Shown: positions 1 to 64,000 of the stretch, one piece after another
Numbering within the stretch: position 1 is the stretch's first letter
Layout of the letters: the number at the start of each line of letters is the position of its first letter
NCBI GenBank assembly: GCA_027064525.1
Contig: JAMOPJ010000046.1
Coordinates: 1 to 64,000, forward strand
Length of the DNA stretch: 64,000 bases
From: Archaeoglobaceae archaeon
GTDB lineage: Archaea; Halobacteriota; Archaeoglobi; Archaeoglobales; Archaeoglobaceae
Reading direction: 5' to 3'
Program-made: the position numbers and the translations under genes
The notes under the pieces: model-generated
Database searches by the model: none
What the model was told of the DNA's origin: nothing
The model's input: only the letters and a program-made list of their open reading frames with translations

Positions 1-469
1 TAACACGTTTATCGACGGAAAAGAAGCTGTTGTATGCTTAATCGATGCTCCTGATGAAATAATCGAACTCTTTAAACAGAGGATCGAGGCTGAGAAGCCC
101 GAGAAGGCTATCGTTGAAGAGGTAAAATTGGAGGAATACAAGTATGACGTTCCACCCATCGAGAGATGCATGCAGGCCTTTCAGATAGAACATTGGGGCA
201 AGGCCATTCCTATTCTGCTCGACATGCTCGATGAAATCAAAGATGTTAAAAGAGTCGTAAGAGAGGAATCCGAGAAGACAAGAGAATACCTCGGCTCTAA
301 AATTGACGAATCCACCAAGACGATCTGCAATAAAATCGACGAAACTAAGACTTACTTGGGAGATAAAGTAGATGCCCTGAGATTAGATCTAAAAACATAC
401 TTAGATGAGAGATTGAAGAAATTGGAGGAAGAGATCAAAGCAATTAAGGCGAAAATCGGAATGGCTTAG
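1..469 (+). CDS. Acylphosphatase-like protein with coiled-coil tail (5' end outside window)
   Basis: The reading frame is open from base 2 and ends with TAG at 467-469, so the gene starts upstream of the window. The first ~45 visible residues (NTFIDGKEAVV..., then ...EKPEKAIVEEVKLEEY) resemble the second half of an acylphosphatase fold: a DG turn, a strand, a helix, then a P-x-x-A-x-V strand. The catalytic Arg loop would lie upstream and is not visible. From about visible residue 75 the chain becomes a charged helix rich in E, K and D, ending in a predicted coiled coil (LDERLKKLEEEIKAIKAKI). Classical acylphosphatases are ~90 residues and lack this tail, so the coiled coil suggests an oligomerising or partner-binding variant. 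The family call is by pattern only; function is uncertain. Confidence 0.6.
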   Translation, partial: NTFIDGKEAVVCLIDAPDEIIELFKQRIEAEKPEKAIVEEVKLEEYKYDVPPIERCMQAFQIEHWGKAIPILLDMLDEIKDVKRVVREESEKTREYLGSKIDESTKTICNKIDETKTYLGDKVDALRLDLKTYLDERLKKLEEEIKAIKAKIGMA

Positions 470-472
470 CTT

Positions 473-652
473 CTATTCAGAGGCTAAGAGACCTCTCTTT
501 TTCAAGTCTTCTCTAATTAGTGATCTTGCATATTCCGAGAAGCTGTTAAACTCTTTTCCTTCTCCTACGAATGTTTCTATCAGATCCAGCCAATCTCTGT
601 AAATATGAACACCCATAGTTTTATACCGGACCTTCTGAACTTCTTTCAACAT
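473..652 (-). CDS. Small ribbon-helix-helix (CopG/Arc-like) regulator, 59 aa
   Basis: This ATG-to-TAG frame of 59 residues begins MLKEVQKVRYKTMGVHIYRD and ends KKRGLLASE. The pattern is typical of ribbon-helix-helix DNA-binding proteins: a short basic strand (VRYKTMGVHI), an amphipathic helix (YRDWLDLIETFVGEGKEF), a turn, then a second helix (SFSEYARSLIREDLKKRG). Such proteins bind palindromic operators as dimers. It is divergent from the winged-helix gene at 756, and two matching palindromes lie between them, one of them covering this start codon. Autoregulation is the natural inference. It could alternatively be the antitoxin half of a toxin-antitoxin pair, but no toxin gene adjoins it. Confidence 0.72.
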   Translation of the reverse strand: MLKEVQKVRYKTMGVHIYRDWLDLIETFVGEGKEFNSFSEYARSLIREDLKKRGLLASE

Positions 653-710
653 CGTAGTAATCTACGATTTAGACAGTATATAACCCTTACGGAATCGTAT
701 GTTAATACGA
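652..710. promoter_or_regulatory. Two palindromic operator candidates in a divergent promoter
   Basis: Two 16-bp perfect inverted repeats share the form TCGTA(G/T)-N4-(C/A)TACGA: TCGTAG TAAT CTACGA at 652-667 and TCGTAT GTTA ATACGA at 695-710. Their centres are 43 bp apart. The first overlaps the ATG of the ribbon-helix-helix gene; the second lies just upstream of the TATA-like TTTTTATAAA (about 724-733) of the rightward gene. A further half site ATCGTA sits at 751-756, directly on the rightward start codon. Binding by the adjacent regulator is inferred. Confidence 0.6.
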
Positions 711-755
711 ATTTGTAAGATAATTTTTATAAAATTAGTAAAGTTATTTAATCGT

Positions 756-1151
756 ATGGAACTTAAGATTAAGTTTACCGAATTTTTACCCAAGATAATT
801 AAACCCGGTAGTTATGAGATTCTTCGAGCGCTCAAAGACGGCCCAAAAACTTGGAGTGAGTTGGAGCGACTCGAAGATATGAATTCCGCTAAATTGAAAC
901 GCAGATTGGAGGATTTAATATCTGCTAATTTAGTCACTGTAGATGTTGTCTTGGATAGAAAACCGACTGGCTCGAAAGTTTATAAATTAACACCTCTCGG
1001 CTTAGCCATTCTCAAGAAGCTTGAGGAGATAGAAGAAATTTACGAGAAGTATAAGGACACTCCGACGGTTGAAGAAGCCGTCGAACTTGTCGAAAAGAAG
1101 AAGGTTAAGCCCGACAAAGTCGTAAAGCTTGGGAGGGAGGAGATTTTGTGA
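756..1151 (+). CDS. Winged-helix transcriptional regulator, 131 aa
   Basis: I place the start at ATG 756 (MELKIKFTEFLPK), not at an upstream ATG 699, because the TATA-like TTTTTATAAA at about 724-733 sits about 25 bases before it, giving a leaderless transcript. Residues ~15-75 form a winged-helix domain: helix (GSYEILRALKDG), recognition region (TWSELERLEDMNSAKLKRRLEDLISANLV), and a wing (VDVVLDRKPTGSKVYKLTPLGLAIL), close to the PadR/HxlR/ArsR pattern. The C-terminal ~50 residues are charged helix. It is followed after 15 bases by a second small gene, probably co-transcribed, and faces the ribbon-helix-helix gene across palindromic sites. Its target is unknown. Confidence 0.7.
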   Translation: MELKIKFTEFLPKIIKPGSYEILRALKDGPKTWSELERLEDMNSAKLKRRLEDLISANLVTVDVVLDRKPTGSKVYKLTPLGLAILKKLEEIEEIYEKYKDTPTVEEAVELVEKKKVKPDKVVKLGREEIL

Positions 1152-1166
1152 CCCGAGGGGGTTGTA

Positions 1167-1505
1167 ATGCTCGTCCCGCTTAAGGGCGGGAAGTGGGCCG
1201 AAATTTCCGTTGTCGTTGAGAAAGAAATCCGGGAATACGATCTCGGTCTCGTTAAGCTTGTCGAAATCGACCGAAAACCCGTTTACGCTCTTCTTAAGGA
1301 TATTCACGATGAAGAAGAAATCTATTACGAGGTTTCCAGGTTTATAGCATCTCTGATTAAGAGGGGAAAGTATTCCAAATCCGAAATTCTCAGAGAAGTT
1401 TCAATTGTTTTCGGTATTGCTGAGGAATATGCTGAAGGCATTCTCGAGAGGGTTATGGTTGAAATGGGAGCCATAGATGATGAAGGGATTGTTGTAGTTC
1501 CGTAG
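1167..1505 (+). CDS. Hypothetical protein, 112 aa, downstream partner of winged-helix gene
   Basis: The ATG follows a GAGGGGGT Shine-Dalgarno element, and the gene lies 15 bases after the preceding winged-helix gene, so the two form an operon. The N-terminal ~50 residues look like a short beta sheet (WAEISVVVEKEIREYDLGLVKLVEIDRKPVYALL). Residues ~50-112 are helical with a possible winged-helix outline (YEVSRFIASLIKRGKYSKSEILREVSIVFGIAEEYAEGILERVMVEMGAI). No catalytic motif and no membrane segment are visible. I do not recognise the family; a DNA-binding or regulator-associated role is a guess from context. Confidence 0.55.
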   Translation: MLVPLKGGKWAEISVVVEKEIREYDLGLVKLVEIDRKPVYALLKDIHDEEEIYYEVSRFIASLIKRGKYSKSEILREVSIVFGIAEEYAEGILERVMVEMGAIDDEGIVVVP

Positions 1506-1613
1506 ATTTTTACGTGAAAAGAAAAAGAAAAAGTCAGAGTAAATTTATTGACGACGGTTTCAGCGACAACAAAAATCGAAAGGTTTAAGTTTTGATATAA
1601 AATCTGGGAGCAG

Positions 1614-2063
1614 ATGGAAGAGGAGATTATAATAGAGAGGGAAGTTGAATATTATGATTCCGGTGGGACGATAACAAAGGCCAATGTGAAGGTGACACCG
1701 ACTCGTTTACTAATTGAAAGGGGAAAGAGGCTTGAAAGTGTTTTAATTCGACATATTAATGTTCTTAAATTGTATCGAGATGATAAGTGGAGTTATCTTG
1801 CTGTAGGTTTATCTTTAATTTTATTCGGTGTAATATTTTTGTTTCTTGTTCCGTCGATTAAGGGTACGATAATTCTTGAAACGCCGTTCAAAGAAATATT
1901 AGGGGCAATTGCACTCTTTGTCGGCATCCCTCTTATATTCACTTGGTTACTTTATAGGAGATTCATTCTTCAGATTAATTCGTTCGGGTATGTTCTCAAT
2001 CTTATGAGTCGCCGGGAGCGGCCATTAAAAGATGTATATGATACAATGGTGCTGACCCCATAA
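1614..2063 (+). CDS. Small membrane protein with N-terminal PH-like sheet, 149 aa
   Basis: A TATA-like TTTTGATATAAAA lies ~20 bases before the ATG. Residues 1-60 are strand-rich and charged (EEEIIIEREVEYY..., ANVKVTPTRLLIERGKRLESVLI), similar in style to cytoplasmic PH-like membrane-protein domains. Two hydrophobic segments follow (about residues 62-82, AVGLSLILFGVIFLFLV, and 95-113, LGAIALFVGIPLIFTWLLY), with the C terminus returning to strands. The last five codons (MVLTP) and stop lie inside the left end of the inverted-repeat element at 2048-2126, so the natural C terminus may have been changed by an insertion. No function can be assigned. Confidence 0.55.
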   Translation: MEEEIIIEREVEYYDSGGTITKANVKVTPTRLLIERGKRLESVLIRHINVLKLYRDDKWSYLAVGLSLILFGVIFLFLVPSIKGTIILETPFKEILGAIALFVGIPLIFTWLLYRRFILQINSFGYVLNLMSRRERPLKDVYDTMVLTP

Positions 2064-2126
2064 TGGTTAAAGCAACCACATTAAAGCCTCGCTGTATATA
2101 AAGTCTAACCTAAAAGGGTCAGCACC
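2048..2126. repeat. 79-bp element with perfect 11-bp inverted ends (MITE-like)
   Basis: GGTGCTGACCC at 2048-2058 is matched by its exact reverse complement GGGTCAGCACC at 2116-2126. After a five-base mismatch the ends continue as GGTTA/TAACC, giving imperfect ~21-bp terminal repeats around a core with a TATA-like GTATATAAAG. No clear target-site duplication is visible in the flanks. The left end supplies the stop codon of the upstream membrane-protein gene. It could be a small non-autonomous element, or a terminator/attenuator hairpin. Confidence 0.45.
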
Positions 2127-2291
2127 GGCGAAAACATAGGAAGTTATATATAACAGTATTACATCGAATAGAGAACTAAGAAAGATGCTAAACGCTATAT
2201 GAAGTTGGTAATGCTTCTGTTAAGCTAGAGTAGCTCGAATCATATTTATTTTATAGCTCTTAAGATTTGTTTGTTAGGGTGACCTAAATGG

Positions 2292-2342
2292 ACTGCCACT
2301 TTCGTCGGTACTTCCGATGGCCGACCGATGCATAATGGCAGT
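2292..2342. other. Two-tier hairpin, candidate structured RNA or recombination hairpin
   Basis: ACTGCCA (2292-2298) pairs with TGGCAGT (2336-2342). Inside it, 2303-2309 pairs with 2324-2330 (seven pairs, one of them G-U), leaving a small internal loop between the two stems and a 14-base apical loop. The surrounding ~290 bases between genes hold no convincing reading frame. The stem-internal loop-stem outline resembles a guide-RNA pocket, but no ACA, C or D box is evident. The strand is undetermined. Confidence 0.35.
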
Positions 2343-2355
2343 TTATAAAAATGAT

Positions 2356-2808
2356 TTATTTAATTGAAAATAAAGATCCAAGTAAATTAACAAAATACTT
2401 TTCAATCCATTGTTTGATGATTTCGTGAGATTCTCCTATAATTCGTCTAATTTCAGGATCTGGATAAGATTGTGCAATTTTTTCTAAATTAAATAGTGCC
2501 AACATGAGCTTTATTCCATCTTTCTTATGCTCTGGAATGTTTGTTACATCAGCAATGATAAACTGATAGGTTCCATCCTCAAAATCAGGGTTATTATAAA
2601 TCCTACGGATATAGATTATTAGCTCTCTGTTTTCTTTACCAAATCGCTTTTTTAATTCATCTACAAGTTCTTCAGTCGTAATTGAGTCTGGTTTCTTCAG
2701 AAATCCATGTATTATATTACTTGCACCCAATCTAGATATCCAATACAAAATAGTCCTTGGCTCAAATCTGTCAACATGTATGAAATCTATATGTTTGTTT
2801 TCAGCCAT
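2356..2808 (-). CDS. Hypothetical helical protein, 150 aa
   Basis: I start at ATG 2808 (MAENKHIDFIHVDRF) because a GGTGAGG element precedes it; the TTG further upstream overlaps that element. The protein is soluble, mostly helical, and rich in aromatic and charged residues (TILYWISRLGASNIIHGFL, ELVDELKKRFGKENRELIIYIRRIY, EIRRIIGESHEIIKQWIEKYFVNLL). No Walker, zinc or HTH motif is apparent. Base composition is AT-rich compared with the hem genes to the right, in keeping with the accessory character of the first 2.8 kb. It stands alone between a structured intergenic region and a tRNA gene, a common neighbourhood for integrated genes. No function assigned. Confidence 0.5.
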   Translation of the reverse strand: MAENKHIDFIHVDRFEPRTILYWISRLGASNIIHGFLKKPDSITTEELVDELKKRFGKENRELIIYIRRIYNNPDFEDGTYQFIIADVTNIPEHKKDGIKLMLALFNLEKIAQSYPDPEIRRIIGESHEIIKQWIEKYFVNLLGSLFSIK

Positions 2809-2878
2809 TGTCCTCACCAAATTCGAAATATTTTTAATTTACATTTGAGATAGTGTTAACTAAGTATGACAGATGACA

Positions 2879-2960
2879 CGCCGGGGCTGGGATTCGAACC
2901 CAGGAGCCCTTGCGGGCACCGGCTCTCAAGGCCGGCGCAGTACCACTCTGCAACCCCGGC
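2879..2960 (-). tRNA. tRNA-Ser (anticodon TGA)
   Basis: Read on the minus strand the gene folds as a class II tRNA. The acceptor stem is GCCGGGG/CCCCGGC with discriminator G, the D arm contains GTGGTAC, and the anticodon stem CCGGC/GCCGG carries loop CTTGAGA (anticodon TGA, reads UCA serine codons). A long variable arm GCCC-GCAA-GGGC and a T arm CTGGG-TTCGAAT-CCCAG complete it. The long variable arm and G73 fit serine. CCA is not encoded. An AT-rich TTTTTAAAAA promoter-like stretch lies ~25 bases upstream (right side). Confidence 0.95.
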
Positions 2961-3106
2961 TCAAAGGTTATTAATCAAAATGTTTTTAAAAAGCTTTTGC
3001 GTCAAATTGATCATTAACATAATATAATATTATACAACAAAATGGTCAGCGGGAGAAAATCCTAAATCTTATAAAGTCCATAGCTAAGCTTAGAAGAGGT
3101 GGAAAG

Positions 3107-4411
3107 ATGGAAATAGCAAGCTTAGTAGTTTCTCACAAAAAAGCTTCTATTAAAGAAATTGAAAAAGCTTGGCACGGTAATTGTGGATTACTTATCAAAC
3201 GCATTTTATCATATCCAAATATTAAAGAATGTGCTCTCCTCTTCACTTGCAACAGAGTCGAGGTATACGTGGTCGGCAAAAATACGGAGGAGATGCTGAG
3301 AGAGTTCGCGAGCGAAATGGGCGTCTCCCAGAGAATTCTTGACATATATAAAGGGGATAAGTGCCTCGAACACCTTTTGAGAGTAGCTTCTGGCTTGGAG
3401 TCGATGATTGTTGGAGAAGATCAGATCTTGGGGCAAGTAAGAGACTTCTACCACATAAGCAAGAAGTTCGGTGGAATTGGGGAAGTTCTAGACATCGTGT
3501 TCAGAAAAGCCATTCACGTCGGAACTAAAGTTAGAAGGCTTACTAAGATAAATAAAGGTTCTATTTCTATTGGTTCTGCTGCTGTAGAGCTTGCTGAGAA
3601 GACATTTGGTTTGAAGAATAAAAAAGTCCTCATCATCGGAGCTGGAGAAATGGGAACTTCGGTAGCGAGAGCTCTGACGGGTAAAGCTGAAATTTACATC
3701 GCAAATAGAACATTCGAGAAGGGTGAAAAATTAGCTAGGGAGGTAGGAGGCAAAGCGGTCAGATTTGAGGAGCTTGAGAGGTGGATAGCTGAATGCGACA
3801 TAGTGTTTTCAGCCACATCCGCTCCGAATTACATCATTACGAAGGACATGATCGAGAGAATAATGAAGGATAGAAACAAACCGCTTTTGATCGTAGATAT
3901 AGCGTTGCCAAGGGATGTTGAAGAGAGTGTTGCGGATATCGAAGGTGTAACGCTCTACACGATCGACGATCTGAGAATGGTTGCTGAGGAAAATCTGAAG
4001 AGGAGGCTTAAGGAGGCTGAAAAGGCTGAGGCGATCATCAAGGAGGAGTTAGAGCACCTCAAATCCCTTCTCAAGGATCTCAGGGCTAAGAGGGCGATCA
4101 GCTTGATGTATCTTGCGGCTGAGGAGGTCAAAGATGAGGAAATAAGAGAGTTGTTCAACAAACTTTCAGCAAAGTTTGGGATTGATGAGAGTGCCATTCC
4201 TATAATCGAAGATTTCGTCAAATCGTTCGTCAAGAAGTTTTTGAGAAAGCCGACGGTTAGGCTTAGAGAATCTGCGAGAAACGGCAGAATCGATGTTATA
4301 GAGGCGGTAGAATTCCTCTTTGGAGGAGAGGAGTATGGAGTTTCCGAAGTTAAGGCTGAGGAGATTGAGAAAAGACCATCTGAGACCGCTATTCAGAGAA
4401 ACGAAGCTTGA
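3107..4411 (+). CDS. hemA: Glutamyl-tRNA reductase (HemA)
   Basis: It catalyses NADPH-dependent reduction of glutamyl-tRNA(Glu) to glutamate-1-semialdehyde, the first step of C5-pathway tetrapyrrole synthesis. The catalytic cysteine is in FTCNRVEVY (Cys48). The tRNA/substrate region [17 protein letters not shown] follows, and an NADP-binding Rossmann motif [10 protein letters not shown] starts near residue 174. The C-terminal half is the helical dimerisation domain ([19 protein letters not shown]). Length 434 aa is normal. GAGGTGG precedes the ATG. The last 77 bases overlap hemB in another frame, so translation of the two is probably coupled. The product pathway feeds siroheme for the DsrAB enzyme encoded further right. 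Confidence 0.97.
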
Positions 4412-5315
4412 TCTAAACGATCTCATAATGCCCATATTCGTTGACGAGACGATCTCGAAGCCAAAAGAGATAAGCTCGATGCCCGGCTATTATCGAATTC
4501 CGGTTGAAAATGTTGCCGAAGAAGTTGGAAAAGCGATGGAATTGGGCTTGAAAGCGTTCATACTCTTTGGGATTCCATCTTATAAGGATGATATCGGTTC
4601 TTCAGCTTTTATAAGTAATGGAGTTATTCAGAGAGCAATTAGGCTAATCAGGCAGGAGTATCCAGATGCTGTGATTGTTACGGATGTTTGTTTGTGCGAA
4701 TACACTACCCACGGACACTGTGGTGTCGTGAAAGATGGGAAGATTTTGAACGACGAGACCCTGCCGATACTGGGCAAGGTTGCCGTGAGTCATGCTGAAG
4801 CTGGAGCGGACATCGTAGCACCTTCCGGCATGATGGACGGAATGGTCAAAGCGATAAGGGAAGCTTTGGATTCATCCGGCTTTGAGGATGTTGCGATAAT
4901 GAGCTACTCTGCCAAATACGCTTCAAGCTTTTATGGGCCTTTCAGAGAAGCTGCGGAAAGCGGATACAAATTTGGTGATAGGAGAAGTTATCAGATGGAT
5001 ATCCACAACGGCGATGAAGCGCTTAGAGAGGTTGAGCTCGATTTGAAGGAAGGAGCGGATATAGTAATGGTCAAGCCCGCTTTGGCTTATCTTGACATCG
5101 TTAGAAGGGTAAAGGAAAAATTCGGAGTTCCTACAGCAGCTTACAATGTCAGCGGAGAATACAGCATGGTAAAAGCTGCGGCGATGAACGGTTGGCTGGA
5201 TGAGAAATCAATCGTTTACGAGATTCTGGTTTCGATAAAGAGGGCTGGAGCAGATCTGATAATAACTTATCATGCGAAAGACTTCGCAAAATGGTTTAAT
5301 GAAGGATCGCTTTAA
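4335..5315 (+). CDS. hemB: Delta-aminolevulinic acid dehydratase / porphobilinogen synthase (HemB)
   Basis: It condenses two 5-aminolevulinate molecules to porphobilinogen. Start ATG 4335 ([14 protein letters not shown]) follows GGAGGAGAGG; an upstream TTG at 4320 is inside that element. Diagnostic motifs are the cysteine-rich zinc site [12 protein letters not shown], the Schiff-base lysines in [17 protein letters not shown] and [10 protein letters not shown], and the C-terminal [13 protein letters not shown]. Length 326 aa is typical. The 5' end overlaps hemA by 77 bases, an unusually long coding overlap, while the 3' end overlaps the convergent MarC gene by 20 bases. Confidence 0.97.
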
Positions 5316-5928
5316 TTTTTCCAGCCAATCCTGCGAATACGAACTCGACAGCTATCGCCGCTAGGAATATCGCCATGAGCCTCGCTATTATGTCCGAACC
5401 ACTCCTTCCTAATACTTTGATTATTAGCTCGCTGTAGATGTGCGTCAGCCTAACGATCACGTAAACGGCAACTATCGACAAGAGGAGAAGTAGCTTCGAA
5501 AGGGTATCCGTAGCTTCGGAATTCAGCACTATCGCAGCTGTTATGGCTCCCGGGCCTGTATATAGGGGAAGGGCTATCGGGAAGACCGCTAAGGAATCTA
5601 CATCCACATGCTTGAGTCCTCTCTTTGCGTAGGCTTCCTTACCCCTGCTACCAGTTAGGATGTCCAACGCCACTGCAAACAGCAATATTCCACCCGCGAT
5701 CCTCAAACTGTCTATGGATATGTGGAATATGTCGAGCAGAAGATTGCCGGTTAATGCTACTACGATCAGCATACCTGCTGCTATGAGCGTGGACTTTTTT
5801 GAAACCCTCTCTCTTTCCTCGTGTGTCAGCCTTTCCGTTAGGGCGATAAACATAGGTATGTTACCGGGCGGATCGACTATCACGAATATCGTCGTAAAAG
5901 CCGTGATAAAATAGCTCAGGTAGTCCAT
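5296..5928 (-). CDS. MarC family integral membrane protein
   Basis: This is a 210-aa protein with six hydrophobic segments. It begins [27 protein letters not shown], carrying the family hallmark DPxGNxP near residue 20. A second conserved stretch is [20 protein letters not shown] (family pattern P-x-x-x-GPG-x-I). MarC/UPF0056 proteins are inner-membrane proteins whose transport role remains unproven; the name derives from an Escherichia coli locus once linked to multiple antibiotic resistance. The 3' end converges on hemB with a 20-base overlap. The start overlaps the end of the upstream methyltransferase gene by 13 bases, so the two are probably co-transcribed from the right. Confidence 0.9.
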
Positions 5929-6866
5929 AGATCCAACGCTCTCCTAACGTTTTTTAACAACGCAACAGCACATTCCTGCGAAGGAAAGCTGAAGAGACCA
6001 CAATCTGGCCCGATGTAGGCTATCAGGTCACCAAACCTATCGTATGCTCTCTCTATTCTGCTCTTTATGACTTCCGGACTCTCTACCTCGTTGATTGCCT
6101 TTATGATGAGTTCTTCGCTCTCCCAAGCGTTCACGTTGTGTTTCTGATTGAATTCCGCAATTATTCCATCTATGTCGCTTCTCGCAATTCCAACTCTAAG
6201 CTTTTTGTCGTGGGATTCCAAATCTTGAGGATCTACGAAATCCAAAGCTGAAGGATCCTTAGCAGATTCGATGCCTATAACGTCTATCGTATCGATGTCG
6301 AGTATCCTTTCGTAGAAAAGAGGAGCGTGCAGATGAATCTGAACATCAACGTCGAACTTCAAAGGCTCGAAAGCCAGCTTCAGCTGGTCATCCGTGGGCT
6401 GCAAATCCGGATTTAATCCCAAACTCGGTTCATCTATGCTGACGCATTCAACGTTCGGATACTTTAAAGCATTCTCAACGAATCTCGCAACAGACTTCGC
6501 AAGGTTTTCAAGAACGTCATCAAAAATTACAGTTCCAAGTTCCTTAACGTAAAGCTCGAAAGGACCGGTCACACAAACTCTAACAGCATCTGCACCAATC
6601 TTTTCAACGTATTCAAGCTCAATAATCTTAGCTTCGCTCTTCATAACGAGGTATCCGTCTTCCTGATAATTGCGAATGATACGCATGAACTGTTCGACCA
6701 TATCTTGAAATTGAGGATACGTGGGGCATTCAACACCGGCGTTGATCTTCATCAAAAAAGCCCGCTGAACAATCTCCTCATACTCCTTGCTGTAAAGGTT
6801 TTGCATAACCCAATCTCTCGTTATTCCTTTCGGCAGTGGGAAGCTACCTATATCGTCGAAGATCAT
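5916..6866 (-). CDS. MetE-type methyltransferase core (archaeal methionine synthase)
   Basis: The 316-aa protein matches the C-terminal catalytic half of cobalamin-independent methionine synthase. It opens with DDIGSFPLP, has a substrate-side VSIDEPSLG, a helix-barrel region VDVQIHLHAPLFYERILD, and ends with YIGPDCGLFSFPSQECAVALLKNV, the GPDCG zinc/thiol site. Archaeal enzymes of this short type lack the N-terminal folate-binding half of MetE and are thought to take the methyl group from methylcobalamin or a corrinoid protein. The gene precedes MarC on the same strand and faces away from the ribosomal protein gene uS15. Methyl donor and acceptor are not proven by the sequence. Confidence 0.82.
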   Translation of the reverse strand: MIFDDIGSFPLPKGITRDWVMQNLYSKEYEEIVQRAFLMKINAGVECPTYPQFQDMVEQFMRIIRNYQEDGYLVMKSEAKIIELEYVEKIGADAVRVCVTGPFELYVKELGTVIFDDVLENLAKSVARFVENALKYPNVECVSIDEPSLGLNPDLQPTDDQLKLAFEPLKFDVDVQIHLHAPLFYERILDIDTIDVIGIESAKDPSALDFVDPQDLESHDKKLRVGIARSDIDGIIAEFNQKHNVNAWESEELIIKAINEVESPEVIKSRIERAYDRFGDLIAYIGPDCGLFSFPSQECAVALLKNVRRALDLWTT

Positions 6867-6953
6867 CGGCGGAATTGATCACGCTTTGAATAAAGGTTTA
6901 TCGATCGCAACTTATTTAAGTGGGAGTAGAGATCTTGGGAGAAGGTGATGCTC

Positions 6954-7415
6954 ATGGCGAGAATGCATGCGAGAAGGAGGGGCAGATCAGGATCAAAGAA
7001 GGTGTATAGGGATCATCCCCCAGAATGGGTTGAGATGAAGCCTGAAGAAGTTGAGAAGCTGGTAGTGGAACTCTACAAGGAAGGTTACGAGCCGAGCATG
7101 ATTGGAATGATTCTCAGAGATCGCTATGGCATTCCTTCGGTTAGGCAAGTTACTGGAAAGAAGCTTGTGAAGATTCTGAAGGAGCACGGAATCGATATAG
7201 GTTTGCCTGAAGACCTGAAGTCCCTGATTAAGAAAGCTATAAGGCTCAGGAAGCACTTGGAAGTTCACAAGAAGGACAAGCACAACATGAGAGGTCTGCA
7301 GTTGATCGAAGCTAAGATCTGGAGGCTATCGAACTACTACAAGGAGAAGGGAGTTTTGCCGGCTGACTGGAAATACGATCCCAAGAAGCTTGAAATCGAA
7401 TTGTTCAAATCGTAA
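6954..7415 (+). CDS. rps15: 30S ribosomal protein uS15
   Basis: I choose ATG 6954 ([20 protein letters not shown]) because archaeal/eukaryal uS15 begins this way and GGTGAT lies four bases upstream; earlier GTG/ATG codons at 6945/6948 fall inside that element. The protein has the archaeal N-terminal extension ([43 protein letters not shown]) followed by the universal S15 helices ([40 protein letters not shown]). The last part binds 16S rRNA helices 20-22. Length 153 aa is typical of archaea. The gene stands alone with its own promoter region. Confidence 0.97.
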
Positions 7416-7487
7416 TTATTTTTAATAAAAATTTCATAATTAGTTGAGATACAAAAAAGTTTTAAATTTTTCTTGTTAATATTTGAC

Positions 7488-7799
7488 ATGGTATTGAGGA
7501 AGTTGAAGCAAGAAGCGGAAGTGGCACTGAGACATTTAGAAGTTCTCGAACTCGTCGAAAAAAATCAGCCGATCGGCATATTCAAACTAGCGGATATGAT
7601 CAAGCTTCCGAAACACAAGGTTAGATACTCTCTTAGAGTTTTGGAGCAGTCTGGAATAATAGAACCCACTCAGCACGGTGCTATGGTTAGAGACGATGCG
7701 GATGAAGTCTTTAAGAAGTTGAAGGAGGAGATTGGAGATATTAAGGATCTTATCGATAAGATCGAGAAGAAGATCGAAGATATATGTTCCCGATTATAG
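7488..7799 (+). CDS. HTH protein with coiled-coil tail, coupled to BtpA gene
   Basis: Start ATG 7488 (MVLRKLKQEAEVALRHLEVL) lies ~30 bases after a TATA-like TTTTAAATTTTT. Residues ~15-70 form a winged-helix (VLELVEKNQPIGIFKLADMIKLPKHKVRYSLRVLEQSGIIEPTQHGAMV); the C-terminal ~30 residues form an amphipathic coiled coil (FKKLKEEIGDIKDLIDKIEKKIEDI). It fits a conserved group of small archaeal predicted regulators. The stop codon overlaps the start of the BtpA-family gene by 16 bases, which argues for coupled translation and a functional link with that enzyme. No target site is evident. Confidence 0.75.
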   Translation: MVLRKLKQEAEVALRHLEVLELVEKNQPIGIFKLADMIKLPKHKVRYSLRVLEQSGIIEPTQHGAMVRDDADEVFKKLKEEIGDIKDLIDKIEKKIEDICSRL

Positions 7800-8527
7800 G
7801 CGTTGTCCATTTGAAGCCCCTCCCCGGCTCTCCAAACTATTCGTCGTTTGAGGACGTTTTCGAATCCGCATTGAGAGATGCTAAGGCTTTGGCAGAAGGT
7901 GGAGTGGACGCTATAATCGTTGAAAATTTCGGAGATAAGCCTTTTTTGAAAACTGTTGGGGCTGAAACCGTCGCATGTATGAGTGTGATCGCTTGGGAGG
8001 TTAAAAGAGAAACGGGCTTACCTTTAGGAATAAACGTTCTTAGAAACGACGCTAAATCGGCTCTTGCGATAGCAAAAGCGGTTAAGGCGGATTTCATTAG
8101 AATCAATCAACTGTTCTATGCGTCTCTTTCGCCAGAGGGTTGGCTCGAAGGTGAGGCTGGAGAAGTCCTGAGGTTCAAGAAAGCAATAGACTGCAACGCG
8201 ATGATATTCGCAGACATCTGCGTGAAGCACGCGCATCACTTCGTGAGCTTGGAGGAATATGTGAAGAATGCGGAGAGGTGTCTAATAGATGCACTAATAG
8301 TGACTGGGAGTGCAACGGGAAAGCCGGTCAGCCTGAGAGATGTTAGAACCGTTAAGAAAGTTGCGGGAATGCCCGTGCTCGTTGGAAGTGGCGTGACACC
8401 AAATAATCTGCCCAAACTCGCAAGGTTCTGCGATGGTGTTATAGTCGGAACTTACTTCAAGCGAAGGGGTGGGATAGACATCGAAAGGGTGAAGGAAATT
8501 GTTAGAGTCAGGGATTCTATAATCTAA
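7784..8527 (+). CDS. BtpA family TIM-barrel protein
   Basis: The 247-aa protein begins MFPIIGVVHLKPLPGSPNY, the family signature, followed by GGVDAIIVENFGDKPF, GLPLGINVLRNDA, FIRINQLFYASLSPEGWLEGEAGEVLRFKKAI and a phosphate-binding end SGVTPNNLPKLARFCDGVIVGTYFKRRGGID. BtpA was named for photosystem I stability in cyanobacteria, but the family is widespread in non-phototrophs, so in an archaeon it is better viewed as a TIM-barrel enzyme of unknown substrate, possibly binding a phosphorylated sugar or nucleotide. It is coupled to the small HTH gene upstream and overlaps the convergent amidotransferase gene by 11 bases. Confidence 0.88.
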   Translation: MFPIIGVVHLKPLPGSPNYSSFEDVFESALRDAKALAEGGVDAIIVENFGDKPFLKTVGAETVACMSVIAWEVKRETGLPLGINVLRNDAKSALAIAKAVKADFIRINQLFYASLSPEGWLEGEAGEVLRFKKAIDCNAMIFADICVKHAHHFVSLEEYVKNAERCLIDALIVTGSATGKPVSLRDVRTVKKVAGMPVLVGSGVTPNNLPKLARFCDGVIVGTYFKRRGGIDIERVKEIVRVRDSII

Positions 8528-9053
8528 GGAAATTTACTATGATCTCTTTGTTCAGCACTTCTGGATGAAAGGAGACACCGTAAAACTCCTTACTCTTCAC
8601 TTTGAAAACGCAAATCTCATCGTTCTGCATGGCCAACGGCTCCAAAAGTTCGTTTGTCTTTTTTAGAGAGAACTTATGCAAAAAGTATGATCTCGTATCT
8701 TTATCGATTAGAGGATTATCCTTTACAACCTTAACGTCGTAAACTCCTATCTTCTTCACTTCCTCAAGCTCGTTCGAGAACAGTTTCGCCAATATCTGGT
8801 AGCCAGCGCAAATTCCCAAGACAGTTCCATCGTAATCGATCAATTGCGTAAAGTTGTGTATGTATATGAGGTAATCGAAGTCTCTCAGGGCAGTCCCGCA
8901 TATTATTATTTTGGAGTATTCGCTTGGCTCTATTCGTTCGGAGTATCTCCTAACCTCGTAATCAAACCCGCAGTCTTGGACGATCTCCACTATAGGTCTG
9001 ACGAATTCCTCCTCGCTTAGCGAATATCTGCACGTCGAAACTATAAGTATCAT
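8517..9053 (-). CDS. Class I glutamine amidotransferase-like protein
   Basis: This 178-aa single-domain protein carries the nucleophile elbow LGICAGYQILAKLF (Cys in GICAG) and the catalytic His-Glu in GVSFHPEVLN near the C terminus, so a complete Cys-His-Glu triad is present. It resembles the separate glutaminase subunit of archaeal GMP synthetase (GuaAA), but its N-terminal sequence is divergent, and its partner here is the diphthine-ammonia ligase gene rather than guaAB. The ATG overlaps the stop of that upstream gene by four bases (ATGA), so they are translated together. It may supply ammonia to the neighbouring amidating enzyme; that is inference. Confidence 0.75.
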   Translation of the reverse strand: MILIVSTCRYSLSEEEFVRPIVEIVQDCGFDYEVRRYSERIEPSEYSKIIICGTALRDFDYLIYIHNFTQLIDYDGTVLGICAGYQILAKLFSNELEEVKKIGVYDVKVVKDNPLIDKDTRSYFLHKFSLKKTNELLEPLAMQNDEICVFKVKSKEFYGVSFHPEVLNKEIIVNFLRL

Positions 9054-9712
9054 ACGAGCTCCGCCCGTTTTACTATCAGTGTTGCGTCGAATTCTCCCCC
9101 AATTATTTCGAATTCCAATATTTTAATCCTTTTTTTGAACAATGGCATGTTTAAGACGAGAGTCTCGTATTCTCCCCCCTCTCCAGCCGGATTTAAGTAA
9201 CTCCTCATTTTCGCGAACTTTTGAACTATCTCTTCGTTCAGCCTCTTACCGAGCATCGATCTATCTAAGCCGGCAACCCTAACAAAGATTATTTCGAATC
9301 CCCTCTCCAAAGCTTCGTTTAAGATGGAGATCTCATCTCTGAGCCAGAGCGGGTTGAAGCACCACAACTCCAAATCGTCGCAGATTCGCTGAAACCTCGT
9401 AGCCTGATAGGTTGATCTAATCGCTCCGGTAACAACTCCCTCTACACTATACAACTCCTTAGCTTTTCTCAACGCATTGTAGAGAGCCTTTAAACTGCTT
9501 TCCTCATCATCTGAGCATGTTTCCATGATCAGAGGGATTCCAAGCGATTCAGCTTGAAGTTTTACGAGTTCAGTATTTGGATAGTGAAAGATCGAACTCT
9601 CTTCAGATTTGGGGCTGAGCGTGACCAAACACGATACTTCAAACTCCTCATGAGCTTTCAGCAGTGCCAAGTTGGAATCCTTCCCTCCAGAGTATAAAAC
9701 GCATACGTTCAT
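9050..9712 (-). CDS. Diphthine-ammonia ligase (Dph6 family)
   Basis: The N-terminal PP-loop (MNVCVLYSGGKDSNLALLKA) is the ATP-pyrophosphatase motif SGGKDS. Further conserved stretches are the family motif VVTGAIRSTYQATRFQRICDDL, a cysteine-proline-leucine region (LWCFNPLW), and GEGGEYETLVL, all typical of the archaeal/eukaryal Dph6 family that amidates diphthine on elongation factor 2 using ammonium and ATP. Length 220 aa is normal. It is the first gene of a two-gene operon with a glutamine-amidotransferase-like protein, coupled by an ATGA overlap. Eukaryotic Dph6 uses ammonium directly, so an associated glutaminase would be a variation. Confidence 0.88.
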   Translation of the reverse strand: MNVCVLYSGGKDSNLALLKAHEEFEVSCLVTLSPKSEESSIFHYPNTELVKLQAESLGIPLIMETCSDDEESSLKALYNALRKAKELYSVEGVVTGAIRSTYQATRFQRICDDLELWCFNPLWLRDEISILNEALERGFEIIFVRVAGLDRSMLGKRLNEEIVQKFAKMRSYLNPAGEGGEYETLVLNMPLFKKRIKILEFEIIGGEFDATLIVKRAELV

Positions 9713-9858
9713 CGTGCCTTTCTTGGAGTTGTTATGATAAAGATTTTAGCGTAGCAATATTTCCAAATTGAGTCTGCCAGTTATAATATATTTATATAAA
9801 TTTTAGAAATAATTTATTTAATCAAAGCTTTAAAATCCTCCGCAAAAATCCATCATCG

Positions 9859-10545
9859 ATGAAAAAGAGAGTCAAAGCTTTAAGTGACATCTTAGAACCA
9901 AAGGAATTCGATTTCATGTTCAGAATTGCCGAAGAGGTCGAGAAAGCAAATCTCAACCTTCCAGTGCTCTACGCTGGCTCTGGAGGAGATGTTGGGCATG
10001 CGGTGATCTTAGGAAATAAGCTCGTCTTCGTCGATTCTCATCTTCCCGAAACAACACTTGTCGAGATAAGATCAAACATCGAAAGGATCGGTGGTGAAAT
10101 AATCGAAGAGCGAAGGATCGGCGAATTGGGAAGGGGAGGGAAGCACATTATATCCTTCGAATTCTGTAACGATCTGATAGAACTCGTATATTATGCTGAA
10201 GATGCAACCAAATTTATTCCAGACGAAGTTAAAAGGGGTTGCTCAGTCTATTTCGTGAAGGTTCCTCTTCCCAAAGAACCTAAAGTTGGTTCTCTCACTT
10301 CTCCAGAATCTCTGAGCAGAGCTCTGAAGCTCATAGCTTTGGGAGGATTCTATTTGGAGAGGGAATGCCCGCTGTGCAGAGTCCTTAAGCCAGAAGACTT
10401 AGGATTCGTTAAGGTTGCTTCGGGCTACATTTCTGCTCTATCTGTGAACTACAACGCCAAGGGCAACCTCTACAAAAAGATCAGAGATGTCGAAAACATC
10501 TACGAACTCCTAAAATTGGACTTAAAACTATCGCAGGAGCTATAA
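9859..10545 (+). CDS. Conserved archaeal protein with Rossmann-like motif, 228 aa
   Basis: The gene has its own AT-rich upstream region (TATATTTATATAAATTTTAG around 9789-9808). The protein contains LPVLYAGSGGDVGHAVILGNKLVFVDSHLP near residue 35, which looks like the glycine-rich loop of an S-adenosylmethionine-dependent methyltransferase followed by an acidic strand end (VFVDS), then FEFCNDLIELVYYAED, and a C-terminal pair of cysteines (RECPLCRVLKPED). I infer a methyltransferase-like fold but recognise no specific family or substrate. It is 23 bases upstream of a small protein-kinase-like gene on the same strand and probably co-transcribed with it. Confidence 0.6.
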   Translation: MKKRVKALSDILEPKEFDFMFRIAEEVEKANLNLPVLYAGSGGDVGHAVILGNKLVFVDSHLPETTLVEIRSNIERIGGEIIEERRIGELGRGGKHIISFEFCNDLIELVYYAEDATKFIPDEVKRGCSVYFVKVPLPKEPKVGSLTSPESLSRALKLIALGGFYLERECPLCRVLKPEDLGFVKVASGYISALSVNYNAKGNLYKKIRDVENIYELLKLDLKLSQEL

Positions 10546-10568
10546 GCAGAGAGATCGGTATATAGAAT

Positions 10569-11120
10569 ATGCTCACATTGAAGGGAAAGCACTCCATGGT
10601 TTACGTTGAAGACGGGAAGGCGATAAAGATCTTTAAGCCACAGTTCAGATACAACTTCTGGAAAGAAGTTCGATACCTCACGGTTCTCCAATCTCAGAGG
10701 TTCGTTCCCAAGCTGTTCGATTTCAACCCAGAAGAACTATCGATTGAGATGGAGTTTATAAATGGTATTTTCATCAGGAATTTCATCAAACAATCCGATA
10801 GTGAAGAGTTGAGAAGGATTTTGCAAAGGTGCTTGGATATCTGTTACCGTTTGGATAGGATGAGGATTCAAAAGGAGGAGATGAACCACCCGGGGAAGCA
10901 CATACTGATCAGGGATGATAAAGTCTATTTCATAGATTTCGAAAGGGCTTTCGATTCTCCGAACCCGAGCAACGTCACGCAGTTCATAACATACCTCTGC
11001 TCCAAGCAGATATTGGAGAAGGCGGAGATCAACAAACCGCCCGTAGAGCTACTAAAGGAGTATAAGAGGGATTACAGCTTCAGGAGCTATATGACACTGA
11101 AGGAGGCTATATTTGGTTGA
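10569..11120 (+). CDS. Small predicted Ser/Thr protein kinase (RIO/Kdo-kinase-like)
   Basis: The 183-aa protein has a reduced eukaryotic-like kinase layout: a short N-lobe (KGKHSMVYVEDGKAIKIFKP, with the lysine in KIFKP), an acidic helix (FWKEVRYLTVLQSQ), a hinge (LSIEMEFINGIFIRNFI), and the C-lobe catalytic-loop/metal-binding stretch HPGKHILIRDDKVYFIDFERAF. In this last stretch DFE replaces the usual DFG, as in several archaeal and RIO-like kinases. A clear HRD motif is missing, the position reading HPGKH. It belongs by pattern to a group of compact archaeal predicted kinases; substrate unknown. It follows a methyltransferase-like gene by 23 bases. Confidence 0.75.
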   Translation: MLTLKGKHSMVYVEDGKAIKIFKPQFRYNFWKEVRYLTVLQSQRFVPKLFDFNPEELSIEMEFINGIFIRNFIKQSDSEELRRILQRCLDICYRLDRMRIQKEEMNHPGKHILIRDDKVYFIDFERAFDSPNPSNVTQFITYLCSKQILEKAEINKPPVELLKEYKRDYSFRSYMTLKEAIFG

Positions 11121-11176
11121 TTGTGTTGTAGTGAACTACCCTTCGCTTTCGCAAGGGGAATTAGCAGAATAGCGAT

Positions 11177-12253
11177 CTATAACAAACATTCAGAATCCTT
11201 CCCATTTTCTGAAAAAACTCTACAACCTCCTCTGCAAATCCAATACTTCTGGCAACATTTGCACTCGTTTACCTCATATTTCCTAAAATCGTTCATACTG
11301 TTCCAAATCTCCCTCAGATCTCTGTAAAATCCTAAATGATAGTTGAGAAAACTGCAGGGTGTTACAGTTCCATCCGATTTGATTGCTAGGCTCGAAATCC
11401 CGCAATCACATCCTTGCATACCTATTAGAATGTTCTCGTCTGGATTCAAGAATGGCATGAACGCGCAATCCACTCTGAGCAACACATCAAACTCAAGCAA
11501 GGATCTTACCTTCGAATCGAATCGCTCGAACTGTTCTTTGCTAAGCTTGAGTTCTTCGTAAACATCTCTACACCTTCCTACTGGCTTCAACCTTATCAGC
11601 ATCACCTCAAGAACGTCGAGCTCTTCCGCGAGCCTGAAAATATCTTCAAGCTTTTCGAAGTTGTGTCTGGTGACTACGACGTTTATCCCGACATCGTAGC
11701 TCTTAGCGAGCTCTTTGATTGTCTTCAATGCGTTATCGAAATTGTCGCAACCTCTAACCTTTACGTAGGTCTCTCTGTCTGCTCCATCGAGCGAGACGTT
11801 TATCTGCCCGAAAATGTCGAGCTTGTCCGTTTTGATCACAACGCCATTGGTGGTGACGTTTGGGACCATTCCACAATCATAAGCATATTTAGCTATTTCC
11901 AGAAAATCCTCCCTACAGAACGGCTCCCCACCGCCGAACGAAACCTGAAAGACGTTCATGTCCGCGAGGATGTCCATCAACTCTTTGAACCGTTCCAAGC
12001 TCAGTTCTTCGCCAACTCCGGCGTTGGCGTAGCAGTGTTTGCAGTTCAAGGGACACCTTTTCGTAACCTCCACGTGAACGACTTCTGGAGCTGAAAGGTA
12101 ATCGATATCTGGAAAATCGTAGTAACCAAGCTTTCTCATGAAATCTTTATCGACGTAAGCTGTAATCCTGAGCTCTGGATCGAAGATTATACCGCCAAAG
12201 AATTCAGGTCTGATCTTTCTCTTTATCTTCATCTCCAAACGCCCCGCAGACAT
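11177..12253 (-). CDS. Radical SAM/SPASM enzyme with PqqD-like N-terminus
   Basis: The [4Fe-4S]/SAM motif is CPLNCKHCYANAG (CxxxCxxC), followed by VSFGGGEPFCRED and NVTTNGVVIKT. A C-terminal SPASM domain carries cysteine clusters (GCDCGISSLAIKSDGTVTPCSFLN and CKCCQKYWICRGGCRVF), which would bind auxiliary iron-sulfur clusters. The first ~45 residues (IRPEFFGGIIFDPELRITAYVD) resemble the PqqD-type leader-binding fold fused to peptide-modifying radical SAM enzymes. The start may be ATG 12253 or ATG 12232 (MKIKRK); both lie inside the upstream small gene, so translation is coupled to it. A peptide-modifying (RiPP-like) role is inferred from domain order and the adjacent 58-aa frame. Confidence 0.85.
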   Translation of the reverse strand: MSAGRLEMKIKRKIRPEFFGGIIFDPELRITAYVDKDFMRKLGYYDFPDIDYLSAPEVVHVEVTKRCPLNCKHCYANAGVGEELSLERFKELMDILADMNVFQVSFGGGEPFCREDFLEIAKYAYDCGMVPNVTTNGVVIKTDKLDIFGQINVSLDGADRETYVKVRGCDNFDNALKTIKELAKSYDVGINVVVTRHNFEKLEDIFRLAEELDVLEVMLIRLKPVGRCRDVYEELKLSKEQFERFDSKVRSLLEFDVLLRVDCAFMPFLNPDENILIGMQGCDCGISSLAIKSDGTVTPCSFLNYHLGFYRDLREIWNSMNDFRKYEVNECKCCQKYWICRGGCRVFSENGKDSECLL

Positions 12254-12380
12254 ATGCTGTGTAAATGCATGCGGAAGCTATCATAGCGACCAGTATGGGA
12301 TAGAACATCAGCATCATTCCGAATCCGAAGCCGCCAGATGAGTCAGGCATGTATCCGATCTTGACCCTATACACCTTCAT
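12204..12380 (-). CDS. 58-aa hydrophobic peptide between membrane protein and radical SAM gene
   Basis: The ATG overlaps the stop of the upstream membrane-protein gene (ATGA), and the TGA lies 29-50 bases inside the radical SAM gene, so all three are coupled. The peptide starts MKVYRVKIGYMPDSSGGFGF, has one hydrophobic segment of ~25 residues (GMMLMFYPILVAMIASACIY...), two cysteines and a charged tail (GDEDKEKDQT). It could be a single-span membrane subunit or a substrate peptide for the SPASM enzyme; the SSGGFGFG stretch would be an attractive site for modification. Coding status rests on precise coupling and the continuous ribosome-scannable layout, as it is too short for homology judgement by eye. 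Confidence 0.68.
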   Translation of the reverse strand: MKVYRVKIGYMPDSSGGFGFGMMLMFYPILVAMIASACIYTAYVCGAFGDEDKEKDQT

Positions 12381-12991
12381 GTTCGAGACCCCCTCACTGT
12401 CAAATAGACTATCAAAGCTACAACTATGTATGCCATTATAAGATACACGGACACGTTGACCAATATTTTGGCCGCACTTAGGACGAGTGGGAGTGATAGG
12501 TTATACGAGAAAACGAACGCCGGTAGAAGTATTACGAGCTTGGGTTTTGTCCTAGCAATTGCCAAACCGGCGATCCAAGGTGGGGCAAGATAAAAAGCGT
12601 TGCCGAACACATCCGGAGGCGTGAACCTACCGAATGTAGCCCATCTACTCCAATCCGATGGGGATGGAGGAGTGTATGCATAAACCAAAATTAAATAAAC
12701 GACGATCGTTGCAGTAGTCACTATTGGAAGCATCGGAATGCTCTTTCTCTTGAAGATCCCGAACAAAATCACGAAAGCGATGCCGAACAGAATCGCAGAA
12801 ACGATAGTGGCGAGAGCGTTGATGTTCGCGAAAACATAATCAAACTGAATCCAAATCGGAATTAGAAAACCGTAAATGGCCCAAACAACTACATCTTTCG
12901 GCTTAACCCTAAAACCCTTCCATCCATATTTTTGACTTAAAATAATTATTCCAACTATCACGATCGCACTGAATATGAGCGATGCAACCAC
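12377..12991 (-). CDS. Multi-span membrane protein, first gene of radical SAM operon
   Basis: The 204-aa protein has about six membrane helices (SLIFSAIVIVGIIILSQ, VVWAIYGFLIPIWIQF, INALATIVSAILFGIAFVILFGIF, IVTTATIVVYLILVYAY, an LVILLPAFVFSYNLSLPLVL region and VSVYLIMAYIVVALIVYLTV), with a loop rich in proline and aromatics (TPPSPSDWSRWATFGRFTPPDVFG). I do not recognise the family. The stop codon overlaps the ATG of the 58-aa peptide, and the region is the first gene of a three-gene leftward operon. It may be an exporter, anchor or integral-membrane partner for the peptide. Confidence 0.72.
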   Translation of the reverse strand: MVASLIFSAIVIVGIIILSQKYGWKGFRVKPKDVVVWAIYGFLIPIWIQFDYVFANINALATIVSAILFGIAFVILFGIFKRKSIPMLPIVTTATIVVYLILVYAYTPPSPSDWSRWATFGRFTPPDVFGNAFYLAPPWIAGLAIARTKPKLVILLPAFVFSYNLSLPLVLSAAKILVNVSVYLIMAYIVVALIVYLTVRGSRT

Positions 12992-13132
12992 GATTGCAAG
13001 TCAAAAATTTGATTATAAAAATTTTGCTCTTTTATCAGCGGTGGTGCATATCTTCATCGCTTTCGCTCTGCGCAGGTCGTATTCATCATCCATATGAATT
13101 AAGGGCTGAAAATAAATAATAGTTTCGAATGA

Positions 13133-16100
13133 TCATCCGAAGAAGTCGCTTATCTTGATCTGTCTTCTCGTATCGCTTTCGAACAGCGACTTTATCTCCA
13201 AATCGATCAGCATCAGCCTCTGCTTAGTATAGTTGGAAATGTTATATTTCTCGCAAAGGAACTTTGATAGATCGAGATATTTTGTTATCGAGCTGTTGTG
13301 AACCGTCAGCGTCAACTTTCCTCCGCATTTCAAGCATTTGCCAGCCAGTGGGAGTCTCCTATACTTTGCGTTACAGTTGACGCACCTAAACTCCTGCCTT
13401 GAGAATGCCCTTAGATTTCCGATTATGTCAGGCAAGAAGTGGCACTTGAGGACTCTTTCCGCAACGTCGTGCTCATCCACTGCTACAATCTTCTCCGCAA
13501 GATTCATCTGGGCGTTGACCTTATCTTTCATTGTTTCGAGAGACTTATACGCGCTTTCCTTAACTCCTAGAGCTATGCTTTCCGTATCGTGGGTAAAGCT
13601 GAGACAGCAAAATCTTAGCTCACTCTCAAGTCTATCCTCTACCCTCTCGATAATCCCGACGAGTTCCTTCGGATCAGCGTAGCGCAGAGTCGCTTTGTAG
13701 AAATCCAGCGGATACCTTTCTACGATGTCCATGTTGTGAACCTCGCTGTCCACCTCTCTCGGATCGACTATCGCGGTAAGCACCAAAGGTGCGTCCATCT
13801 GTCCGCCTCTCTTGTCTGGTAGATAGTAACGAGAGAAGTTCAGCAAGCCGTCCAATAGGAGCATAACACAGTCCTCATCGCCATCACATTGAGCTGAAAC
13901 AATATAATCGTTTATCAGCACGTTGTGGTAATGTCGTGCGTTCAAACAGTAAACGAAAGGCTCAGAAGCTTTTACGTATCTGATATTTCTAACCCTCAAT
14001 AACCATCCAAATTCGGTTCTTCTTAAATCCTTCCTGCGAGTCTTATTTCTGTGCAAATCGTAAACAGACTGCTTTCTTTCGATGTTAAATCCAATCTCTT
14101 CAAAAAATCGATCGTAGTATTCTCCAGCGATATTAAAAGCGTAAACCTTGGAAATCGGTGCTTTGAGTCCCCTATGTTTGTAATACCTTAAAGCGATGCT
14201 ATTTCCTCTGTTTGCATTTCTATCCATTGTAAAGTATCCTTTTATCCCAAATCTCATGAGTAGTAGTTCAATATCCCTAAGCAATGGTAGATATACACTG
14301 TAAACGCTAACTCTCGGCTTTGTTTTCAAAGCAGAGCCATCACCCGTGAAGTATGCACTTAGCAAAATTCTAACCTTCTCCTTTGGCAATTTAAACACGA
14401 AACTCGGAACTCTTTTGTCATGAGCATTGCTCCCAGTTCTCAGAATCCTTGTAAAGAGCAGATAGATTATTCTTGAGCTGATTGTAAGCTTCCACTCTCT
14501 CTCGTTAACTCTAACACCATCTCCAAAAGCTTCCTTGACAGCCTCTACAATTTCACTTTTTACTTTTCCATCGAAAGTGGAGAAAACAATCTGATAACAA
14601 CTCCTACTGCATCTTGCGTATCCTTCGGCTAAGTAGTAACCTACGAGCTTCAGTAAAGGCTCTATTTTCACGAACCTTTTTACTCGCACTTTATCCCTCT
14701 TAACGCCTAACTGAGCATCTTGTGGGACATCCTCAAGCGTTAAGCCTTTAGCTTCCAGAATTTCAAGTAGTTCATTCAGTGATATTGAATCAAGCTTTAA
14801 TCTAGTGTAATATCTCTTTCTCTCTTCTACACTCAGAATTCCTTCCAAGAATTGCTTTATACCACGAACGGTTACTATATTGTGTAGATCTTCAAGCTTG
14901 GCAAACTCTTTAAGTAGATCGATCTGTTTAACATCTTCTTCGTCAAACTCAATTAGGGGTGAAACCATTACGTCTCCTTCCTTAACTTCGAAAGCCTTCT
15001 TCTTGAGTATCTCTTCGTTTTCGTAAACCAAAACGTCATGGTCTGGAGTGACCGTAAATACCCTTCCTCCTTCAAGCTCAATTTCGATTAGGTGCTCTGG
15101 AGATGGTGCTTTGATCACATCTACTATATCGGTCAGAACGACCTTTCCGCTTTCCGGATCGAAAGAGTAAACCCTAACGTTTGCCTTCGGCTTGTCTCTA
15201 ATCCAAACGCCCTTTTCAAATCGCTCGTTCTCGAATAGCTCGTATAACTCTTTCACTGTAATCCTTCTAACTTTGCCATCGATATTCACAAGCACTTCTG
15301 TATCCCCAGCGAAACAATTTCTCCTCTTTGCTGCGTGGAAGTATGGATGAGCATAACCAGCTAAAACGTCTGTGAAGCCAACGATCCTTCCGAGCACTCC
15401 CGCTGAGGTGTGAGGGGCCAAGCCTATCACCAGATGGCCTATCAGATCTTCGGGCTTTTCGACGTTGTAGAAGGGCTCCAACCCGTAGAACTTAACGAGC
15501 AGATCATCTATAAACTTTGCAACCTTAACCAAATACTCAGCACAGTCCTTTGAGAGTATGACATCCTGAGGCTTGAGCTCTACGATCTGATCTTCGCTCT
15601 TGAGTTCGTTCCCCTGCCAGTCGACCGTGTAGCCGAGCTCCTTCAGCTTCTCAACACTCACGTTGATTTCCTTCGGCTTGAAGTGGGTGATGGGTAGATC
15701 TGTCATGTCGTATCGGATCGTCCCGTCTTTGAACACGAATACGCCGTGCTTAGCTCTCAGAATACCCTTTTCGATCCTTTCCGGCATCTTGATCTTCGAA
15801 GTCAGACCGATTACGCCCTTTATAGTGTCGAAGCTGTCCCATTCGTTCAAATTCTTTAAAGCATTCTCGTAAAGCTCTCTGACGTTTATCCTTCTCTTCA
15901 TGTATCCCTTAGCTTCTTCTCCACATCTTGGACAGACTTCGCTTCCGATCTTTATCCTACACTTCGGGCAGTAGTATATCTGATCGGTGAGACCACCGCA
16001 GTGATCGCACTTGAGCCAGAATGTCTCTTTTCCGCATTCCTTACATCTCCTAAGGGCGATCTCCACCGCAACCTCTCCTTTAGTGGAGTTGTAAGATTCT

Positions 16101-18145
16101 GTGTAGTTTATAGCCTGCTTCAGATTTCTCTGATTTCCTCCCGCTAAGCCAAGAGGAAAGAGCATATGCGGTGGAGGGCTCATTCTCCTTTCCTTCGACT
16201 TCTCAGGCCTGCCCATCCTCGCCCCTATTCGGGTTGGTGCTTTAGCTCTTACATCTAAACCAGAAAGCTTTCGAACGATGCTTAGAACGTCATTCCCTTC
16301 AATCTCAGCCTTTATAGGCTTGAGCTCGAACGTTAAGCCGAGGCATCTAACCAAAACTTTCCACTTGTCAAGGACTATCTTTTCATCCCTAACCTTATGC
16401 TCTACGAGAAGATCCTCTAAAATTTTCTTAGCTCTCTCGTCGTAGTCCAAAACCAAACAAGACTTTCCCCTTCCCTCAACTTTTCCATGCTCAGCTACGT
16501 AATTTCGGAGATAGATGTAATCGTCAACGCTTATATCATGCCAGAGATATGTGTGATCAGGATGCAGAGGAACGCCATACTCATCGCAAAGTTCGAGAGC
16601 TTTGTCCTCATCGATCTTTCTGTAATCTCCCTTCGGAATCTTTCCCTCAACCTCCTGAATCCACCACTCGTAGACGTAGCTTGAGGGCATGAGGGGGTGA
16701 TTGTTCTCTAAAAAGTCTCCGAAGTTTATCAGAATCTCGCCCATGTCCAGTATTTTGTCCACCTTGTCCTTCAAAGCCAAAGCTTCCTGAACAGTGTTGA
16801 TCTTCACGACATCCCCGTTTTTCAGCCTGACCGTCGGCCCCTCTATGCTCGTAACCGGCACAACACCTCCAGCCTTTCCTGGTCTTTCCACTTTAAGCTG
16901 AGTTCCTATGGCGATGAAGCTGTCGGCGATTATCATCGTCGCCGGATTTATGCCGACCGTAGCAAATCCAGAGTTTCTCGCTCTGCCGTATCGAAGCCTG
17001 AAACCACCCTTCTTCGATGGATGGCTGAAGACCGGTCTTCCCGCAACTATGTCTGAGAGATACTTGTCCTTTGGCCTTATCTGAGATTCTTCAGACTTTT
17101 CCTCCTTGTCGAGCTTCTCCGCTATCTCGACCTCTTCCTCCTCTTCATTCTCCTCAGCCTTACCCTCGTAGAGACCACTCGTATACTTCTCTACTTCTTC
17201 AGCCTTCCGCTCTTCCTCAAACTCCTTGTTGATCAGCTTGTCGAGCCACTCCCAGCCGTCGATTCCAAGCTTGTCCACCATCTTCTTGAGCTTTGGAGCC
17301 TTAAGAGCTATACCTTCAGCTATAACGAGGCACATACCTCCTCTGACTCTGTTCGTCTCAACCCTTGGAAGATTCCTGTAGCCAGAAACTTCTACATCCT
17401 CGGTCGGCTCACCGTCTATGCAAACGGGGCAGTTCGAAACTATCAACTTGATTTCTGCATCACTCGGCAAATACTGAAGGTTGGCAACTTTCTTGTAGAG
17501 CGGAATCTCCTCGCAATATCTCAGAATCTCCTCCTCAGTCGGAATGTAGCGGTTTAACCCAACGATTCGCCTTATGTAATCTCCAACGAGCACCGAAATA
17601 ACCTGAGCAGTTCCACCGGCACTCCTTATAGGCCCGGCATAGTAGATCTTTAAAAATTCAGTTCCGTCGTGGTTTTTATCGATCTTGACCTTAGCTATAC
17701 CTTCAATTGGAGCTGCAACGACTCCTTCCGTTAGAATCGCAACAGCAGTCCTTATAGCCTTATCGATCGCCGTTAGCCTATCAAATTCTCCAAACTTCCC
17801 CTTAACGATCTCCTCAGCAATCTTAAAGCAGATCTCTTCTCTACTCAATCCTTCCTCCTCAAGTTCAATTATCCTTCTAGCCAAGCCTTCGATCTTCATC
17901 AGCTGTTCTACTCTTTCAGCCATATTCCTAGCAATCGGAATTTCGACTTCCGTTGAAGGATCCAACCCCTTAGCTCTGGCTTTCTTAGCTATCTCGTAGA
18001 TCTTATTCAGTTCCTCCAAAAGGTGAGTGTGATAAGCTTTCATTTCTTCAAGCAAAATCTGACATCTTTTATTTACCTCTTTACTCTCTTCAAAAAGCTG
18101 AGTAAAGTCTGTTAGCTTTAGCTGCATCAGTGACGGTATTTGCAT
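13133..18145 (-). CDS. polC: DNA polymerase D large subunit DP2 (PolC), intein-containing precursor
   Basis: This is the catalytic subunit of the replicative archaeal polymerase D. The 1670-residue frame is 1194 residues after removal of the intein at residues 944-1419. Extein hallmarks include [52 protein letters not shown], zinc-binding [18 protein letters not shown] and [17 protein letters not shown], the catalytic [21 protein letters not shown] (metal-binding aspartates, created by intein excision), and a C-terminal zinc module [22 protein letters not shown]. The C-terminal KISDFFG resembles a PCNA-interacting peptide. The gene is divergent from mtnA; the small subunit DP1 is not in the window. 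Confidence 0.97.
   Translation of the reverse strand: [1670 protein letters not shown]
13889..15316 (-). other. Intein with LAGLIDADG endonuclease inside PolC (476 aa)
   Basis: The insertion splits the active-site motif NCDGDED as [13 protein letters not shown]...[11 protein letters not shown], so splice junctions are exact. Block A begins with Cys; block B is [10 protein letters not shown] (T-x-x-H); the endonuclease repeats are [13 protein letters not shown] and [11 protein letters not shown]; blocks F/G are [22 protein letters not shown]. The terminal residue is Gln instead of the usual Asn, followed by extein Cys+1. A C-terminal-Gln intein at the PolII large subunit is known from Pyrococcus abyssi and splices. 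Excision is essential because the intein separates catalytic aspartates. Confidence 0.95.
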
Positions 18146-18222
18146 GCATGAAGTTAAACGTTATTGTTGCTGAAGGCGATATAATTGGCTAAAATATATA
18201 TTGTGCAAGCTAACCTTTCAGC

Positions 18223-19251
18223 ATGAGAACGATCTTCTGGGAAGACAATGCTGTAAAGTTGATCGACCAGACACTTTTGCCAGATGAATTCAAAATCATA
18301 GAGTGTAGAAGTGTCGAGCAGTTGGCAGATGCTATAAAGAGATTGGCGGTAAGAGGAGCTCCTGCCTTAGAGGCTGCAGGAGGCTATGGAATCGCTTTAG
18401 CGTGTTTTGAGCGAGATTTTAGCGATGTGGATGAAATGAAGGAGCACGTAAAGAGAAGAGCAGAGCTTTTAGCCTCAACCCGTCCGACTGCTGTAAATCT
18501 CTTTTACGGAATTGAAAGGGTGCTGAAAAAAGCTTTGAGTGGTAACGATGTTGAAGAGATCAGAAAGCTGGCTTTGGAAGAGGCGGAGAAGATTGCAGAA
18601 GAGGATATTCAAAGAAACAAGCTCATGGGTAAGCACGGAGCGAAGTTGCTTGAAGACGGAGATACCGTGCTGACATATTGCAACACTGGAAGACTTGCGA
18701 CAGTCGATTGGGGAACCGCTTTGGGAGTAATAAGGAGTGCGGTTGAAGAAGGAAAGCAGATCAAGGTCATAGCTTGCGAAACCCGCCCTCTAAACCAAGG
18801 CTCGAGGCTAACATGCTGGGAACTGATGAGAGATGGGATCGACGTGACACTGATCACGGATAACATGGTTGGGATAGTTATGCAGAAGGGGATGGTGGAC
18901 AAGGTTATCGTTGGAGCTGATAGAATTGTTAGAGATGCTGTTTTCAACAAGATCGGCACATACACGGTTGCAATAGTTGCAAAAGAGCACGGTGTTCCGT
19001 TTTATGTTGCCGCTCCAATCACGACTTTCGACTGGGAGAGGACGATGGATGAAGTGATTATAGAAGAAAGGAGCAGAGATGAGCTTATCTACTGCAACAT
19101 CAAGTGCAAAAAAACCCTGATCGCTCCGAAGGATGTGAAAGTGTTTAATCCGGCTTTCGATCCGACACCGCTTAGATATGTTACGGCTCTGATAACAGAG
19201 AAAGGGGTGATCTATCCGCCCTACGATGAGAATGTTCCAAGGTTCCTATAG
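18223..19251 (+). CDS. mtnA: Methylthioribose-1-phosphate isomerase (MtnA family)
   Basis: The 342-aa protein has the family signature IKRLAVRGAPALEAAGGYGIALA, the catalytic-cysteine region GDTVLTYCNTGRLATVDWGTALG, ETRPLNQGSRLTCWEL, and the catalytic Asp in VIVGADRIVRDAVFNKIGTYTVA. It interconverts 5-methylthioribose-1-phosphate and the ribulose form in methionine salvage; archaeal relatives can instead act on ribose-1,5-bisphosphate, but the GRLATVDWGTALG loop favours MtnA. The start ATG follows a TATA-like AAAATATATA by ~25 bases, consistent with a leaderless message. It is divergent from polC. Confidence 0.92.
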   Translation: MRTIFWEDNAVKLIDQTLLPDEFKIIECRSVEQLADAIKRLAVRGAPALEAAGGYGIALACFERDFSDVDEMKEHVKRRAELLASTRPTAVNLFYGIERVLKKALSGNDVEEIRKLALEEAEKIAEEDIQRNKLMGKHGAKLLEDGDTVLTYCNTGRLATVDWGTALGVIRSAVEEGKQIKVIACETRPLNQGSRLTCWELMRDGIDVTLITDNMVGIVMQKGMVDKVIVGADRIVRDAVFNKIGTYTVAIVAKEHGVPFYVAAPITTFDWERTMDEVIIEERSRDELIYCNIKCKKTLIAPKDVKVFNPAFDPTPLRYVTALITEKGVIYPPYDENVPRFL

Positions 19252-19395
19252 CCTACGTTTTCTATCGCAGGATATGCATATGCTTTCGGCAACCTTGCCA
19301 GAGCAGAAGCGAACGATAACTCTTCTCTCCTTTCCACATATTTAACATATGCCAACCCTTATGTCTTCATCTATTATAACGCATATCGTAACGAT

Positions 19396-19923
19396 TTACG
19401 CTTTAAAGCCTGATAAGATTTTTCCATTCAGCTTGAAAAACAGCTCTATTTCTTCATCACTTGGATTGAGCGATAGGAATTTCTCAACGACCTCTTTACT
19501 TACTTCGATCTTCTCGATATCCCCTTCGACGAACTTGAACTCCACATTCTCAGCGTTAAAAGCTGAAATTAGTTCGTTTAGTCTCTTCAATCCGGGACAT
19601 CCTATACCTTGATCGAGGTCCTTGCCTAAAGGAAAGATCCTACAGCTTTTAGGTCTTATCGGATGAATCGAGCATCTGTTGTCCCTGAGAAAGGGACATG
19701 GGAGCATCACTGGATGATTAGTATCGACTTTCTTGCTGAACTCTTCGATAAGCTCGTCCAAATTCACGTGCTTCGATATAACCTCAAGGTTTTCCATGTA
19801 TATCTTCTTCTCGATAGGATCGAAGACTATCTTGCTCAAAATCTTGCAACACTTTCCGCACTGATGGCAAACGAAAGGTATCCTAACGACACCGTTCTTC
19901 AGCTTCAGTTCTGCAAATATCAT
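19396..19923 (-). CDS. YkgJ-type cysteine cluster protein
   Basis: Eight-cysteine pattern typical of the YkgJ/CxxCxxCC family: CHQCGKCCKI near residue 19, CPFLRDNRCSIHPIRPKSCRIFPLG in the middle and GIGCPG later. These proteins are thought to bind a metal or iron-sulfur cluster; their role is unknown. Length 175 aa is typical. The start overlaps the stop of the upstream thioredoxin-HEAT gene by four bases (ATGA), so both are translated as a unit, hinting at a joint redox or metal-handling task. Confidence 0.85.
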   Translation of the reverse strand: MIFAELKLKNGVVRIPFVCHQCGKCCKILSKIVFDPIEKKIYMENLEVISKHVNLDELIEEFSKKVDTNHPVMLPCPFLRDNRCSIHPIRPKSCRIFPLGKDLDQGIGCPGLKRLNELISAFNAENVEFKFVEGDIEKIEVSKEVVEKFLSLNPSDEEIELFFKLNGKILSGFKA

Positions 19924-20879
19924 TTCTTCTGCTTGCTTCTAATTTCCTCGATAGCTTCCATCGCTGAATCCTTTACTTCTTCCTTCTCCTCGTTCAGAAG
20001 CTCTTCCAAGAACTTGACGTCGCTCTCATCACCTATGCTGCCAAGGAGCATCGCGACATCCTCTCTTATTCTGAAATCATCATGCTTAAGGAGATTTCGG
20101 ATAACATCCTTCGCGAGCTTTATGACTTCGGGGTTTTCCTTCGCTATCTGCTCAATTACGACCATCGCTCCAAATCTAACCAGAAACTCCTCATGTGCAA
20201 GCAGTTCCGCAAGAATTCTGATATCTTCGGGATTCTTCGCAACTATGGATTTTATATCATCCAATCTCCTCTCGTTGAGGAGAGTAACGAGGTAATCACG
20301 CTTGTAATCGCCAGATGATCTCTTGAGCCATTCTATCAATTCATCCTTTGATATGTAGCCCGTAAGCTTGATTTCACCGTTGATTATCGTTGTCGGAGCT
20401 GATGTTATATCGAACTTCTGCATCAGATCGATGAATCTGCTCGCATCGATTATAATCGATTTTATCTTTGGGTTCGCCACAGCAAAGCTGTTTACGGTCT
20501 CAACGACCTTTGCACAATGCGGGCAGATGGGCATAACGAAAACCATTATCTCAGCTTCGAGACCCTCAACTTCATTCATTTGAATGCCATTCGATAGCAT
20601 GACTATCGTCTTTAAAAATGGTTCAAGCTCCTCCCTCAACGGGATGGCATTGTAGATTATGTTTTCTTGATCATCTTTCTTCAAAATCATTGCCGGCTTA
20701 GCGATCAATCCTTCTCGATCTTCGACTTTGTAAGAAATTTTATCATTTGCTTCAGATAAAATCTTTGCAAAATCCTCAAAATCCTTCCAGTTTTCATTTG
20801 GAACAACTATTATCTCAACTTCTTCTTCGAGATCTTTAAGAGTATTTTTAATCTTCTCAATCTCAGCCTGAGTCAGCAT
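19920..20879 (-). CDS. Protein disulfide oxidoreductase-like domain fused to HEAT repeats
   Basis: Residues ~1-200 resemble archaeal protein disulfide oxidoreductases made of two thioredoxin-like units. The first unit lacks a CxxC; the second has the active site VMPICPHCAKVVETVN (CPHC), the cis-proline loop DITSAPTTIINGEI and LTGYISKDELIEWL. Residues ~210-319 form alpha-helical HEAT/PBS-lyase-like repeats (LLAHEEFLVRFGAMVVIEQIAKENPEVI, LLKHDDFRIREDVAMLLGSIGDESDVKFLEELL), normally protein-interaction surfaces. The fusion suggests a thiol oxidoreductase tethered to a client. It is coupled to the cysteine-cluster protein downstream, a plausible redox partner. Confidence 0.82.
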   Translation of the reverse strand: MLTQAEIEKIKNTLKDLEEEVEIIVVPNENWKDFEDFAKILSEANDKISYKVEDREGLIAKPAMILKKDDQENIIYNAIPLREELEPFLKTIVMLSNGIQMNEVEGLEAEIMVFVMPICPHCAKVVETVNSFAVANPKIKSIIIDASRFIDLMQKFDITSAPTTIINGEIKLTGYISKDELIEWLKRSSGDYKRDYLVTLLNERRLDDIKSIVAKNPEDIRILAELLAHEEFLVRFGAMVVIEQIAKENPEVIKLAKDVIRNLLKHDDFRIREDVAMLLGSIGDESDVKFLEELLNEEKEEVKDSAMEAIEEIRSKQKK

Positions 20880-20913
20880 CGAACTAAGTTTCCATCATGG
20901 CAATATATACTTT

Positions 20914-21774
20914 TCAGTGACTGTAAAGCTCCTTTCTTCTGGCTTCAAGTAACTCCTCCTTAATACCCCCAAACTCTGCCGCAGATTTTATCTTAACACC
21001 GTGCTCTTCAGCTTTCTTAAAAATCTGATCGATCTTTTCCCTCCACTTTAGGTCTCTCGTTAAGTGGTGATCCAAAATTATCTCCTTGACATTTGTCCTT
21101 TCAATCAACTTGGACACATTTTCAACAGACCTTTCAAGGAGCTTATTGCCAAATACGTATGGTTGATACGTCATCGGGCCGTCCATAAAGACTACATCCG
21201 GCTCAGATTCAATGATAAAGGCTATCTGATCATCGTGCGCAGCTCCCTCGACATCCGACGTATAGACAAAACGCTTTTTGCCATCATCTATGCAGACTTC
21301 GAGCACATAGCCCAATCTGCTATCCGTTCCGTGGAAAACGGGTTTTGAGAACGTAACTTGAATGTTCTCGAATTCAAACTTCCTGGAATCTGCAAACTCA
21401 ATCTTGGGCGGGTTCTTCAATTCGTTAAGCTTCTGAAGGAAGTAAGCTGATCTTCCCATCTGACTTCTGTTTATGGCACTCTTTGGATGCTTGGTCAGCA
21501 GAATTTTGCCAGCCAATATTTCTGGCTCGTTTGGATTGTGGTGGTCGTAGTGGTAGTGTGTGATTATAACGATATCAGCATTGAGCGTTTCACGCTTGAT
21601 CTTTTGCCATAGCTCATCCTTTCTTTTTATCTCAATTTCATGCGGAGGTAAACCGTATCTCTTCGGCCCTAAAGCCACGCTTGGATCTATGATGATTTTC
21701 AGGTCTTTGGTCTCAACTACAGTGCACATGCTTCTCGCTCCGAATGAGTCGAATGCTATTGGCTTGATTTTCAT
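20914..21774 (-). CDS. Metallo-beta-lactamase-fold protein, UPF0282 family
   Basis: The 286-aa protein begins MKIKPIAFDSFGARSMCTVVET, a hallmark of the archaeal UPF0282 family, and has the zinc-binding motif VIITHYHYDHHNP (HxHxDH), later VFHGTDSRLGY, the aspartate region FVYTSDVEGAA and EIILDHHLTRD. It is expected to be a metal-dependent hydrolase of unknown substrate. It stands between the redox pair on the right-to-left strand and the AT-rich ATPase locus, with its own short AT-rich upstream region. Confidence 0.87.
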   Translation of the reverse strand: MKIKPIAFDSFGARSMCTVVETKDLKIIIDPSVALGPKRYGLPPHEIEIKRKDELWQKIKRETLNADIVIITHYHYDHHNPNEPEILAGKILLTKHPKSAINRSQMGRSAYFLQKLNELKNPPKIEFADSRKFEFENIQVTFSKPVFHGTDSRLGYVLEVCIDDGKKRFVYTSDVEGAAHDDQIAFIIESEPDVVFMDGPMTYQPYVFGNKLLERSVENVSKLIERTNVKEIILDHHLTRDLKWREKIDQIFKKAEEHGVKIKSAAEFGGIKEELLEARRKELYSH

Positions 21775-21821
21775 AGAATAGAATTACAGCTGATGTGTCT
21801 TAAATTTAGCTTTGAAAGATT

Positions 21822-22277
21822 TCAAGCAATTGGTTCTTTACCGCATTTACGAAATTTAATTATAAAACCTTTATCTTTTTTCTTGATATCTTTTAGTTCA
21901 AGTTCCACTCTTTCTTTTGAAATATTCTTGCTAAACGATTCGTAATAAAAGATTGCCACAATCAGACCTCTATAACCTAACGACCTAACGAGGTTGTAGC
22001 ACGCTTTTATTTGCTCTGGTTTTCTTTTTGCGTCTCTACTACCAAACTTACCCGTCGTGCATTCGACTACGCAAACTTTATCTGAAAAAATGAAAATGCA
22101 GTCGCACCCTCCATCCTTGCCAAAATATCTATCTGCACACCCGTCAAATTTAATCTTAAGCTTATATCTGGAGGCTTTTATTCCGCAACAATCGATATGT
22201 AGGCTAAAATCAAAGCAATCATCGTCATTGATTTTATTTTTCAATTTCTCAATTAGCTTATCAATTTCATCCACCAT
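21822..22277 (-). CDS. Cys-rich PD-(D/E)xK-like protein paired with AAA ATPase
   Basis: Start ATG 22277 (MVDEIDKLIEKLKNK) follows a strong GGAGG seven bases upstream and overlaps the ATPase stop by 11 bases. The 151-aa protein has ten cysteines (C21, C30, C31, C47, C58, C60, C69, C73, C93, C145). Its centre GGCDCIFIFSDKVCVVECTT resembles the core of PD-(D/E)xK nucleases: an Asp (D59), a strand, then Glu-x-Thr (E72-C-T74), with helix KRKPEQIKACYNLVRSL after it and strand RGLIVAIFYY. The lysine of the motif is not conserved. I infer a nuclease-like effector working with the ATPase; a metal-binding accessory protein is the alternative. Confidence 0.62.
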   Translation of the reverse strand: MVDEIDKLIEKLKNKINDDDCFDFSLHIDCCGIKASRYKLKIKFDGCADRYFGKDGGCDCIFIFSDKVCVVECTTGKFGSRDAKRKPEQIKACYNLVRSLGYRGLIVAIFYYESFSKNISKERVELELKDIKKKDKGFIIKFRKCGKEPIA

Positions 22278-23697
22278 GAAGCTTCCTCCAAACGGCTTCT
22301 TCAACCTCTGCATATTTATTGGATAGCTCCGCTATCACAGACGAAAATTCCTCCTCTTCAATGCCATCCTCCGTAACCCTTACCTCCTCAACGGTTCCAT
22401 CAAGCTTAAATCTATATATTTTCAAGGATTCGGGATCTAATCCCTCCTCTTCTCTATATCCCAGCTTCTTCTTCTCCTCTGGACTCAGTTTATTCAGCTT
22501 TATTAGATTGTCAAGTTCATCCAAGATTATTGGACTGTGAGTTGTTATCAAAACGTCAGCGTATTTACTGAGCATAGCCAAAGCTCTAGTTACGATACTT
22601 TGCATGTATGGATGAAGATGTGTTTCCGGCTCTTCCATTACTATAAAATGATCTTTAAATATTTTATTATTTATAATTTTTATAGATTTTCCAATAATAT
22701 ATTTTAGATGAGTTATAAGTAAAGCTAATTCCCTTACTCCAGAGTGAGCTCTAAGCAACGGTATTTCATATTCACCTTTTTTAAAGTATATTTCTGGAAA
22801 CATCATACCATAACTTTTTATGATAACTTTACCACCTATTTCACTTTCAAGAAAATTGGCAATTTTACTGACTTCTTCATCCAACACGGTAGAATCATCA
22901 ATAATACACTTGGATAACATTTCTCTATCTGGTAGATTTAGCGGAAGCTTTTCTGTTCGTATAAGAGTTGTCCTAATTAGACTTGGTGCAATTCTAAGTA
23001 GACCTGATTTACTATCAGTTAAAATAAAGCTTGGTCTGTAAGGTGCATAATTATCTAAAACTCTCCTAAGAATTGTAGGTATAATTCCTCCACAAAATCC
23101 ACTTAATTCATCAGCAACTACATTTTTATCTTTATCATCTTTAATAATAATCTTATAATCCATAATGTCATTATATTTGAGCACTAGCATTCTTCTATCC
23201 TTAATGTATTCAATTCTAAATGGCTCATCACTGGCAATATCGCTTAAACCTTTCAGAAATAAAGACCCATTTTTGTTAATTACTATAGTAAAACCTTTTG
23301 TTTTGCTATCATTGTAAATATCTATCTGTGTATGATTTGCTTCCCATGAGATTAGATCCTCTATATTTTCTATTCTAAATGTATCTTTCAAAAATATTGG
23401 AATATTTTTCTTAATTGCTTCTTCATGAACTTCCATTACCGTGCTTATCAAGTCATATGATGTCTGTTCAGATATTACGTTCATTTCTGTGATCTCTTTA
23501 ACCGCTTGACGGAAGGCAGTTGATGTTGGAATTTCAAGTATCAATGTATCCCAATCAGGTTCCATTCTTTGAAGCGTCCAAATCAAATAGGCTAAATACG
23601 ATTTTCCAGTTCCTCCTGGCCCTATGAAAACTGTAAAATCTCCCAAAGTAACATCAGCATGTTTAATTGGGCCAAAGTTCTTCACGATAAATCTCAT
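22267..23697 (-). CDS. AAA family ATPase (AAA_15/OLD-like), defence candidate
   Basis: The 476-aa ATPase starts MRFIVKNFGPIKHADVTLGD, the typical SMC/RecF-like opening, with Walker A GPGGTGKS at 26-33, an ABC-signature-like RAHSGVREL, Walker B IVMEEPETHLHP and the H-loop-like VLITTHSPIILDEL. No TOPRIM nuclease domain follows; the end is a short helical tail (EFSSVIAELSNKYAEVEEAVWRKL). Such stand-alone ATPases coupled to a small effector occur in anti-phage systems (for example PARIS- or Septu-like layouts). The middle third is AT-rich and differs in base use from the flanking housekeeping genes, which suggests transfer. The downstream gene overlaps its end. Confidence 0.85.
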   Translation of the reverse strand: MRFIVKNFGPIKHADVTLGDFTVFIGPGGTGKSYLAYLIWTLQRMEPDWDTLILEIPTSTAFRQAVKEITEMNVISEQTSYDLISTVMEVHEEAIKKNIPIFLKDTFRIENIEDLISWEANHTQIDIYNDSKTKGFTIVINKNGSLFLKGLSDIASDEPFRIEYIKDRRMLVLKYNDIMDYKIIIKDDKDKNVVADELSGFCGGIIPTILRRVLDNYAPYRPSFILTDSKSGLLRIAPSLIRTTLIRTEKLPLNLPDREMLSKCIIDDSTVLDEEVSKIANFLESEIGGKVIIKSYGMMFPEIYFKKGEYEIPLLRAHSGVRELALLITHLKYIIGKSIKIINNKIFKDHFIVMEEPETHLHPYMQSIVTRALAMLSKYADVLITTHSPIILDELDNLIKLNKLSPEEKKKLGYREEEGLDPESLKIYRFKLDGTVEEVRVTEDGIEEEEFSSVIAELSNKYAEVEEAVWRKLHGG

Positions 23698-23753
23698 AAT
23701 TTCACCAGTCCTAACTAACGCTCAAAAAATTATAAGGCTTTTTGCATACTAAG

Positions 23754-24467
23754 TTAAACCTCAAAGCTCATGAGATCCTCAGCAATTCTGAATTTGATAT
23801 CATCCCTAACGCTCTTCAGTTGCTCGATTATCTTGTCTTTCACCTCGTATGCGTGAGGATACATGTGTGTTAGATATACGATCTCAGCCTTGCAGAACGG
23901 AAGAACCTCAGCAAAGTTTTCTGGAGTTGTGTGGGCATCGCTTCTTCCGCTTGGAAGGGACATCTCATGGATAAGCACATCACACTCTATCTCCATAAGC
24001 TCCTTCAATGGACTCGTATCACCGCTCACGATAACTCTTTTACCATCAAACTCGATTATATAGGCTTGGCTGACAATCGAGTGTCTTGTTGGGATAGTTC
24101 TAACCTTGAACTCTCCGATTTCAAATTCTGGATCTTCTAAAACCTTAAACTTGGGTTTTCGCCTAAGATATGCGTAAGCCTCAAACAGAGACTCCAAGAA
24201 CGCTTTAGTTCCAATCGGACCGAATACGAGTAGTTCTTCTCCTCCAGTTAGCCATCTAGCCTTTAGAAGTGCAAGTAGATCACCGTTATGATCCAAATGG
24301 TTATGTGTAAGCAGAACGGCGTTTATTTCGTTGAAATCGTTCAACCTCATAAACGCCCCAACGCCAATATCGACCAATATCTTCGTTTCCTCTCCTTCCA
24401 CCATAATACAGCTCTGAGCTTTTGAAGTATCTATGCAAGTTCCCGTGCCTAGGAACGTAACTTTCAT
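23754..24467 (-). CDS. Metallo-beta-lactamase-fold hydrolase (RNase Z/ElaC-like group)
   Basis: I start at ATG 24467 (MKVTFLGTGTCIDTSKAQS), the canonical opening of the RNase Z/arylsulfatase-like branch; the longer frame to the right lacks support. Zinc ligands are visible in LLTHNHLDHNGDL (HxHxDH), IPTRHSIVSQAYII, VIVSGDTSPLKEL and LTHMYPH, and there is a DVLIHEM motif. Length 237 aa is short for tRNase Z and the protruding arm is not obvious, so substrate is open. The start faces the hemD start 72 bases away, so the two promoters share this gap. Confidence 0.82.
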   Translation of the reverse strand: MKVTFLGTGTCIDTSKAQSCIMVEGEETKILVDIGVGAFMRLNDFNEINAVLLTHNHLDHNGDLLALLKARWLTGGEELLVFGPIGTKAFLESLFEAYAYLRRKPKFKVLEDPEFEIGEFKVRTIPTRHSIVSQAYIIEFDGKRVIVSGDTSPLKELMEIECDVLIHEMSLPSGRSDAHTTPENFAEVLPFCKAEIVYLTHMYPHAYEVKDKIIEQLKSVRDDIKFRIAEDLMSFEV

Positions 24468-24538
24468 GTGCTTGAACTCATCGGCTGGACTATTTACGTT
24501 AACGCAAACGATTAAAAGCGAAACAGTAAGCTTGAAGC

Positions 24539-25246
24539 GTGAAAGTTGCGATATTGAGGCCAAAGGAATATCTTACCAGCATTTCAGAAAGGCTTAAGCA
24601 GGAGGGCTTTGACGTTGTAGCAGTTCCTTTTCTTAAGATCGTTCCAAATGACAAAAGTATTGCTAAAATAAGGGATTTAAAAGATTTTGATGCATTAATC
24701 GTCACTAGCCAAACTTCGGCAAGGATCTTAGTTGAACACGAATTTAAGCACGATTACGTCATAGCGATCGGGAAAAAAACTGCTGAGATACTCAAATCGG
24801 CTGGGATGGATCCCAAGATGCCGTCGAAGTTCGATTCGAAGACGCTTTACGAAGAGTTCAAAGACGAACTGAAAGATAAGAAGGTTGCAATCGTTAGGAG
24901 TGACAAAGGAGATCCAATTTTGCTAAAGCTACCAAACGTCGAAGAGATTATCCTATACAGAATAGAATTTGAGCACGGAGATGAGCAGAAAAAGCTCATC
25001 GAAAGCATGGATTTTGACGTAATAGTCTTTTCGAGCAGTATGATGGTTAGAAGCTTCTTTGAACTCGCTAAAGTGATGGGGAAATTTGATGATGTGTTGG
25101 AAAAACTCAAGAACAAGATCGTGATTGCAATAGGGCCGCCAACAAAGAAAACACTCGAAAATTATGGGATTAAAGCTTTGATGCCCGATGAATATTCGTT
25201 CGATGGAGTTATTGGACTTTTAAAGACCTTAAAGCAGACACGGTGA
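24539..25246 (+). CDS. hemD: Uroporphyrinogen-III synthase (HemD)
   Basis: It cyclises hydroxymethylbilane with ring-D inversion to uroporphyrinogen III, the branch compound for siroheme, heme and cobalamin. The 235-aa protein starts at GTG (KVAILRPKEYLTSISERLKQEGFDV) and shows family landmarks DALIVTSQTSARILV, VIAIGKKTAEILKSAGMDP, VEEIILYRIEF, FDVIVFSSSMMVRSFFEL and the C-terminal VIAIGPPTKKTLENYGI. The sequence family is poorly conserved, but the order of these segments is characteristic. It is followed by proC after a short gap. The methyltransferase acting on its product is encoded at 29948-30691. Confidence 0.9.
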   Translation: MKVAILRPKEYLTSISERLKQEGFDVVAVPFLKIVPNDKSIAKIRDLKDFDALIVTSQTSARILVEHEFKHDYVIAIGKKTAEILKSAGMDPKMPSKFDSKTLYEEFKDELKDKKVAIVRSDKGDPILLKLPNVEEIILYRIEFEHGDEQKKLIESMDFDVIVFSSSMMVRSFFELAKVMGKFDDVLEKLKNKIVIAIGPPTKKTLENYGIKALMPDEYSFDGVIGLLKTLKQTR

Positions 25247-25302
25247 ATCTTTGCATCTCAGACAAAAGAAAGTATCAAAAACCCAAGTGATAAAATGTTA
25301 AC

Positions 25303-26058
25303 ATGGATGTAGCGATTATAGGGGGTGGTAACTTAGGTTGCGCGATTGCTAAGGCTTTGGCCAAGAGGTATAAGGTTGTCGTGACGAGAAGGAACGTTGA
25401 AAAGATCAGATTTTTGGAAGATGTTGGTTGTGAAGTTTGCTCTGATAATCTTCGTGCCGTCGATAGTTCTGATGTGGTTTTTATAGCAGTAAAACCGAGG
25501 GATCTTTTTAACGTTTTATCCGAGCTTAGGGGGAATTTAAACGGTAAGATCCTGGTCAGCTTTGTTGCGGGAGTTAAGATCGATGATATTAAGGGAGTCG
25601 TGGGCTGTAAGGTCGTTAGAGCGATGACCAACATCTCGGCAGAAGTGGGGAGATCGATAACAGCATACTATACTGAGGATTTAACGCCAGAGGAGGAGTT
25701 TGAGCTTGAGCTGATGCTTGAATGCATGGGAGATGTCGTGAAGGTTGATGATGAAAAGTTGTTGGATGCTATAACGGCTTATTCGAGCGCTGTAGCGTTC
25801 ATGGCCAAGATATTTCAGTCGTTTGTTTACGCTGGCTTAAAACTCGGTTTAAGTAAGGATCTGGCAAGAAAACTTACCACAGCCCTCTTCAAAGGTGCTT
25901 CAGAGCTCTTGAACTTAGAGGAGCCCGAAGTCGTGATAGAGAAGGTTACCACTCCAGCCGGAACTACGATAGAAGGACTGTGCAAACTCATGGAGCACAG
26001 AATAGATTTTGGAATAGTCGATGCAATGGTTTCATCGGCAGAAAAGCTAAAGCATTGA
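25303..26058 (+). CDS. proC: Pyrroline-5-carboxylate reductase (ProC)
   Basis: It reduces 1-pyrroline-5-carboxylate to proline with NAD(P)H. The N-terminal Rossmann motif is MDVAIIGGGNLGCAIAKAL, with VVVTRRN after it, VVFIAVKPRDLFNVL in the middle, AVVRAMTNISAEVG-like VVRAMTNISAEVGRSITAYY, and the C-terminal active-site region LFKGASELL...TTPAGTTIEGLCKLMEH. Length 251 aa is normal. The gene follows hemD on the same strand, and its last bases overlap the convergent ABC ATPase gene by 12. Confidence 0.93.
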   Translation: MDVAIIGGGNLGCAIAKALAKRYKVVVTRRNVEKIRFLEDVGCEVCSDNLRAVDSSDVVFIAVKPRDLFNVLSELRGNLNGKILVSFVAGVKIDDIKGVVGCKVVRAMTNISAEVGRSITAYYTEDLTPEEEFELELMLECMGDVVKVDDEKLLDAITAYSSAVAFMAKIFQSFVYAGLKLGLSKDLARKLTTALFKGASELLNLEEPEVVIEKVTTPAGTTIEGLCKLMEHRIDFGIVDAMVSSAEKLKH

Positions 26059-27240
26059 AATTGCCTCATTCTCACTTTTTACGAATTCAGCGTTAATTCT
26101 CTTGTATAATTCCGTAGCTTTGCCGCTTGTGAAATCCCTACACTCTATGGGTGTTTTTTCAATGACAATCAGCTTTCCAAGTTCTGATGCATATAAAGCA
26201 GCCTCTAAGTTCTTTAAGTTTCCATAACCGAACGGAACATCTGTCAAGATTACTCTATTGGCACTATCTATCAACCTTAAATTTTTTTCGTGGGATTCCT
26301 CGGTTATTGGAGAAAAAGGTGCTTCGCTTACGATTTCAAATCCCAAACTGTTTGCAATCTCCCAATCCGTATCGAGGATGTTCAAAACTCCTGCAGATGC
26401 CCTTTTTAGCTTCATCATGATTTTCGCTCCACTTCCACCTCCGCATATAACGTGAACTTTGGTCTTTCTAACCTTCTCAAGCTTAACGGGCAGAACGTAG
26501 AACTTGCCCGTTATCGGATGCTTCCTGATTATAACATCGATTTCGAAAACATCTTTGATGTGCCTTACAACATCTTCAGGCTTACCGAAGGCGACGATTC
26601 TGCCATCTTTCATTAGTATGAGCTTAGAACAGAATTGCAAAGCCAAATTGATGTCATGAATTACGGCCATAACTAATATACCTTTATCTGCAAGCTTTCT
26701 GAGCATGTTCATTATTTCGATCTGATGGTTTACGTCTAAGTGTGCAGTCGGCTCGTCTAAAAGCAGAATTTTCGGCTCCTGAGCCAGAGCCATTGCAATT
26801 ATTACCTTCTGCAACTCTCCACCGCTGATCTCACCTATGCTTCTCCCAGCGAGATGATCGCAACCGACGATCTTCATGGCCTCAAATGCTATCTCGAAAT
26901 CCCTTTCGCTTTCGAATTCAAATCTACCCAAGTGAGGTGTTCTACCCATTAGAACGACATCTTCAACTTTAAAATTGAAATCGACCTGAAAGCTTTGTGG
27001 AACGACTGCGACCACTTTTGCAAGATCTTTAACTCCGATTTTTGCGATATCTTTCCCATTCAGATAGATTGCTCCTCTCCTTGGCTTGAGCAATTTCGTG
27101 ATAGTCCTTATCAGAGTTGTTTTTCCGCTCCCGTTAGGGCCGATGATTCCTATGAATTCCCCACCATGAGCGTCAAAGCTTATTTCTTTGATGACTTCCT
27201 CAAAGTATCCTGAACTGACATTTTCGAGCTTCAGATGCAT
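26047..27240 (-). CDS. FecE/BtuD-type ABC ATPase with extra C-terminal domain
   Basis: Residues 1-~255 are a standard importer ATPase: Walker A IGPNGSGKTTLIRTI, Q-loop VVPQSFQ, signature ISGGELQKVIIAMALAQ, Walker B ILLLDEPTAHLD and H-loop AVIHDINLA. These features are closest to iron-siderophore/cobalamin importers. A further ~140 residues form a second Rossmann-like domain (KVHVICGGGSGAKIMMKLKRASAGVLNILDTDWEIANSLGFEIV...VILTDVPFGYGN) of unknown role. No permease or binding-protein gene lies alongside, so the partners must be elsewhere. The extra domain could sense a metal or corrinoid ligand; that is inference. Confidence 0.88.
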   Translation of the reverse strand: MHLKLENVSSGYFEEVIKEISFDAHGGEFIGIIGPNGSGKTTLIRTITKLLKPRRGAIYLNGKDIAKIGVKDLAKVVAVVPQSFQVDFNFKVEDVVLMGRTPHLGRFEFESERDFEIAFEAMKIVGCDHLAGRSIGEISGGELQKVIIAMALAQEPKILLLDEPTAHLDVNHQIEIMNMLRKLADKGILVMAVIHDINLALQFCSKLILMKDGRIVAFGKPEDVVRHIKDVFEIDVIIRKHPITGKFYVLPVKLEKVRKTKVHVICGGGSGAKIMMKLKRASAGVLNILDTDWEIANSLGFEIVSEAPFSPITEESHEKNLRLIDSANRVILTDVPFGYGNLKNLEAALYASELGKLIVIEKTPIECRDFTSGKATELYKRINAEFVKSENEAISML

Positions 27241-27291
27241 GCAGAGAGTTCGGTTTAAGTCTTAAATATCCATCTGCCTAAATCGAATGGA

Positions 27292-29976
27292 ATGCAAAAA
27301 CTCGTCGAAGCCCTTAGAGAAATCGGAATCGATAGGTTTAACGAGCTTCAGAGGATTGCAATTCCAAAGGTAGCCGAGGGTAGAAATCTGCTCATAGTTG
27401 CTCCAACCGGAAGTGGTAAGACCGAATGTGCGATTATTCCAATTTTGAATAAAATGCTTAAGATCAAATCTGATGGAATAGTTTTGATCTACATAACACC
27501 TCTCAGAGCTTTAAACAGAGATCTGTTAAGAAGATTCAATTTACTTGCTAAAAGACTTGGTTTCAGTATCGCAGTAAGGCATGGGGATACGGCTGAAGTT
27601 GAGAGAAGAAAACAATCTTTGAGACCTCCTCAAATTCTGATTACGACTCCTGAAACTTTTCAGATTCTTTTCTTAGGCAGAAGACTCAGAGAATCGCTTA
27701 GGAATGTTAGGTTTGTCGTTGTTGATGAGGTTCACGAACTTGCAGAATCGGAAAGAGGAGTGCAGTTAGCTGTAGCTTTGGAGAGGCTCAAGGAGATCAC
27801 GAGCTTCCAAATAATTGGACTGTCTGCAACCGTTAAGAACGCTGAGGAGGTTGCGAGGTTCTTTGGGATCTCCGAGGTTCTGGTTTGGAAAGGGCAGAAG
27901 TCGTATGAATTTTACGTTATAAAACCTGAAAAAGAGTCTGATTTGGCTGAGAGACTTGGAATAAACGAAGACTTCGCTAAAGAGCTTGAGACGATAAGAG
28001 AGATCGTCGAATCGCACAAATCAGCACTGATCTTCGTAAACACGAGGCAGACTGCCGAAGCTTTGGGCTTGAACCTCAAGAGGATTTTGGAGGTCGATGT
28101 TCATCATGGATCCCTTTCGAGAACTGCGAGGATCGAAGCCGAAGAGAAGTTCAGTAGGGGAGAGCTGAAGGCTCTGATATGCACGTCATCCATGGAGCTC
28201 GGAATCGACATAGGACATGTCGATGTCGTCGTTCAGTTCAACAGTCCGAGAGAAGTGAGCAGACTCATTCAAAGGGTTGGGAGGAGCGGACACAAAGCCG
28301 ATAGGATTTCGAAGGGATATGTGGTTGCGGAGAACTTCGACGATGTTCTCGAATCTTGGGTAATAGTTAAGAGGGCTGAGGAAGGGAAGATCGAAGAGAC
28401 AAGATTTCACGAGTTGAGTTTGGATGTCTTGGCGAATCAGATCTGTGCGATTTCTCTGGAGTATGGGAAGATAGATGCTTTGAAGTGCTACGAAATTATA
28501 TCGAGAGCATATCCGTTCAGAAATCTAAAGTTCGAAGACTTCGTTGAAATTTGCAGATTTTTGGCGGAAGATAGAGTTGTAGCTTTCGATGGAAAGATCA
28601 TAAAGCCCACGAGAAAGACGAGGAGATACTTCTACGACAACATCTCAATGATCCCGGATGAGCGAAGGCTTAAGGTTATCGACATAACCTCTGGAAGAAC
28701 TGTAGGATACTTGGACGAAAGCTTCGTCTCCTCATTCGAAGGAAACGTCTTCGCGATGAGGGGAGAACTCTGGCGAATCGTTGCGATAAACGATGCAGTT
28801 AAGGTTGAGCCCGTGAGGGAAGAAGGAGTAATTCCTTCTTGGGTTGGAGAAGAGATACCGGTTCCGTTCGAAGTTGCTCAGGAGGTCGGAAGGGTTAGGG
28901 GATGGATAGCCGGAATGATAGTTTCAGGGGTTAAAGAGAGCGAAATTATCGAAATTCTGATGGAGAGATTCAGAACGAACGAGGATGCTTGTGAGGAGGT
29001 AGTTTCCATCATAAAAGAGCAAATCTCAAAGGGTTTTGTCGTTCCTACTGACAACAGGATCACAATTGAGGGCAATGGGTTGGTCGTCGTAAACTGCTGT
29101 TTCGGGCATAGAGTGAACGAAACACTTGCGAGGATACTGGCGTTGCTTCTCTCAGCGAAAAAGGGATGTAGCGTTGGAGTTGAGGTGGATCCGTATAGAG
29201 TTAAGCTAACTCCCGCTAAGGCTGAAGAGGTGGTCGAAATATTGAGATCGATCGATGTTGAGGCAGTGGAGTATTTAGCTGAGAGGGCGTTAATTGAAAC
29301 CAAGCTGATGCAGTGGAAGATCGTCCACTGTGCGAGGAAGTTCGGATACTTAAGCAAATCTGTCGATACAACCAAGATAAACCTGAAGAAGCTCGTTTTG
29401 AAGCTTAGAGGAACACCGATTTACAGAGAAGCTTTAAGGGAACTCTTCTTCGAGAAGTTGGACATAAAGAGAACGAAGGAAGTTATAGAAAAGATCAGGA
29501 GCGGGGAAATTCAGATCTCAGTATATTCTGAACTCAGTCCAATTTCGAACGTATCGAGAAATCAGCTTACAGACCTCCTGATTCCATCCAAGCCCAATAA
29601 GGCGATCCTGAGAATATTCAGGAAGAGACTTGAAGAGGAGGAATGTATTCTCCATTGCTTAAACTGCGGATGCACGATAAGAATGAAAGTCAAGTTCATC
29701 GAAAGTTTGGAATGCGTTAGATGTAAGTCTAAGCTCGTCGCATGCATAAATGCGAGGAGGAAGCTTGAGGAATTCGGAAAAAAGGAGCTGTTTAGAATAG
29801 CGAATTTGGTAATGGCCTACGGCAAGAGAGCGGTTTACGCTTTGAACACATACGGTGTGGGAGCGGAAACAGCTGCCAAGATACTGGCGAAACCGTTTAG
29901 AAACGATGATGATTTTTTTGCAGAGTTGCTCGAAGCTGAAAAGAGGTTTATAAGGACGAGAAGATTTTGGGATTGA
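27292..29976 (+). CDS. lhr: Lhr-type ATP-dependent helicase
   Basis: This 894-aa superfamily 2 helicase has the Q-motif region (FNELQRIAIPKV), motif I VAPTGSGKTE, motif II VVVDEVHELAESERGVQLAVALERL (DEVH), motif III GLSATV, and motifs V/VI LICTSSMELGIDIGHVDVVVQFNSPREVSRLIQRVGRSGH. The ELAESERGVQL stretch and the winged-helix plus beta-sheet Lhr core that follow are typical. A C-terminal pair of cysteine motifs (CLNCGCTIRMKVKFIESLECVRCKSK) forms a zinc ribbon. Lhr proteins unwind RNA-DNA hybrids and branched DNA in repair. The end overlaps the convergent SUMT gene by 29 bases. Confidence 0.95.
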   Translation: MQKLVEALREIGIDRFNELQRIAIPKVAEGRNLLIVAPTGSGKTECAIIPILNKMLKIKSDGIVLIYITPLRALNRDLLRRFNLLAKRLGFSIAVRHGDTAEVERRKQSLRPPQILITTPETFQILFLGRRLRESLRNVRFVVVDEVHELAESERGVQLAVALERLKEITSFQIIGLSATVKNAEEVARFFGISEVLVWKGQKSYEFYVIKPEKESDLAERLGINEDFAKELETIREIVESHKSALIFVNTRQTAEALGLNLKRILEVDVHHGSLSRTARIEAEEKFSRGELKALICTSSMELGIDIGHVDVVVQFNSPREVSRLIQRVGRSGHKADRISKGYVVAENFDDVLESWVIVKRAEEGKIEETRFHELSLDVLANQICAISLEYGKIDALKCYEIISRAYPFRNLKFEDFVEICRFLAEDRVVAFDGKIIKPTRKTRRYFYDNISMIPDERRLKVIDITSGRTVGYLDESFVSSFEGNVFAMRGELWRIVAINDAVKVEPVREEGVIPSWVGEEIPVPFEVAQEVGRVRGWIAGMIVSGVKESEIIEILMERFRTNEDACEEVVSIIKEQISKGFVVPTDNRITIEGNGLVVVNCCFGHRVNETLARILALLLSAKKGCSVGVEVDPYRVKLTPAKAEEVVEILRSIDVEAVEYLAERALIETKLMQWKIVHCARKFGYLSKSVDTTKINLKKLVLKLRGTPIYREALRELFFEKLDIKRTKEVIEKIRSGEIQISVYSELSPISNVSRNQLTDLLIPSKPNKAILRIFRKRLEEEECILHCLNCGCTIRMKVKFIESLECVRCKSKLVACINARRKLEEFGKKELFRIANLVMAYGKRAVYALNTYGVGAETAAKILAKPFRNDDDFFAELLEAEKRFIRTRRFWD

Positions 29977-30691
29977 CTATCTTCTTTGCCACGTTAACGA
30001 CTTCCCCAACAACTATGAGCGTAGGCCCGGTCACATCCTCCTTTTCAATAATATCGGCTATATTTTTCAGTGTGCCGAAAAATACTCTCTGATTTTTCAA
30101 AGTTCCGTTCTCTATAACAGCAATCGGCGTATCCGGGCTTCTCCCAGCTCTAATTAAATTATTACAAATTTCTTTTATATTATTTCTTCCCATAAGAATT
30201 ACGAGCGTTCCATTCAAAATCGACTCACACCACCTTTCAACCCCATCCTTTCCCGTTACTACGAGTATCGAGGATGAGAGCTCTGGATGTGTGAGAGGTA
30301 TGCCGGCAGAAGCGGGAACGGAGTTTATCGAACTGACTCCCGGAATTACTTCGAAAGGAATACCATGCTCGGCCAAATACTCTGCCTCAATCCCTCCTCT
30401 CCCAAAAACGAACGGATCTCCGCCCTTAAGCCTAACAACGATTTTACCCTCCTCCGCAAGCTTCCTGAGCATTTCGTTGATCTCTCTCTGCCTATTTCCT
30501 CCTTTCTCGTTGCTATTTTTGCCAACATATATCAATTCCTTTCCCATCCTCTTAAGCATCTCGATGATCTCATCTCCGACGAGTCTGTCGTATAAAATAA
30601 CATCAGCTTCTTCTATAGCTCTCAAAGCCTTAATTGTGAGAAGCTCTGGGTCTCCGGGGCCAGCACCGACGATGTAAACTTTACCAACCAT
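29948..30691 (-). CDS. cobA: Uroporphyrinogen-III C-methyltransferase (SUMT)
   Basis: It transfers two methyl groups from S-adenosylmethionine to uroporphyrinogen III, giving precorrin-2, precursor of siroheme, cobalamin and, in these archaea, heme by the siroheme-dependent route. Family motifs are VYIVGAGPGDPELLTIKA, ADVILYDRLVG, VRLKGGDPFVFGRGGIEAEYL, EVIPGVSSINSVPASAGIPLTHPELSSSILVVTGKD and TLVILMGRNN. Length 247 aa is the single-domain form. It is divergent from dsrA with 152 bases between, a fitting neighbour since DsrAB carries siroheme. The 3' end overlaps lhr by 29 bases. Confidence 0.95.
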   Translation of the reverse strand: MVGKVYIVGAGPGDPELLTIKALRAIEEADVILYDRLVGDEIIEMLKRMGKELIYVGKNSNEKGGNRQREINEMLRKLAEEGKIVVRLKGGDPFVFGRGGIEAEYLAEHGIPFEVIPGVSSINSVPASAGIPLTHPELSSSILVVTGKDGVERWCESILNGTLVILMGRNNIKEICNNLIRAGRSPDTPIAVIENGTLKNQRVFFGTLKNIADIIEKEDVTGPTLIVVGEVVNVAKKIVNPKIFSSL

Positions 30692-30784
30692 TTAACCACC
30701 TATATTCAAAGGGGGTTTAGGAAATCTCTAAAACTTTTTCGTTTTTTAGATTGTAATTAAAGCCAATTTTATCAAAGTCAATTT

Positions 30785-30839
30785 CGAAAATCTTATATAT
30801 GTTCCTCTAAAGATAGATATACGGTAATTAGGGAGGTGA
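30785..30839 (+). promoter_or_regulatory. Promoter and ribosome binding site of dsrAB
   Basis: A TATA-like TCTTATATAT at 30791-30800 is preceded by a purine-rich BRE-like CGAAAA. The strong Shine-Dalgarno GGGAGGTGA at 30831-30839 lies a few bases before the ATG of dsrA at 30844. The expected transcription start is near 30822-30827, giving a ~20-base leader. Confidence 0.65.
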
Positions 30840-30843
30840 ATGG

Positions 30844-32094
30844 ATGCCAGTAGTTGATGGTGTTGAATTGCCCGAGACTCCTTTGCTTGATGAATTAGAG
30901 AAAGGTCCATGGCCCTCTTTTGTAAAGGAGATCAAGAAGACAGCAATTGAACAAGAGAAGGCGATGAAAGCTGGTAAAAAGATAAAGTTGCCCGGTGCCG
31001 CTAAGGGTCTTTTGAAGGTTCTTGAACTCGCTTACAAGGACAAAAGAACTCACTGGAAGCACGGTGGTATCGTTTCGGTTATTGGATACGGTGGTGGAGT
31101 TATTGGAAGATACTGTGACTTGGAGGATCAGATCCCAGAGGTTTGGCACTTCCACACGATCAGAATTAACATGCCAGCCGGTTGGTTCTACACGACGAAG
31201 GCATTGAGAACGATCTGTGATGTTTGGGAGAAGTGGGGTTCAGGTTTGACGAACTTCCACGGTTCAACTGGAGACATAATTCTGCTCGGAACGAGGACCG
31301 AATACTTGCAGCCATGTGCGAACGCTTTGGCTTACGCTGATCAGCTGTATGGTGGAGTTCCGTTTGACATCGGTGGTTCTGGTTCTGACTTGAGAACTCC
31401 TTCAGCGTGCATGGGTCCTGCACTCTGTGAATTCGCATGCTACGACACTCTCAAGGCTTGCTACGAGTTCACAATGAGGTATCAAAACGAGCTCCACAGA
31501 CCGATGTGGCCATACAAGTTCAAGATCAAGTGCTCAGGTTGTCCGAATGACTGTGTTGCTGCTAAGGCGAGATCAGACTTCGCTATCATTGGAACTTGGA
31601 AGGACGAAATTCAGATCGACCAGGAAGCTGTTAGGGAGTATGCGAAGGTCATTGATATCGAGGAGCATGTCGTCAAGAAGTGTCCGACGAAGGCTATCAG
31701 CTGGGACGGTAAAGAGTTGAAGATCAACAACAGGGAGTGCATCAGATGCATGCACTGTATAAACGTTCTCCCGAAGGCACTCAAGCCAGGTAAGGAGAGA
31801 GGAGCTACGATCCTCATAGGTGGTAAGGCTCCGTTCGTCGATGGAGCTATCATCGGTTGGGTTGCGGTGCCTTTCATACCTGAGAACGAATTGATCGAGA
31901 AGTGCTGTGAAATGCTTGAGGCAATCTGGGAGTGGTGGGACGAGGAAGGTAAGTTCAGAGAGAGAGTCGGTGAGCTGATCTGGAGAAAGGGTATGGATGA
32001 GTTCCTCAAGGTCATCAACCAGAAGGCTGACGTTAGAATGGTTTACGCTCCGAGAAACAACCCGTTCATATTCTGGAGAGAGTTGAACGAGTAA
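30844..32094 (+). CDS. dsrA: Dissimilatory sulfite reductase alpha subunit (DsrA)
   Basis: It is the alpha subunit of the siroheme enzyme that reduces sulfite in the terminal step of sulfate respiration. The 416-aa protein has the N-terminal [26 protein letters not shown] typical of DsrA, an arginine/lysine substrate-pocket segment, the siroheme-[4Fe-4S] cysteines including [21 protein letters not shown], and an inserted ferredoxin-like domain with [15 protein letters not shown]. The alpha ferredoxin insert shows the CxxCxxC pattern expected for DsrA. dsrB starts 13 bases downstream, and dsrD and a ferredoxin follow. Presence of DsrD and the sequence style favour the reductive, not the sulfur-oxidising, type. 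Confidence 0.98.
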
Positions 32095-32107
32095 GGGGGT
32101 GTTTTGT

Positions 32108-33238
32108 GTGGTTGCGCAGGAAGTTGAGAAGGAGCCGGAAGAGACCCTACAGCCTAAGACGGATTTCGGTCCACCGCACTATGAGATAATGCTCCATCCT
32201 GTAGTTAAGAAGAACTACGGAAAATGGGCTTATCACGAGGCGGTAAGGCCGGGTGTAATTAAGAGGGTTGCGGAGTCTGGAGATGTAATTTACACGGTTA
32301 GATTCGGTACTCCGAGATTGTTGAGCATCTACACGGTTAGGGAAATCTGTGAAATCGCCGACAAATACTGTGACGGTTATCTGAGGTTCACGAGCAGACA
32401 CAATGTCGAATTCATCCTTACGGATCCGGACAAGATAGAGCCCCTCATAAAGGAAGTTCAGGAGAAGTTGGGGTTCCCGTGCGGTGGAACTAGGGACACG
32501 ACGAACGCCAAATACTGTCTCTCAAACATCATTCACACTCAGGGTTGGGTTCACTGTCACACCCCAGCTACAGATGCTTCAGGTATCGTAAAGTCCGTGA
32601 TGGATGAGCTCTACGACTACTTCACGGACTACAAGCTTCCGGCCCAGTGCAGAATTTCATTGGCCTGCTGTGCTAACATGTGTGGAGCAGTCCACGCTTC
32701 AGACATCTCAATAGTCGGTGTTCACAGGAAGGTTCCTAAGATCGATGATGATGCCGTTAGGAGGACATGTGAGATTCCATCGACAGTTGCCGCCTGTCCA
32801 ACCGGTGCACTGAAGCCCGACATGAAGAGAAAGACTGTAGTGTTGGACAAGGACAAGTGCATGTATTGTGGTAACTGTTACACGATGTGCCCCGGTATGC
32901 CGATCTTTGACCCAGATAACGACGGTGTTGCTATACTCGTAGCTGGTAAGGTTTCCGATGCGAGGTATCCGCCACAGCTCTCGAAGGTCGTAGTTCCATG
33001 GATTGGAAACAATCCACCAAGATGGCCAGAAGTCGTTCAAACAATCAAAAAGATCCTCGAGACTTGGGCCACACATGCAGAGAAGTATGAGAGAATTGCA
33101 GAGTGGGTTCACAGGATTGGCTGGGAGAGGTTCTTCGAGCTGACCGGCTTGGAGTTCACTGAGAAGCTCATCGACGACTACAAGAGAACACCATACATCT
33201 ACGCATCATACAGAACATCAGCTGCATTCAGATGGTAA
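32108..33238 (+). CDS. dsrB: Dissimilatory sulfite reductase beta subunit (DsrB)
   Basis: I start at GTG 32108 ([22 protein letters not shown]) because GGGGGTG lies six bases upstream, while a GTG at 32099 is inside that element. The 376-aa subunit binds the catalytic siroheme and [4Fe-4S] cluster. The key segments are [42 protein letters not shown], the cluster cysteines in [19 protein letters not shown], and a ferredoxin domain [15 protein letters not shown]. Sulfite is reduced to a trisulfide on DsrC, which is not encoded in this window. It is co-transcribed with dsrA. Confidence 0.98.
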
Positions 33239-33282
33239 AGCGTATATACACCTTTTTCAAATTTTTATATTGGTGACCTAAA

Positions 33283-33522
33283 ATGACCGAGGAGATTAAT
33301 AAGGAGGAGTTGAAGCAGAAGATTTTGGAACACCTTGCCAAAAAGCCTTGGCAAGTTAGAGACCTTGCAAAAGTCTTGAGAGTCAAAAAGAAGGAGCTTG
33401 ATAAAATCGTTCAGGAGTTAATTGCAGAAGGGAAGGCCGCTTATTGGTCTTCTGGTTCGACAACCTACGTAACTACGAAGGAGAAACTAGAAGAAATGGA
33501 GAAAAAGAGATCTGGAACGTAA
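33283..33522 (+). CDS. dsrD: DsrD, winged-helix allosteric partner of DsrAB
   Basis: The 79-aa protein has the DsrD fold: EELKQKILEHLAKKPWQVRDLAKVL helices, a recognition-like helix KKKELDKIVQELIAEGKAAYW, and a wing SSGSTTYVTTKEKLEE. DsrD occurs in sulfite-reducing but not sulfur-oxidising dsr loci and has been shown in other sulfate reducers to stimulate DsrAB activity. A GGTGACC Shine-Dalgarno precedes the ATG, and a TATA-like TTTTTATATT lies in the 44-base gap after dsrB, so it may be expressed both with dsrAB and separately. Confidence 0.95.
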   Translation: MTEEINKEELKQKILEHLAKKPWQVRDLAKVLRVKKKELDKIVQELIAEGKAAYWSSGSTTYVTTKEKLEEMEKKRSGT

Positions 33523-33572
33523 TCTCTTCTAATCTTTTTATCCTTTTTGTTTCTTGATTTTTCAATTAAAAA

Positions 33573-33620
33573 ACGAAAAAATTTAAATACTTGCTAACTA
33601 AGCGTCGAGAGGGTGATGAT
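33573..33620 (+). promoter_or_regulatory. Promoter and ribosome binding site of ferredoxin gene
   Basis: AAAAAATTTAAATACTTG at about 33575-33592 is a full BRE/TATA match. The same AAAR-TTTAAATAC core appears before the SpoVG gene at 60294-60308. GGGTGATGAT at 33611-33620 is the ribosome binding site directly before the ATG. Confidence 0.6.
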
Positions 33621-33812
33621 ATGGTTGAGATCAAGGTGGATCCAGACAAGTGCGACGGTTGTGGAGAGTGTGTAGGTGTTTGTCCTGCAGAGGTTTACGA
33701 GATCGGTGAAGATGGAAAATCACATCCCGTCAGACCTGAGGACTGTCAGGAATGCTGCTCTTGTGTTGAAACTTGCCCGAACGGCGCTATAACTATCGAT
33801 GTTTGCGAGTGA
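33621..33812 (+). CDS. 2[4Fe-4S] ferredoxin next to dsr genes
   Basis: I start at ATG 33621 (MVEIKVDPDKCDGCGECVGV) after GGGTGATGAT. Two CxxCxxCxxxCP motifs are complete: CDGCGECVGVCP and CQECCSCVETCP, so two [4Fe-4S] clusters are expected. Length 63 aa is usual. A strong archaeal promoter AAAAATTTAAATACTT precedes it at about 33577-33592, and a run of T residues follows the stop, suggesting its own transcript. It is a plausible electron donor to DsrAB or associated soluble reductases; the position after dsrD is found in other Archaeoglobus loci as far as I recall. Confidence 0.95.
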   Translation: MVEIKVDPDKCDGCGECVGVCPAEVYEIGEDGKSHPVRPEDCQECCSCVETCPNGAITIDVCE

Positions 33813-33919
33813 TTCTTACTTTTTTTATTATTTCCACAAATTTTCTCGTTGGCTCTCCCTTCATTTTATCGACGATAAACGAAAATTAAATTTATAAATT
33901 GTCGTGCAATTGAAAGATC

Positions 33920-34615
33920 ATGGATTCAGTGATCAAGGCGTTGGCCGATAAAATTTCTGGAGACATAGTTTTTTCGGATACTCCCGGAAAAACGATCAAG
34001 AAGTGGAGGCAAATATTCGAGATATCTCAGAAGGAGTTAGCTCAAAGATTGGGCGTTTCTCCTTCAGTTATAAGTGATTACGAGAGCGATAGAAGGAAAT
34101 CTCCGGGAGTGAATTTCATCAGAAGGATAATCGAGGCGATGCTCGAAATAGACAAGGAGAGAGGATACAAGACCGTTTCGAAGTATAGAGATATCTTGAG
34201 TGGGTTCAAGCTTGACGTCATAATCGACATGAGAGAATTTGACGAGCTCATCGGTGTAAACGAGCTTGCAAAGACTATAGATGGGGAGATGCTCACAGAC
34301 TTCGACAAATTCGTCAGCGGTTATACGATCGTCGATAGTATTAAAGCTATACTCTCGCTAAACGCTTACGACTTTTACAGGCTCTACGGATTCACAACTG
34401 AGAGGGCACTGATATTCACGAAAGTTTCGACAGGAAGATCGCCGATGGTTGCTGTCAGAGTGGCAAATCTAAAGCCGGCCGTTGTTGTTCTGCATGGAAT
34501 CGATGCCAAAGATGTCGATGAAATAGCAATAAAGCTTGCGGAAATAGAGAGGATTCCACTCATAGCTACTCAGATGCCACTTGAAGATATGATCAAGGCT
34601 TTGAGGGGTATCTGA
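33920..34615 (+). CDS. XRE-type archaeal regulator upstream of HMG-CoA synthase
   Basis: This 231-aa protein has an N-terminal helix, then a Cro/C1 HTH (IKKWRQIFEISQKELAQRLGVSPSVISDYESDRRKSPGVNFIRRI) at residues ~24-75. A C-terminal domain (GYTIVDSIKAILSLNAYDFYRLYGFTTERALIFTKVSTGRSPMVAVRVANLKPAVVVLHG) probably senses a ligand. It matches a conserved archaeal regulator often found next to mevalonate-entry genes. It ends 9 bases before the HMG-CoA synthase start, so it heads a four-gene operon and may control isoprenoid supply. A TATA-like AAATTTATAAATT lies ~25 bases before the ATG. Confidence 0.87.
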   Translation: MDSVIKALADKISGDIVFSDTPGKTIKKWRQIFEISQKELAQRLGVSPSVISDYESDRRKSPGVNFIRRIIEAMLEIDKERGYKTVSKYRDILSGFKLDVIIDMREFDELIGVNELAKTIDGEMLTDFDKFVSGYTIVDSIKAILSLNAYDFYRLYGFTTERALIFTKVSTGRSPMVAVRVANLKPAVVVLHGIDAKDVDEIAIKLAEIERIPLIATQMPLEDMIKALRGI

Positions 34616-34624
34616 GGTGGTAGT

Positions 34625-35662
34625 ATGGTTGGTATCGTTTCTTACGGAACATACATACCTAAGTATAGGATAAGAGTCGAGGAAATAGCGAGGATCTGGG
34701 GAGAAAACGCAGAAACGATAAAGAACGGCTTAGGTGTTTTGCAGAAGTCCGTTCCAGATATAGATGAGGACACGGCGACGATTGCCGTTGAAGCTGCAAG
34801 GGAAGCTTTAAGTAGAGCTAAGATCGATCCCAAAGAAATCGGAGCGGTTTACGTCGGAAGCGAGTCTCATCCTTACGCTGTGAAACCCACAGCAACGATA
34901 GTTGGAGAGGCTTTGGGGATTGGGAACGAATACTTCGCTGCAGATTTGGAATTCGCGTGCAAAGCCGGAACAGCAGGTATGCAGATGTGCGTCGGATTGG
35001 TTGAGGCCGGGATGATCAAATTCGGTTTGGCCATAGGTGCAGATACGAGCCAGAGCAGGCCAGGAGATGCGTTGGAATACACAGCTGCAGCCGGCGGAGC
35101 GGCGTTACTGATAGGGAAAGATGGAGTCATAGCCGAGATAGAAGGAACATACTCCTTTACATCCGACACTCCAGATTTCTGGAGGAGGGAAGGACAGCCC
35201 TATCCGAGCCATGGAGGTAGATTCACCGGAGTTCCGGCATACTTCAGGCACATAACCTCGGCAGCAAAAGGTTTGATGGAGAAGCTCAGTCTAAAACCCT
35301 CAGATTTTAGATTTGCCGTTTTTCATCAGCCGAACGGAAAGTTTCCAGTAAGAGTTGCCAAGATGCTCGGTTTTGGCATGGATCAGATAAAGCAGGGTTT
35401 AGTCGTTTCACACATCGGGAACACATATTCTGGCTCATCTCTATTGGGCTTGTGTGCCGTGCTTGATGAGGCAAAGCCGGGAGACAGGATTCTATTGGTT
35501 TCGTTCGGGTCCGGAGCGGGAAGCGATGCCTTTTCGCTTGTGGTTACGGATGAGATCGAGAGCTTCGATAGAACTCCTAAGGTCTGGGATAAGGTTATGA
35601 AAGGAGAGTTCATCGATTACGGGCTTTACGTGAAGCTTAGGAGAAAGATAAAGTTCGGGTGA
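34625..35662 (+). CDS. Archaeal 3-hydroxy-3-methylglutaryl-CoA synthase
   Basis: It condenses acetyl-CoA with acetoacetyl-CoA in the mevalonate pathway. The 345-aa protein shows [16 protein letters not shown], the general-base region [16 protein letters not shown], the nucleophile [16 protein letters not shown] (catalytic Cys), [12 protein letters not shown] with the catalytic His, and a C-terminal [16 protein letters not shown]. Both neighbours, thiolase and a DUF35 protein, form a known archaeal complex that channels acetoacetyl-CoA (shown for Methanothermococcus). The GGTGGTAGT sequence before the ATG is a ribosome binding site. Confidence 0.96.
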
Positions 35663-35666
35663 TAGC

Positions 35667-36827
35667 ATGAGAAGGGTTGCGGTTATCGGAGTAGGTTGTT
35701 CTAAATTCGGAGAGCTCTGGGACATGAGCTTCAGAGATATAGTTTTGTCCGCTGGAATCGAGGCTTTAGAGGATGCTGGCCTTGAAGGCAAGGAGATTGA
35801 TGCCATTTACGTTGGAAACATGAGTGGTGGTAGGTATCTTGCCCAAGAGCACATATCCGCTTTGATAGCGGATTACGCTGGCTTGGCCGAGCTTCACATA
35901 CCTTCAACGAGGGTAGAAGCTGGAGATGCGAGCGGTGGCTTGGCCTTGAGACAGGCATACATGGCCGTGGCTTCAGGCATGCACGAGATAGTCATCGCAG
36001 CGGGAGCTGAGAAGGTGACGGATGTCGGAGCTGAGATGGCAATGGACATACCGTCTTCAGCGGCAGATAGGGAGTGGGAGGTTTTCTGCGGGGCAAATCT
36101 TCCAGCACTCTTCGCGATGATCGCAAGAATGCACATGGAAAGGTTCGGCACTACTGAGGAGGATTTGGCAAGGGTCAGCGTTAAGAACCATAGAAATGCT
36201 GTTAACAATCCTAAGGCTCAGTTTAGAAGGGAGATAACGCTCGAAGTTGCTTTGAATTCGCCTTACGTTGCTGAGCCTTTGCGATTGTTCGACTGTGCAC
36301 CGATTTCGGACGGGGCATCGGTTGTGGTACTTGCTAGTGAAGAGGTTGCGAAGAAATACACCGACACGCCCGTGTTCATTTCAGCATGTTGTCAGGCGAG
36401 CGATTACATTGCTTTGCACAGCAGGAGGGACATAACCACGATGGATGCGGTGGTTTACGCATCGAAGCAGGCTTACAAGCAAGCTGGGATAGAGCCGAAG
36501 GATATAGATGTTGCGGAAGTTCACGATTCTTTCACCATAGCGGAGATAATCGCTTACGAGGATCTCGGCTTCGCTGAGAAGGGAAAGGGGGCCGAACTCA
36601 TAAGAGGGGGCGTAACCGAGTTGGATGGTGAGATTCCAGTGAACCCCTCTGGCGGGCTTAAAGCATGTGGGCATGCGATAGGAGCGACTGGAATCAGGCA
36701 AGCTGTGGAGATAGTTTTGCAGCTTAGGGGAGATGCCGGGAAGAGGCAGGTTGATGCTGAGAAGGGATTGGCTCTGAACATCGGTGGAACGGGTGCAACG
36801 GCCGTAGTTACGATCTTTGAGAGGTGA
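35667..36827 (+). CDS. Acetyl-CoA C-acetyltransferase-like thiolase (partner of HMG-CoA synthase)
   Basis: The 386-aa thiolase-fold protein of the archaeal SCP-x type starts [19 protein letters not shown] and contains VEVHDSFT-like [21 protein letters not shown] and the C-terminal [17 protein letters not shown] with the catalytic GHxxG. At the usual nucleophile position (VEAxCASGG in bacterial and many archaeal enzymes) the sequence reads VEAGDASGG, so the cysteine is replaced by aspartate. It is placed four bases after HMG-CoA synthase and five before the DUF35 gene. The expected task is acetoacetyl-CoA formation or channelling; the missing cysteine makes the catalytic mechanism uncertain. 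Confidence 0.9.
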
Positions 36828-36831
36828 TATT

Positions 36832-37224
36832 ATGCTTCCGAGGTTTTGGAGGAAGATAAAGTATAGGTATAACCTCGTAGGCACCTACTGCGAGAACTGT
36901 GGAACATACTACTATCCTCCTCGCAATTTGTGTCCGAAGTGCAGGAGGAAGAGTAAGATCAGGGAAGTTCAGTTGAGCGGAAAGGGGAAGGTTATAAGCT
37001 ACTCTATCGTTCATGATGCTCCAGAGAGTTTTAAGATGATGAAGCCCTACGTCGTAGCTTTGATTCAACTTGATGAGGGACCGATCATAACTTCTCAATT
37101 GGTCTGCAAGCCGGAAGAGGTCAAGATCGGAATGAGAGTTAAAGCAGTGTTCAGGAAATACGGTGAGGAGGGGGAGAGCGGGATAATATACTACGGAACA
37201 AAGTTCGCTCCAGATAATGAATAA
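36832..37224 (+). CDS. DUF35 zinc-ribbon/OB-fold scaffold of thiolase-HMGCS complex
   Basis: I start at ATG 36832 (MLPRFWRKIKYRYNLVGTYC) after GAGGTGATA, which includes the thiolase stop codon. The rubredoxin-like zinc ribbon has CENCGTYYYPPRNLCPKCRRKS; the OB-fold follows (GKGKVISYSIVHDAPESFKMMKPYVVALIQLDEGPIITSQLV). In methanogens the homologous protein binds CoA and bridges thiolase and HMG-CoA synthase. Length 130 aa is typical. This is the last gene of the operon; an AT-rich stretch with a T-rich end follows. Confidence 0.92.
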   Translation: MLPRFWRKIKYRYNLVGTYCENCGTYYYPPRNLCPKCRRKSKIREVQLSGKGKVISYSIVHDAPESFKMMKPYVVALIQLDEGPIITSQLVCKPEEVKIGMRVKAVFRKYGEEGESGIIYYGTKFAPDNE

Positions 37225-37326
37225 TTAAATTTCATTTTATTCTTAAATTAAATTATATTAATTAAAATAAAAAAACATGCTGAAAAGTTTAAACAATTAA
37301 ATATCTTAAAAGCTAAAATCTAAAAT

Positions 37327-37763
37327 ATGAGAAAGATAATCAAAATTGTTTCGATCCTAATTTTTTTATGGATGATTCTTCCGACGATGCTTCCCAACGA
37401 TTATTCAAGATTATCAGAAGAGGAGATAGAGATCGCTGAAATTGCCGTAAGGTCTGTAAAAAAAGAATGGGGATTTTTGTTCTATAGGTTTTCAGTTATC
37501 AATGTAACTAAAAAAGATGATAAATGGGAGGTAGAGCTAATTGAACACGGGTTGTTTAACGTTCCAGTGATAAAAGCCAGTTGCGTCGTTTCACCAGATA
37601 TGTATTACGCCGAGTCGTGCAGGTTTGAAAAGATCGGGCCTCACGCATTCTGGTTACTCTTGTTATCTACCTCATAGCAAAACTCATAACGATACTTATA
37701 AGAATATTTCCATTTATTTTATTCATATACATATTTAAAAAATTAATATATTGGAAAAAATAA
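37327..37763 (+). pseudogene. Secreted/membrane protein with probable frameshift before C-terminal helix
   Basis: The reading frame from ATG 37327 encodes 116 residues with an N-terminal signal or anchor (KIIKIVSILIFLWMILPTML) and an extracytoplasmic region with glycosylation-like NVT and two cysteines (KASCVVSPDMYYAESC). It ends abruptly WLLLLSTS. From 37653 a different frame runs to TAA 37763 and encodes a clean membrane helix with basic tail (VIYLIAKLITILIRIFPFILFIYIFKKLIYWKK). A one-base change near 37652 would fuse the two into a ~145-residue protein with a C-terminal anchor. It could be a true frameshift, a sequencing error, or chance in AT-rich DNA. Confidence 0.5.
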
Positions 37764-37790
37764 AATTTAGGATATGAGTATCAAAGAAAA

Positions 37791-38468
37791 TCAAACCTCA
37801 AAGGTCTCTCCCGGCTTTAGAATTACAACCTTAACACCCAACTTCTCTGCCTTTTCTTTGAACTCCTCTGGATTCTGCTTTATAGGCGGGAAGGTGTTGT
37901 AGTGCATTGGGATCACTATTTCGGGCTTTATGAGCTCGATAGCCTTCAGAGCTCCCTTGATTCCCATCGTGTAGAAATCTCCTATCGGCAGAAGCGCTAT
38001 TTTTGGTTTGTATAATTCTCCTATGAGTTGCATGTCCATAAAAACATCGGTATCTCCAGCGTGATAGACGCTAACTCCGTCCATGTTCACGACGAATCCA
38101 ACCGGATCTCCAGCGCTGATTATCTCGTTTTCAACGACATCGGCAGAATGAACGGCTTTGACCATCGTAACCTCTACATCCTCGAGCTTTGCAGTCCCGC
38201 CGATGTTCATCCCGATAGTTTCAGCTCCTTTCCTGCTCAGCAAAACCGAAAGCTCGTAGATGCAGATTATCGGAGCCTTGCATTTCTTTGAAATCTCTAC
38301 GGCATCACCCAAGTGGTCTCCATGACCATGGGTTACGAGGATCAGATCAACATCCAAATCCTCGGGCTTAACCGGAGCCGTGGGATTTCCGCTTAGAAAT
38401 GGATCTATAAGAACTCTCTTTGACCCTTCTAGCAGAAATGCCGCATGTCCGAGCCACGTAATCTTCAT
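37791..38468 (-). CDS. Metal-dependent hydrolase, UPF0173 family
   Basis: The 225-aa metallo-beta-lactamase-fold protein begins MKITWLGHAAFLLEGSKRVLIDPFLSGNP, the family signature. Metal ligands are visible in LILVTHGHGDHLGDA (HxHxDH), KAVHSADVV, VYHAGDTDVFMDM and VIPMHYNTFPPI. Substrate unknown; related proteins include UlaG-like lactonases. It has its own AT-rich upstream region and faces the thioredoxin-like lipoprotein gene. Confidence 0.92.
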   Translation of the reverse strand: MKITWLGHAAFLLEGSKRVLIDPFLSGNPTAPVKPEDLDVDLILVTHGHGDHLGDAVEISKKCKAPIICIYELSVLLSRKGAETIGMNIGGTAKLEDVEVTMVKAVHSADVVENEIISAGDPVGFVVNMDGVSVYHAGDTDVFMDMQLIGELYKPKIALLPIGDFYTMGIKGALKAIELIKPEIVIPMHYNTFPPIKQNPEEFKEKAEKLGVKVVILKPGETFEV

Positions 38469-38539
38469 ATGATTATATAATAGCCGATCACATAAAAAAG
38501 TTCCGTTACTTATTTAAACGTTCAAATGGGTAAGATTTT

Positions 38540-39043
38540 ATGAGAAAGCTGATTCTGCTCTTGGTGATCTGTCTGATTTTGATCGGCTGTTCCGAAAAGA
38601 TAGCACAAAAGCCAACGCCGGCTGTAGTAAACCATGAAATTAGGGTTTACTTCTACTACAGCCCAAAGTGCCCGGCGTGCAGGATGGTTAAACCATACAT
38701 GAATCTGCTTAAGGAGAAGGTTGAAGGCGTGAAGTTCGACTTCTGCAATGTCAACGATCTGAAGAATTGCTCTAACGATAGCATCGCCGTAGCTCATAGA
38801 TATCCATTTATGTATATTCCAACGGTCATAGTCATAGCCGAAAACGTCACGAAGCTCACGGGAAGCTATGAAGTCCTAAAATTAGGTGGAATCCTCGAAT
38901 CATATGGAATAAAAACTCCGGAAATTGTTTTCGAAAACGTCAGCTACAGTGTTGACGAATGCATAAAATGCCATGAGAAGAGGAACATCCCGCCGCCATC
39001 GAACTTCACATGTGATCACTGTTGCCATAGAGCTCAGGAGTAA
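38540..39043 (+). CDS. Thioredoxin-like lipoprotein with C-terminal CxxCH motif
   Basis: The 167-aa protein has a lipoprotein signal (MRKLILLLVICLILIGC, with the lipobox cysteine at 17), so it is likely anchored outside the membrane. A thioredoxin fold follows, with strand RVYFYYSPKCPACRMVKPYMNLL (CPAC at 44-47) and a cis-Pro-like PTVIV. The C-terminal 30 residues contain CIKCH (141-145), a heme-c attachment motif, and CDHCCH (158-163), an atypical second one. The combination suggests an extracytoplasmic thiol-disulfide or electron-transfer protein, perhaps with bound heme or metal. The 3' end overlaps the convergent shikimate kinase gene by 38 bases. Confidence 0.8.
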   Translation: MRKLILLLVICLILIGCSEKIAQKPTPAVVNHEIRVYFYYSPKCPACRMVKPYMNLLKEKVEGVKFDFCNVNDLKNCSNDSIAVAHRYPFMYIPTVIVIAENVTKLTGSYEVLKLGGILESYGIKTPEIVFENVSYSVDECIKCHEKRNIPPPSNFTCDHCCHRAQE

Positions 39044-39857
39044 TTACAACATCATCGCTCGGCTCGACAACGAGCTCTGTCCATAAGATTTTACCGTATT
39101 CGCTCCAAATCTCCTCAATTTCCTTTAAAGCATCCTTACTTCCGAAAGCTACGAACGTTGGCCCGTTTCCGGACAATCCGCTGAAACATTCCAAATCTTT
39201 AACCCTATCAAGAACCTCAATCGGATATCCGATCCTTTTGCAGTAGTGCTTCGAGTTTAGCATCATCGCAGTTCTGTAATCCCCTTTCATCGCACACTCT
39301 ATTGCTTTCTCAACGAGTTCAGCATCTCTTCTAATCTCCTCAAGCGAAATCCTTCCCCTATTCCATTCCGGAATCAAGACTATCGCCTTCGCTCGTCTGA
39401 ACTCCCAACTGATAAGCTTCATGTTCCTATTGTTCGTGAGAACGATTCCACCCAAAAGCGAGGCGGAAGCATCATCGAAAGCTCCGGTGTAGCTTATTCC
39501 GAGTTCGAGCGATAACTCAGCGTTCAGTCTCAATATCTCATGAGCAAACAACCGCTTGCTTAGATGCTTGTAAATCGACAACAATAATGCGTTCATGAAC
39601 GCACTGCTACTTCCCAATCCGCTACCCTTTGGAATCTCACTTTTAACCTCCACAGTTCCTTTGATCCCAAACTTAGATAGAACGTGATCTACGATTTTGC
39701 TTTCTACCTCCCTTCCATCTTCGATCAATACACTCTGCTTTAAATCGTCTTCAACGGATAACCTAACTTCTGTAAGCATTCTTAGCCCGAACGCGCTTCC
39801 ATAGCCTAAAGCTAGGGCGTTTATGATAGTTCCAGCGGCGTAGGCTTTGGATCTCAT
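39006..39857 (-). CDS. aroK: Archaeal shikimate kinase (GHMP family)
   Basis: It phosphorylates shikimate in aromatic amino-acid synthesis. The archaeal enzyme is unrelated to bacterial AroK and belongs to the GHMP kinases. Evidence is the N-terminal SKAYAAGTIINALALGYGSAFGL, the phosphate loop EIPKGSGLGSSSAFMNALL, YTGAFDDASASLLGGIVLTNN and the C-terminal FSGLSGNGPTFVAFG. Length 283 aa is typical. It shares 38 bases with the convergent lipoprotein gene and stands divergent from cobY. Confidence 0.94.
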   Translation of the reverse strand: MRSKAYAAGTIINALALGYGSAFGLRMLTEVRLSVEDDLKQSVLIEDGREVESKIVDHVLSKFGIKGTVEVKSEIPKGSGLGSSSAFMNALLLSIYKHLSKRLFAHEILRLNAELSLELGISYTGAFDDASASLLGGIVLTNNRNMKLISWEFRRAKAIVLIPEWNRGRISLEEIRRDAELVEKAIECAMKGDYRTAMMLNSKHYCKRIGYPIEVLDRVKDLECFSGLSGNGPTFVAFGSKDALKEIEEIWSEYGKILWTELVVEPSDDVVITPELYGNSDHM

Positions 39858-39909
39858 ATTCGGCGATTCGGCTTAAGCTTATAATGCTTTACCGATAGCC
39901 ATTGTCAAA

Positions 39910-40452
39910 ATGATCGCACTTCTGATGTGCGGCGGAAGGGGAAGAAGGCTGGGAATGGGAGAGAAGCCGATGGTGAACGTTGAAGGTAGACATCTTGTAG
40001 ATTATGTTCTCGATGAGCTTTGGTTCTGCGACGTGTATGGAGCCACAACGACCTTCACGCCTAAGACCGAAAGGTATCTTAGATCTCAGGGGGTGGGATG
40101 CATCAGAACGTCGGGAATGGGATACGTTAAAGATTGCGCTGAAGCTATTCTCAAACTTGGTATCTTTGAGCCAGTTTTGGTGGTTTCAGCCGATTTGATA
40201 ATTCTACAGGAAGATCTGATTTTGAATGTCGTGGAGTTTTACTTCAGAACAGATAAGCCCGCTTTGAAGGTCATCGATAGGGGTGGAAATGCTTTGGGAA
40301 TAAACATCATAGACGGGATGTTTATCGATTCCGTTCAGGATGAATCCGATTTCGTCGTCGATGATAACAAAGTTATAAATATAAACACGCCTCAAGATTT
40401 AATGAGGGCCTCATGTCTGATCCGTTCGAAGAAAAGAGGAGAAGAATGGTAG
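39910..40452 (+). CDS. cobY: Adenosylcobinamide-phosphate guanylyltransferase (CobY)
   Basis: The archaeal non-homologous replacement of CobU: it activates adenosylcobinamide phosphate with GTP in cobalamin assembly. The nucleotidyltransferase loop is [21 protein letters not shown], with VVSADLIIL in the middle and [11 protein letters not shown]-like [15 protein letters not shown] near the end. Length 180 aa fits CobY, while the similar MobA proteins have different central motifs. The gene overlaps the start of pcm by 40 bases. Confidence 0.9.
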
Positions 40453-41078
40453 AAAGACTTAAGGATGAACTCGGTATCAGCGACAAGGTAGCTAAGGCCA
40501 TGCTCAAGGTTCCGAGGCATGTGTTCGTTCCCACAACATACGAAAGGGAAGCTTACGTCGATACCCCACTACCCATCGGCAAAGGGCAGACGATCAGCGC
40601 TCCTCACATGGTTGCGATAATGTGCGATCTACTCGATTTACAGGAGGGAGATAAGGTTTTGGAGGTCGGAGCTGGAAGCGGTTATCATGCGGCCGTCGTT
40701 GCTGAGATAGTGGGAAAGAAGGGCAAAGTCATAGCGATCGAAAGAATTCCAGAGCTTGCGGAGAGGGCAAGACGAATTCTGGAGTATTTGGGATACGACA
40801 ACGTCAAGATAATTGTAGGGGATGGAACCAAGGGCTATGAGCCGGAGGCACCTTACGACAAGATCTACGTTACCGCAGCGGCTCCAGACATTCCAGAACC
40901 CTTAATAGAGCAGTTGAAGCCCGGAGGGAAGATGGTCATCCCGATTGGTAGATACGAGCAATACCTCTACGTCGTTGAAAAGGATAGACATGGTAAGATC
41001 CACAAGAGAGTTTGGGGGCCAGTTAGATTTGTTCCTCTTATCGGTGAATATGGGTTTAAGGAGCACGAGATAATCTGA
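40413..41078 (+). CDS. pcm: Protein-L-isoaspartate O-methyltransferase (Pcm)
   Basis: It methylates isoaspartyl residues to start repair of aged proteins. The family signature is [36 protein letters not shown]. The S-adenosylmethionine loop [19 protein letters not shown] follows, then [18 protein letters not shown] and [30 protein letters not shown]. Length 221 aa is normal. The ATG lies within cobY, a 40-base overlap, so expression is linked. Its end overlaps the convergent TatD-like gene by 23 bases. Confidence 0.97.
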
Positions 41079-41826
41079 GCGTTTTCATTGCGTTGCGATA
41101 TGCAAGCCTGTCTATGATTCCACTCTCCACACCCACCTTTTTTAGATACAAGACGGTTTTGGGGACGGCGAGTGGATCTGTGTCGGTTAGAGATGCGCAA
41201 TCGCTGTTGAGTAAACCGTTGGAATACTTGCCGATGTTCTCCGCAACATCCTTTGGGGTTAGCAAAGGAGGCTTAACCGATAGTCCCGGCACCGCATTTG
41301 CTTCGTTAATGATGTCTATCGTATCGTTGCTCGTGTGATCTATGACGAGCTTGCCAAAGTCGAATTTGACCTCTTTAGCTAACGACAACACCTTATCGAC
41401 GATGGACGTTCGATCGCTCATCGGGATGTGAACTATGACGGGCACATCCAACTCCTTAGCGAGTTTCAACTGCTCCCTGAGAACCTCCAATTCAAGATCG
41501 CTGGCTTTTTCCAGTCCAATTTCACCTATGCCGACAGCTTTGCCCGATGAAACGAACTCCTCAATTATTGGCAAAACCCTCTTCCATTCTGCTGGAATGC
41601 TTCTCGGATGGATTCCGACGAACAGATGAGCTTTGATACCGAGTTCATCGAATCTGGAACGATGAATCGTATCGAGTTCGGTGAAGTGATCGATCAACGT
41701 TTCCGGATACCTCGCGATCGGCACGAAACTGCAGAGAACGACATCCTCTACTCCCGCGAGGGCCATCGGTTCGAGATCTCTGGCGTGTAACATATATGCG
41801 TGCGTGTGGGAGTCGACTTTTCTCAT
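41056..41826 (-). CDS. TatD-like metal-dependent hydrolase (archaeal group)
   Basis: The 256-aa TIM-barrel protein has the opening [13 protein letters not shown] (HxH metal site), [28 protein letters not shown] with the bridging Glu, [23 protein letters not shown] and [15 protein letters not shown] with the final Asp. This matches the archaeal TatD-related group, a predicted phosphoesterase or nuclease of unknown substrate. The 3' end overlaps pcm by 23 bases. The Hps-RraA gene lies 36 bases upstream on the same strand, so they may be one transcript. Confidence 0.88.
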
Positions 41827-41862
41827 GATTTTTTGTTAATTTTTGTTGAGATATCAACTTTT

Positions 41863-43161
41863 TCACTGAACTTTTTCCCACTTGTAGAGCTCAACGACCT
41901 CGGCTAAAGTTTTACCACCTTCAATTTCAGCCCTGATTCTATCCTCGTGCTTTTTGACCTCCAAAGCCCTCCTCGCGATTTCGTAAGCTCTCTGCTTCGG
42001 AATAACCATAACCCCGTTGTCATCTGCGATTATCCAATCGCCCGGATTGACTTCAACTCCACCACAGACAATCTTAACGTTAATCTCTCCAAACCCCTTT
42101 GGCTCTCCAGCGTTCGGAACGATCTTCTTTGCAAAAACGGGGAATCCCAATTTCATTATGTCGTCTACATCTCTAACGGCCCCATCGATTATTACTCCCT
42201 CGATCCCCTTGTTCATGCAACTCCTCGTAGCCAACTCCCCCCAAACTGCCGAGCTATCTCCGGAGCACTTAATCACTATAACATCTCCCTTTCCAGCTAC
42301 ATCTATGGCTTCTACTGTCTTCGCCCAGTCTCCGTCCATCGTGTAAACCGTAACAGCTTTACCGACAATCTTCTTTCCCTGAACTATCGGTCTTATACCC
42401 TCCATTCCCTTAGCCCTATGCATTGCATCGCTCACGTTTGGTGTCGTGACCTCCATCAGAATCCTCCTAATCTCTTCGTCGATCGAAACCTTTCTTATGC
42501 GAATTTCCTTGGATTTCGAATAGGCAGAATCTATTGCCTCCCTGATCTTTTTCGCCGAAGCTGTAACGTCCTTGGACTTTACGATGTTGCTCCCGATTAT
42601 AACTATATCAGCCCCTAAGGCAACACAAGCTGAAGCTTTTTCGGCATCTAATCCGCCAGCAACAGCTATTGGAACGTTTACCGCATTAACTACATCTTTA
42701 AGAATTTCGAGGGGATCGTAACCGAGCATCTGAACGTCTATTCCAACGTGAACGTTTATGTAATCTACACCCAGCTCTTCAAGTCGTTTTGCTCTTTCAA
42801 TGGGATTCGGATGGTTTATCAGATCGACCATGATCTTACATCCATACTTCCTTCCGGCCCTTATGGCTTCCGCTATCGTGGAATCGTTACTCAGAGCGAG
42901 GATTATGACGATATCAGCACCACTCTTTGCGCACATCTCAACTTCCAAAGCTCCGGTATCTATCGTCTTCATGTCCGCCACTATCGTTCTATCTCTAAAC
43001 TCCTTCTTTATCGCCCTAATTGCATTCATACCCTCGCTCTTGATTAGAGGAGTTCCAACCTCGATCCAGTCGGCTCCACCATCCAAAGCCAATTTAGCAA
43101 TTTCAATCGCCCTTTTAAGCTCGATCAAATCTAAAGCGACCTGAAGGATAGGTTTATTCAT
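41863..43161 (-). CDS. 3-hexulose-6-phosphate synthase fused to RraA-like domain
   Basis: Residues 1-~215 form the Hps TIM barrel: ILQVALDLIELKRAIEIAK, GADWIEVGTPLIKSEG, IVADMKTIDTGALEVEMC (catalytic DMKT), DYINVHVGIDVQ and VAVAGG-like PIAVAGGLDAEKA with VIIGSNIVKS. In archaea without a pentose phosphate pathway, Hps runs backward to make ribulose-5-phosphate and formaldehyde. Residues ~225-432 form an RraA/demethylmenaquinone-methyltransferase-like aldolase domain (TTPNVSDAMHRAKGMEGIRPI, GELATRSCMNKGIEGVIIDGAVRDVDDI). The fusion is common in archaea; the RraA part's reaction is not established. Confidence 0.95.
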   Translation of the reverse strand: MNKPILQVALDLIELKRAIEIAKLALDGGADWIEVGTPLIKSEGMNAIRAIKKEFRDRTIVADMKTIDTGALEVEMCAKSGADIVIILALSNDSTIAEAIRAGRKYGCKIMVDLINHPNPIERAKRLEELGVDYINVHVGIDVQMLGYDPLEILKDVVNAVNVPIAVAGGLDAEKASACVALGADIVIIGSNIVKSKDVTASAKKIREAIDSAYSKSKEIRIRKVSIDEEIRRILMEVTTPNVSDAMHRAKGMEGIRPIVQGKKIVGKAVTVYTMDGDWAKTVEAIDVAGKGDVIVIKCSGDSSAVWGELATRSCMNKGIEGVIIDGAVRDVDDIMKLGFPVFAKKIVPNAGEPKGFGEINVKIVCGGVEVNPGDWIIADDNGVMVIPKQRAYEIARRALEVKKHEDRIRAEIEGGKTLAEVVELYKWEKVQ

Positions 43162-43211
43162 GATCTAAGTTCTGCAATAAGGATATAAGAGTGTAATCGA
43201 TAGAGATCATT

Positions 43212-44210
43212 GTGAGATGCGAGCTGTGTGGTAACGAGACTCATACGAGCACAATTCCGATATGTCCAAGCTGTGCGAAGACTGAGAAGGCTTTGGAGTT
43301 CGTTCCCGAGTTACATCCGGATGTAGGTAAAATAAAGGGGAAAGGCAAGGCGAAGTGCAAACTCTGCTCAAATGAATGCGGTTTTGACGATAAAGGATTG
43401 TGTGGGCTCAGGATGGTCCATAAAGGAAAGCTTAAATCTCTGGTGAGCTCGAATAAGGCGATCTTGAGCTGTTATGAAGATCCGCTACCAACGAACTGTT
43501 GCAACGCTTGGTTCTGCGAAGGATCAAAACTTGAAGGTGTCAATTTGGCGGTATTCTACTACGGCTGCAACTTCGATTGTTTGTATTGTCAAAACTGGTC
43601 TCACAAGTTCGTTTCGGAGAAGAACTTGGTTGGAGTTGAAGAAATGGTTAGGAGGGCTTTGCCGGAGAGAATCAAGTGTATATGCCATTTTGGTGGATCT
43701 CCTGAGCCTCAACTTCCGTTTGCGATAAAGTTCAGCCGAGAGGTTCTGAAGAGGAGGAGCATAATGATATGCTGGGAGTGGAACGGAGCCGGAAGGACAT
43801 CCTTAGCATTGAAGGCGGCGAAGCTAAGCCATGAAAGCAATGGAACTGTCAAATTCGATCTAAAGGCTTGGAATCCATATTTGCATCGAATTCTGACTGG
43901 AAGGAGCAATGAGCAAACGCTTAAGAATTTTGAGAAGATATTCGATAAATATCCTGAAGTTCTGTCGGCCACAACTCTTTTGGTTCCATATTACGTCGAT
44001 GAGGAGGAGGTTGAGGGAATTGCGAGGTTTTTAGCATCTCTGAGCGATGAAATTCCCTATAGCCTTCTAATATTTCACCCTGACTTCAGGCTTTCTGACA
44101 TGCCGATAACGCCTAAGAGTCAAGTTAAGAGGTGCTACGATGTTGCGAAGAAGTATCTAAAGAGGGTGCACATAGGAAACCTTCATCTGCTTAAGTGGGC
44201 TCCAGATTGA
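43212..44210 (+). CDS. Radical SAM protein, AmmeMemoRadiSam/PFL-activase-like (archaeal)
   Basis: The 332-aa protein starts at GTG 43212 with an N-terminal zinc-ribbon-like CELCGNETHTSTIPICPSC and a second cysteine region CKLCSNECGFDDKGLCGLR. The radical SAM motif is YYGCNFDCLYCQNWSH (CxxxCxxC), followed by HFGGSPEPQLPFAIKF and CWEWNGAGRTSLALKAAKLSHESNGTVKFDLKAWN. This is the pattern of archaeal pyruvate-formate-lyase-activating-enzyme-like proteins, whose substrate is unknown. It ends by overlapping the convergent agmatinase gene by 28 bases and is divergent from Hps-RraA. Confidence 0.9.
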   Translation: MRCELCGNETHTSTIPICPSCAKTEKALEFVPELHPDVGKIKGKGKAKCKLCSNECGFDDKGLCGLRMVHKGKLKSLVSSNKAILSCYEDPLPTNCCNAWFCEGSKLEGVNLAVFYYGCNFDCLYCQNWSHKFVSEKNLVGVEEMVRRALPERIKCICHFGGSPEPQLPFAIKFSREVLKRRSIMICWEWNGAGRTSLALKAAKLSHESNGTVKFDLKAWNPYLHRILTGRSNEQTLKNFEKIFDKYPEVLSATTLLVPYYVDEEEVEGIARFLASLSDEIPYSLLIFHPDFRLSDMPITPKSQVKRCYDVAKKYLKRVHIGNLHLLKWAPD

Positions 44211-45049
44211 GACATCTTTGAGGCTATAAACTCGAAGATGAACTTCGCCGCAAGCGTTGGAGTTATTTTTTCAGCATCTGGAACAACTTCAACGATATCC
44301 AATGCTAACACATTATAAGAGAAAATTTCAAAGAACCTGAGCATCACAGCCGGATTCAATCCAAAAGGTTCGGGAGTAGAAACACCCGGTGCAAAGGCCG
44401 GATCGAACACATCCATATCTATCGAGAGGTAGATCGGTCTATCATCGACAATCTTTTTAACCTCTACGAGGATATCATCGAACTTTTGCCAAGGATGAAA
44501 GAACTTTATGCCGTTCTCTTTAGCGAAAATTCTCTCCTCCTTTGTTCCGCTCCTTACGCCTATCAAAACCATCTCTTCTACCCCAAGCTCGAATATTCTC
44601 CTCGCAGTGCATGCATGGTTGAATCTGTCATCGTCGAATTCATCTCTGAGATCGAAGTGGGCGTCAAAAGCTATATAGCATATCTCGCTGAGATCCATGT
44701 TTAAACCGTTCAAAATGGCATAAGTGACGGTATGCTCACCTCCCAACCCTATCGGAATCTGTCTGTTTGGATCTACTTTATCAAGGAATTCAGAAACGTT
44801 TTTAACAACCCTTTCAAAATTTCCATCCACGTTCACGTTTCCAGCATCGCAGATCTTGGCAAAATCTAAATCAAAATCGAAGTAGATAGAATAGTTTTCC
44901 AAATTCCAGCTCGCCTCTCTTATAGCGGTTGGAGCGAATCTTGATCCGGGCTTAAAGGATTGCGTGGCGTCGAACGGTATTCCGAATATTATGAACTCGG
45001 CATCCTCAAAAGTTGAATTTGAGCAGGCAAAAAAAGAATCTATGTGCAT
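44183..45049 (-). CDS. speB: Agmatinase / ureohydrolase (SpeB)
   Basis: It hydrolyses agmatine (or an aminopropyl-agmatine) to the polyamine plus urea. All manganese-binding ureohydrolase motifs are present: GLGGEHTVTYAIL, IAFDAHFDLRDEFDD, FNHACTARRI and SIDMDVFDPAFAPGVSTPEPFGLNP. Length 288 aa is typical. The gene lies one base after the aIF5A gene on the same strand, a telling pairing because hypusine on aIF5A is built from spermidine, a product of this pathway. Confidence 0.94.
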   Translation of the reverse strand: MHIDSFFACSNSTFEDAEFIIFGIPFDATQSFKPGSRFAPTAIREASWNLENYSIYFDFDLDFAKICDAGNVNVDGNFERVVKNVSEFLDKVDPNRQIPIGLGGEHTVTYAILNGLNMDLSEICYIAFDAHFDLRDEFDDDRFNHACTARRIFELGVEEMVLIGVRSGTKEERIFAKENGIKFFHPWQKFDDILVEVKKIVDDRPIYLSIDMDVFDPAFAPGVSTPEPFGLNPAVMLRFFEIFSYNVLALDIVEVVPDAEKITPTLAAKFIFEFIASKMSQSGAHLSR

Positions 45050-45050
45050 G

Positions 45051-45434
45051 CTACTTCTCTGCTATCTTTCTCTTGCCCAAAGACTCGATGTAAACTATCT
45101 CTTTGCCCGGTTCGATCTTATCCTTGAGTTCCTCTGGAATCTGAAGCTCGAAAGTCTCGTAGGTTTCAAGATCCATGAGCTGTGCCACATCCCCCATCAC
45201 GCTTATAACCTGAGCTCTCTTCCTCTCAACGATCGGAACGTAAACCTTAGCAGTTACTGGCTGAACGATGCTCCTCTTTTGGCCGTCGAAGATACCTATT
45301 GCATCTATCCTCGCTTTCGCGGCTCCATGCTTACCCGGTTTGCTCACGGATATGCTTACGATCTCGCACGGCTCATCGTCTATGACGATGTATCCTCCCT
45401 CCTTAAGTTGCCTAACTTCAGCCTGCACCTTCAT
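45051..45434 (-). CDS. Translation factor aIF5A (hypusine-containing)
   Basis: The 127-aa protein has the N-terminal SH3-like barrel with the modification loop [15 protein letters not shown], where the lysine in PGKHG is the hypusine/deoxyhypusine site, and a C-terminal OB-fold ([33 protein letters not shown]). It promotes peptide-bond formation at difficult sequences. It directly precedes agmatinase, a polyamine enzyme, on the same transcript. Confidence 0.97.
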
Positions 45435-45473
45435 AATTTCAGCCTTCCGCCAATTATTTTTAAGACTTTCTAA

Positions 45474-45812
45474 TCACGGTTCGGACTTCTCCTTTGGCAG
45501 AACCTTGTAGATCTCCTCAAGCAGTTCATCGTCACTCTTGCCCTCTGGATCGATTCCAAGATCTTTGGCTATCTTCTCAAGCTTGCTCCTCTTTTCGCTC
45601 GAAGTGTATTTTCCTTCTCTGAGCTTTCTCTCGAACTCGATCAGTTCAAGCTCTGCCTCTCTCTGAGCCTTCTTGAACTCTCCCATGCTCCTTCCCAAGC
45701 TCCTCGCGAGTTCTGGCAACTTGCTCGCTCCGAAGAGTAAGAACACGATTATCAGAATTACCAACAACTCGTTGGGGCCGATCGGCAACTGTTCTTTCAT
45801 AACCACTGGCAT
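45474..45812 (-). CDS. tatA: Twin-arginine translocase protein TatA/TatE type, 112 aa
   Basis: The start ATG 45812 has GGGGGTGAT upstream. One membrane helix (PNELLVILIIVFLLFGASKLPELARSLG) is followed by the hinge and amphipathic helix (GRSMGEFKKAQREAELELIEFE) that define TatA. A longer than usual charged tail (DLGIDPEGKSDDELLEEIYKVL) has a SHOCT-like or SAP-like helix pair. It forms the protein-conducting component for folded Tat substrates; TatC is not in the window. It follows the second Tat gene by four bases. Confidence 0.92.
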   Translation of the reverse strand: MPVVMKEQLPIGPNELLVILIIVFLLFGASKLPELARSLGRSMGEFKKAQREAELELIEFERKLREGKYTSSEKRSKLEKIAKDLGIDPEGKSDDELLEEIYKVLPKEKSEP

Positions 45813-45816
45813 TCGA

Positions 45817-46083
45817 TCACCCCCTCCTACTCAACTCGTCACTATTTAAAGATTCTCTCAAATCAGAAGTTATCTCTTCAATTTTCTTTCTTTGAATCTC
45901 CTTAAGTTTTTCTTCAGTTGGCAGTTCTTGGCCGTATAGTATTTCGAGTTCAAGCCTCCTCTTAGCCTTCTGATACTCTCCGTATATTCTTCCAGCTGTT
46001 CTGGCCAAATCGGCTAATTTGTCCGGGCCCAGAAGGATGATCGCGAGGACTATGATTAGAGCGAGTTCACTCCATCCGAACAT
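45817..46083 (-). CDS. Twin-arginine translocase protein TatA/TatB type, 88 aa
   Basis: Opens MFGWSELALIIVLAIILLGPDKLADLARTAGRIYGEYQKAKRRLELE: short periplasmic end, one helix, the LGPDKL hinge and an amphipathic helix. The GP in the hinge fits TatB and some TatA proteins, so this gene and its downstream neighbour may be a TatA/TatB-like pair. It is followed four bases later by the second gene, hence a two-gene operon. Confidence 0.9.
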   Translation of the reverse strand: MFGWSELALIIVLAIILLGPDKLADLARTAGRIYGEYQKAKRRLELEILYGQELPTEEKLKEIQRKKIEEITSDLRESLNSDELSRRG

Positions 46084-46108
46084 CGTATCAAATAAGGTAT
46101 CGGAAAAT

Positions 46109-46993
46109 TTAAGCGTTTTTGAAGAACGGCTCTCTCAGAGCAACTGCTTTCTTTATAGCCTCAATCGTCTCATCATAGCTTAACCCTCTCAAACTGATCA
46201 GATTGTCGTTTCTGAGCAAGCAAGGTTTTATTTTCCCATCTGAGGTTACCCTTATCCTCGTGCAGTGCATGCAGAACTCGCCATGGAATGGACGAACGAA
46301 TTCGACAGCCTTATTCTTAAATATATATTGCCTCCTGCTATGCAATCCCCTAACGATTACCTTTTCCGCAATCTTGCTGAATTTTGATTCGAGTTCTGAC
46401 AGATCTACATAGTAATCTGGCATGTTTACGACTTCAATCAGCTGAAGAATTACGTTTATCCCATCTTTATTAAATTTTGAAGCGAATTCGAGCAGATCTT
46501 CAACTTCATCATCGTTAATGCCCCTTAAAACAACCATGTTCAGCTTTATTGGGAATAGTTCGGCATCGCAGGCGGCATAAATTCCTTCGATCACATTTTT
46601 CAGCATATTTTTTCCAGTTATAAGTTTGTATTTGGTTTCATTTAGCGTGTCCAAGCTTACGTTTACTCTATTTAAACCAGCTTCTTTCAAATCGTGTGAG
46701 AGCTTTGATAGCAAAGTTCCGTTCGTTACTATCGAGATCTCTCTGAACGGAGGTAGATTTTGGACGATATCAACGATATCCCTTCTTAGCAGGGGTTCGC
46801 CACCGGTAATCTTGACCTTCTCAACGCCCAGATCGTAAAACGCTTTACATATCCGAGCTATCTCTTCAACGCTCATTTCATCGTCAGAAGGTAGTTCACC
46901 CTCCATATGGCAGTATATGCATTTGAGGTTGCATTTACTTGTGACAGAAATCCTCAGATGCCGGATTACTCTACCGTATCGATCTACAAGCAC
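46109..46993 (-). CDS. moaA: GTP 3',8-cyclase (MoaA), molybdopterin synthesis
   Basis: It performs the radical-SAM conversion of GTP to the pterin intermediate of molybdenum/tungsten cofactor. The N-terminal cluster motif is SVTSKCNLKCIYCHMEGE (CxxxCxxC), followed by VKITGGEPLLRRDIVDIV, ISIVTNGTLLSKL, NVSLDTLNE and the C-terminal cluster FCMHCTRIRVTSDGKIKPCLLRND. The usual C-terminal GG tail is replaced by an end at REPFFKNA, as in many archaea. The start overlaps mobA by 10 bases, so the two are coupled. Confidence 0.95.
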   Translation of the reverse strand: MLVDRYGRVIRHLRISVTSKCNLKCIYCHMEGELPSDDEMSVEEIARICKAFYDLGVEKVKITGGEPLLRRDIVDIVQNLPPFREISIVTNGTLLSKLSHDLKEAGLNRVNVSLDTLNETKYKLITGKNMLKNVIEGIYAACDAELFPIKLNMVVLRGINDDEVEDLLEFASKFNKDGINVILQLIEVVNMPDYYVDLSELESKFSKIAEKVIVRGLHSRRQYIFKNKAVEFVRPFHGEFCMHCTRIRVTSDGKIKPCLLRNDNLISLRGLSYDETIEAIKKAVALREPFFKNA

Positions 46994-47574
46994 CCTACCA
47001 CCTTCAGGATCTTTTTGTAATCCTCCTCAGTATTAACGTTCATAAATGAGAGTAGATCTTTATCAAACATTCTAAGTTTGTCGATCGGGTAGTATATAGC
47101 ACTCATTCTCTCTATAGATTTGTATACTCTTCTTTCACCCATCTTTATGCAACTCCAGATTTTTTCCATGGAATCGTAGGAGTAGCAAGCTAAGAGAGGT
47201 TCAACCTTCCCGTCACTCCAAGTTGGTACAACCGCATCTGCTTTTTCCTCAATGCAAGTTTTGAATAGAAATTCCGCAAGCTCCCTCTTAACGAGAGGCA
47301 TGTCGACCGCTACAATCAGAGTGTAATCTTTAAAGTACTTCAGGGCAGAATATATACCCGCAAGCGGACTGAAGTTTTTAATCTCATCAACTACAGTTTC
47401 CCCAAATTTTGAGTATTCTTCAGCTTGATATTCATCCCTACAAACCAAAACTATATTACAATCTTGAAATTTCTCAAGCAGGATTTCTGTAAATGTCTTT
47501 CCGCACAACATTAGCATACCTTTATCTTTTCCAATTCTACCGCCCTTTCCACCGACAAGTATCGCAACATTCAC
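46984..47574 (-). CDS. mobA: Molybdenum cofactor guanylyltransferase (MobA-like)
   Basis: It adds GMP to molybdopterin or its tungsten form. The nucleotidyltransferase signature is VAILVGGKGGRIGKDKGML, followed by IVLVCRDEYQ, NFSPLAGIYSALKYFKDYTLIVAVDMPLV and VVPTWSDGKVEPLLACYSYDSM. The start is GTG 47574 or the TTG just before it; I cannot decide. It overlaps moaA by 10 bases, forming a cofactor operon, followed at its upstream end by the secreted-protein island. Confidence 0.88.
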   Translation of the reverse strand: MNVAILVGGKGGRIGKDKGMLMLCGKTFTEILLEKFQDCNIVLVCRDEYQAEEYSKFGETVVDEIKNFSPLAGIYSALKYFKDYTLIVAVDMPLVKRELAEFLFKTCIEEKADAVVPTWSDGKVEPLLACYSYDSMEKIWSCIKMGERRVYKSIERMSAIYYPIDKLRMFDKDLLSFMNVNTEEDYKKILKVVGCL

Positions 47575-47613
47575 CAAAGTTGCTTGGTACTGAAGGTTAT
47601 AAGTTCAACGCAA

Positions 47614-48000
47614 TTAAGATTTTTTAAAAACAAGCTTCAAAAATATTACAAAACCCCATCCCATGAGCAGGAATTTGAGATTATCAAAAAGTGTTTTGTC
47701 AGAATTTATTGGAAAGATTACTCCAGTTATCGATGTAATGTGGTAAAGCACGATGAATGATGCTATGGACATTAAAGCAGCGAGTGATGTTACCAGGATA
47801 TCAGATCTGATGCATCGTTTGAGGTAGCGGACGCTTACAATTATCGGAATGGCAAATATCACAACGACTCCCATCACCGCTCTCACAAATGCTTCGGGAA
47901 GAGAGTATCCAGATTTTAACAGGACAATTGTACCTAAAAATGAAAAAAATAACAACATCAACACAACTACAACTCCGCCAAATTTAGATTCGTATTTCAT
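47614..48000 (-). CDS. Four-helix membrane protein coupled to Cys-rich secreted protein
   Basis: ATG 48000 overlaps the stop of the secreted-protein gene (ATGA). The 128-aa protein starts MKYESKFGGVVVVLMLLFFS and has four hydrophobic segments (VVVVLMLLFFSFLGTIVLL, AVMGVVVIFAIPIIVSV, DILVTSLAALMSIASFIVLY, LKFLLMGWGFVIFLKLVF), with short loops. Membrane proteins of this size and position are often immunity proteins for secreted peptides. I do not recognise the family by sequence. The downstream mobA lies 40 bases away with an AT-rich gap, so transcription may end here. Confidence 0.7.
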   Translation of the reverse strand: MKYESKFGGVVVVLMLLFFSFLGTIVLLKSGYSLPEAFVRAVMGVVVIFAIPIIVSVRYLKRCIRSDILVTSLAALMSIASFIVLYHITSITGVIFPINSDKTLFDNLKFLLMGWGFVIFLKLVFKKS

Positions 48001-48704
48001 GGTGTAATTCCCCAATCCCATTCTACACATATCGTACCTAATTCAGTACAGGAGAGATAGTAGCATGATGGACAGTATAGGAATACACATGTTATACATT
48101 GAAGAGATCCTGGGCTTGTACAAGGTATTGCACACGATCCACAGCATTTAATGAAATCGTTCCAGTCAATCTCACAGCAATAATCGACACAGTATGATTG
48201 ATCTCCTTCACAGTCCGAACTACTTGAACATTCATGTTCGCAAGTATCTAACGTTCGCAATACACCATTAATACTCATCTTTTCTGTTCTTATCTTAGTA
48301 CCTTCTAAACAAAACAGATATGCTACCGTTTTTATGTTATTTACAGGCTTAGAGAACTCGTAGTATATGACTGCACATTTTCCATCTTTTAGTGGAATAC
48401 CTACCGCTAATAGCTCTACATCCTGTCCATTGATTTTAAGCTCGTGTTTAACAACCTTTGCGCTTTTATAATCTAAATTATCTAATCTCGCAATATTTCT
48501 TATATCATTGCTGGTTATTACCTTTGATTGTAGCTGAGCAATTGGCATCTTTATCTCACTACTATTTACAAATTTCGCAATTAATAGCGGGCATATACAA
48601 GATTTTGGATGTTCCTGTGATTTCAGACTATATGTCGCTGAAACAATTGCACTAGCTATTACCAACACTAATAATATATGCAGTAAACTCTTCCATAATT
48701 TCAT
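47997..48704 (-). CDS. Secreted protein with 16-cysteine C-terminal domain (halocin C8-like in layout)
   Basis: It opens with a signal peptide MKLWKSLLHILLVLVIASAIVSA, then a ~120-residue mixed domain (residues 35-150), then a C-terminal domain of ~72 residues with 16 cysteines (155-226), dense in CC and CxxC pairs (CVDYCCEIDWNDF, CCGSCAIPC, CITCVFLYCPSC). Precursors of halocin C8 share this plan: Tat/Sec-like signal, an N-terminal part that acts as immunity protein and a Cys-rich C-terminal peptide released as the antimicrobial. The homology is inferred, not confirmed. A GGTGAT site precedes the ATG. Upstream lies the repeat with TTCGAA sites. Confidence 0.68.
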   Translation of the reverse strand: MKLWKSLLHILLVLVIASAIVSATYSLKSQEHPKSCICPLLIAKFVNSSEIKMPIAQLQSKVITSNDIRNIARLDNLDYKSAKVVKHELKINGQDVELLAVGIPLKDGKCAVIYYEFSKPVNNIKTVAYLFCLEGTKIRTEKMSINGVLRTLDTCEHECSSSSDCEGDQSYCVDYCCEIDWNDFIKCCGSCAIPCTSPGSLQCITCVFLYCPSCYYLSCTELGTICVEWDWGITP

Positions 48705-48890
48705 TCTATCACCCTACTATCTTACGCATTCAAAATATAAAAAATTATCGTTTTAGTAATTTTAAATATTTGATAAATAGATAACTATTCGAATATAATC
48801 GAACATTTGATAATTTTTGAACAGTTCGAATGCATTTGAATGATTAACTAACCTTAAAATATTCGAAAAATTTCGAACATTCAAATTATA
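48702..48890 (-). promoter_or_regulatory. Duplicated promoter/operator region A with TTCGAA sites
   Basis: A TATA-like element (minus strand TTTTTTATATTTT, about 48732-48744) precedes the secreted-protein gene, and GGTGATAG lies just before its ATG. Further out lie four perfect TTCGAA sites at 48788, 48825, 48862 and 48872, two of the intervals being 37 bp. Several near-matches (ATTTGAA, ATTCAAA) lie between. The same arrangement recurs at 55129-55305. The region also lies upstream of the divergent UbiA-like gene and may control both. Confidence 0.65.
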
Positions 48891-48941
48891 TTCAAACGAA
48901 ATAAGTAAATAATTCATAAACGTTTTGAAAGTGTATAAGAT

Positions 48942-49616
48942 GTGAGGGCGCTTAAGGCATCGATGTTCGTCAGTATTTCCGCATTCTTCAGAGTCCTATT
49001 CGCCCAATGTCTATCCAACACCATCGATCTGAAAGCTTGCATAACGTTTTCATTGACAGCTTTATCTGTTTACGTCTTGGATAGAAGCTTCGACTTTAAC
49101 TCTTACAAGGAAATAGCTATAGCAATAGCATTTGCTTTAGCCGCCTCACTAATATACCCATGCTGTTCTTACATACCACCTCTCGCTCTGTTCATAGGTT
49201 TCATGTACTCCAAAGGAATAAGAGGCCTCAGACTGAAGAGAGGTTACGGCATAAAGAACATAGTAACGGCCACAACATGGGGAACAATCATAGCATTTTT
49301 CTCTAAAATCGATGTACATATCATAGCATTTTTCACGCTGAAGAGCTTCATAATAACAGTCCTTAACGACATTAAAGACTTAAAGGATGATCTTGAAATG
49401 GGTATCAAGACGATACCAGCGATCCTTGGCAACAGAACTTTGCAATTTCTGATAGTTGTAAATATTATATTACACTTAATCGTTCTTACGTGGTTGCCGT
49501 TGCCGTGCTATCTACTGAGCTTACTAATCAGCTTTTACGCTATAAAGAAGATAAATCCCAAACTTGCCCAAGCTGAATTTTTACCTCAATCGATTCTGCT
49601 AATATCTACCGAATGA
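48942..49616 (+). CDS. UbiA-family-like membrane prenyltransferase, 224 aa
   Basis: The protein has about seven hydrophobic segments. The two aspartate-rich features expected of UbiA are partly present: LDRSFDFNSY after the second helix and FIITVLNDIKDLKDDLEMGIKTIPAILGNRT, where NDIKD...D...G...TIPxxLG is the family's second motif. UbiA proteins move prenyl chains onto aromatic or lipid acceptors; this short one (the usual is ~280 aa) could be a lipid or quinone enzyme. The start is GTG 48942, placed on the far side of the TTCGAA repeat, so it is divergently expressed with the Cys-rich gene. The 3' end overlaps the HTH gene by 31 bases. Confidence 0.75.
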   Translation: MRALKASMFVSISAFFRVLFAQCLSNTIDLKACITFSLTALSVYVLDRSFDFNSYKEIAIAIAFALAASLIYPCCSYIPPLALFIGFMYSKGIRGLRLKRGYGIKNIVTATTWGTIIAFFSKIDVHIIAFFTLKSFIITVLNDIKDLKDDLEMGIKTIPAILGNRTLQFLIVVNIILHLIVLTWLPLPCYLLSLLISFYAIKKINPKLAQAEFLPQSILLISTE

Positions 49617-50362
49617 GCCATGTAGTGTTCAAACAACTTTAACCCCCATTTCACAGCTTCGTCGGTTTTACATATGAGCACCTTCAGCGAATCGTATGTT
49701 CCGTCTAAATCGTACAAACTCAAAGTAAATCCCTTTTCAGCTACGATAAACGCAAGTTTGGCGTTTTTACAGACGAAAAGTTTCCCATACTTTAAGAACT
49801 CCAACAGTTGTTCTTTATATTTCCTCTTAACCCTATTAAATATATCCTCAGTTAGGATTATCTTAACATCCCGTTCTTTTGCGAGATTTTTAAATAATTC
49901 TGGAAAATCGCGGTGATATATTGACGATAAACCGTAAACCCATACAGAGCTCTTCACGATATTTATCCATTCGGGGTGTAGCTCGTACGGATTGTCCTTA
50001 ACCAAAACCCTACATCCCCGTAACATGTAAATTTCGTTAAGCAAATTCTTTGGTATTGGGAAGAGGTCATGATTTCTAAAAAAATCTCCAGCGTTCATCA
50101 AAACATCTTTAAGCTTTAGAAGTTCGACAATTCTATCTTTAACGATTATCCCTAGTTCCGTCGTCTCGTAGTACGTGTTTTTACCCTTTCTACTCTTTCT
50201 AATCAATCCCAAGTCGATTAGAGGTTTCATTTGGAAGCTTAAAGTTGATTTAGCCTTATTTAAGTTTTCAGATAACTCTGATAGTGTTTTCGGATTGTCT
50301 GCAAGTAATTCTAAGATTTTAAGCTTAAGATGTGAGGTTCCAAAAATTTCAAGAAACTTCAT
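49586..50362 (-). CDS. Archaeal HTH regulator with C-terminal DUF1724-like domain
   Basis: The 258-aa protein has an N-terminal winged-helix of the ArsR type (SHLKLKILELLADNPKTLSELSENLNKAKSTLSFQMKPLIDLGLIRKSRKGKNTYYETTELG) at residues ~10-80. The long C-terminal domain ends with KLAFIVAEKGFTLSLYDLDGTYDSLKVLICKTDEAVKWGLKLFEHY, resembling the DUF1724 domain of archaeal regulators, thought to sense a ligand. It is a candidate regulator of the neighbouring secreted-protein genes, as its start faces hisD and its end meets the UbiA-like gene. The binding site is unknown. Confidence 0.85.
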   Translation of the reverse strand: MKFLEIFGTSHLKLKILELLADNPKTLSELSENLNKAKSTLSFQMKPLIDLGLIRKSRKGKNTYYETTELGIIVKDRIVELLKLKDVLMNAGDFFRNHDLFPIPKNLLNEIYMLRGCRVLVKDNPYELHPEWINIVKSSVWVYGLSSIYHRDFPELFKNLAKERDVKIILTEDIFNRVKRKYKEQLLEFLKYGKLFVCKNAKLAFIVAEKGFTLSLYDLDGTYDSLKVLICKTDEAVKWGLKLFEHYMAHSVDISRID

Positions 50363-50514
50363 AAATTTTTAAGATTACAATCATGATTTAAATTTTTCTA
50401 AACTTATCACCTCAAATTTTTATAATTGTATAAAAAATTTTTAGAATTTTTTTATTTTGAAGTGATCAGATGTATAAGCAAAGGTCTATATGACCTCCCA
50501 ACACCCAAGTTTCA

Positions 50515-51777
50515 ATGATAGTTCCAGCTGAAGAACTGCTGAAACTAGAAAGGAAGATCAATTGGGATGAATACATCGAGAAGGTTAAGCCAATTGTTGA
50601 GAAAGTTAAGCAGGAGGGAGATAAAGCTCTGATTGAATTCACGAAGCAGTTCGATGGAGTTGAGCCCAAATATCTCAAGGTGCCGAAAGAGGAGATAGAT
50701 AGGGCTTACGATATCATCGATGACGAGATCATAGACGCCTTGGAAGTTGCGAGGGAGAACATAGAGCGCTTCCACTCCATAACGGCTGTGGAGAGAGATA
50801 TGAAGATAGACTTCGGCGACTGTATATTGGGGAAGAAATACACCCCTCTTGACTCCGTTGGCATCTACATCCCCGGAGGAAGGGCAAGCTATCCATCAAC
50901 AGCTTTAATGGCTGGAATCCCAGCAAACATAGCTGGAGTTGAGAGAATCGTAGCATGCACCCCTCCGGATGAGAGCGGGAGGGTAAAGCCGTTGACGCTC
51001 GTAGCCTGCGACATAGCTGGGATCAAGGAGATATATGCAGTCGGAGGTGCTCAAGCTATAGCTGCGATGGCTTATGGAACCAGAACCATTCCGAGGGTCG
51101 ACAAGATAGTGGGCCCGGGGAATGTTTATGTAACCGCTGCGAAGCTCCTCGTTCAGAAGGATGTTGCGATAGACATGCCCGCTGGCCCTTCCGAGATCTT
51201 AGTGATAGCCGATGAAACAGCGAATCCGGAGTTTGTTGCTTTGGATTGCGTAGCTCAGCTTGAGCACGATCCGATGGCTCTTGCAATAGTTCTGACCACA
51301 TCAAAGGAGCTTGCTGAAAGAGTAGATGAGATTGCGAAGCAGATCGCGGATGAGAGAATAAATCTGGACAACCTGAAGATCGCGGTGGTGGAGAACATAG
51401 AAAAAGCTATAGATATATCCAACAGAATAGCTCCGGAGCACTTGGAACTGGTATTTGAGAATGCAGAGTGGAGTTTGGACAAGATAAAGCATGCCGGTAG
51501 CGTTTTTGTAGGGGAGTTTAGTCCTGTTGCATGCGGGGATTACGCGAGCGGAACGAACCACATCCTGCCAACTTCCGGCTATGCGAAGGTGTTTTCGGGA
51601 TTGAGCGTCGAGACCTTTATGAAGCACATAACCTATCAGATCCTGAGGGAGGATGCTCTGAGAAGAATTGGAGAAGCTGTGATAAAGCTCGCGAAGGCTG
51701 AAGGGCTACCTTTCCACGCTCTATCGGTGGAGAGGAGGCTCAGACCGGAGTCTTCATCACAGATCAGTCGGGACTAA
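50515..51777 (+). CDS. hisD: Histidinol dehydrogenase (HisD)
   Basis: It oxidises L-histidinol to L-histidine with two NAD+ in the last two steps of histidine synthesis. Family motifs include VGIYIPGGRASYPSTALMAGIPANIAGV, AVGGAQAIAAMAYGT, KIVGPGNVYVTAAKLLVQ and DMPAGPSEILVIADETANPEFVALD, followed by CGDYASGTNHILPTSGYAK with the catalytic/zinc histidines. Length 420 aa is normal. The gene stands alone. Confidence 0.97.
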   Translation: MIVPAEELLKLERKINWDEYIEKVKPIVEKVKQEGDKALIEFTKQFDGVEPKYLKVPKEEIDRAYDIIDDEIIDALEVARENIERFHSITAVERDMKIDFGDCILGKKYTPLDSVGIYIPGGRASYPSTALMAGIPANIAGVERIVACTPPDESGRVKPLTLVACDIAGIKEIYAVGGAQAIAAMAYGTRTIPRVDKIVGPGNVYVTAAKLLVQKDVAIDMPAGPSEILVIADETANPEFVALDCVAQLEHDPMALAIVLTTSKELAERVDEIAKQIADERINLDNLKIAVVENIEKAIDISNRIAPEHLELVFENAEWSLDKIKHAGSVFVGEFSPVACGDYASGTNHILPTSGYAKVFSGLSVETFMKHITYQILREDALRRIGEAVIKLAKAEGLPFHALSVERRLRPESSSQISRD

Positions 51778-51842
51778 TCTCATCATCGCCTTTGATAAGT
51801 CTACGTTATATTTAATATATCTCAAGCCCTTTGGTGGGTAGG

Positions 51843-53138
51843 ATGAGAAAGTGGACGAGCGAGATTGGAGAAGAGGACGTAGGCAAGGAAGTCCTTCTTT
51901 ACGGCTGGGTTCACGAAGTCAGGGATTTGGGTGGTCTCGTATTCCTTCTTCTGAGGGACAGGGAGGGGATAATTCAGATTACGCTACCGAAGAAGAAGGT
52001 TCCGCCCGAAGTCTTCGAGCTGGCCAAGAAGATTCACAGGGAGAGTGTGATAAAGGTCGTAGGAGTGGTTAAGAAGGAGCCGAAGGCTCCGGGAGGTTAC
52101 GAAATAATCCCAAAGGATATAGAGGTTCTGAACGAAGCGATGGTTCCATTGCCTTTGGAAGTGACGGAGAAGGTTCCGGCGGAGCTCGACACTCGTTTGG
52201 ATCACAGGTTCATGGATCTTAGGAAGCCGAGGGTTCAGGCGATATTCAGGATAAGGCATCAGATGATGCAGAGCGTTAGGCAGTTTTTGAGCGATGAAGG
52301 TTTTATAGAAGTTCACACTCCGAAGATAGTGTCAACCGCCACTGAAGGAGGAACAGAGCTCTTCCCGATAAGCTATTTCGAGAAAGAAGCTTTTCTAAAC
52401 CAGAGTCCGCAACTATACAAGCAGATCCTGATGGGGGCGGGATTGGAGAGAGTCTTTGAGATTGGCCCGATATTCAGAGCAGAAGAGCACAACACCACAC
52501 GACATCTGAACGAGGCGATATCGATAGACATCGAGATGAGCTTCACAGACCATGAAGGCGTTATGAACATTCTTGAGAGGCTCGTTCAGAGAGTTTACGA
52601 GGATGTGGTTGAAAACTGTCAGAAGTTCTTGGATTGGCTGAACGTAAAGCTTGAGATTCCAGAGGTTCCGTTTGAAAGATTAACTTACGATGAAGCTTTA
52701 GAAATCGCAAGAAGGAAGGGTGAGGAGATTCCTTGGGGTGAGGATCTCAGCACACCAGCTTTGAGGGCTATAGGAGAAGAGATGGAGAACAGACATTACT
52801 TCATCGTTGATTGGCCGACGGAATCGAAGCCCTTTTACGCTATGCCCTACGAAGACAAGCCGGAAATCTGCAAGAGCTTCGATTTGATGAAGGGTGCACT
52901 TGAATTGGCGAGCGGAGCTCAGAGAATTCACAAATACGATTTGCTCGTTGAGAGGATAAGGCAGTGCGGATTGAGTCCGGAGAGCTTCGAATTTTACTTA
53001 GAAGCTTTCCGCTACGGGATGCCACCACATGCTGGCTGGGGGCTTGGAGCTGAGAGGTTGCTCATGTCGATGCTCGATCTGAAGAACATAAGAGAGGCCG
53101 TGCTGTTTCCGAGAGATAGGCACAGACTTACACCTTAG
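51843..53138 (+). CDS. aspS: Aspartyl-tRNA synthetase (AspS, archaeal type)
   Basis: I start at ATG 51843 ([20 protein letters not shown]), because GGTGGG lies just upstream; codons at 51831 are within that element. The N-terminal OB-fold anticodon-binding domain ([26 protein letters not shown]) is followed by the class II catalytic core: motif 2 [21 protein letters not shown] and motif 3 [23 protein letters not shown]. The 431-aa size matches archaeal AspRS, often non-discriminating and charging tRNA-Asn as well. The sequence does not by itself settle discrimination. Confidence 0.97.
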
Positions 53139-53151
53139 ATCTATTTTTATA

Positions 53152-53955
53152 TCAACCTTTTGGGAATTTACCCCTCGTTATGCTTACTATGTTTAGCAGA
53201 CCTTTCTCGTCCCTGCTCACTTTGACTACCGTTATGAATTTTTCATCACAATTGACAGTAAACTACCGTCGTCTCGTTTACTGCCATAAAACTATAAGCG
53301 CTCTCATTTATCATTTCGAATCTGGATTTGATAAGTAGATACCTGTAACTCTCGTAAGCTGTTTTAGTGTTCATATTACATAAAATTTTATTTTTGTTAA
53401 AAATTTGGTGGTAATGCAACACTGTTGATGACATATTTAAATCATACACAATGTGGACACGACCAAAAATTTTAATAAAATTAATGGATCTAAAGATGCC
53501 AAATCGTAGTAAAAACAGGCTACGGTTAAGGAGTGATCATCGAGCTTGCTCGAATATTTCACTACGTAACATGGTGGTTTGTAAAAATTCCACCGAGTGT
53601 ATTTCCATGGGGGAGATACTATAGTCGTGCTTGAAGTTAAACATCAGATAGTACATTGGAATCTGTTCTCCCTTCGGACCAGTGACTATAAAACCAGCCG
53701 TAAATATAACACTAAAAACAGCAGATAGTAAAAGTACAGTTGTTGATATAAAGATTACCAATCTCTTATCTTTTCTAATCTTGATCGAATGAATGAGCAG
53801 AACAATCAGCAATGCTATTAAAATTGGAAATGTCACTGGAAATCTAAAACCTAACGTATCCAAAATTATCGCTACCGCTACAAAAAATGGCCCAACTAAA
53901 CATCCTAAAAAAATTGGAATAACTATAATTTTTATAAATTTTTACATTTTTTCAT
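53152..53955 (-). pseudogene. Decayed paralogue of the membrane protein at 54141-54893
   Basis: A membrane-protein frame without a proper start (VIPIFLGCLVGPFF..., FPVTFPILIALLIVLLIH) extends to TGA at 53537-53539. The same frame continues past that stop to a second stop at 53246-53248, and another frame completes it to TGA 53152-53154. The pieces align in order with the intact neighbour: PIFLGCLVGPFF with PIFLSLTAPMFF, TAYESYRYLLIKSRF with NAFTKYKKELKSEF, and SRDEKGLLNIVSI with VREKSDNAVILVV. The initial ATG (53955) is shifted by one frame. In-frame stop plus two shifts over ~804 bp show decay. Confidence 0.75.
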
Positions 53956-54123
53956 CTAAGCTAATTCTGTGGCTCCCCAGTGTTCTAAGACCATCGCTGC
54001 TGAAGTTAGAGAACTTCAGTCATCTCACAGAAATGCGGGAACATCTAGAATGAACTTTTCTTTGTAACTGAGTGTTGTTACTACATCAGAGTTATATTTT
54101 TTCCAATGCTCCTTTGCCTTCAT
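53956..54123 (-). pseudogene. Remnant of a C39-peptidase-like secreted protein
   Basis: After a perfect GGAGGTGG site, ATG 54123 opens a frame reading MKAKEHWKKYNSDVVTTLSYKE... DVPAFL, then TGA, DD, TGA, then SSLTSAAMVLEHWGATELA and TAG, all in one frame. This outline matches the C39-like peptidase pattern (VPxxxQxx-C-xxTSAAMVLxxWG), with the second TGA at or next to the nucleophilic cysteine position. The DNA at the TGA also forms a hairpin CTGAAGTT-(4)-AACTTCAG at 54000-54019. The TAG abuts the ATG of the next decayed membrane gene, the same coupling as in the other units. Confidence 0.6.
54000..54019. other. Perfect 8-bp stem hairpin inside the C39-like remnant
   Basis: CTGAAGTT-AGAG-AACTTCAG on the plus strand forms an 8-bp stem with a four-base loop. 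It lies on the second in-frame TGA of the peptidase-like remnant at 53956-54123, so it may be the product or cause of the mutation (slippage or recombination). Chance is possible. Confidence 0.4.
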
Positions 54124-54140
54124 AATTTTTTAACCACCTC

Positions 54141-54893
54141 CTAACCATTAAGTAACTTTTTCAACAAATCAACTTCATATCTATCAGCCATAACTACAAG
54201 GATTACGGCATTGTCACTTTTCTCTCTCACCAACAGTTCACAATGAATAACCACACTGTCATTACCCACTGTAAAATTATCATAGAGAACTAGTTCACCA
54301 TATATTTTATTTAGAGATAAATTTAAATATATCTCTTTAAACTCTGATTTAAGTTCTTTTTTGTATTTCGTGAAAGCATTCAGAGCACTCTCCTTATGGG
54401 GGTAGTAAAAGGATGCAAATCGAATGGACTTTTTAATGAACTTGGCTGAATATACATATCTAAATCCTTCTGGTCTTTTAAAATTCCATTCAGCTTTAAT
54501 TAGGTCTGGGTTATGTTTAAATAACTTATCATCCTCAGTCCAACATATCGTATATCCGCTTAGATTTAATCTTTGAGCAATAAAAATTATAGGCCAATGT
54601 TTAGCGGGTCCCAAGTTAAATAACATTAGTATTCCTGGTAAGTATAAGAAAGTAATAATGAAAAATAAGGATAAGACACCTAAGATTACATAAGAAATAA
54701 ATATTATTTTTCTATTTATTTTAAATCTTTTAATTAAAAATAATAAAATTACCATTAACGCAAAGTAGCTTGAAATGATCGACATGAAAAATTGAAATGG
54801 AATATTAATATAATTATAGAATATTAAAAATAACATAAAAAACATTGGCGCCGTTAAGCTCAAAAAAATTGGTAGAATAAGAAATTTTTTCAT
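54141..54893 (-). CDS. Membrane protein of the second secreted/membrane unit, 250 aa
   Basis: I start at ATG 54893 (MKKFLILPIFLSLTAPMFFML), which overlaps the stop of the upstream secreted-protein frame (ATGA). About four helices occupy residues 1-120 (LILPIFLSLTAPMFFMLFLIF, FFMSIISSYFALMVILLFLI, IIFISYVILGVLSLFFIITFLYLPGIL). The remaining ~130 residues form a soluble domain (PDLIKAEWNFKRPEGFRYVYSAKFIKKSIRFASFYYPHKESALNAFTKYKKEL, VVIHCELLVREKSDNAVILVVMADRY). A decayed copy lies 186 bases downstream. Family unknown to me; a partner or immunity role for the secreted product is inferred from layout. Confidence 0.65.
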   Translation of the reverse strand: MKKFLILPIFLSLTAPMFFMLFLIFYNYINIPFQFFMSIISSYFALMVILLFLIKRFKINRKIIFISYVILGVLSLFFIITFLYLPGILMLFNLGPAKHWPIIFIAQRLNLSGYTICWTEDDKLFKHNPDLIKAEWNFKRPEGFRYVYSAKFIKKSIRFASFYYPHKESALNAFTKYKKELKSEFKEIYLNLSLNKIYGELVLYDNFTVGNDSVVIHCELLVREKSDNAVILVVMADRYEVDLLKKLLNG

Positions 54894-55131
54894 GTTGGAA
54901 CCACCTTGTGTGCATTGGCACCAAACCAACTTCCAAATGCCGTATGATGTACATCGGTATCCCAAGTATTGTACAGCAGGATATACTTTGAATTCGTGTT
55001 GATGTCTACAGCAATTTCTTAGCTACTTCCTTCGCTTCAGCTGTACTCACTTGCTCTTTAGCCATTCCCGCTACACTACTGAGCACAGCTATTACTAACA
55101 ATACACTTAGTATATTTTTCCACAGTTTCAT
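54890..55131 (-). pseudogene. Frameshifted small secreted protein, second unit
   Basis: ATG 55131 encodes MKLWKNILSVLLVIAVLSSV and on to VSTAEAKEVAKKLL, ending at TAG 55006-55008. Its signal peptide is close to that of the Cys-rich protein at 47997. From ~55016 another frame continues IAVDINTNSKYILLYNTWDTDVHHTAFG...KVVPT and stops with a TGA that overlaps the ATG of the membrane gene (ATGA). A single-base indel would restore a ~81-residue secreted protein. Downstream coupling is retained, so the frameshift looks recent. Confidence 0.65.
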
Positions 55132-55305
55132 CCTATCACCTTACTATCTTACGCATTCAAAATATAAAAAATTATCGTTTGAATAATTTTTAATGTTTAA
55201 TGAATAGATAAGCATTCAAAAAACTTCGAACATTTAGCAATATCTAAAATAGTTCGAATCCATTCAAACATTTAACCAACATTAGAATATTCGAAAATTT
55301 TTGAA
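55129..55305 (-). promoter_or_regulatory. Duplicated promoter/operator region B with TTCGAA sites
   Basis: Over ~180 bp this region aligns with region A at 48702-48890: the same GGTGATAGNATG start context, the same TATA-like TTTTTTATATTTT and TTCGAA sites at 55225, 55253 and 55290, the last two 37 bp apart as in A. The immediate leader of 30-40 bp is almost identical in the two copies. The conserved spacing favours co-operative regulator binding. Confidence 0.65.
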
Positions 55306-55308
55306 TCA

Positions 55309-55707
55309 TTAATCATCCGCAAAACTATTGCTCAGCTTTACAATCTTGCTCATGCCGTTTTCGTATCTGATTATGATTCCCCGTTTTTCCAAATCTTGCA
55401 AGGTTCTCGAAAGTGTAGATTTCGGTATACCCGTTCTCGCCGCCAACTCCGCTTGAGTCATCTCGCCGTGCTTGAGAAGAATTTCAACGATCTTTCGCTC
55501 GTTCTCTTTCAGAGATTTCAGCACGATTTTATGCGAATCCGATGGGTTGGACTTGAACAAATCGTCCACGAAATCTTTTACGACTCCAAAAATTAGAAGG
55601 AAAATCGTAAGGAATAGTAGTCCCTTAATTAAGTCGTCTATCATCAGACCTAAGATGTAAGCTCCCACCGCTATAAGAATACACTCTCTACTCACTTCGA
55701 TTTTCAT
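55309..55707 (-). CDS. Membrane-anchored winged-helix regulator, 132 aa
   Basis: Start ATG 55707 (MKIEVSRECILIAVGAYILG) has GGTGATC upstream. Two membrane helices (ECILIAVGAYILGLMI and LIKGLLFLTIFLLIFGVVKDFV) are followed by a MarR/TrmB-like winged helix (SLKENERKIVEILLKHGEMTQAELAARTGIPKSTLSRTLQDLEKRGIIIRYENGMSKIVKL). Membrane-tethered HTH proteins of this architecture occur in archaea and are thought to sense membrane or external signals. It lies just beyond the TTCGAA repeat of the second unit and upstream of another secreted-protein gene, so it is the best local candidate for the regulator. Confidence 0.83.
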   Translation of the reverse strand: MKIEVSRECILIAVGAYILGLMIDDLIKGLLFLTIFLLIFGVVKDFVDDLFKSNPSDSHKIVLKSLKENERKIVEILLKHGEMTQAELAARTGIPKSTLSRTLQDLEKRGIIIRYENGMSKIVKLSNSFADD

Positions 55708-55748
55708 AAAGATCACCTAAAAATAAAATTAAAAATTTAAAATTTTCG

Positions 55749-56525
55749 TTAATTATACCCGGCATCTCTCGTTATATGCAGGTAATTATCCACTTGCACC
55801 CATGCCCACGCGTCCACATCATCAGCCAATGGATTGTCAAATCCCGCCCTTGCATCTACTTTCCCAGCTATTGATGTCCACGTAGCATCACTATCGAAAT
55901 AGTCTATACTCCATCCTAAATACCCGTTGGCATATGCACTGGAATCGTCCGCAACGTAAAATACTCTATCATCAGTATAGATGTGAAAGTAGCCCTTAGC
56001 GGTAAGCTTCCATAAGGTTATACCCAAAGCGTTTTTAGCTTCGATACCCGACCAAGCTTCAACCACTACTGGTGATGCCGTTAAAAGCTCAAGTTTGGAT
56101 ACGATCTTACCGTATCTTTTGATGATTTCAGCAGGTTTTTCTTTTGCAGTTTCGTTTTTGTTATATATCACCTCACTTTTAGCTTTTTCTTCGATTATCT
56201 TTGGTGTTACCTCCTTCGTAATCATATTCTCGCCGTTTCTATATATCTCAACGTATTTTATCTTGCTACCCTTCTTGAGTATTACGAGTGTGTCCAAAGT
56301 TTTTGCATCTACGGTATACATTCCAATACATTCCCAGCCATTACCAGAGATTTTAAGCGATTCTTCTATTATTCTGTCCTTAAGTATATCGTCCTGATAC
56401 ATTATTGAGCCACCAAACGTTTTTATCTCCGATACAGAACTATCCGAATACATGGAGGCAGTTGTTAATCCAATCAGCGCTAACGTCACAGCTAAAAGCA
56501 TACTTAACGTTAGTATCTTTTTCAA
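55749..56525 (-). CDS. Secreted protein, 258 aa, island member
   Basis: I start at TTG 56525, because GGAGGTGAT sits four bases upstream; the frame's GTG is inside that site. The signal peptide is KKILTLSMLLAVTLALIGLTTAS. The mature part has a variable helical region with glutamate-lysine runs and a C-terminal strand-rich domain (GITLWKLTAKGYFHIYTDDRVFYVADDSSAYANGYLGWSIDYFDSD, ADDVDAWAWVQVDNYLHITRDAGYN), the type of secreted beta-sandwich fold seen in small halophile/archaeal exoproteins. Three TGGAAC repeats at 56575, 56588 and 56599 lie upstream. No family recognised. Confidence 0.7.
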   Translation of the reverse strand: MKKILTLSMLLAVTLALIGLTTASMYSDSSVSEIKTFGGSIMYQDDILKDRIIEESLKISGNGWECIGMYTVDAKTLDTLVILKKGSKIKYVEIYRNGENMITKEVTPKIIEEKAKSEVIYNKNETAKEKPAEIIKRYGKIVSKLELLTASPVVVEAWSGIEAKNALGITLWKLTAKGYFHIYTDDRVFYVADDSSAYANGYLGWSIDYFDSDATWTSIAGKVDARAGFDNPLADDVDAWAWVQVDNYLHITRDAGYN

Positions 56526-56663
56526 CGATATCACCTCCTTACCGTTTTTAACTAATTCTCTGTATGGAACAACGTAAATACGTAATGTGGAACGATGATG
56601 GAACGCCCGTGGGATGAATTCACCAACGAATCTAAATTTTTATTGTTGAAATAATAAAATTGT

Positions 56664-57131
56664 TTAGATCTTAATACTCCTCCTAAAGATTTCTTTTTCA
56701 CCATCCCTGCTTATCATGAGCTTTACATCCACATACCCCTTGCTCTTAATCTTTAATCCGTCGAAGAATCCAACAGAAATTTCAACTTTCCTCTCAACAC
56801 TGCTGTTTGGCTCCATATCTCCTATAGGAATGACGAGTTTGTCCTTCCCGTTCACTTTTATCCTATCTCTATCGACGAAGAGTTCAAGTGTTACAACTAC
56901 ATTTTTCGCATACCCATCGTCGTTGATCAATCTGGCTGTGATAACCCTGCTTAAAGTTCCGCTTTCTTCAATCTGAACAATTTCAATTTTGAACCTCCGC
57001 TCTTGCTTAACCAATTTTGGCTTTTTATCTACATTTACCTTTTGCTTCTCCGCAATGGGCTTGGGTAGGATTAATGCGGAGGAGAATATCACGCCGAGTA
57101 ATACAGCCAGAATGACGATCTTTAAATTCAT
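56664..57131 (-). CDS. Membrane-anchored or secreted beta-sandwich protein, 155 aa
   Basis: An N-terminal signal/anchor (MNLKIVILAVLLGVIFSSALIL) precedes a ~125-residue strand-rich domain (FKIEIVQIEESGTLSRVITARLINDDGYAKNVVVTLELFVDRDRI, IPIGDMEPNSSVERKVEISVGFFDGL), a pattern like CARDB or FxLYD-type extracellular domains that often decorate archaeal surface proteins. It probably faces outside. It is not coupled to the next secreted gene and is divergent from mevalonate kinase. Confidence 0.7.
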   Translation of the reverse strand: MNLKIVILAVLLGVIFSSALILPKPIAEKQKVNVDKKPKLVKQERRFKIEIVQIEESGTLSRVITARLINDDGYAKNVVVTLELFVDRDRIKVNGKDKLVIPIGDMEPNSSVERKVEISVGFFDGLKIKSKGYVDVKLMISRDGEKEIFRRSIKI

Positions 57132-57252
57132 CGTAACACCTCAGACCGTCGTGATTTCATCATATCTCAGCACGGCTCTCCTTCATCATCGGCTCGATAA
57201 CTTTTGGTGTCATTGCTAAAATATATTTATGCTTAGCCACCAACGATCAACG

Positions 57253-58140
57253 ATGAAAGCCTCAGCTCCAGCGAAGATCATCCTCTTTGGCGAGCATGCC
57301 GTAGTTTACAAGAGGCATGCCGTTGTTACCGCTATAAACCTTCGATGCTATGCTGAGGCTAAGAAGAGTAACGATATTAAGATCGTCTCACCACTTGGCA
57401 TAACTGGCTTGGACTTCGAAGTTCATCCATACGTTTCCTATGCGATAAAGCGTTTCAGCGAGATTAAACCGATAAATGGAGTAGAAATTAAGATCGAAAG
57501 TGAAATTCCAATTGCTTCTGGCTTAGGTAGCTCTGCGGCTGTAACTGTGGCGGTTTTGAAGGCTTTGGACGGAGAATTCGAAGCTGGACTAAGCAACGAT
57601 GACATATTCGAACTCGCGAGGAAGGTGGAATTGGATGTGCAAGGGATTGGAAGCGGAACCGATCCGTTCATAGCCACATTTGGCGGAGCATGGCTAATTC
57701 CAGATAGAAAGCCGATAAAGATCGGAAACATCAAGCTACTTGTAATAAATACGGGCGAAAGCTCGATTACAGCTGAGATGGTTAGAAAGGTTGCGGAGCT
57801 TAGAGAAAGACATCCAGAAGTCGTTGAGAAAATTTTCGATGCAATCGATGCGATAGCTCTTAAATCCATCGATGCATTAGAAAAGGGAGATGTCAAAACA
57901 CTTTCAGAGTTATTCTTTCTAAATCAGTGCATGCTTAAAGCTATAGGCGTTAGCAATAGGAAGATCGACAAACTCGTTGAGAAACTTACTGAACTCGGCA
58001 TCTCAGCAAAAATTACTGGAGCTGGTGGCGGAGGCTGCATCATTGGCATCGGCGATGATAAATCAATTGAAAGGGCAATGAAAGAATTTAACGGATTCTT
58101 AGTTGAAGCTGGTGCTGAAGGAGTAAGATTCGAAGATTGA
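57253..58140 (+). CDS. mvk: Mevalonate kinase
   Basis: It phosphorylates mevalonate in the archaeal isoprenoid route. I start at ATG 57253 (MKASAPAKIILFGEHAVVYK), canonical for the family, with a TATA-like AAATATATTTA ~25 bases before it; an earlier ATG at 57229 is in the TATA region. The GHMP phosphate loop is EIPIASGLGSSAAVTVAVL, followed by IGSGTDPFIATFGGAW and the C-terminal AKITGAGGGGCIIGIGDD. Length 295 aa is typical. It fits the thiolase/HMG-CoA synthase operon at 34-37 kb. Confidence 0.97.
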   Translation: MKASAPAKIILFGEHAVVYKRHAVVTAINLRCYAEAKKSNDIKIVSPLGITGLDFEVHPYVSYAIKRFSEIKPINGVEIKIESEIPIASGLGSSAAVTVAVLKALDGEFEAGLSNDDIFELARKVELDVQGIGSGTDPFIATFGGAWLIPDRKPIKIGNIKLLVINTGESSITAEMVRKVAELRERHPEVVEKIFDAIDAIALKSIDALEKGDVKTLSELFFLNQCMLKAIGVSNRKIDKLVEKLTELGISAKITGAGGGGCIIGIGDDKSIERAMKEFNGFLVEAGAEGVRFED

Positions 58141-58151
58141 TTTTCTTCATG

Positions 58152-60158
58152 TTACCTCCGGCTGAAGTATTGCTTTAAGTCATCGTAGTCTATCTTCGGT
58201 GTTAGATCTGAATGAAGAATACCAAAGCTGTGTTCTTGTGGAAATGGAAGTGATGGATTCTATTCGTCCACTAACTCATACCAAGCAACAAAAACTAGAT
58301 TCTTTCCAGCAGTTCGAACTTTTTCTCTTATTGCTGGAAATGCTACATTAATAAATTGTCGCTGATCTTTTTCACTATGCCAGATTGGCTCATAAGTGGA
58401 AAAACCAGTCTCTATCACAGCAGCTTTCTTTCCGTATTCGTCGGTTATACTAAACAGAGTATCTAGTTCATCCCAGTGATCATACGATTGAAGATCCCAA
58501 GTGCCAGGATAGTGATCTATTCCAACTATGTCAATGCAATCTCCTACATTATTATTCAAGTACAATACTGCCGCAGACACCCATGACATTATCAGAGCTA
58601 TAGGTTCAGCGAAGAAGTTTATAACAGTCTCAAACTCATTATCAGATGAGTTTATTTCTGTATATAGAGCTTTAATGAATTTAGGCCCATCTAATACATA
58701 AATTATGCTTAAAACGTCGTGATTAGGCTCATTTCCAAGCTGGTAGTAATACACTTTATCCCCAATCTCACTGGCTATCTTTTCTGCATACTCCTTTGCC
58801 TCTTTCAAGAATTCAGGGCTAGCAATCATGTTCACCCACACATATCCATCCTTATCTACCTCTAAGGTTCTTATAGGTATTCCGTTGTGCTTCGCAAATT
58901 CGATAACCTTTTCCACTTTAACCTTACCCGTAGGTATCTCCTCGACCACCGCACTCCTCGGAACTATCAGTATAAACGTATTATTGCTGAATGTAGTTTT
59001 TACGAGTCTAGTGTCCGATCGTACTATCTTTAATTCGGCATCTCTTGGAATCTTAACAATTTTTTTCACGTCATCGTGCTTAACCAAGTATAGCCTAAAC
59101 GGCAAAGGTATCAACTTCCACTTTGCCCAACCCGGTATTCCAGTTCCGACTATCACCAACGGTTCCATTCCATTTTTCTTAATCTCATCAATTATGGCCT
59201 TATAATACGCTATGGCATTTTCATTGAATTTATCCTCCAAAGGTTCGATCTCATTCCACCAGATGTCGAATCGGACATACTTAGCATTCAAATCTCTTGC
59301 CTTCTCGATCATAGCAATATCACGCTCCGGCAGAGGATCACCGGCAACCCAGCCCGGAGGATAGTGGAAGTGCACCGTTATCGCGTAAGGTCTGTTAACA
59401 TACCTAACGGCGTACTCTCTTTCGTTTCTCAGCAAGTTTTTCTGAGTTTCTCCGAGGTCATCTCTATGTCCGCTCCACGGCCACTCTATGGTTTGCATCG
59501 TCGCCAAAACCTTTCCAGCACCGTGGGAGTATTCTATGTATGTCGGCATTTCAGTTGGATTCGAAGCTATGCCGATGATAATCCTCGCATCTGCCGGAAG
59601 GTTCGTGAAGTATCCGTGCGTCGAGTAGTTCCAGTTGTCCAAGTCCGAATCCGTTAGCTTACCGCCATGAGGCGTGCCGTTTACAATCGGACTGGTATAA
59701 TCGACGATGCTAAGGTTCTGCTCGTACACGTTTACCTTCGTAACTCCCAAAGGTAACCAAGATTCGGTCCAAGATCCTTCATGCCATCCGCAATCGCACG
59801 CATGCGCTATTAAGATACCCCGATATACGAAATCTGCCAGCTTGTCTCTGTTGCTTACAAGATTTTCGTATGTGCTCGTGTACTGATCCGAAGCAACTAT
59901 TACGATATTACACCTGCTCAGATTCACACTCGACAACTCGGCAGATGTGATTACATCGTAAGAAATGTTCAACTCCTGCAAAACCATCTCATTTGCCGGG
60001 TAATCCCAAGGGTCTACATCCTTGATTATCAAAACGAGCGGATTCGTTCCAAATGTCTTCGATGTAACCTTACTACTCACTACAGTCTCCGGCTTCTTGA
60101 TCGTGGTACTTGCTGTCGCTGTAGATATTACCAGCAAAATACTGAAGATAAACAACAA
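58152..60158 (-). CDS. Secreted glycoside-hydrolase-like protein interrupted by an in-frame TAG
   Basis: The frame starts at TTG 60158 with a signal-like helix (LFIFSILLVISTATA), runs 632 codons to TAG 58260-58262 and continues in the same frame for 35 more codons to TAA 58152-58154. The first ~240 residues form a Rossmann-like domain (LVLIIKDVDPWDYPANEMVLQEL...NIVIVASDQY). The rest is a clan-A (beta/alpha)8 glycosidase: AKYVRFDIWWNEIEPLEDKFN, YYYQLGNEPNHDVL with acid/base NEP, and AAVIETGFSTYEP with nucleophile Glu. The extra tail NPSLPFPQEHSFGILHSD...LKQYF is the typical last barrel segment, so the stop is probably a mutation. Confidence 0.82.
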
Positions 60159-60292
60159 TATTCTTATAAACTTTATATATTACTTTAAGCAATATGACAC
60201 CATATAAATCTTTTGACCATATCTTGAGAATTGTATTAAATATTAATTAAACTTAAAAATAATCATAATAATTTATAAAATATTGTCGACCA

Positions 60293-60349
60293 AAAAAGTT
60301 TAAATACCTGTTTAACCAAGCTCGATGAAACAAATCGGAGGAGTCGGAA
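60293..60349 (+). promoter_or_regulatory. Promoter and ribosome binding site of SpoVG gene
   Basis: AAAAAAGTTTAAATACCTG at 60292-60310 is a strong BRE/TATA element, nearly identical in its core to that of the ferredoxin gene. GGAGGAG at 60337-60343 lies six bases before the TTG start. Confidence 0.6.
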
Positions 60350-60607
60350 TTGGCCGAGATTACGGAGGTTAGAATATATAAGACGAAAGGAAATGGAGCC
60401 GTAAAAGCCTATGCGTCTGTAAGTTTGGATGGAGAGTTTGTCGTAAAGGGAATTAGGATATTGGAGAATGAGAAGGGACTTTGGGTAAGCATGCCGAGTA
60501 GGAAAGGTAAGGACGGCACGTATCAGGATATATTCCATCCGACGAATAAGGAAGCGAGAGAGAAGATTGTTAATGCGGTTCTGCAAGCGTATAGAGAACA
60601 GCTATAA
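60350..60607 (+). CDS. spoVG: SpoVG family protein
   Basis: The 85-aa protein matches bacterial SpoVG in order and spacing: ITEVRIYKTKGNGAVKAYASVSLDGEFVVKGIRILENEKGLWVSMPSRKGKDGTYQDIFHPTNKEAREKIVNAVL, where bacterial proteins show VRLRK..., LDxEFVVxDIRVI...GLFVAMPS...DIAHPI. The start is TTG 60350, chosen because GGAGGAG lies six bases upstream. In bacteria SpoVG is a nucleic-acid-binding regulator of sporulation, division and virulence; an archaeon has no sporulation, so the role is probably RNA or DNA binding. The gene has a strong promoter and may have been acquired from bacteria. Confidence 0.9.
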   Translation: MAEITEVRIYKTKGNGAVKAYASVSLDGEFVVKGIRILENEKGLWVSMPSRKGKDGTYQDIFHPTNKEAREKIVNAVLQAYREQL

Positions 60608-60665
60608 TCCAAGATAAGAGTTTTTGAACTTTCATAGCTTTTTTGATATATTTTATTTTCAGCTT

Positions 60666-61199
60666 TCAGGTTGGAATCCACCTTTCTATCAGCGTGCAGA
60701 TTAAAGCCGTAGCTATTCCGGCTGCGGCCATCTTAATCCCAGACAAAATTAGATTTTTCTTTGAAATCTTTCCTATATAACCTCCTATTGAAAACAAAAG
60801 CAAAATTGTTAGAATTATAGCCCAGATCAATGCATCGGACTTGCTCAAGCCGATGAACAACGCAATTATGAACGGAATTATCGGTATTATTGATCCGGCA
60901 ATCGTTGCAGCCCCATCCGAAATTCCGCTCAGAATAGTTGATTTTAGCATATCCTTGTAAAGTGCGGTCTTCCTTAGCTCTGGGTAAACAACCATCGCCT
61001 TTTGAATTTCAGCCAGCTTCCTCTCAGCTTCCGACTTCTCTGCTGTAAAAGCTCCGAGTATGTTCGAAAGTCCGTTCGCCACGCCTCCTCCAATCCCAGC
61101 AGCTATTATTATCCCAATGCTTGCATTCTGAGCGCCTATAACTACGCCAAGCGTGGATAGAGAACCGTCTATAAGTCCTCTGAAGATGTATCGTCGCAT
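60666..61199 (-). CDS. VIT1/CCC1-like membrane transporter
   Basis: The 177-aa protein has five membrane segments and begins MRRYIFRGLIDGSLSTLGVVIGAQNASIGIIIAAGIGGGVANGLSNILGAFTAEKSEAERKL, the family signature of VIT-type transporters (GLIDG...SxxGAFTAEKSE). Related proteins move ferrous iron or manganese into vacuoles or out of cells. A small archaeal membrane group of this type was once listed as TIGR00267. Substrate here is inferred as divalent iron or manganese. Confidence 0.85.
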   Translation of the reverse strand: MRRYIFRGLIDGSLSTLGVVIGAQNASIGIIIAAGIGGGVANGLSNILGAFTAEKSEAERKLAEIQKAMVVYPELRKTALYKDMLKSTILSGISDGAATIAGSIIPIIPFIIALFIGLSKSDALIWAIILTILLLFSIGGYIGKISKKNLILSGIKMAAAGIATALICTLIERWIPT

Positions 61200-61282
61200 T
61201 TTAAAATAATTTCCAAGCAGACAAATTTAATCCTTACGATTTTAAGCATTAACCTTTTTAATTAAACTACGTATTGCTTGTT

Positions 61283-61777
61283 ATGGGTAGGGCTTGGAAG
61301 TTTGGTGACGATATAGATACGGATGTTATCATTCAGGGAAAATATTTGGTTATAAACGATCCTAAGGAGCTTGCGAAGCACGTTTTTGAAAACATCCGAC
61401 CGGAATTCGCGAAAGAGGTCAAGCCGGGAGACTTCGTGGTTGCTGGGGAGAACTTCGGTTGTGGTAGCAGTAGAGAGCACGCTCCATTAGCTTTGAAGGC
61501 TACTGGAATAAAAGCCGTAATAGCGAAGTCGTATGCGAGAATATTCTTTAGAAATGCGATAAACATAGGTTTGATGGTTCTGGAGTGCGATACCGATGGG
61601 ATAGACGATGGCGATGAGCTTGAAGTTGATCTTAGTAGGAATGTCGTCGTTAATAAGACTAAGGGGGAGAAGTATCCCATCAATCCGATTCCTGACTTCT
61701 TGAAGCAGATCATGGATAAAGGAGGTCTGATCAACTTTGCTAAGGAGATTTACAGGAAGGAGGTGGGAAGATGCTGA
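61283..61777 (+). CDS. leuD: 3-isopropylmalate dehydratase small subunit family (LeuD/HacB)
   Basis: I start at ATG 61283 ([20 protein letters not shown]). The signature [55 protein letters not shown] and [26 protein letters not shown] are all present. It is the small swivel subunit of the aconitase-type enzyme of leucine synthesis or the homoaconitase of the 2-oxosuberate pathway; the large subunit is not in the window. It overlaps mch by 7 bases. Confidence 0.94.
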
Positions 61778-62712
61778 GCGTAAACGAATTGGCTTTGGAT
61801 ATAGTTGAGGATATGCTCGATTATGAGGAGGAACTGAACATTCAATCAAGAAAGTTCAGTAACGGAGCTACTGTTATAGATTGCGGAATCAATGTGAAAG
61901 GTGGCTATGATGCTGGAATAATGTTCGTTCAGATTTGTATGGGTGGACTGGCTGGGGTTAACATTCAGGTTGGTGAGATAAACGGGATTCCAGTTCCATT
62001 CGTTTGGGTTTATACGGATCATCCCGCTTTAGCATGCTTGGGCTGTCAGAAGGCGGGATGGAAAATCGAATTTGACAACTTCAAAGCGATAGCAAGCGGC
62101 CCGGCGAGAGCTTTAGCATTGAAACCAAAAGAGACGTTCGAGTTGATAGATTACGAAGACGATACCGATTATGCTGTAATCGCGCTCGAAGCTGACAGAT
62201 TGCCGAATGCTGAGGTGATGGAGTTCATAGCGAGGGAGTGTGACGTTGACGTTGAAGAAACCTATGCAGTTGTAGCTCCGACTCGTTCCTTGGTTGGAAG
62301 TATTCAGATATCTGCAAGAGTGATTGAAACCGCACTGTTCAAGATGATTCAACTCGGTTACGATCCGAAACTCGTGAGGAATGCGATTGGCAGAGCGCCT
62401 ATTGCTCCAGTTATGGAAAACGACATCAAAGCGATGGGTGCTACGAACGATAGCATAATCTACTATGGTAGCGTGATCCTTACGGTCGATAGGTATGAGG
62501 ATACCCTTGAAAATCTTCCTTCGGATAAGTCTTCGTCTTACGGAAAGCCGTTTTATGAGATCTTCAGGGAGGCTGGTGGGGACTTCTATAAAATCGACCC
62601 AAACGTATTCGCTCCAGCTAAAGTCGTGATAAACGATGCATCTACTGGAAAAACGTTCGTTCACGGAAAGTTGAATGCTGAAATCTTGCTGAAATCCTAC
62701 GGTTTGCTCTAA
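61771..62712 (+). CDS. mch: Methenyl-tetrahydromethanopterin cyclohydrolase (Mch)
   Basis: It interconverts methenyl- and formyl-tetrahydromethanopterin in the C1 branch used for CO2 fixation or complete oxidation of acetyl groups in sulfate-reducing archaea. Family segments are [86 protein letters not shown] and [27 protein letters not shown]. The 313-aa length is normal. It overlaps leuD by seven bases. Confidence 0.97.
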
Positions 62713-62763
62713 TAATTACTGCTCCAAGTGAGCGTTAGAGGTGAAGAGATCCAGATGATTCCG

Positions 62764-63132
62764 TCAATCTTTCCTCTTTTCTTTCTTCTTAAGAAGTGAA
62801 GGAAGGTGGATCATGTATCTGCCCTCTTCTTGGAGGGCTATGACGATTCCATCTCTACTCAAAATATTTTCGAGTTTGATCTCATACATTCCCGGAGCTA
62901 TGATCTTAACGCTTTCTATACCCTCAAAGTCCTCTATCTTTATTTCTTTGGTAGTTTCTTTCTTGCTTTCAGTTTCTGGCTTGATTTCGTCCTCAGTCTC
63001 CTTAGCGACACTTTCAGCTAACTTTTCCTTAGGAACGTAAAGGAACTTGTTGTTTCCACACTCACAGCCGTTCAAAATCCTATAGTCCCCATCTGGGTAG
63101 ATTTTCCCGCACTTCGTGCACTTATGCGGCAT
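62764..63132 (-). CDS. DUF2072-type zinc-ribbon protein, last gene of Era-like GTPase operon
   Basis: I start at ATG 63132 (MPHKCTKCGKIYPDGDYRIL); GTGATCC just before it is the ribosome binding site and includes the upstream stop. The zinc ribbon is CTKCGKIYPDGDYRILNGCECGNNKF, followed by a long acidic/lysine linker (AKETEDEIKPETESKKETTKEIKIED) and a C-terminal strand-rich domain (GIESVKIIAPGMYEIKLENILSRDGIVIALQEEGRYMIHLPSLL). It belongs with the DUF2073 and Era-like GTPase genes, a conserved archaeal trio of unknown exact task, often placed near replication-origin or translation genes. Confidence 0.87.
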   Translation of the reverse strand: MPHKCTKCGKIYPDGDYRILNGCECGNNKFLYVPKEKLAESVAKETEDEIKPETESKKETTKEIKIEDFEGIESVKIIAPGMYEIKLENILSRDGIVIALQEEGRYMIHLPSLLKKKEKRKD

Positions 63133-63137
63133 AAGGA

Positions 63138-63485
63138 TCACGGCTTTACGAGAGCTTTGATCAGATCATCCCTCTTTACGAGCGTCTTGAGCTTATTTGC
63201 TGGGCCTATAACCGTAAGTCTTCCCTCTTTCTTTCCGAAAAGCTTGCTGAAGAACCCTCCCGACTTTTGGGGGTAAGTTTCGACCTCTATTCCCACGAAA
63301 TTCTCGTGATCGATTTCGAGCATCGTAAGCTCTATAAGTTTTGCCTCCTCCTCTGGAGTTAGGCCGGATTCGAGCACGACGATCGTGCCCGACTTAACTT
63401 CATCCAGAATCATCCTAAGCTTTTCCATCGATGACATCTTTTCGAGCTTCTCCTTGGATATGAGATTCAGCTGGACTCCCTCCAT
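63138..63485 (-). CDS. DUF2073-type protein, second gene of GTPase operon
   Basis: The 115-aa protein begins MEGVQLNLISKEKLEKMSSMEKLRMILDEVKSGTIVVLESGLTPEEEAKLIELTM, the pattern of archaeal DUF2073 proteins, and continues IEVETYPQKSGGFFSKLFGKKEGRLTVIGPANKLKTLVKRDDLIKALVKP. It is four bases downstream of the GTPase and two bases before the zinc-ribbon stop site, so the trio is tightly coupled. A nucleic-acid or GTPase-regulating role is inferred. Confidence 0.87.
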   Translation of the reverse strand: MEGVQLNLISKEKLEKMSSMEKLRMILDEVKSGTIVVLESGLTPEEEAKLIELTMLEIDHENFVGIEVETYPQKSGGFFSKLFGKKEGRLTVIGPANKLKTLVKRDDLIKALVKP

Positions 63486-63489
63486 ATGA

Positions 63490-64000
63490 TCACCCGAACT
63501 TCTCCGCTATACACCTATAGAGCGTATCTATATTCAAACCCTTCAGAGCTGAGATGGGAACTACGGTATGCTGAGGAAAAGCAGCCTTTATCCTAGCTGG
63601 AGAGGCGTTCGGCAGATCGATCTTGTTAGCGACGATTATCAGCGGCAAATTCCTCGCCTCTATGTTTCCTACTATAGTTATGTTAACTTGGGTGAACGGA
63701 TCTTCGGTTGCATCCATGACCAATATGACACCATCCAAATCGTCAAGCCACTTTATAGCCTCTATAACTCCCTCAGTAGCCTCTTTTGCTCTCCTTTTTG
63801 CCTCCTCCTCGCTCAGACCGTATTTCAGGAAATCGTGAAAATCGATCTTCGTAGCCAAACCCGGTGTATCGACTATATCTATCGTCACAGATTTGCCGTC
63901 CACCTCGATCGTGACCCCCTCTCGAAGCCTCGCTCTCCTCGTTTCATGTGGAATCTCACTAACCGAACCCATCACATCCCCAGCCCAATCTCTAAGAATC
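63490..64000 (-). CDS. Era-like GTP-binding protein (5' end outside window)
   Basis: The frame is open to base 64000 and the Walker A (G1) loop lies outside the window. Visible G motifs are the G2/G3 region [42 protein letters not shown] (DTPG), G4 [18 protein letters not shown] (NKxD) and G5 [17 protein letters not shown] (SAL). This fits archaeal Era-like GTPases, with the conserved insertion [23 protein letters not shown] before G3. It heads an operon with DUF2073 and a zinc-ribbon protein. Confidence 0.9.

What the first reader, a model, noticed from the sequence alone, without database searches (positions are those of the whole stretch)
47614..48704. Cys-rich secreted protein coupled to a small membrane protein: candidate archaeal peptide-toxin/immunity pair
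Seen: a signal peptide, a ~120-residue middle domain and a terminal domain with 16 cysteines in 72 residues, followed by an ATGA-coupled four-helix membrane protein. Known: halocin C8 is made as a precursor with an N-terminal immunity part and a Cys-rich C-terminal peptide. Inference: this is an Archaeoglobales counterpart, which would extend antimicrobial peptides to a hyperthermophile sulfate reducer.
Basis: partly seen in the sequence, partly recalled or inferred. Interest (0 to 1): 0.78.

Follow-up and report, generated by a model that had tools for sequence, protein, structure and literature searches.

The report
Mobile archaeal bacteriocin-like peptide gene cassette
A heat-loving archaeon carries an inserted four-gene block encoding a secreted, cysteine-packed peptide precursor related to the haloarchaeal antibiotic halocin C8, plus a small membrane protein that is its likely immunity factor; the cysteine-rich "warhead" is a different, unnamed kind.

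Summary
The precursor's middle domain is homologous, by profile-profile comparison, to a domain in 23 other archaeal precursors with mostly Cys-rich C-termini (Archaeoglobi, Methanosarcina-like, alkane/methane-oxidiser-like, haloarchaea-like). Several carry the NCBIfam halocin C8 domain (TIGR04449), and the domain family matches the N-terminal part of haloarchaeal halocin C8 precursors. The window's own Cys-rich domain is not a halocin C8 domain (no TIGR04449 hit, chance-level profile score); it groups with a second Cys-rich type. 15 of 25 such precursors are followed directly by a small multi-TM ORF. The pair sits in a 2.87-kb insertion, with a UbiA prenyltransferase and a FilR1-type regulator, between mobA and hisD; two congeners have the empty site. 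The regulator-UbiA module recurs across Archaeoglobi beside variable secreted proteins, with tandem palindromic operators. Best reading: a mobile archaeocin-type cassette, precursor plus dedicated membrane immunity protein, with an exchanged toxin head. Antimicrobial activity is inferred, not shown. TIGR04449 proteins already occur in 6 of 59 Archaeoglobi genomes, so this is a new variant of a known kind.

The parts
47997..48704 (-). Cys-rich secreted precursor, 235 aa
   Evidence: SD-like GGGTGAT before the ATG
48630..48704 (-). Sec-type signal peptide (residues 1-25), of a sequence type shared with many other exported Archaeoglobi proteins
   Evidence: helix 2-25 in model; signal-only matches
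48249..48590 (-). HalI-like middle domain (residues 39-152), helices then antiparallel strands
   Evidence: profile-profile; model pLDDT about 75
48027..48242 (-). Cys-rich C-terminal domain, 16 Cys in residues 155-226 (candidate mature peptide)
47614..48000 (-). Small four-TM protein, ATGA-coupled (candidate immunity protein)
48705..48941 (.). Divergent promoter with three TTCGAAnnnnTTCGAA-type palindromes (48788, 48825, 48862; 37-bp spacing)
48942..49616 (+). UbiA-family prenyltransferase
   Evidence: PF01040 E 3e-9, above cut-off
49586..50362 (-). FilR1-type winged-helix regulator, tail-to-tail with UbiA
   Evidence: PF08350 E 6e-29
47611..50476 (.). Whole insertion; empty site (mobA next to hisD) in congeners G035 and G038

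Best explanation
A mobile archaeocin-type cassette. The precursor is exported through Sec, its Cys-rich tail is folded with disulfides outside the cell and released from the HalI-like middle domain by a protease, and it then acts on the membrane of competing archaea lacking the cassette. The co-translated four-TM protein protects the producer, and the HalI-like domain keeps the tail inactive or adds immunity as HalI does for halocin C8. The FilR1 regulator controls the divergent promoter through tandem palindromes; UbiA is a conserved accessory, perhaps altering membrane lipids. Shown: gene structure, homologies, insertion, recurrent neighbourhood, operators as sequence. Inferred: disulfides, cleavage, target, killing, immunity, regulation, UbiA role.
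For: Middle domain vs 23 independent precursor domains: hhalign E 1.3e-5, 0 of 150 column shuffles as good (0 of 300). The same domain type sits in front of the halocin C8 domain (TIGR04449 at or near cut-off) in G002, G044, G195, G230, G305. That family vs haloarchaeal halocin C8 precursor N-domains: E 5.8e-6. 15 of 25 precursors followed by a small multi-TM ORF vs 6 of 37 background pairs. Thiol/disulfide genes near relatives: LolA-thioredoxin fusion, DsbD-thioredoxin. Four-gene insertion with empty site. The membrane protein has no clear relative in 59 class genomes, as expected of a toxin-specific immunity protein. Decayed paralogue plus TM gene on contig C22 of the same genome.
Against: The window clade's domain alone does not reach significance with an HMM search and only weakly matches haloarchaeal HalI directly (2 of 80 shuffles as good); the link is transitive. 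The Cys-rich domain is unlike halocin C8. The structure model is poor for the tail (pLDDT below 50) and gave no fold match. I know of no activity data for any relative outside haloarchaea.
Confidence: 0.66

Rival explanations
1. The secreted Cys-rich peptide is a signalling peptide (pheromone): the FilR1-regulated cassette senses it through the four-TM protein, and UbiA or the HalI-like domain processes or modifies it.
For: A regulator with operator arrays is part of the cassette; the cassette is self-contained.
Against: Tail length and Cys number vary greatly between relatives, and the membrane proteins carry no sensor or signalling domain; relatives carry the halocin C8 domain.
Confidence: 0.12
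2. The pair is a cell-surface metal-binding or redox protein and its membrane anchor.
For: 16 Cys could bind metal; LolA-thioredoxin and DsbD-like genes lie near some relatives.
Against: No family or fold match to metal or redox proteins; presence/absence as an insertion and fast divergence do not suit housekeeping redox proteins; the domain-sharing relatives carry the halocin C8 domain.
Confidence: 0.12
3. It is a defence (antiviral or abortive) module rather than an offensive one: the exported peptide with its membrane partner damages the host's own membrane on infection.
For: Accessory insertion with its own regulator.
Against: Signal peptide and tail point outwards; no defence neighbours seen around it in the window. 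The PADLOC library was not searched.
Confidence: 0.06

Closest known systems
Halocin C8 precursor ProC8 (HalI + HalC8), haloarchaea
   Same: One gene encodes an export signal, an N-terminal domain and a Cys-rich C-terminal peptide (production and immunity from one gene: Sun et al. 2005, as cited in PMC3831642). The N-domain family that the window protein joins also matches haloarchaeal halocin C8 precursors.
   Different: Window tail has 16 Cys and no halocin C8 domain; no Tat motif; a separate co-translated four-TM gene; UbiA in the cassette.
TIGR04449 halocin C8-like domain proteins of Archaeoglobi and Methanosarcinales-type genomes (G001, G002, G044, G049, G195, G230)
   Same: G002, G044, G195 and G230 share the middle domain, and most have a downstream small TM gene.
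   Different: Different C-terminal domain; some (G001, G006, G049) carry another N-domain type.
Archaeoglobus sp. UBA230 precursor (G003:C28:23661-24359)
   Same: Full-length homologue, 38% identity, same Cys tail, membrane ORF starting one base after its stop, FilR1 regulator upstream.
   Different: No adjacent intact UbiA; three small TM ORFs in a row, in a larger island with Zn-dependent phospholipase C-like genes.

Membership tests
Halocin C8 family (NCBIfam TIGR04449) | C-terminal domain matching TIGR04449 above cut-off | tested here: not met
   0 hits at E 10; own genome none; profile score at chance, 52 of 120 shuffles as good
Halocin C8 family (NCBIfam TIGR04449) | N-terminal HalI-type domain in the same polypeptide | tested here: met
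   E 1.3e-5 to 23 relatives, several with TIGR04449 tails; those to haloarchaeal N-domains E 5.8e-6; direct window-HalI comparison weak, so met only transitively
Halocin C8 family (NCBIfam TIGR04449) | Tat-type export signal (as in haloarchaea) | tested here: not met
   No twin arginine in residues 1-25; Archaeoglobi members with TIGR04449 also use Sec-like signals
Halocin C8 family (NCBIfam TIGR04449) | Released, active antimicrobial peptide | not testable with these tools
   needs mass spectrometry and growth assays
HalI-like-domain Cys-rich precursors (this work) | signal peptide + HalI-like domain + Cys-rich tail | tested here: met
HalI-like-domain Cys-rich precursors (this work) | small multi-TM gene directly downstream | tested here: met
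   four TM, ATGA coupling; 15 of 25 in the set
FilR1-UbiA module | PF08350 regulator adjacent to PF01040 protein | tested here: met
   window; eight further loci have FilR1 next to the UbiA homologue, some UbiA genes truncated

The most novel reading that the evidence does not exclude
Archaea of the phylum share a polymorphic archaeocin system: one HalI-like pro-domain carries interchangeable, unrelated Cys-rich toxin heads, each with its own membrane immunity gene, moved as self-contained cassettes with a FilR1 regulator and a UbiA prenyltransferase that takes part in immunity or peptide modification.
Probability: 0.3. Interest if true: 0.8.

Novelty: new variant of a known kind. Interest (0 to 1): 0.6.

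Why it matters
To my knowledge almost all tested archaeal peptide antibiotics come from haloarchaea and Sulfolobales. A defined 2.9-kb cassette in a hyperthermophile family, with sequenced congeners that have the empty site, gives natural producer and candidate target strains. It also suggests that the halocin C8 immunity-type domain is a general carrier for many Cys-rich peptides, which would make unannotated archaeal peptide antibiotics findable by the carrier rather than by the toxin.

Tried and rejected
Direct family searches of both proteins (Pfam, NCBIfam): nothing above cut-off. A first genome-contig scan with the single sequence: no relative. An HMM search test of the middle domain outside its clade: not significant, replaced by profile-profile tests. 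Halocin C8 identity of the tail: rejected. Fold search of the AlphaFold2 model and sequence search of the PDB: no match. Plasmid or viral origin: no match. Structured RNA: none. Signal-peptide-only matches were discounted as evidence of relationship. In the HalI comparison one of 80 shuffles gave an abnormal score of 129, apparently a degenerate alignment; it is counted as one exceedance in that control.

Full report
Observation. The two ORFs exist as described: 47997..48704 (-), 235 aa, and an ATGA-coupled 47614..48000 (-), 128 aa. Cys residues 155-226 number 16; the runner-up ORF in the window reaches 9 in the same length. The small protein has four hydropathy peaks. Neither protein matches Pfam or NCBIfam above cut-off.

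Homologues. In 59 class genomes one clear full-length homologue appears (G003, E 2e-44, 38%), identified through as Archaeoglobus sp. UBA230. It has the same Cys-rich tail, a membrane ORF starting one base after its stop, and an orphan copy of the tail 8 kb away that is 83% identical. A third member of the clade (G021) lacks a recognisable signal in the ORF called. NCBIfam's halocin C8 domain TIGR04449 is above cut-off in 6 of 59 Archaeoglobi genomes but not in the window's genome.

Middle domain. G003's homologue matches the halocin-C8-domain protein of G044 over its length (E 4e-5, signal peptide included). To exclude signal peptide and Cys effects I compared only the middle domains. Window clade (3 sequences) vs 8 others: hhalign score 31.4 against shuffles 11.4 +/- 2.2, 0 of 300. 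Against 23 independently gathered members: E 1.3e-5, score 33.7 against 10.4 +/- 1.9, 0 of 150, alignment colinear over 89 columns and ending just before the Cys-rich tail. HMM scoring of the single sequences is at the edge (rank 2 and 4 among 6000 shuffles; not significant). Members of this domain family in G002, G044, G195, G230 and G305 end in the halocin C8 domain (22-28.5 bits, cut-off 24; G305 20.3). The family profile matches the N-terminal part of haloarchaeal TIGR04449 precursors (E 5.8e-6; 79 of 80 shuffles lower, one degenerate outlier). One of those precursors (L140) ends in what I recall from memory as the canonical halocin C8 peptide. Window clade vs those directly: weak (2 of 80). 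I therefore call the domain HalI-like, by a transitive argument.

Cys-rich tail. It does not resemble the halocin C8 domain beyond chance (52 of 120 shuffles as good) but does resemble the tails of G003b, G017, G176 and G138 (E 0.003, 0 of 120), a small sample. So one carrier domain is combined with at least two kinds of Cys-rich tail. A census with the middle domain alone found matches in 29 of 394 phylum genomes (the query alignment included the window); most of the ORFs read out end in Cys-rich tails, a few do not.

Small membrane gene. Of 25 precursors, 15 are followed within 300 bases on the same strand (all of these within 65) by an ORF of at most 270 aa with two or more TM peaks, against 6 of 37 adjacent pairs in the window (members are not all independent, and the window background includes the pair itself). 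The window's membrane protein itself has no convincing relative in the class.

Cassette. In congeners G035 and G038 mobA and hisD are neighbours; in the window 47611-50476 lies between them at the same point, flanks 78-80% identical. It holds exactly the membrane gene, the precursor, UbiA (PF01040) and a FilR1-type regulator (PF08350), with no recognisable recombinase. G+C is 0.36-0.40 in the genes against 0.43 for the window. FilR1 next to the UbiA homologue recurs in eight further loci tested in Archaeoglobi genomes and, in tandem orientation, in Met33H. Beside it lie variable secreted proteins: Cys-rich precursors (G017, Met33H), or Cys-free ones followed by small TM genes (G025 with a Gly/Ala-rich tail, G009). 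Several UbiA copies are truncated.

Operators. The divergent intergenic region has three palindromes at 37-bp spacing. The corresponding regions of G003, G017, G009 and G110 have tandem repeats, mostly palindromic, of 18-20 bp period, at or above the largest of 200 shuffles; G025 is not above shuffles. These are sequence observations; binding is untested.

Structure. AlphaFold2 with a five-sequence alignment gave a moderately confident middle domain (helices followed by antiparallel strands) and an unresolved tail; no fold match.

Known background. That halocin C8 production and immunity come from one gene is stated in PMC3831642. That the halocin C8 family was computationally extended to diverse archaea by Makarova et al. 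2019 (cited in PMC12352652) is from memory, as that paper is not held. Hence the category: a new variant of a known kind, with a different toxin head and cassette context.

Noticed in passing
window 55090-55310: A second copy (79% identical over 218 bp) of the precursor's promoter, palindrome array (55215, 55253, 55290) and signal-peptide start, followed by an ORF stopped after 41 codons; fragments downstream look like a decayed secreted protein, perhaps a papain/C39-like peptidase (not tested).
   Followed up: partly
G000:C22 (L058 about 6830-7440): A decayed relative of the precursor in the same genome, with several in-frame stops, followed by a six-TM gene (L058 7578-8189).
   Followed up: partly
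many Archaeoglobi loci (e.g. L095:5001-6161, L059:9181-10257): The first about 29 residues are a conserved, sequence-specific signal peptide shared with many other exported proteins, including Zn-dependent phospholipase C-like ones: possibly a dedicated export or sorting class.
   Followed up: no
L006:12407-12991: Seven register copies of a 20-bp-period palindromic repeat (TTTAGnnGGnAACTAAA type) between the FilR1 regulator and the precursor in Archaeoglobus sp. UBA230.
   Followed up: partly
L083:6383-7663: Beside FilR1-UbiA in G025: a Cys-free secreted protein with a Gly/Ala-rich, glycine-zipper-like tail plus a four-TM gene; looks like another bacteriocin-type pair.
   Followed up: no
L060:5656-6837: A 393-aa secreted protein of congener G038 with few Cys matches the HalI-like domain profile (E 1e-11): the carrier domain also occurs on larger proteins.
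   Followed up: no
L021:4465-6910: In G001 two Cys-rich precursors (23 and 10 Cys) flank a six-TM gene; they share a different N-domain type, and the smaller one has the strongest TIGR04449 match in the class (62.6 bits).
   Followed up: no
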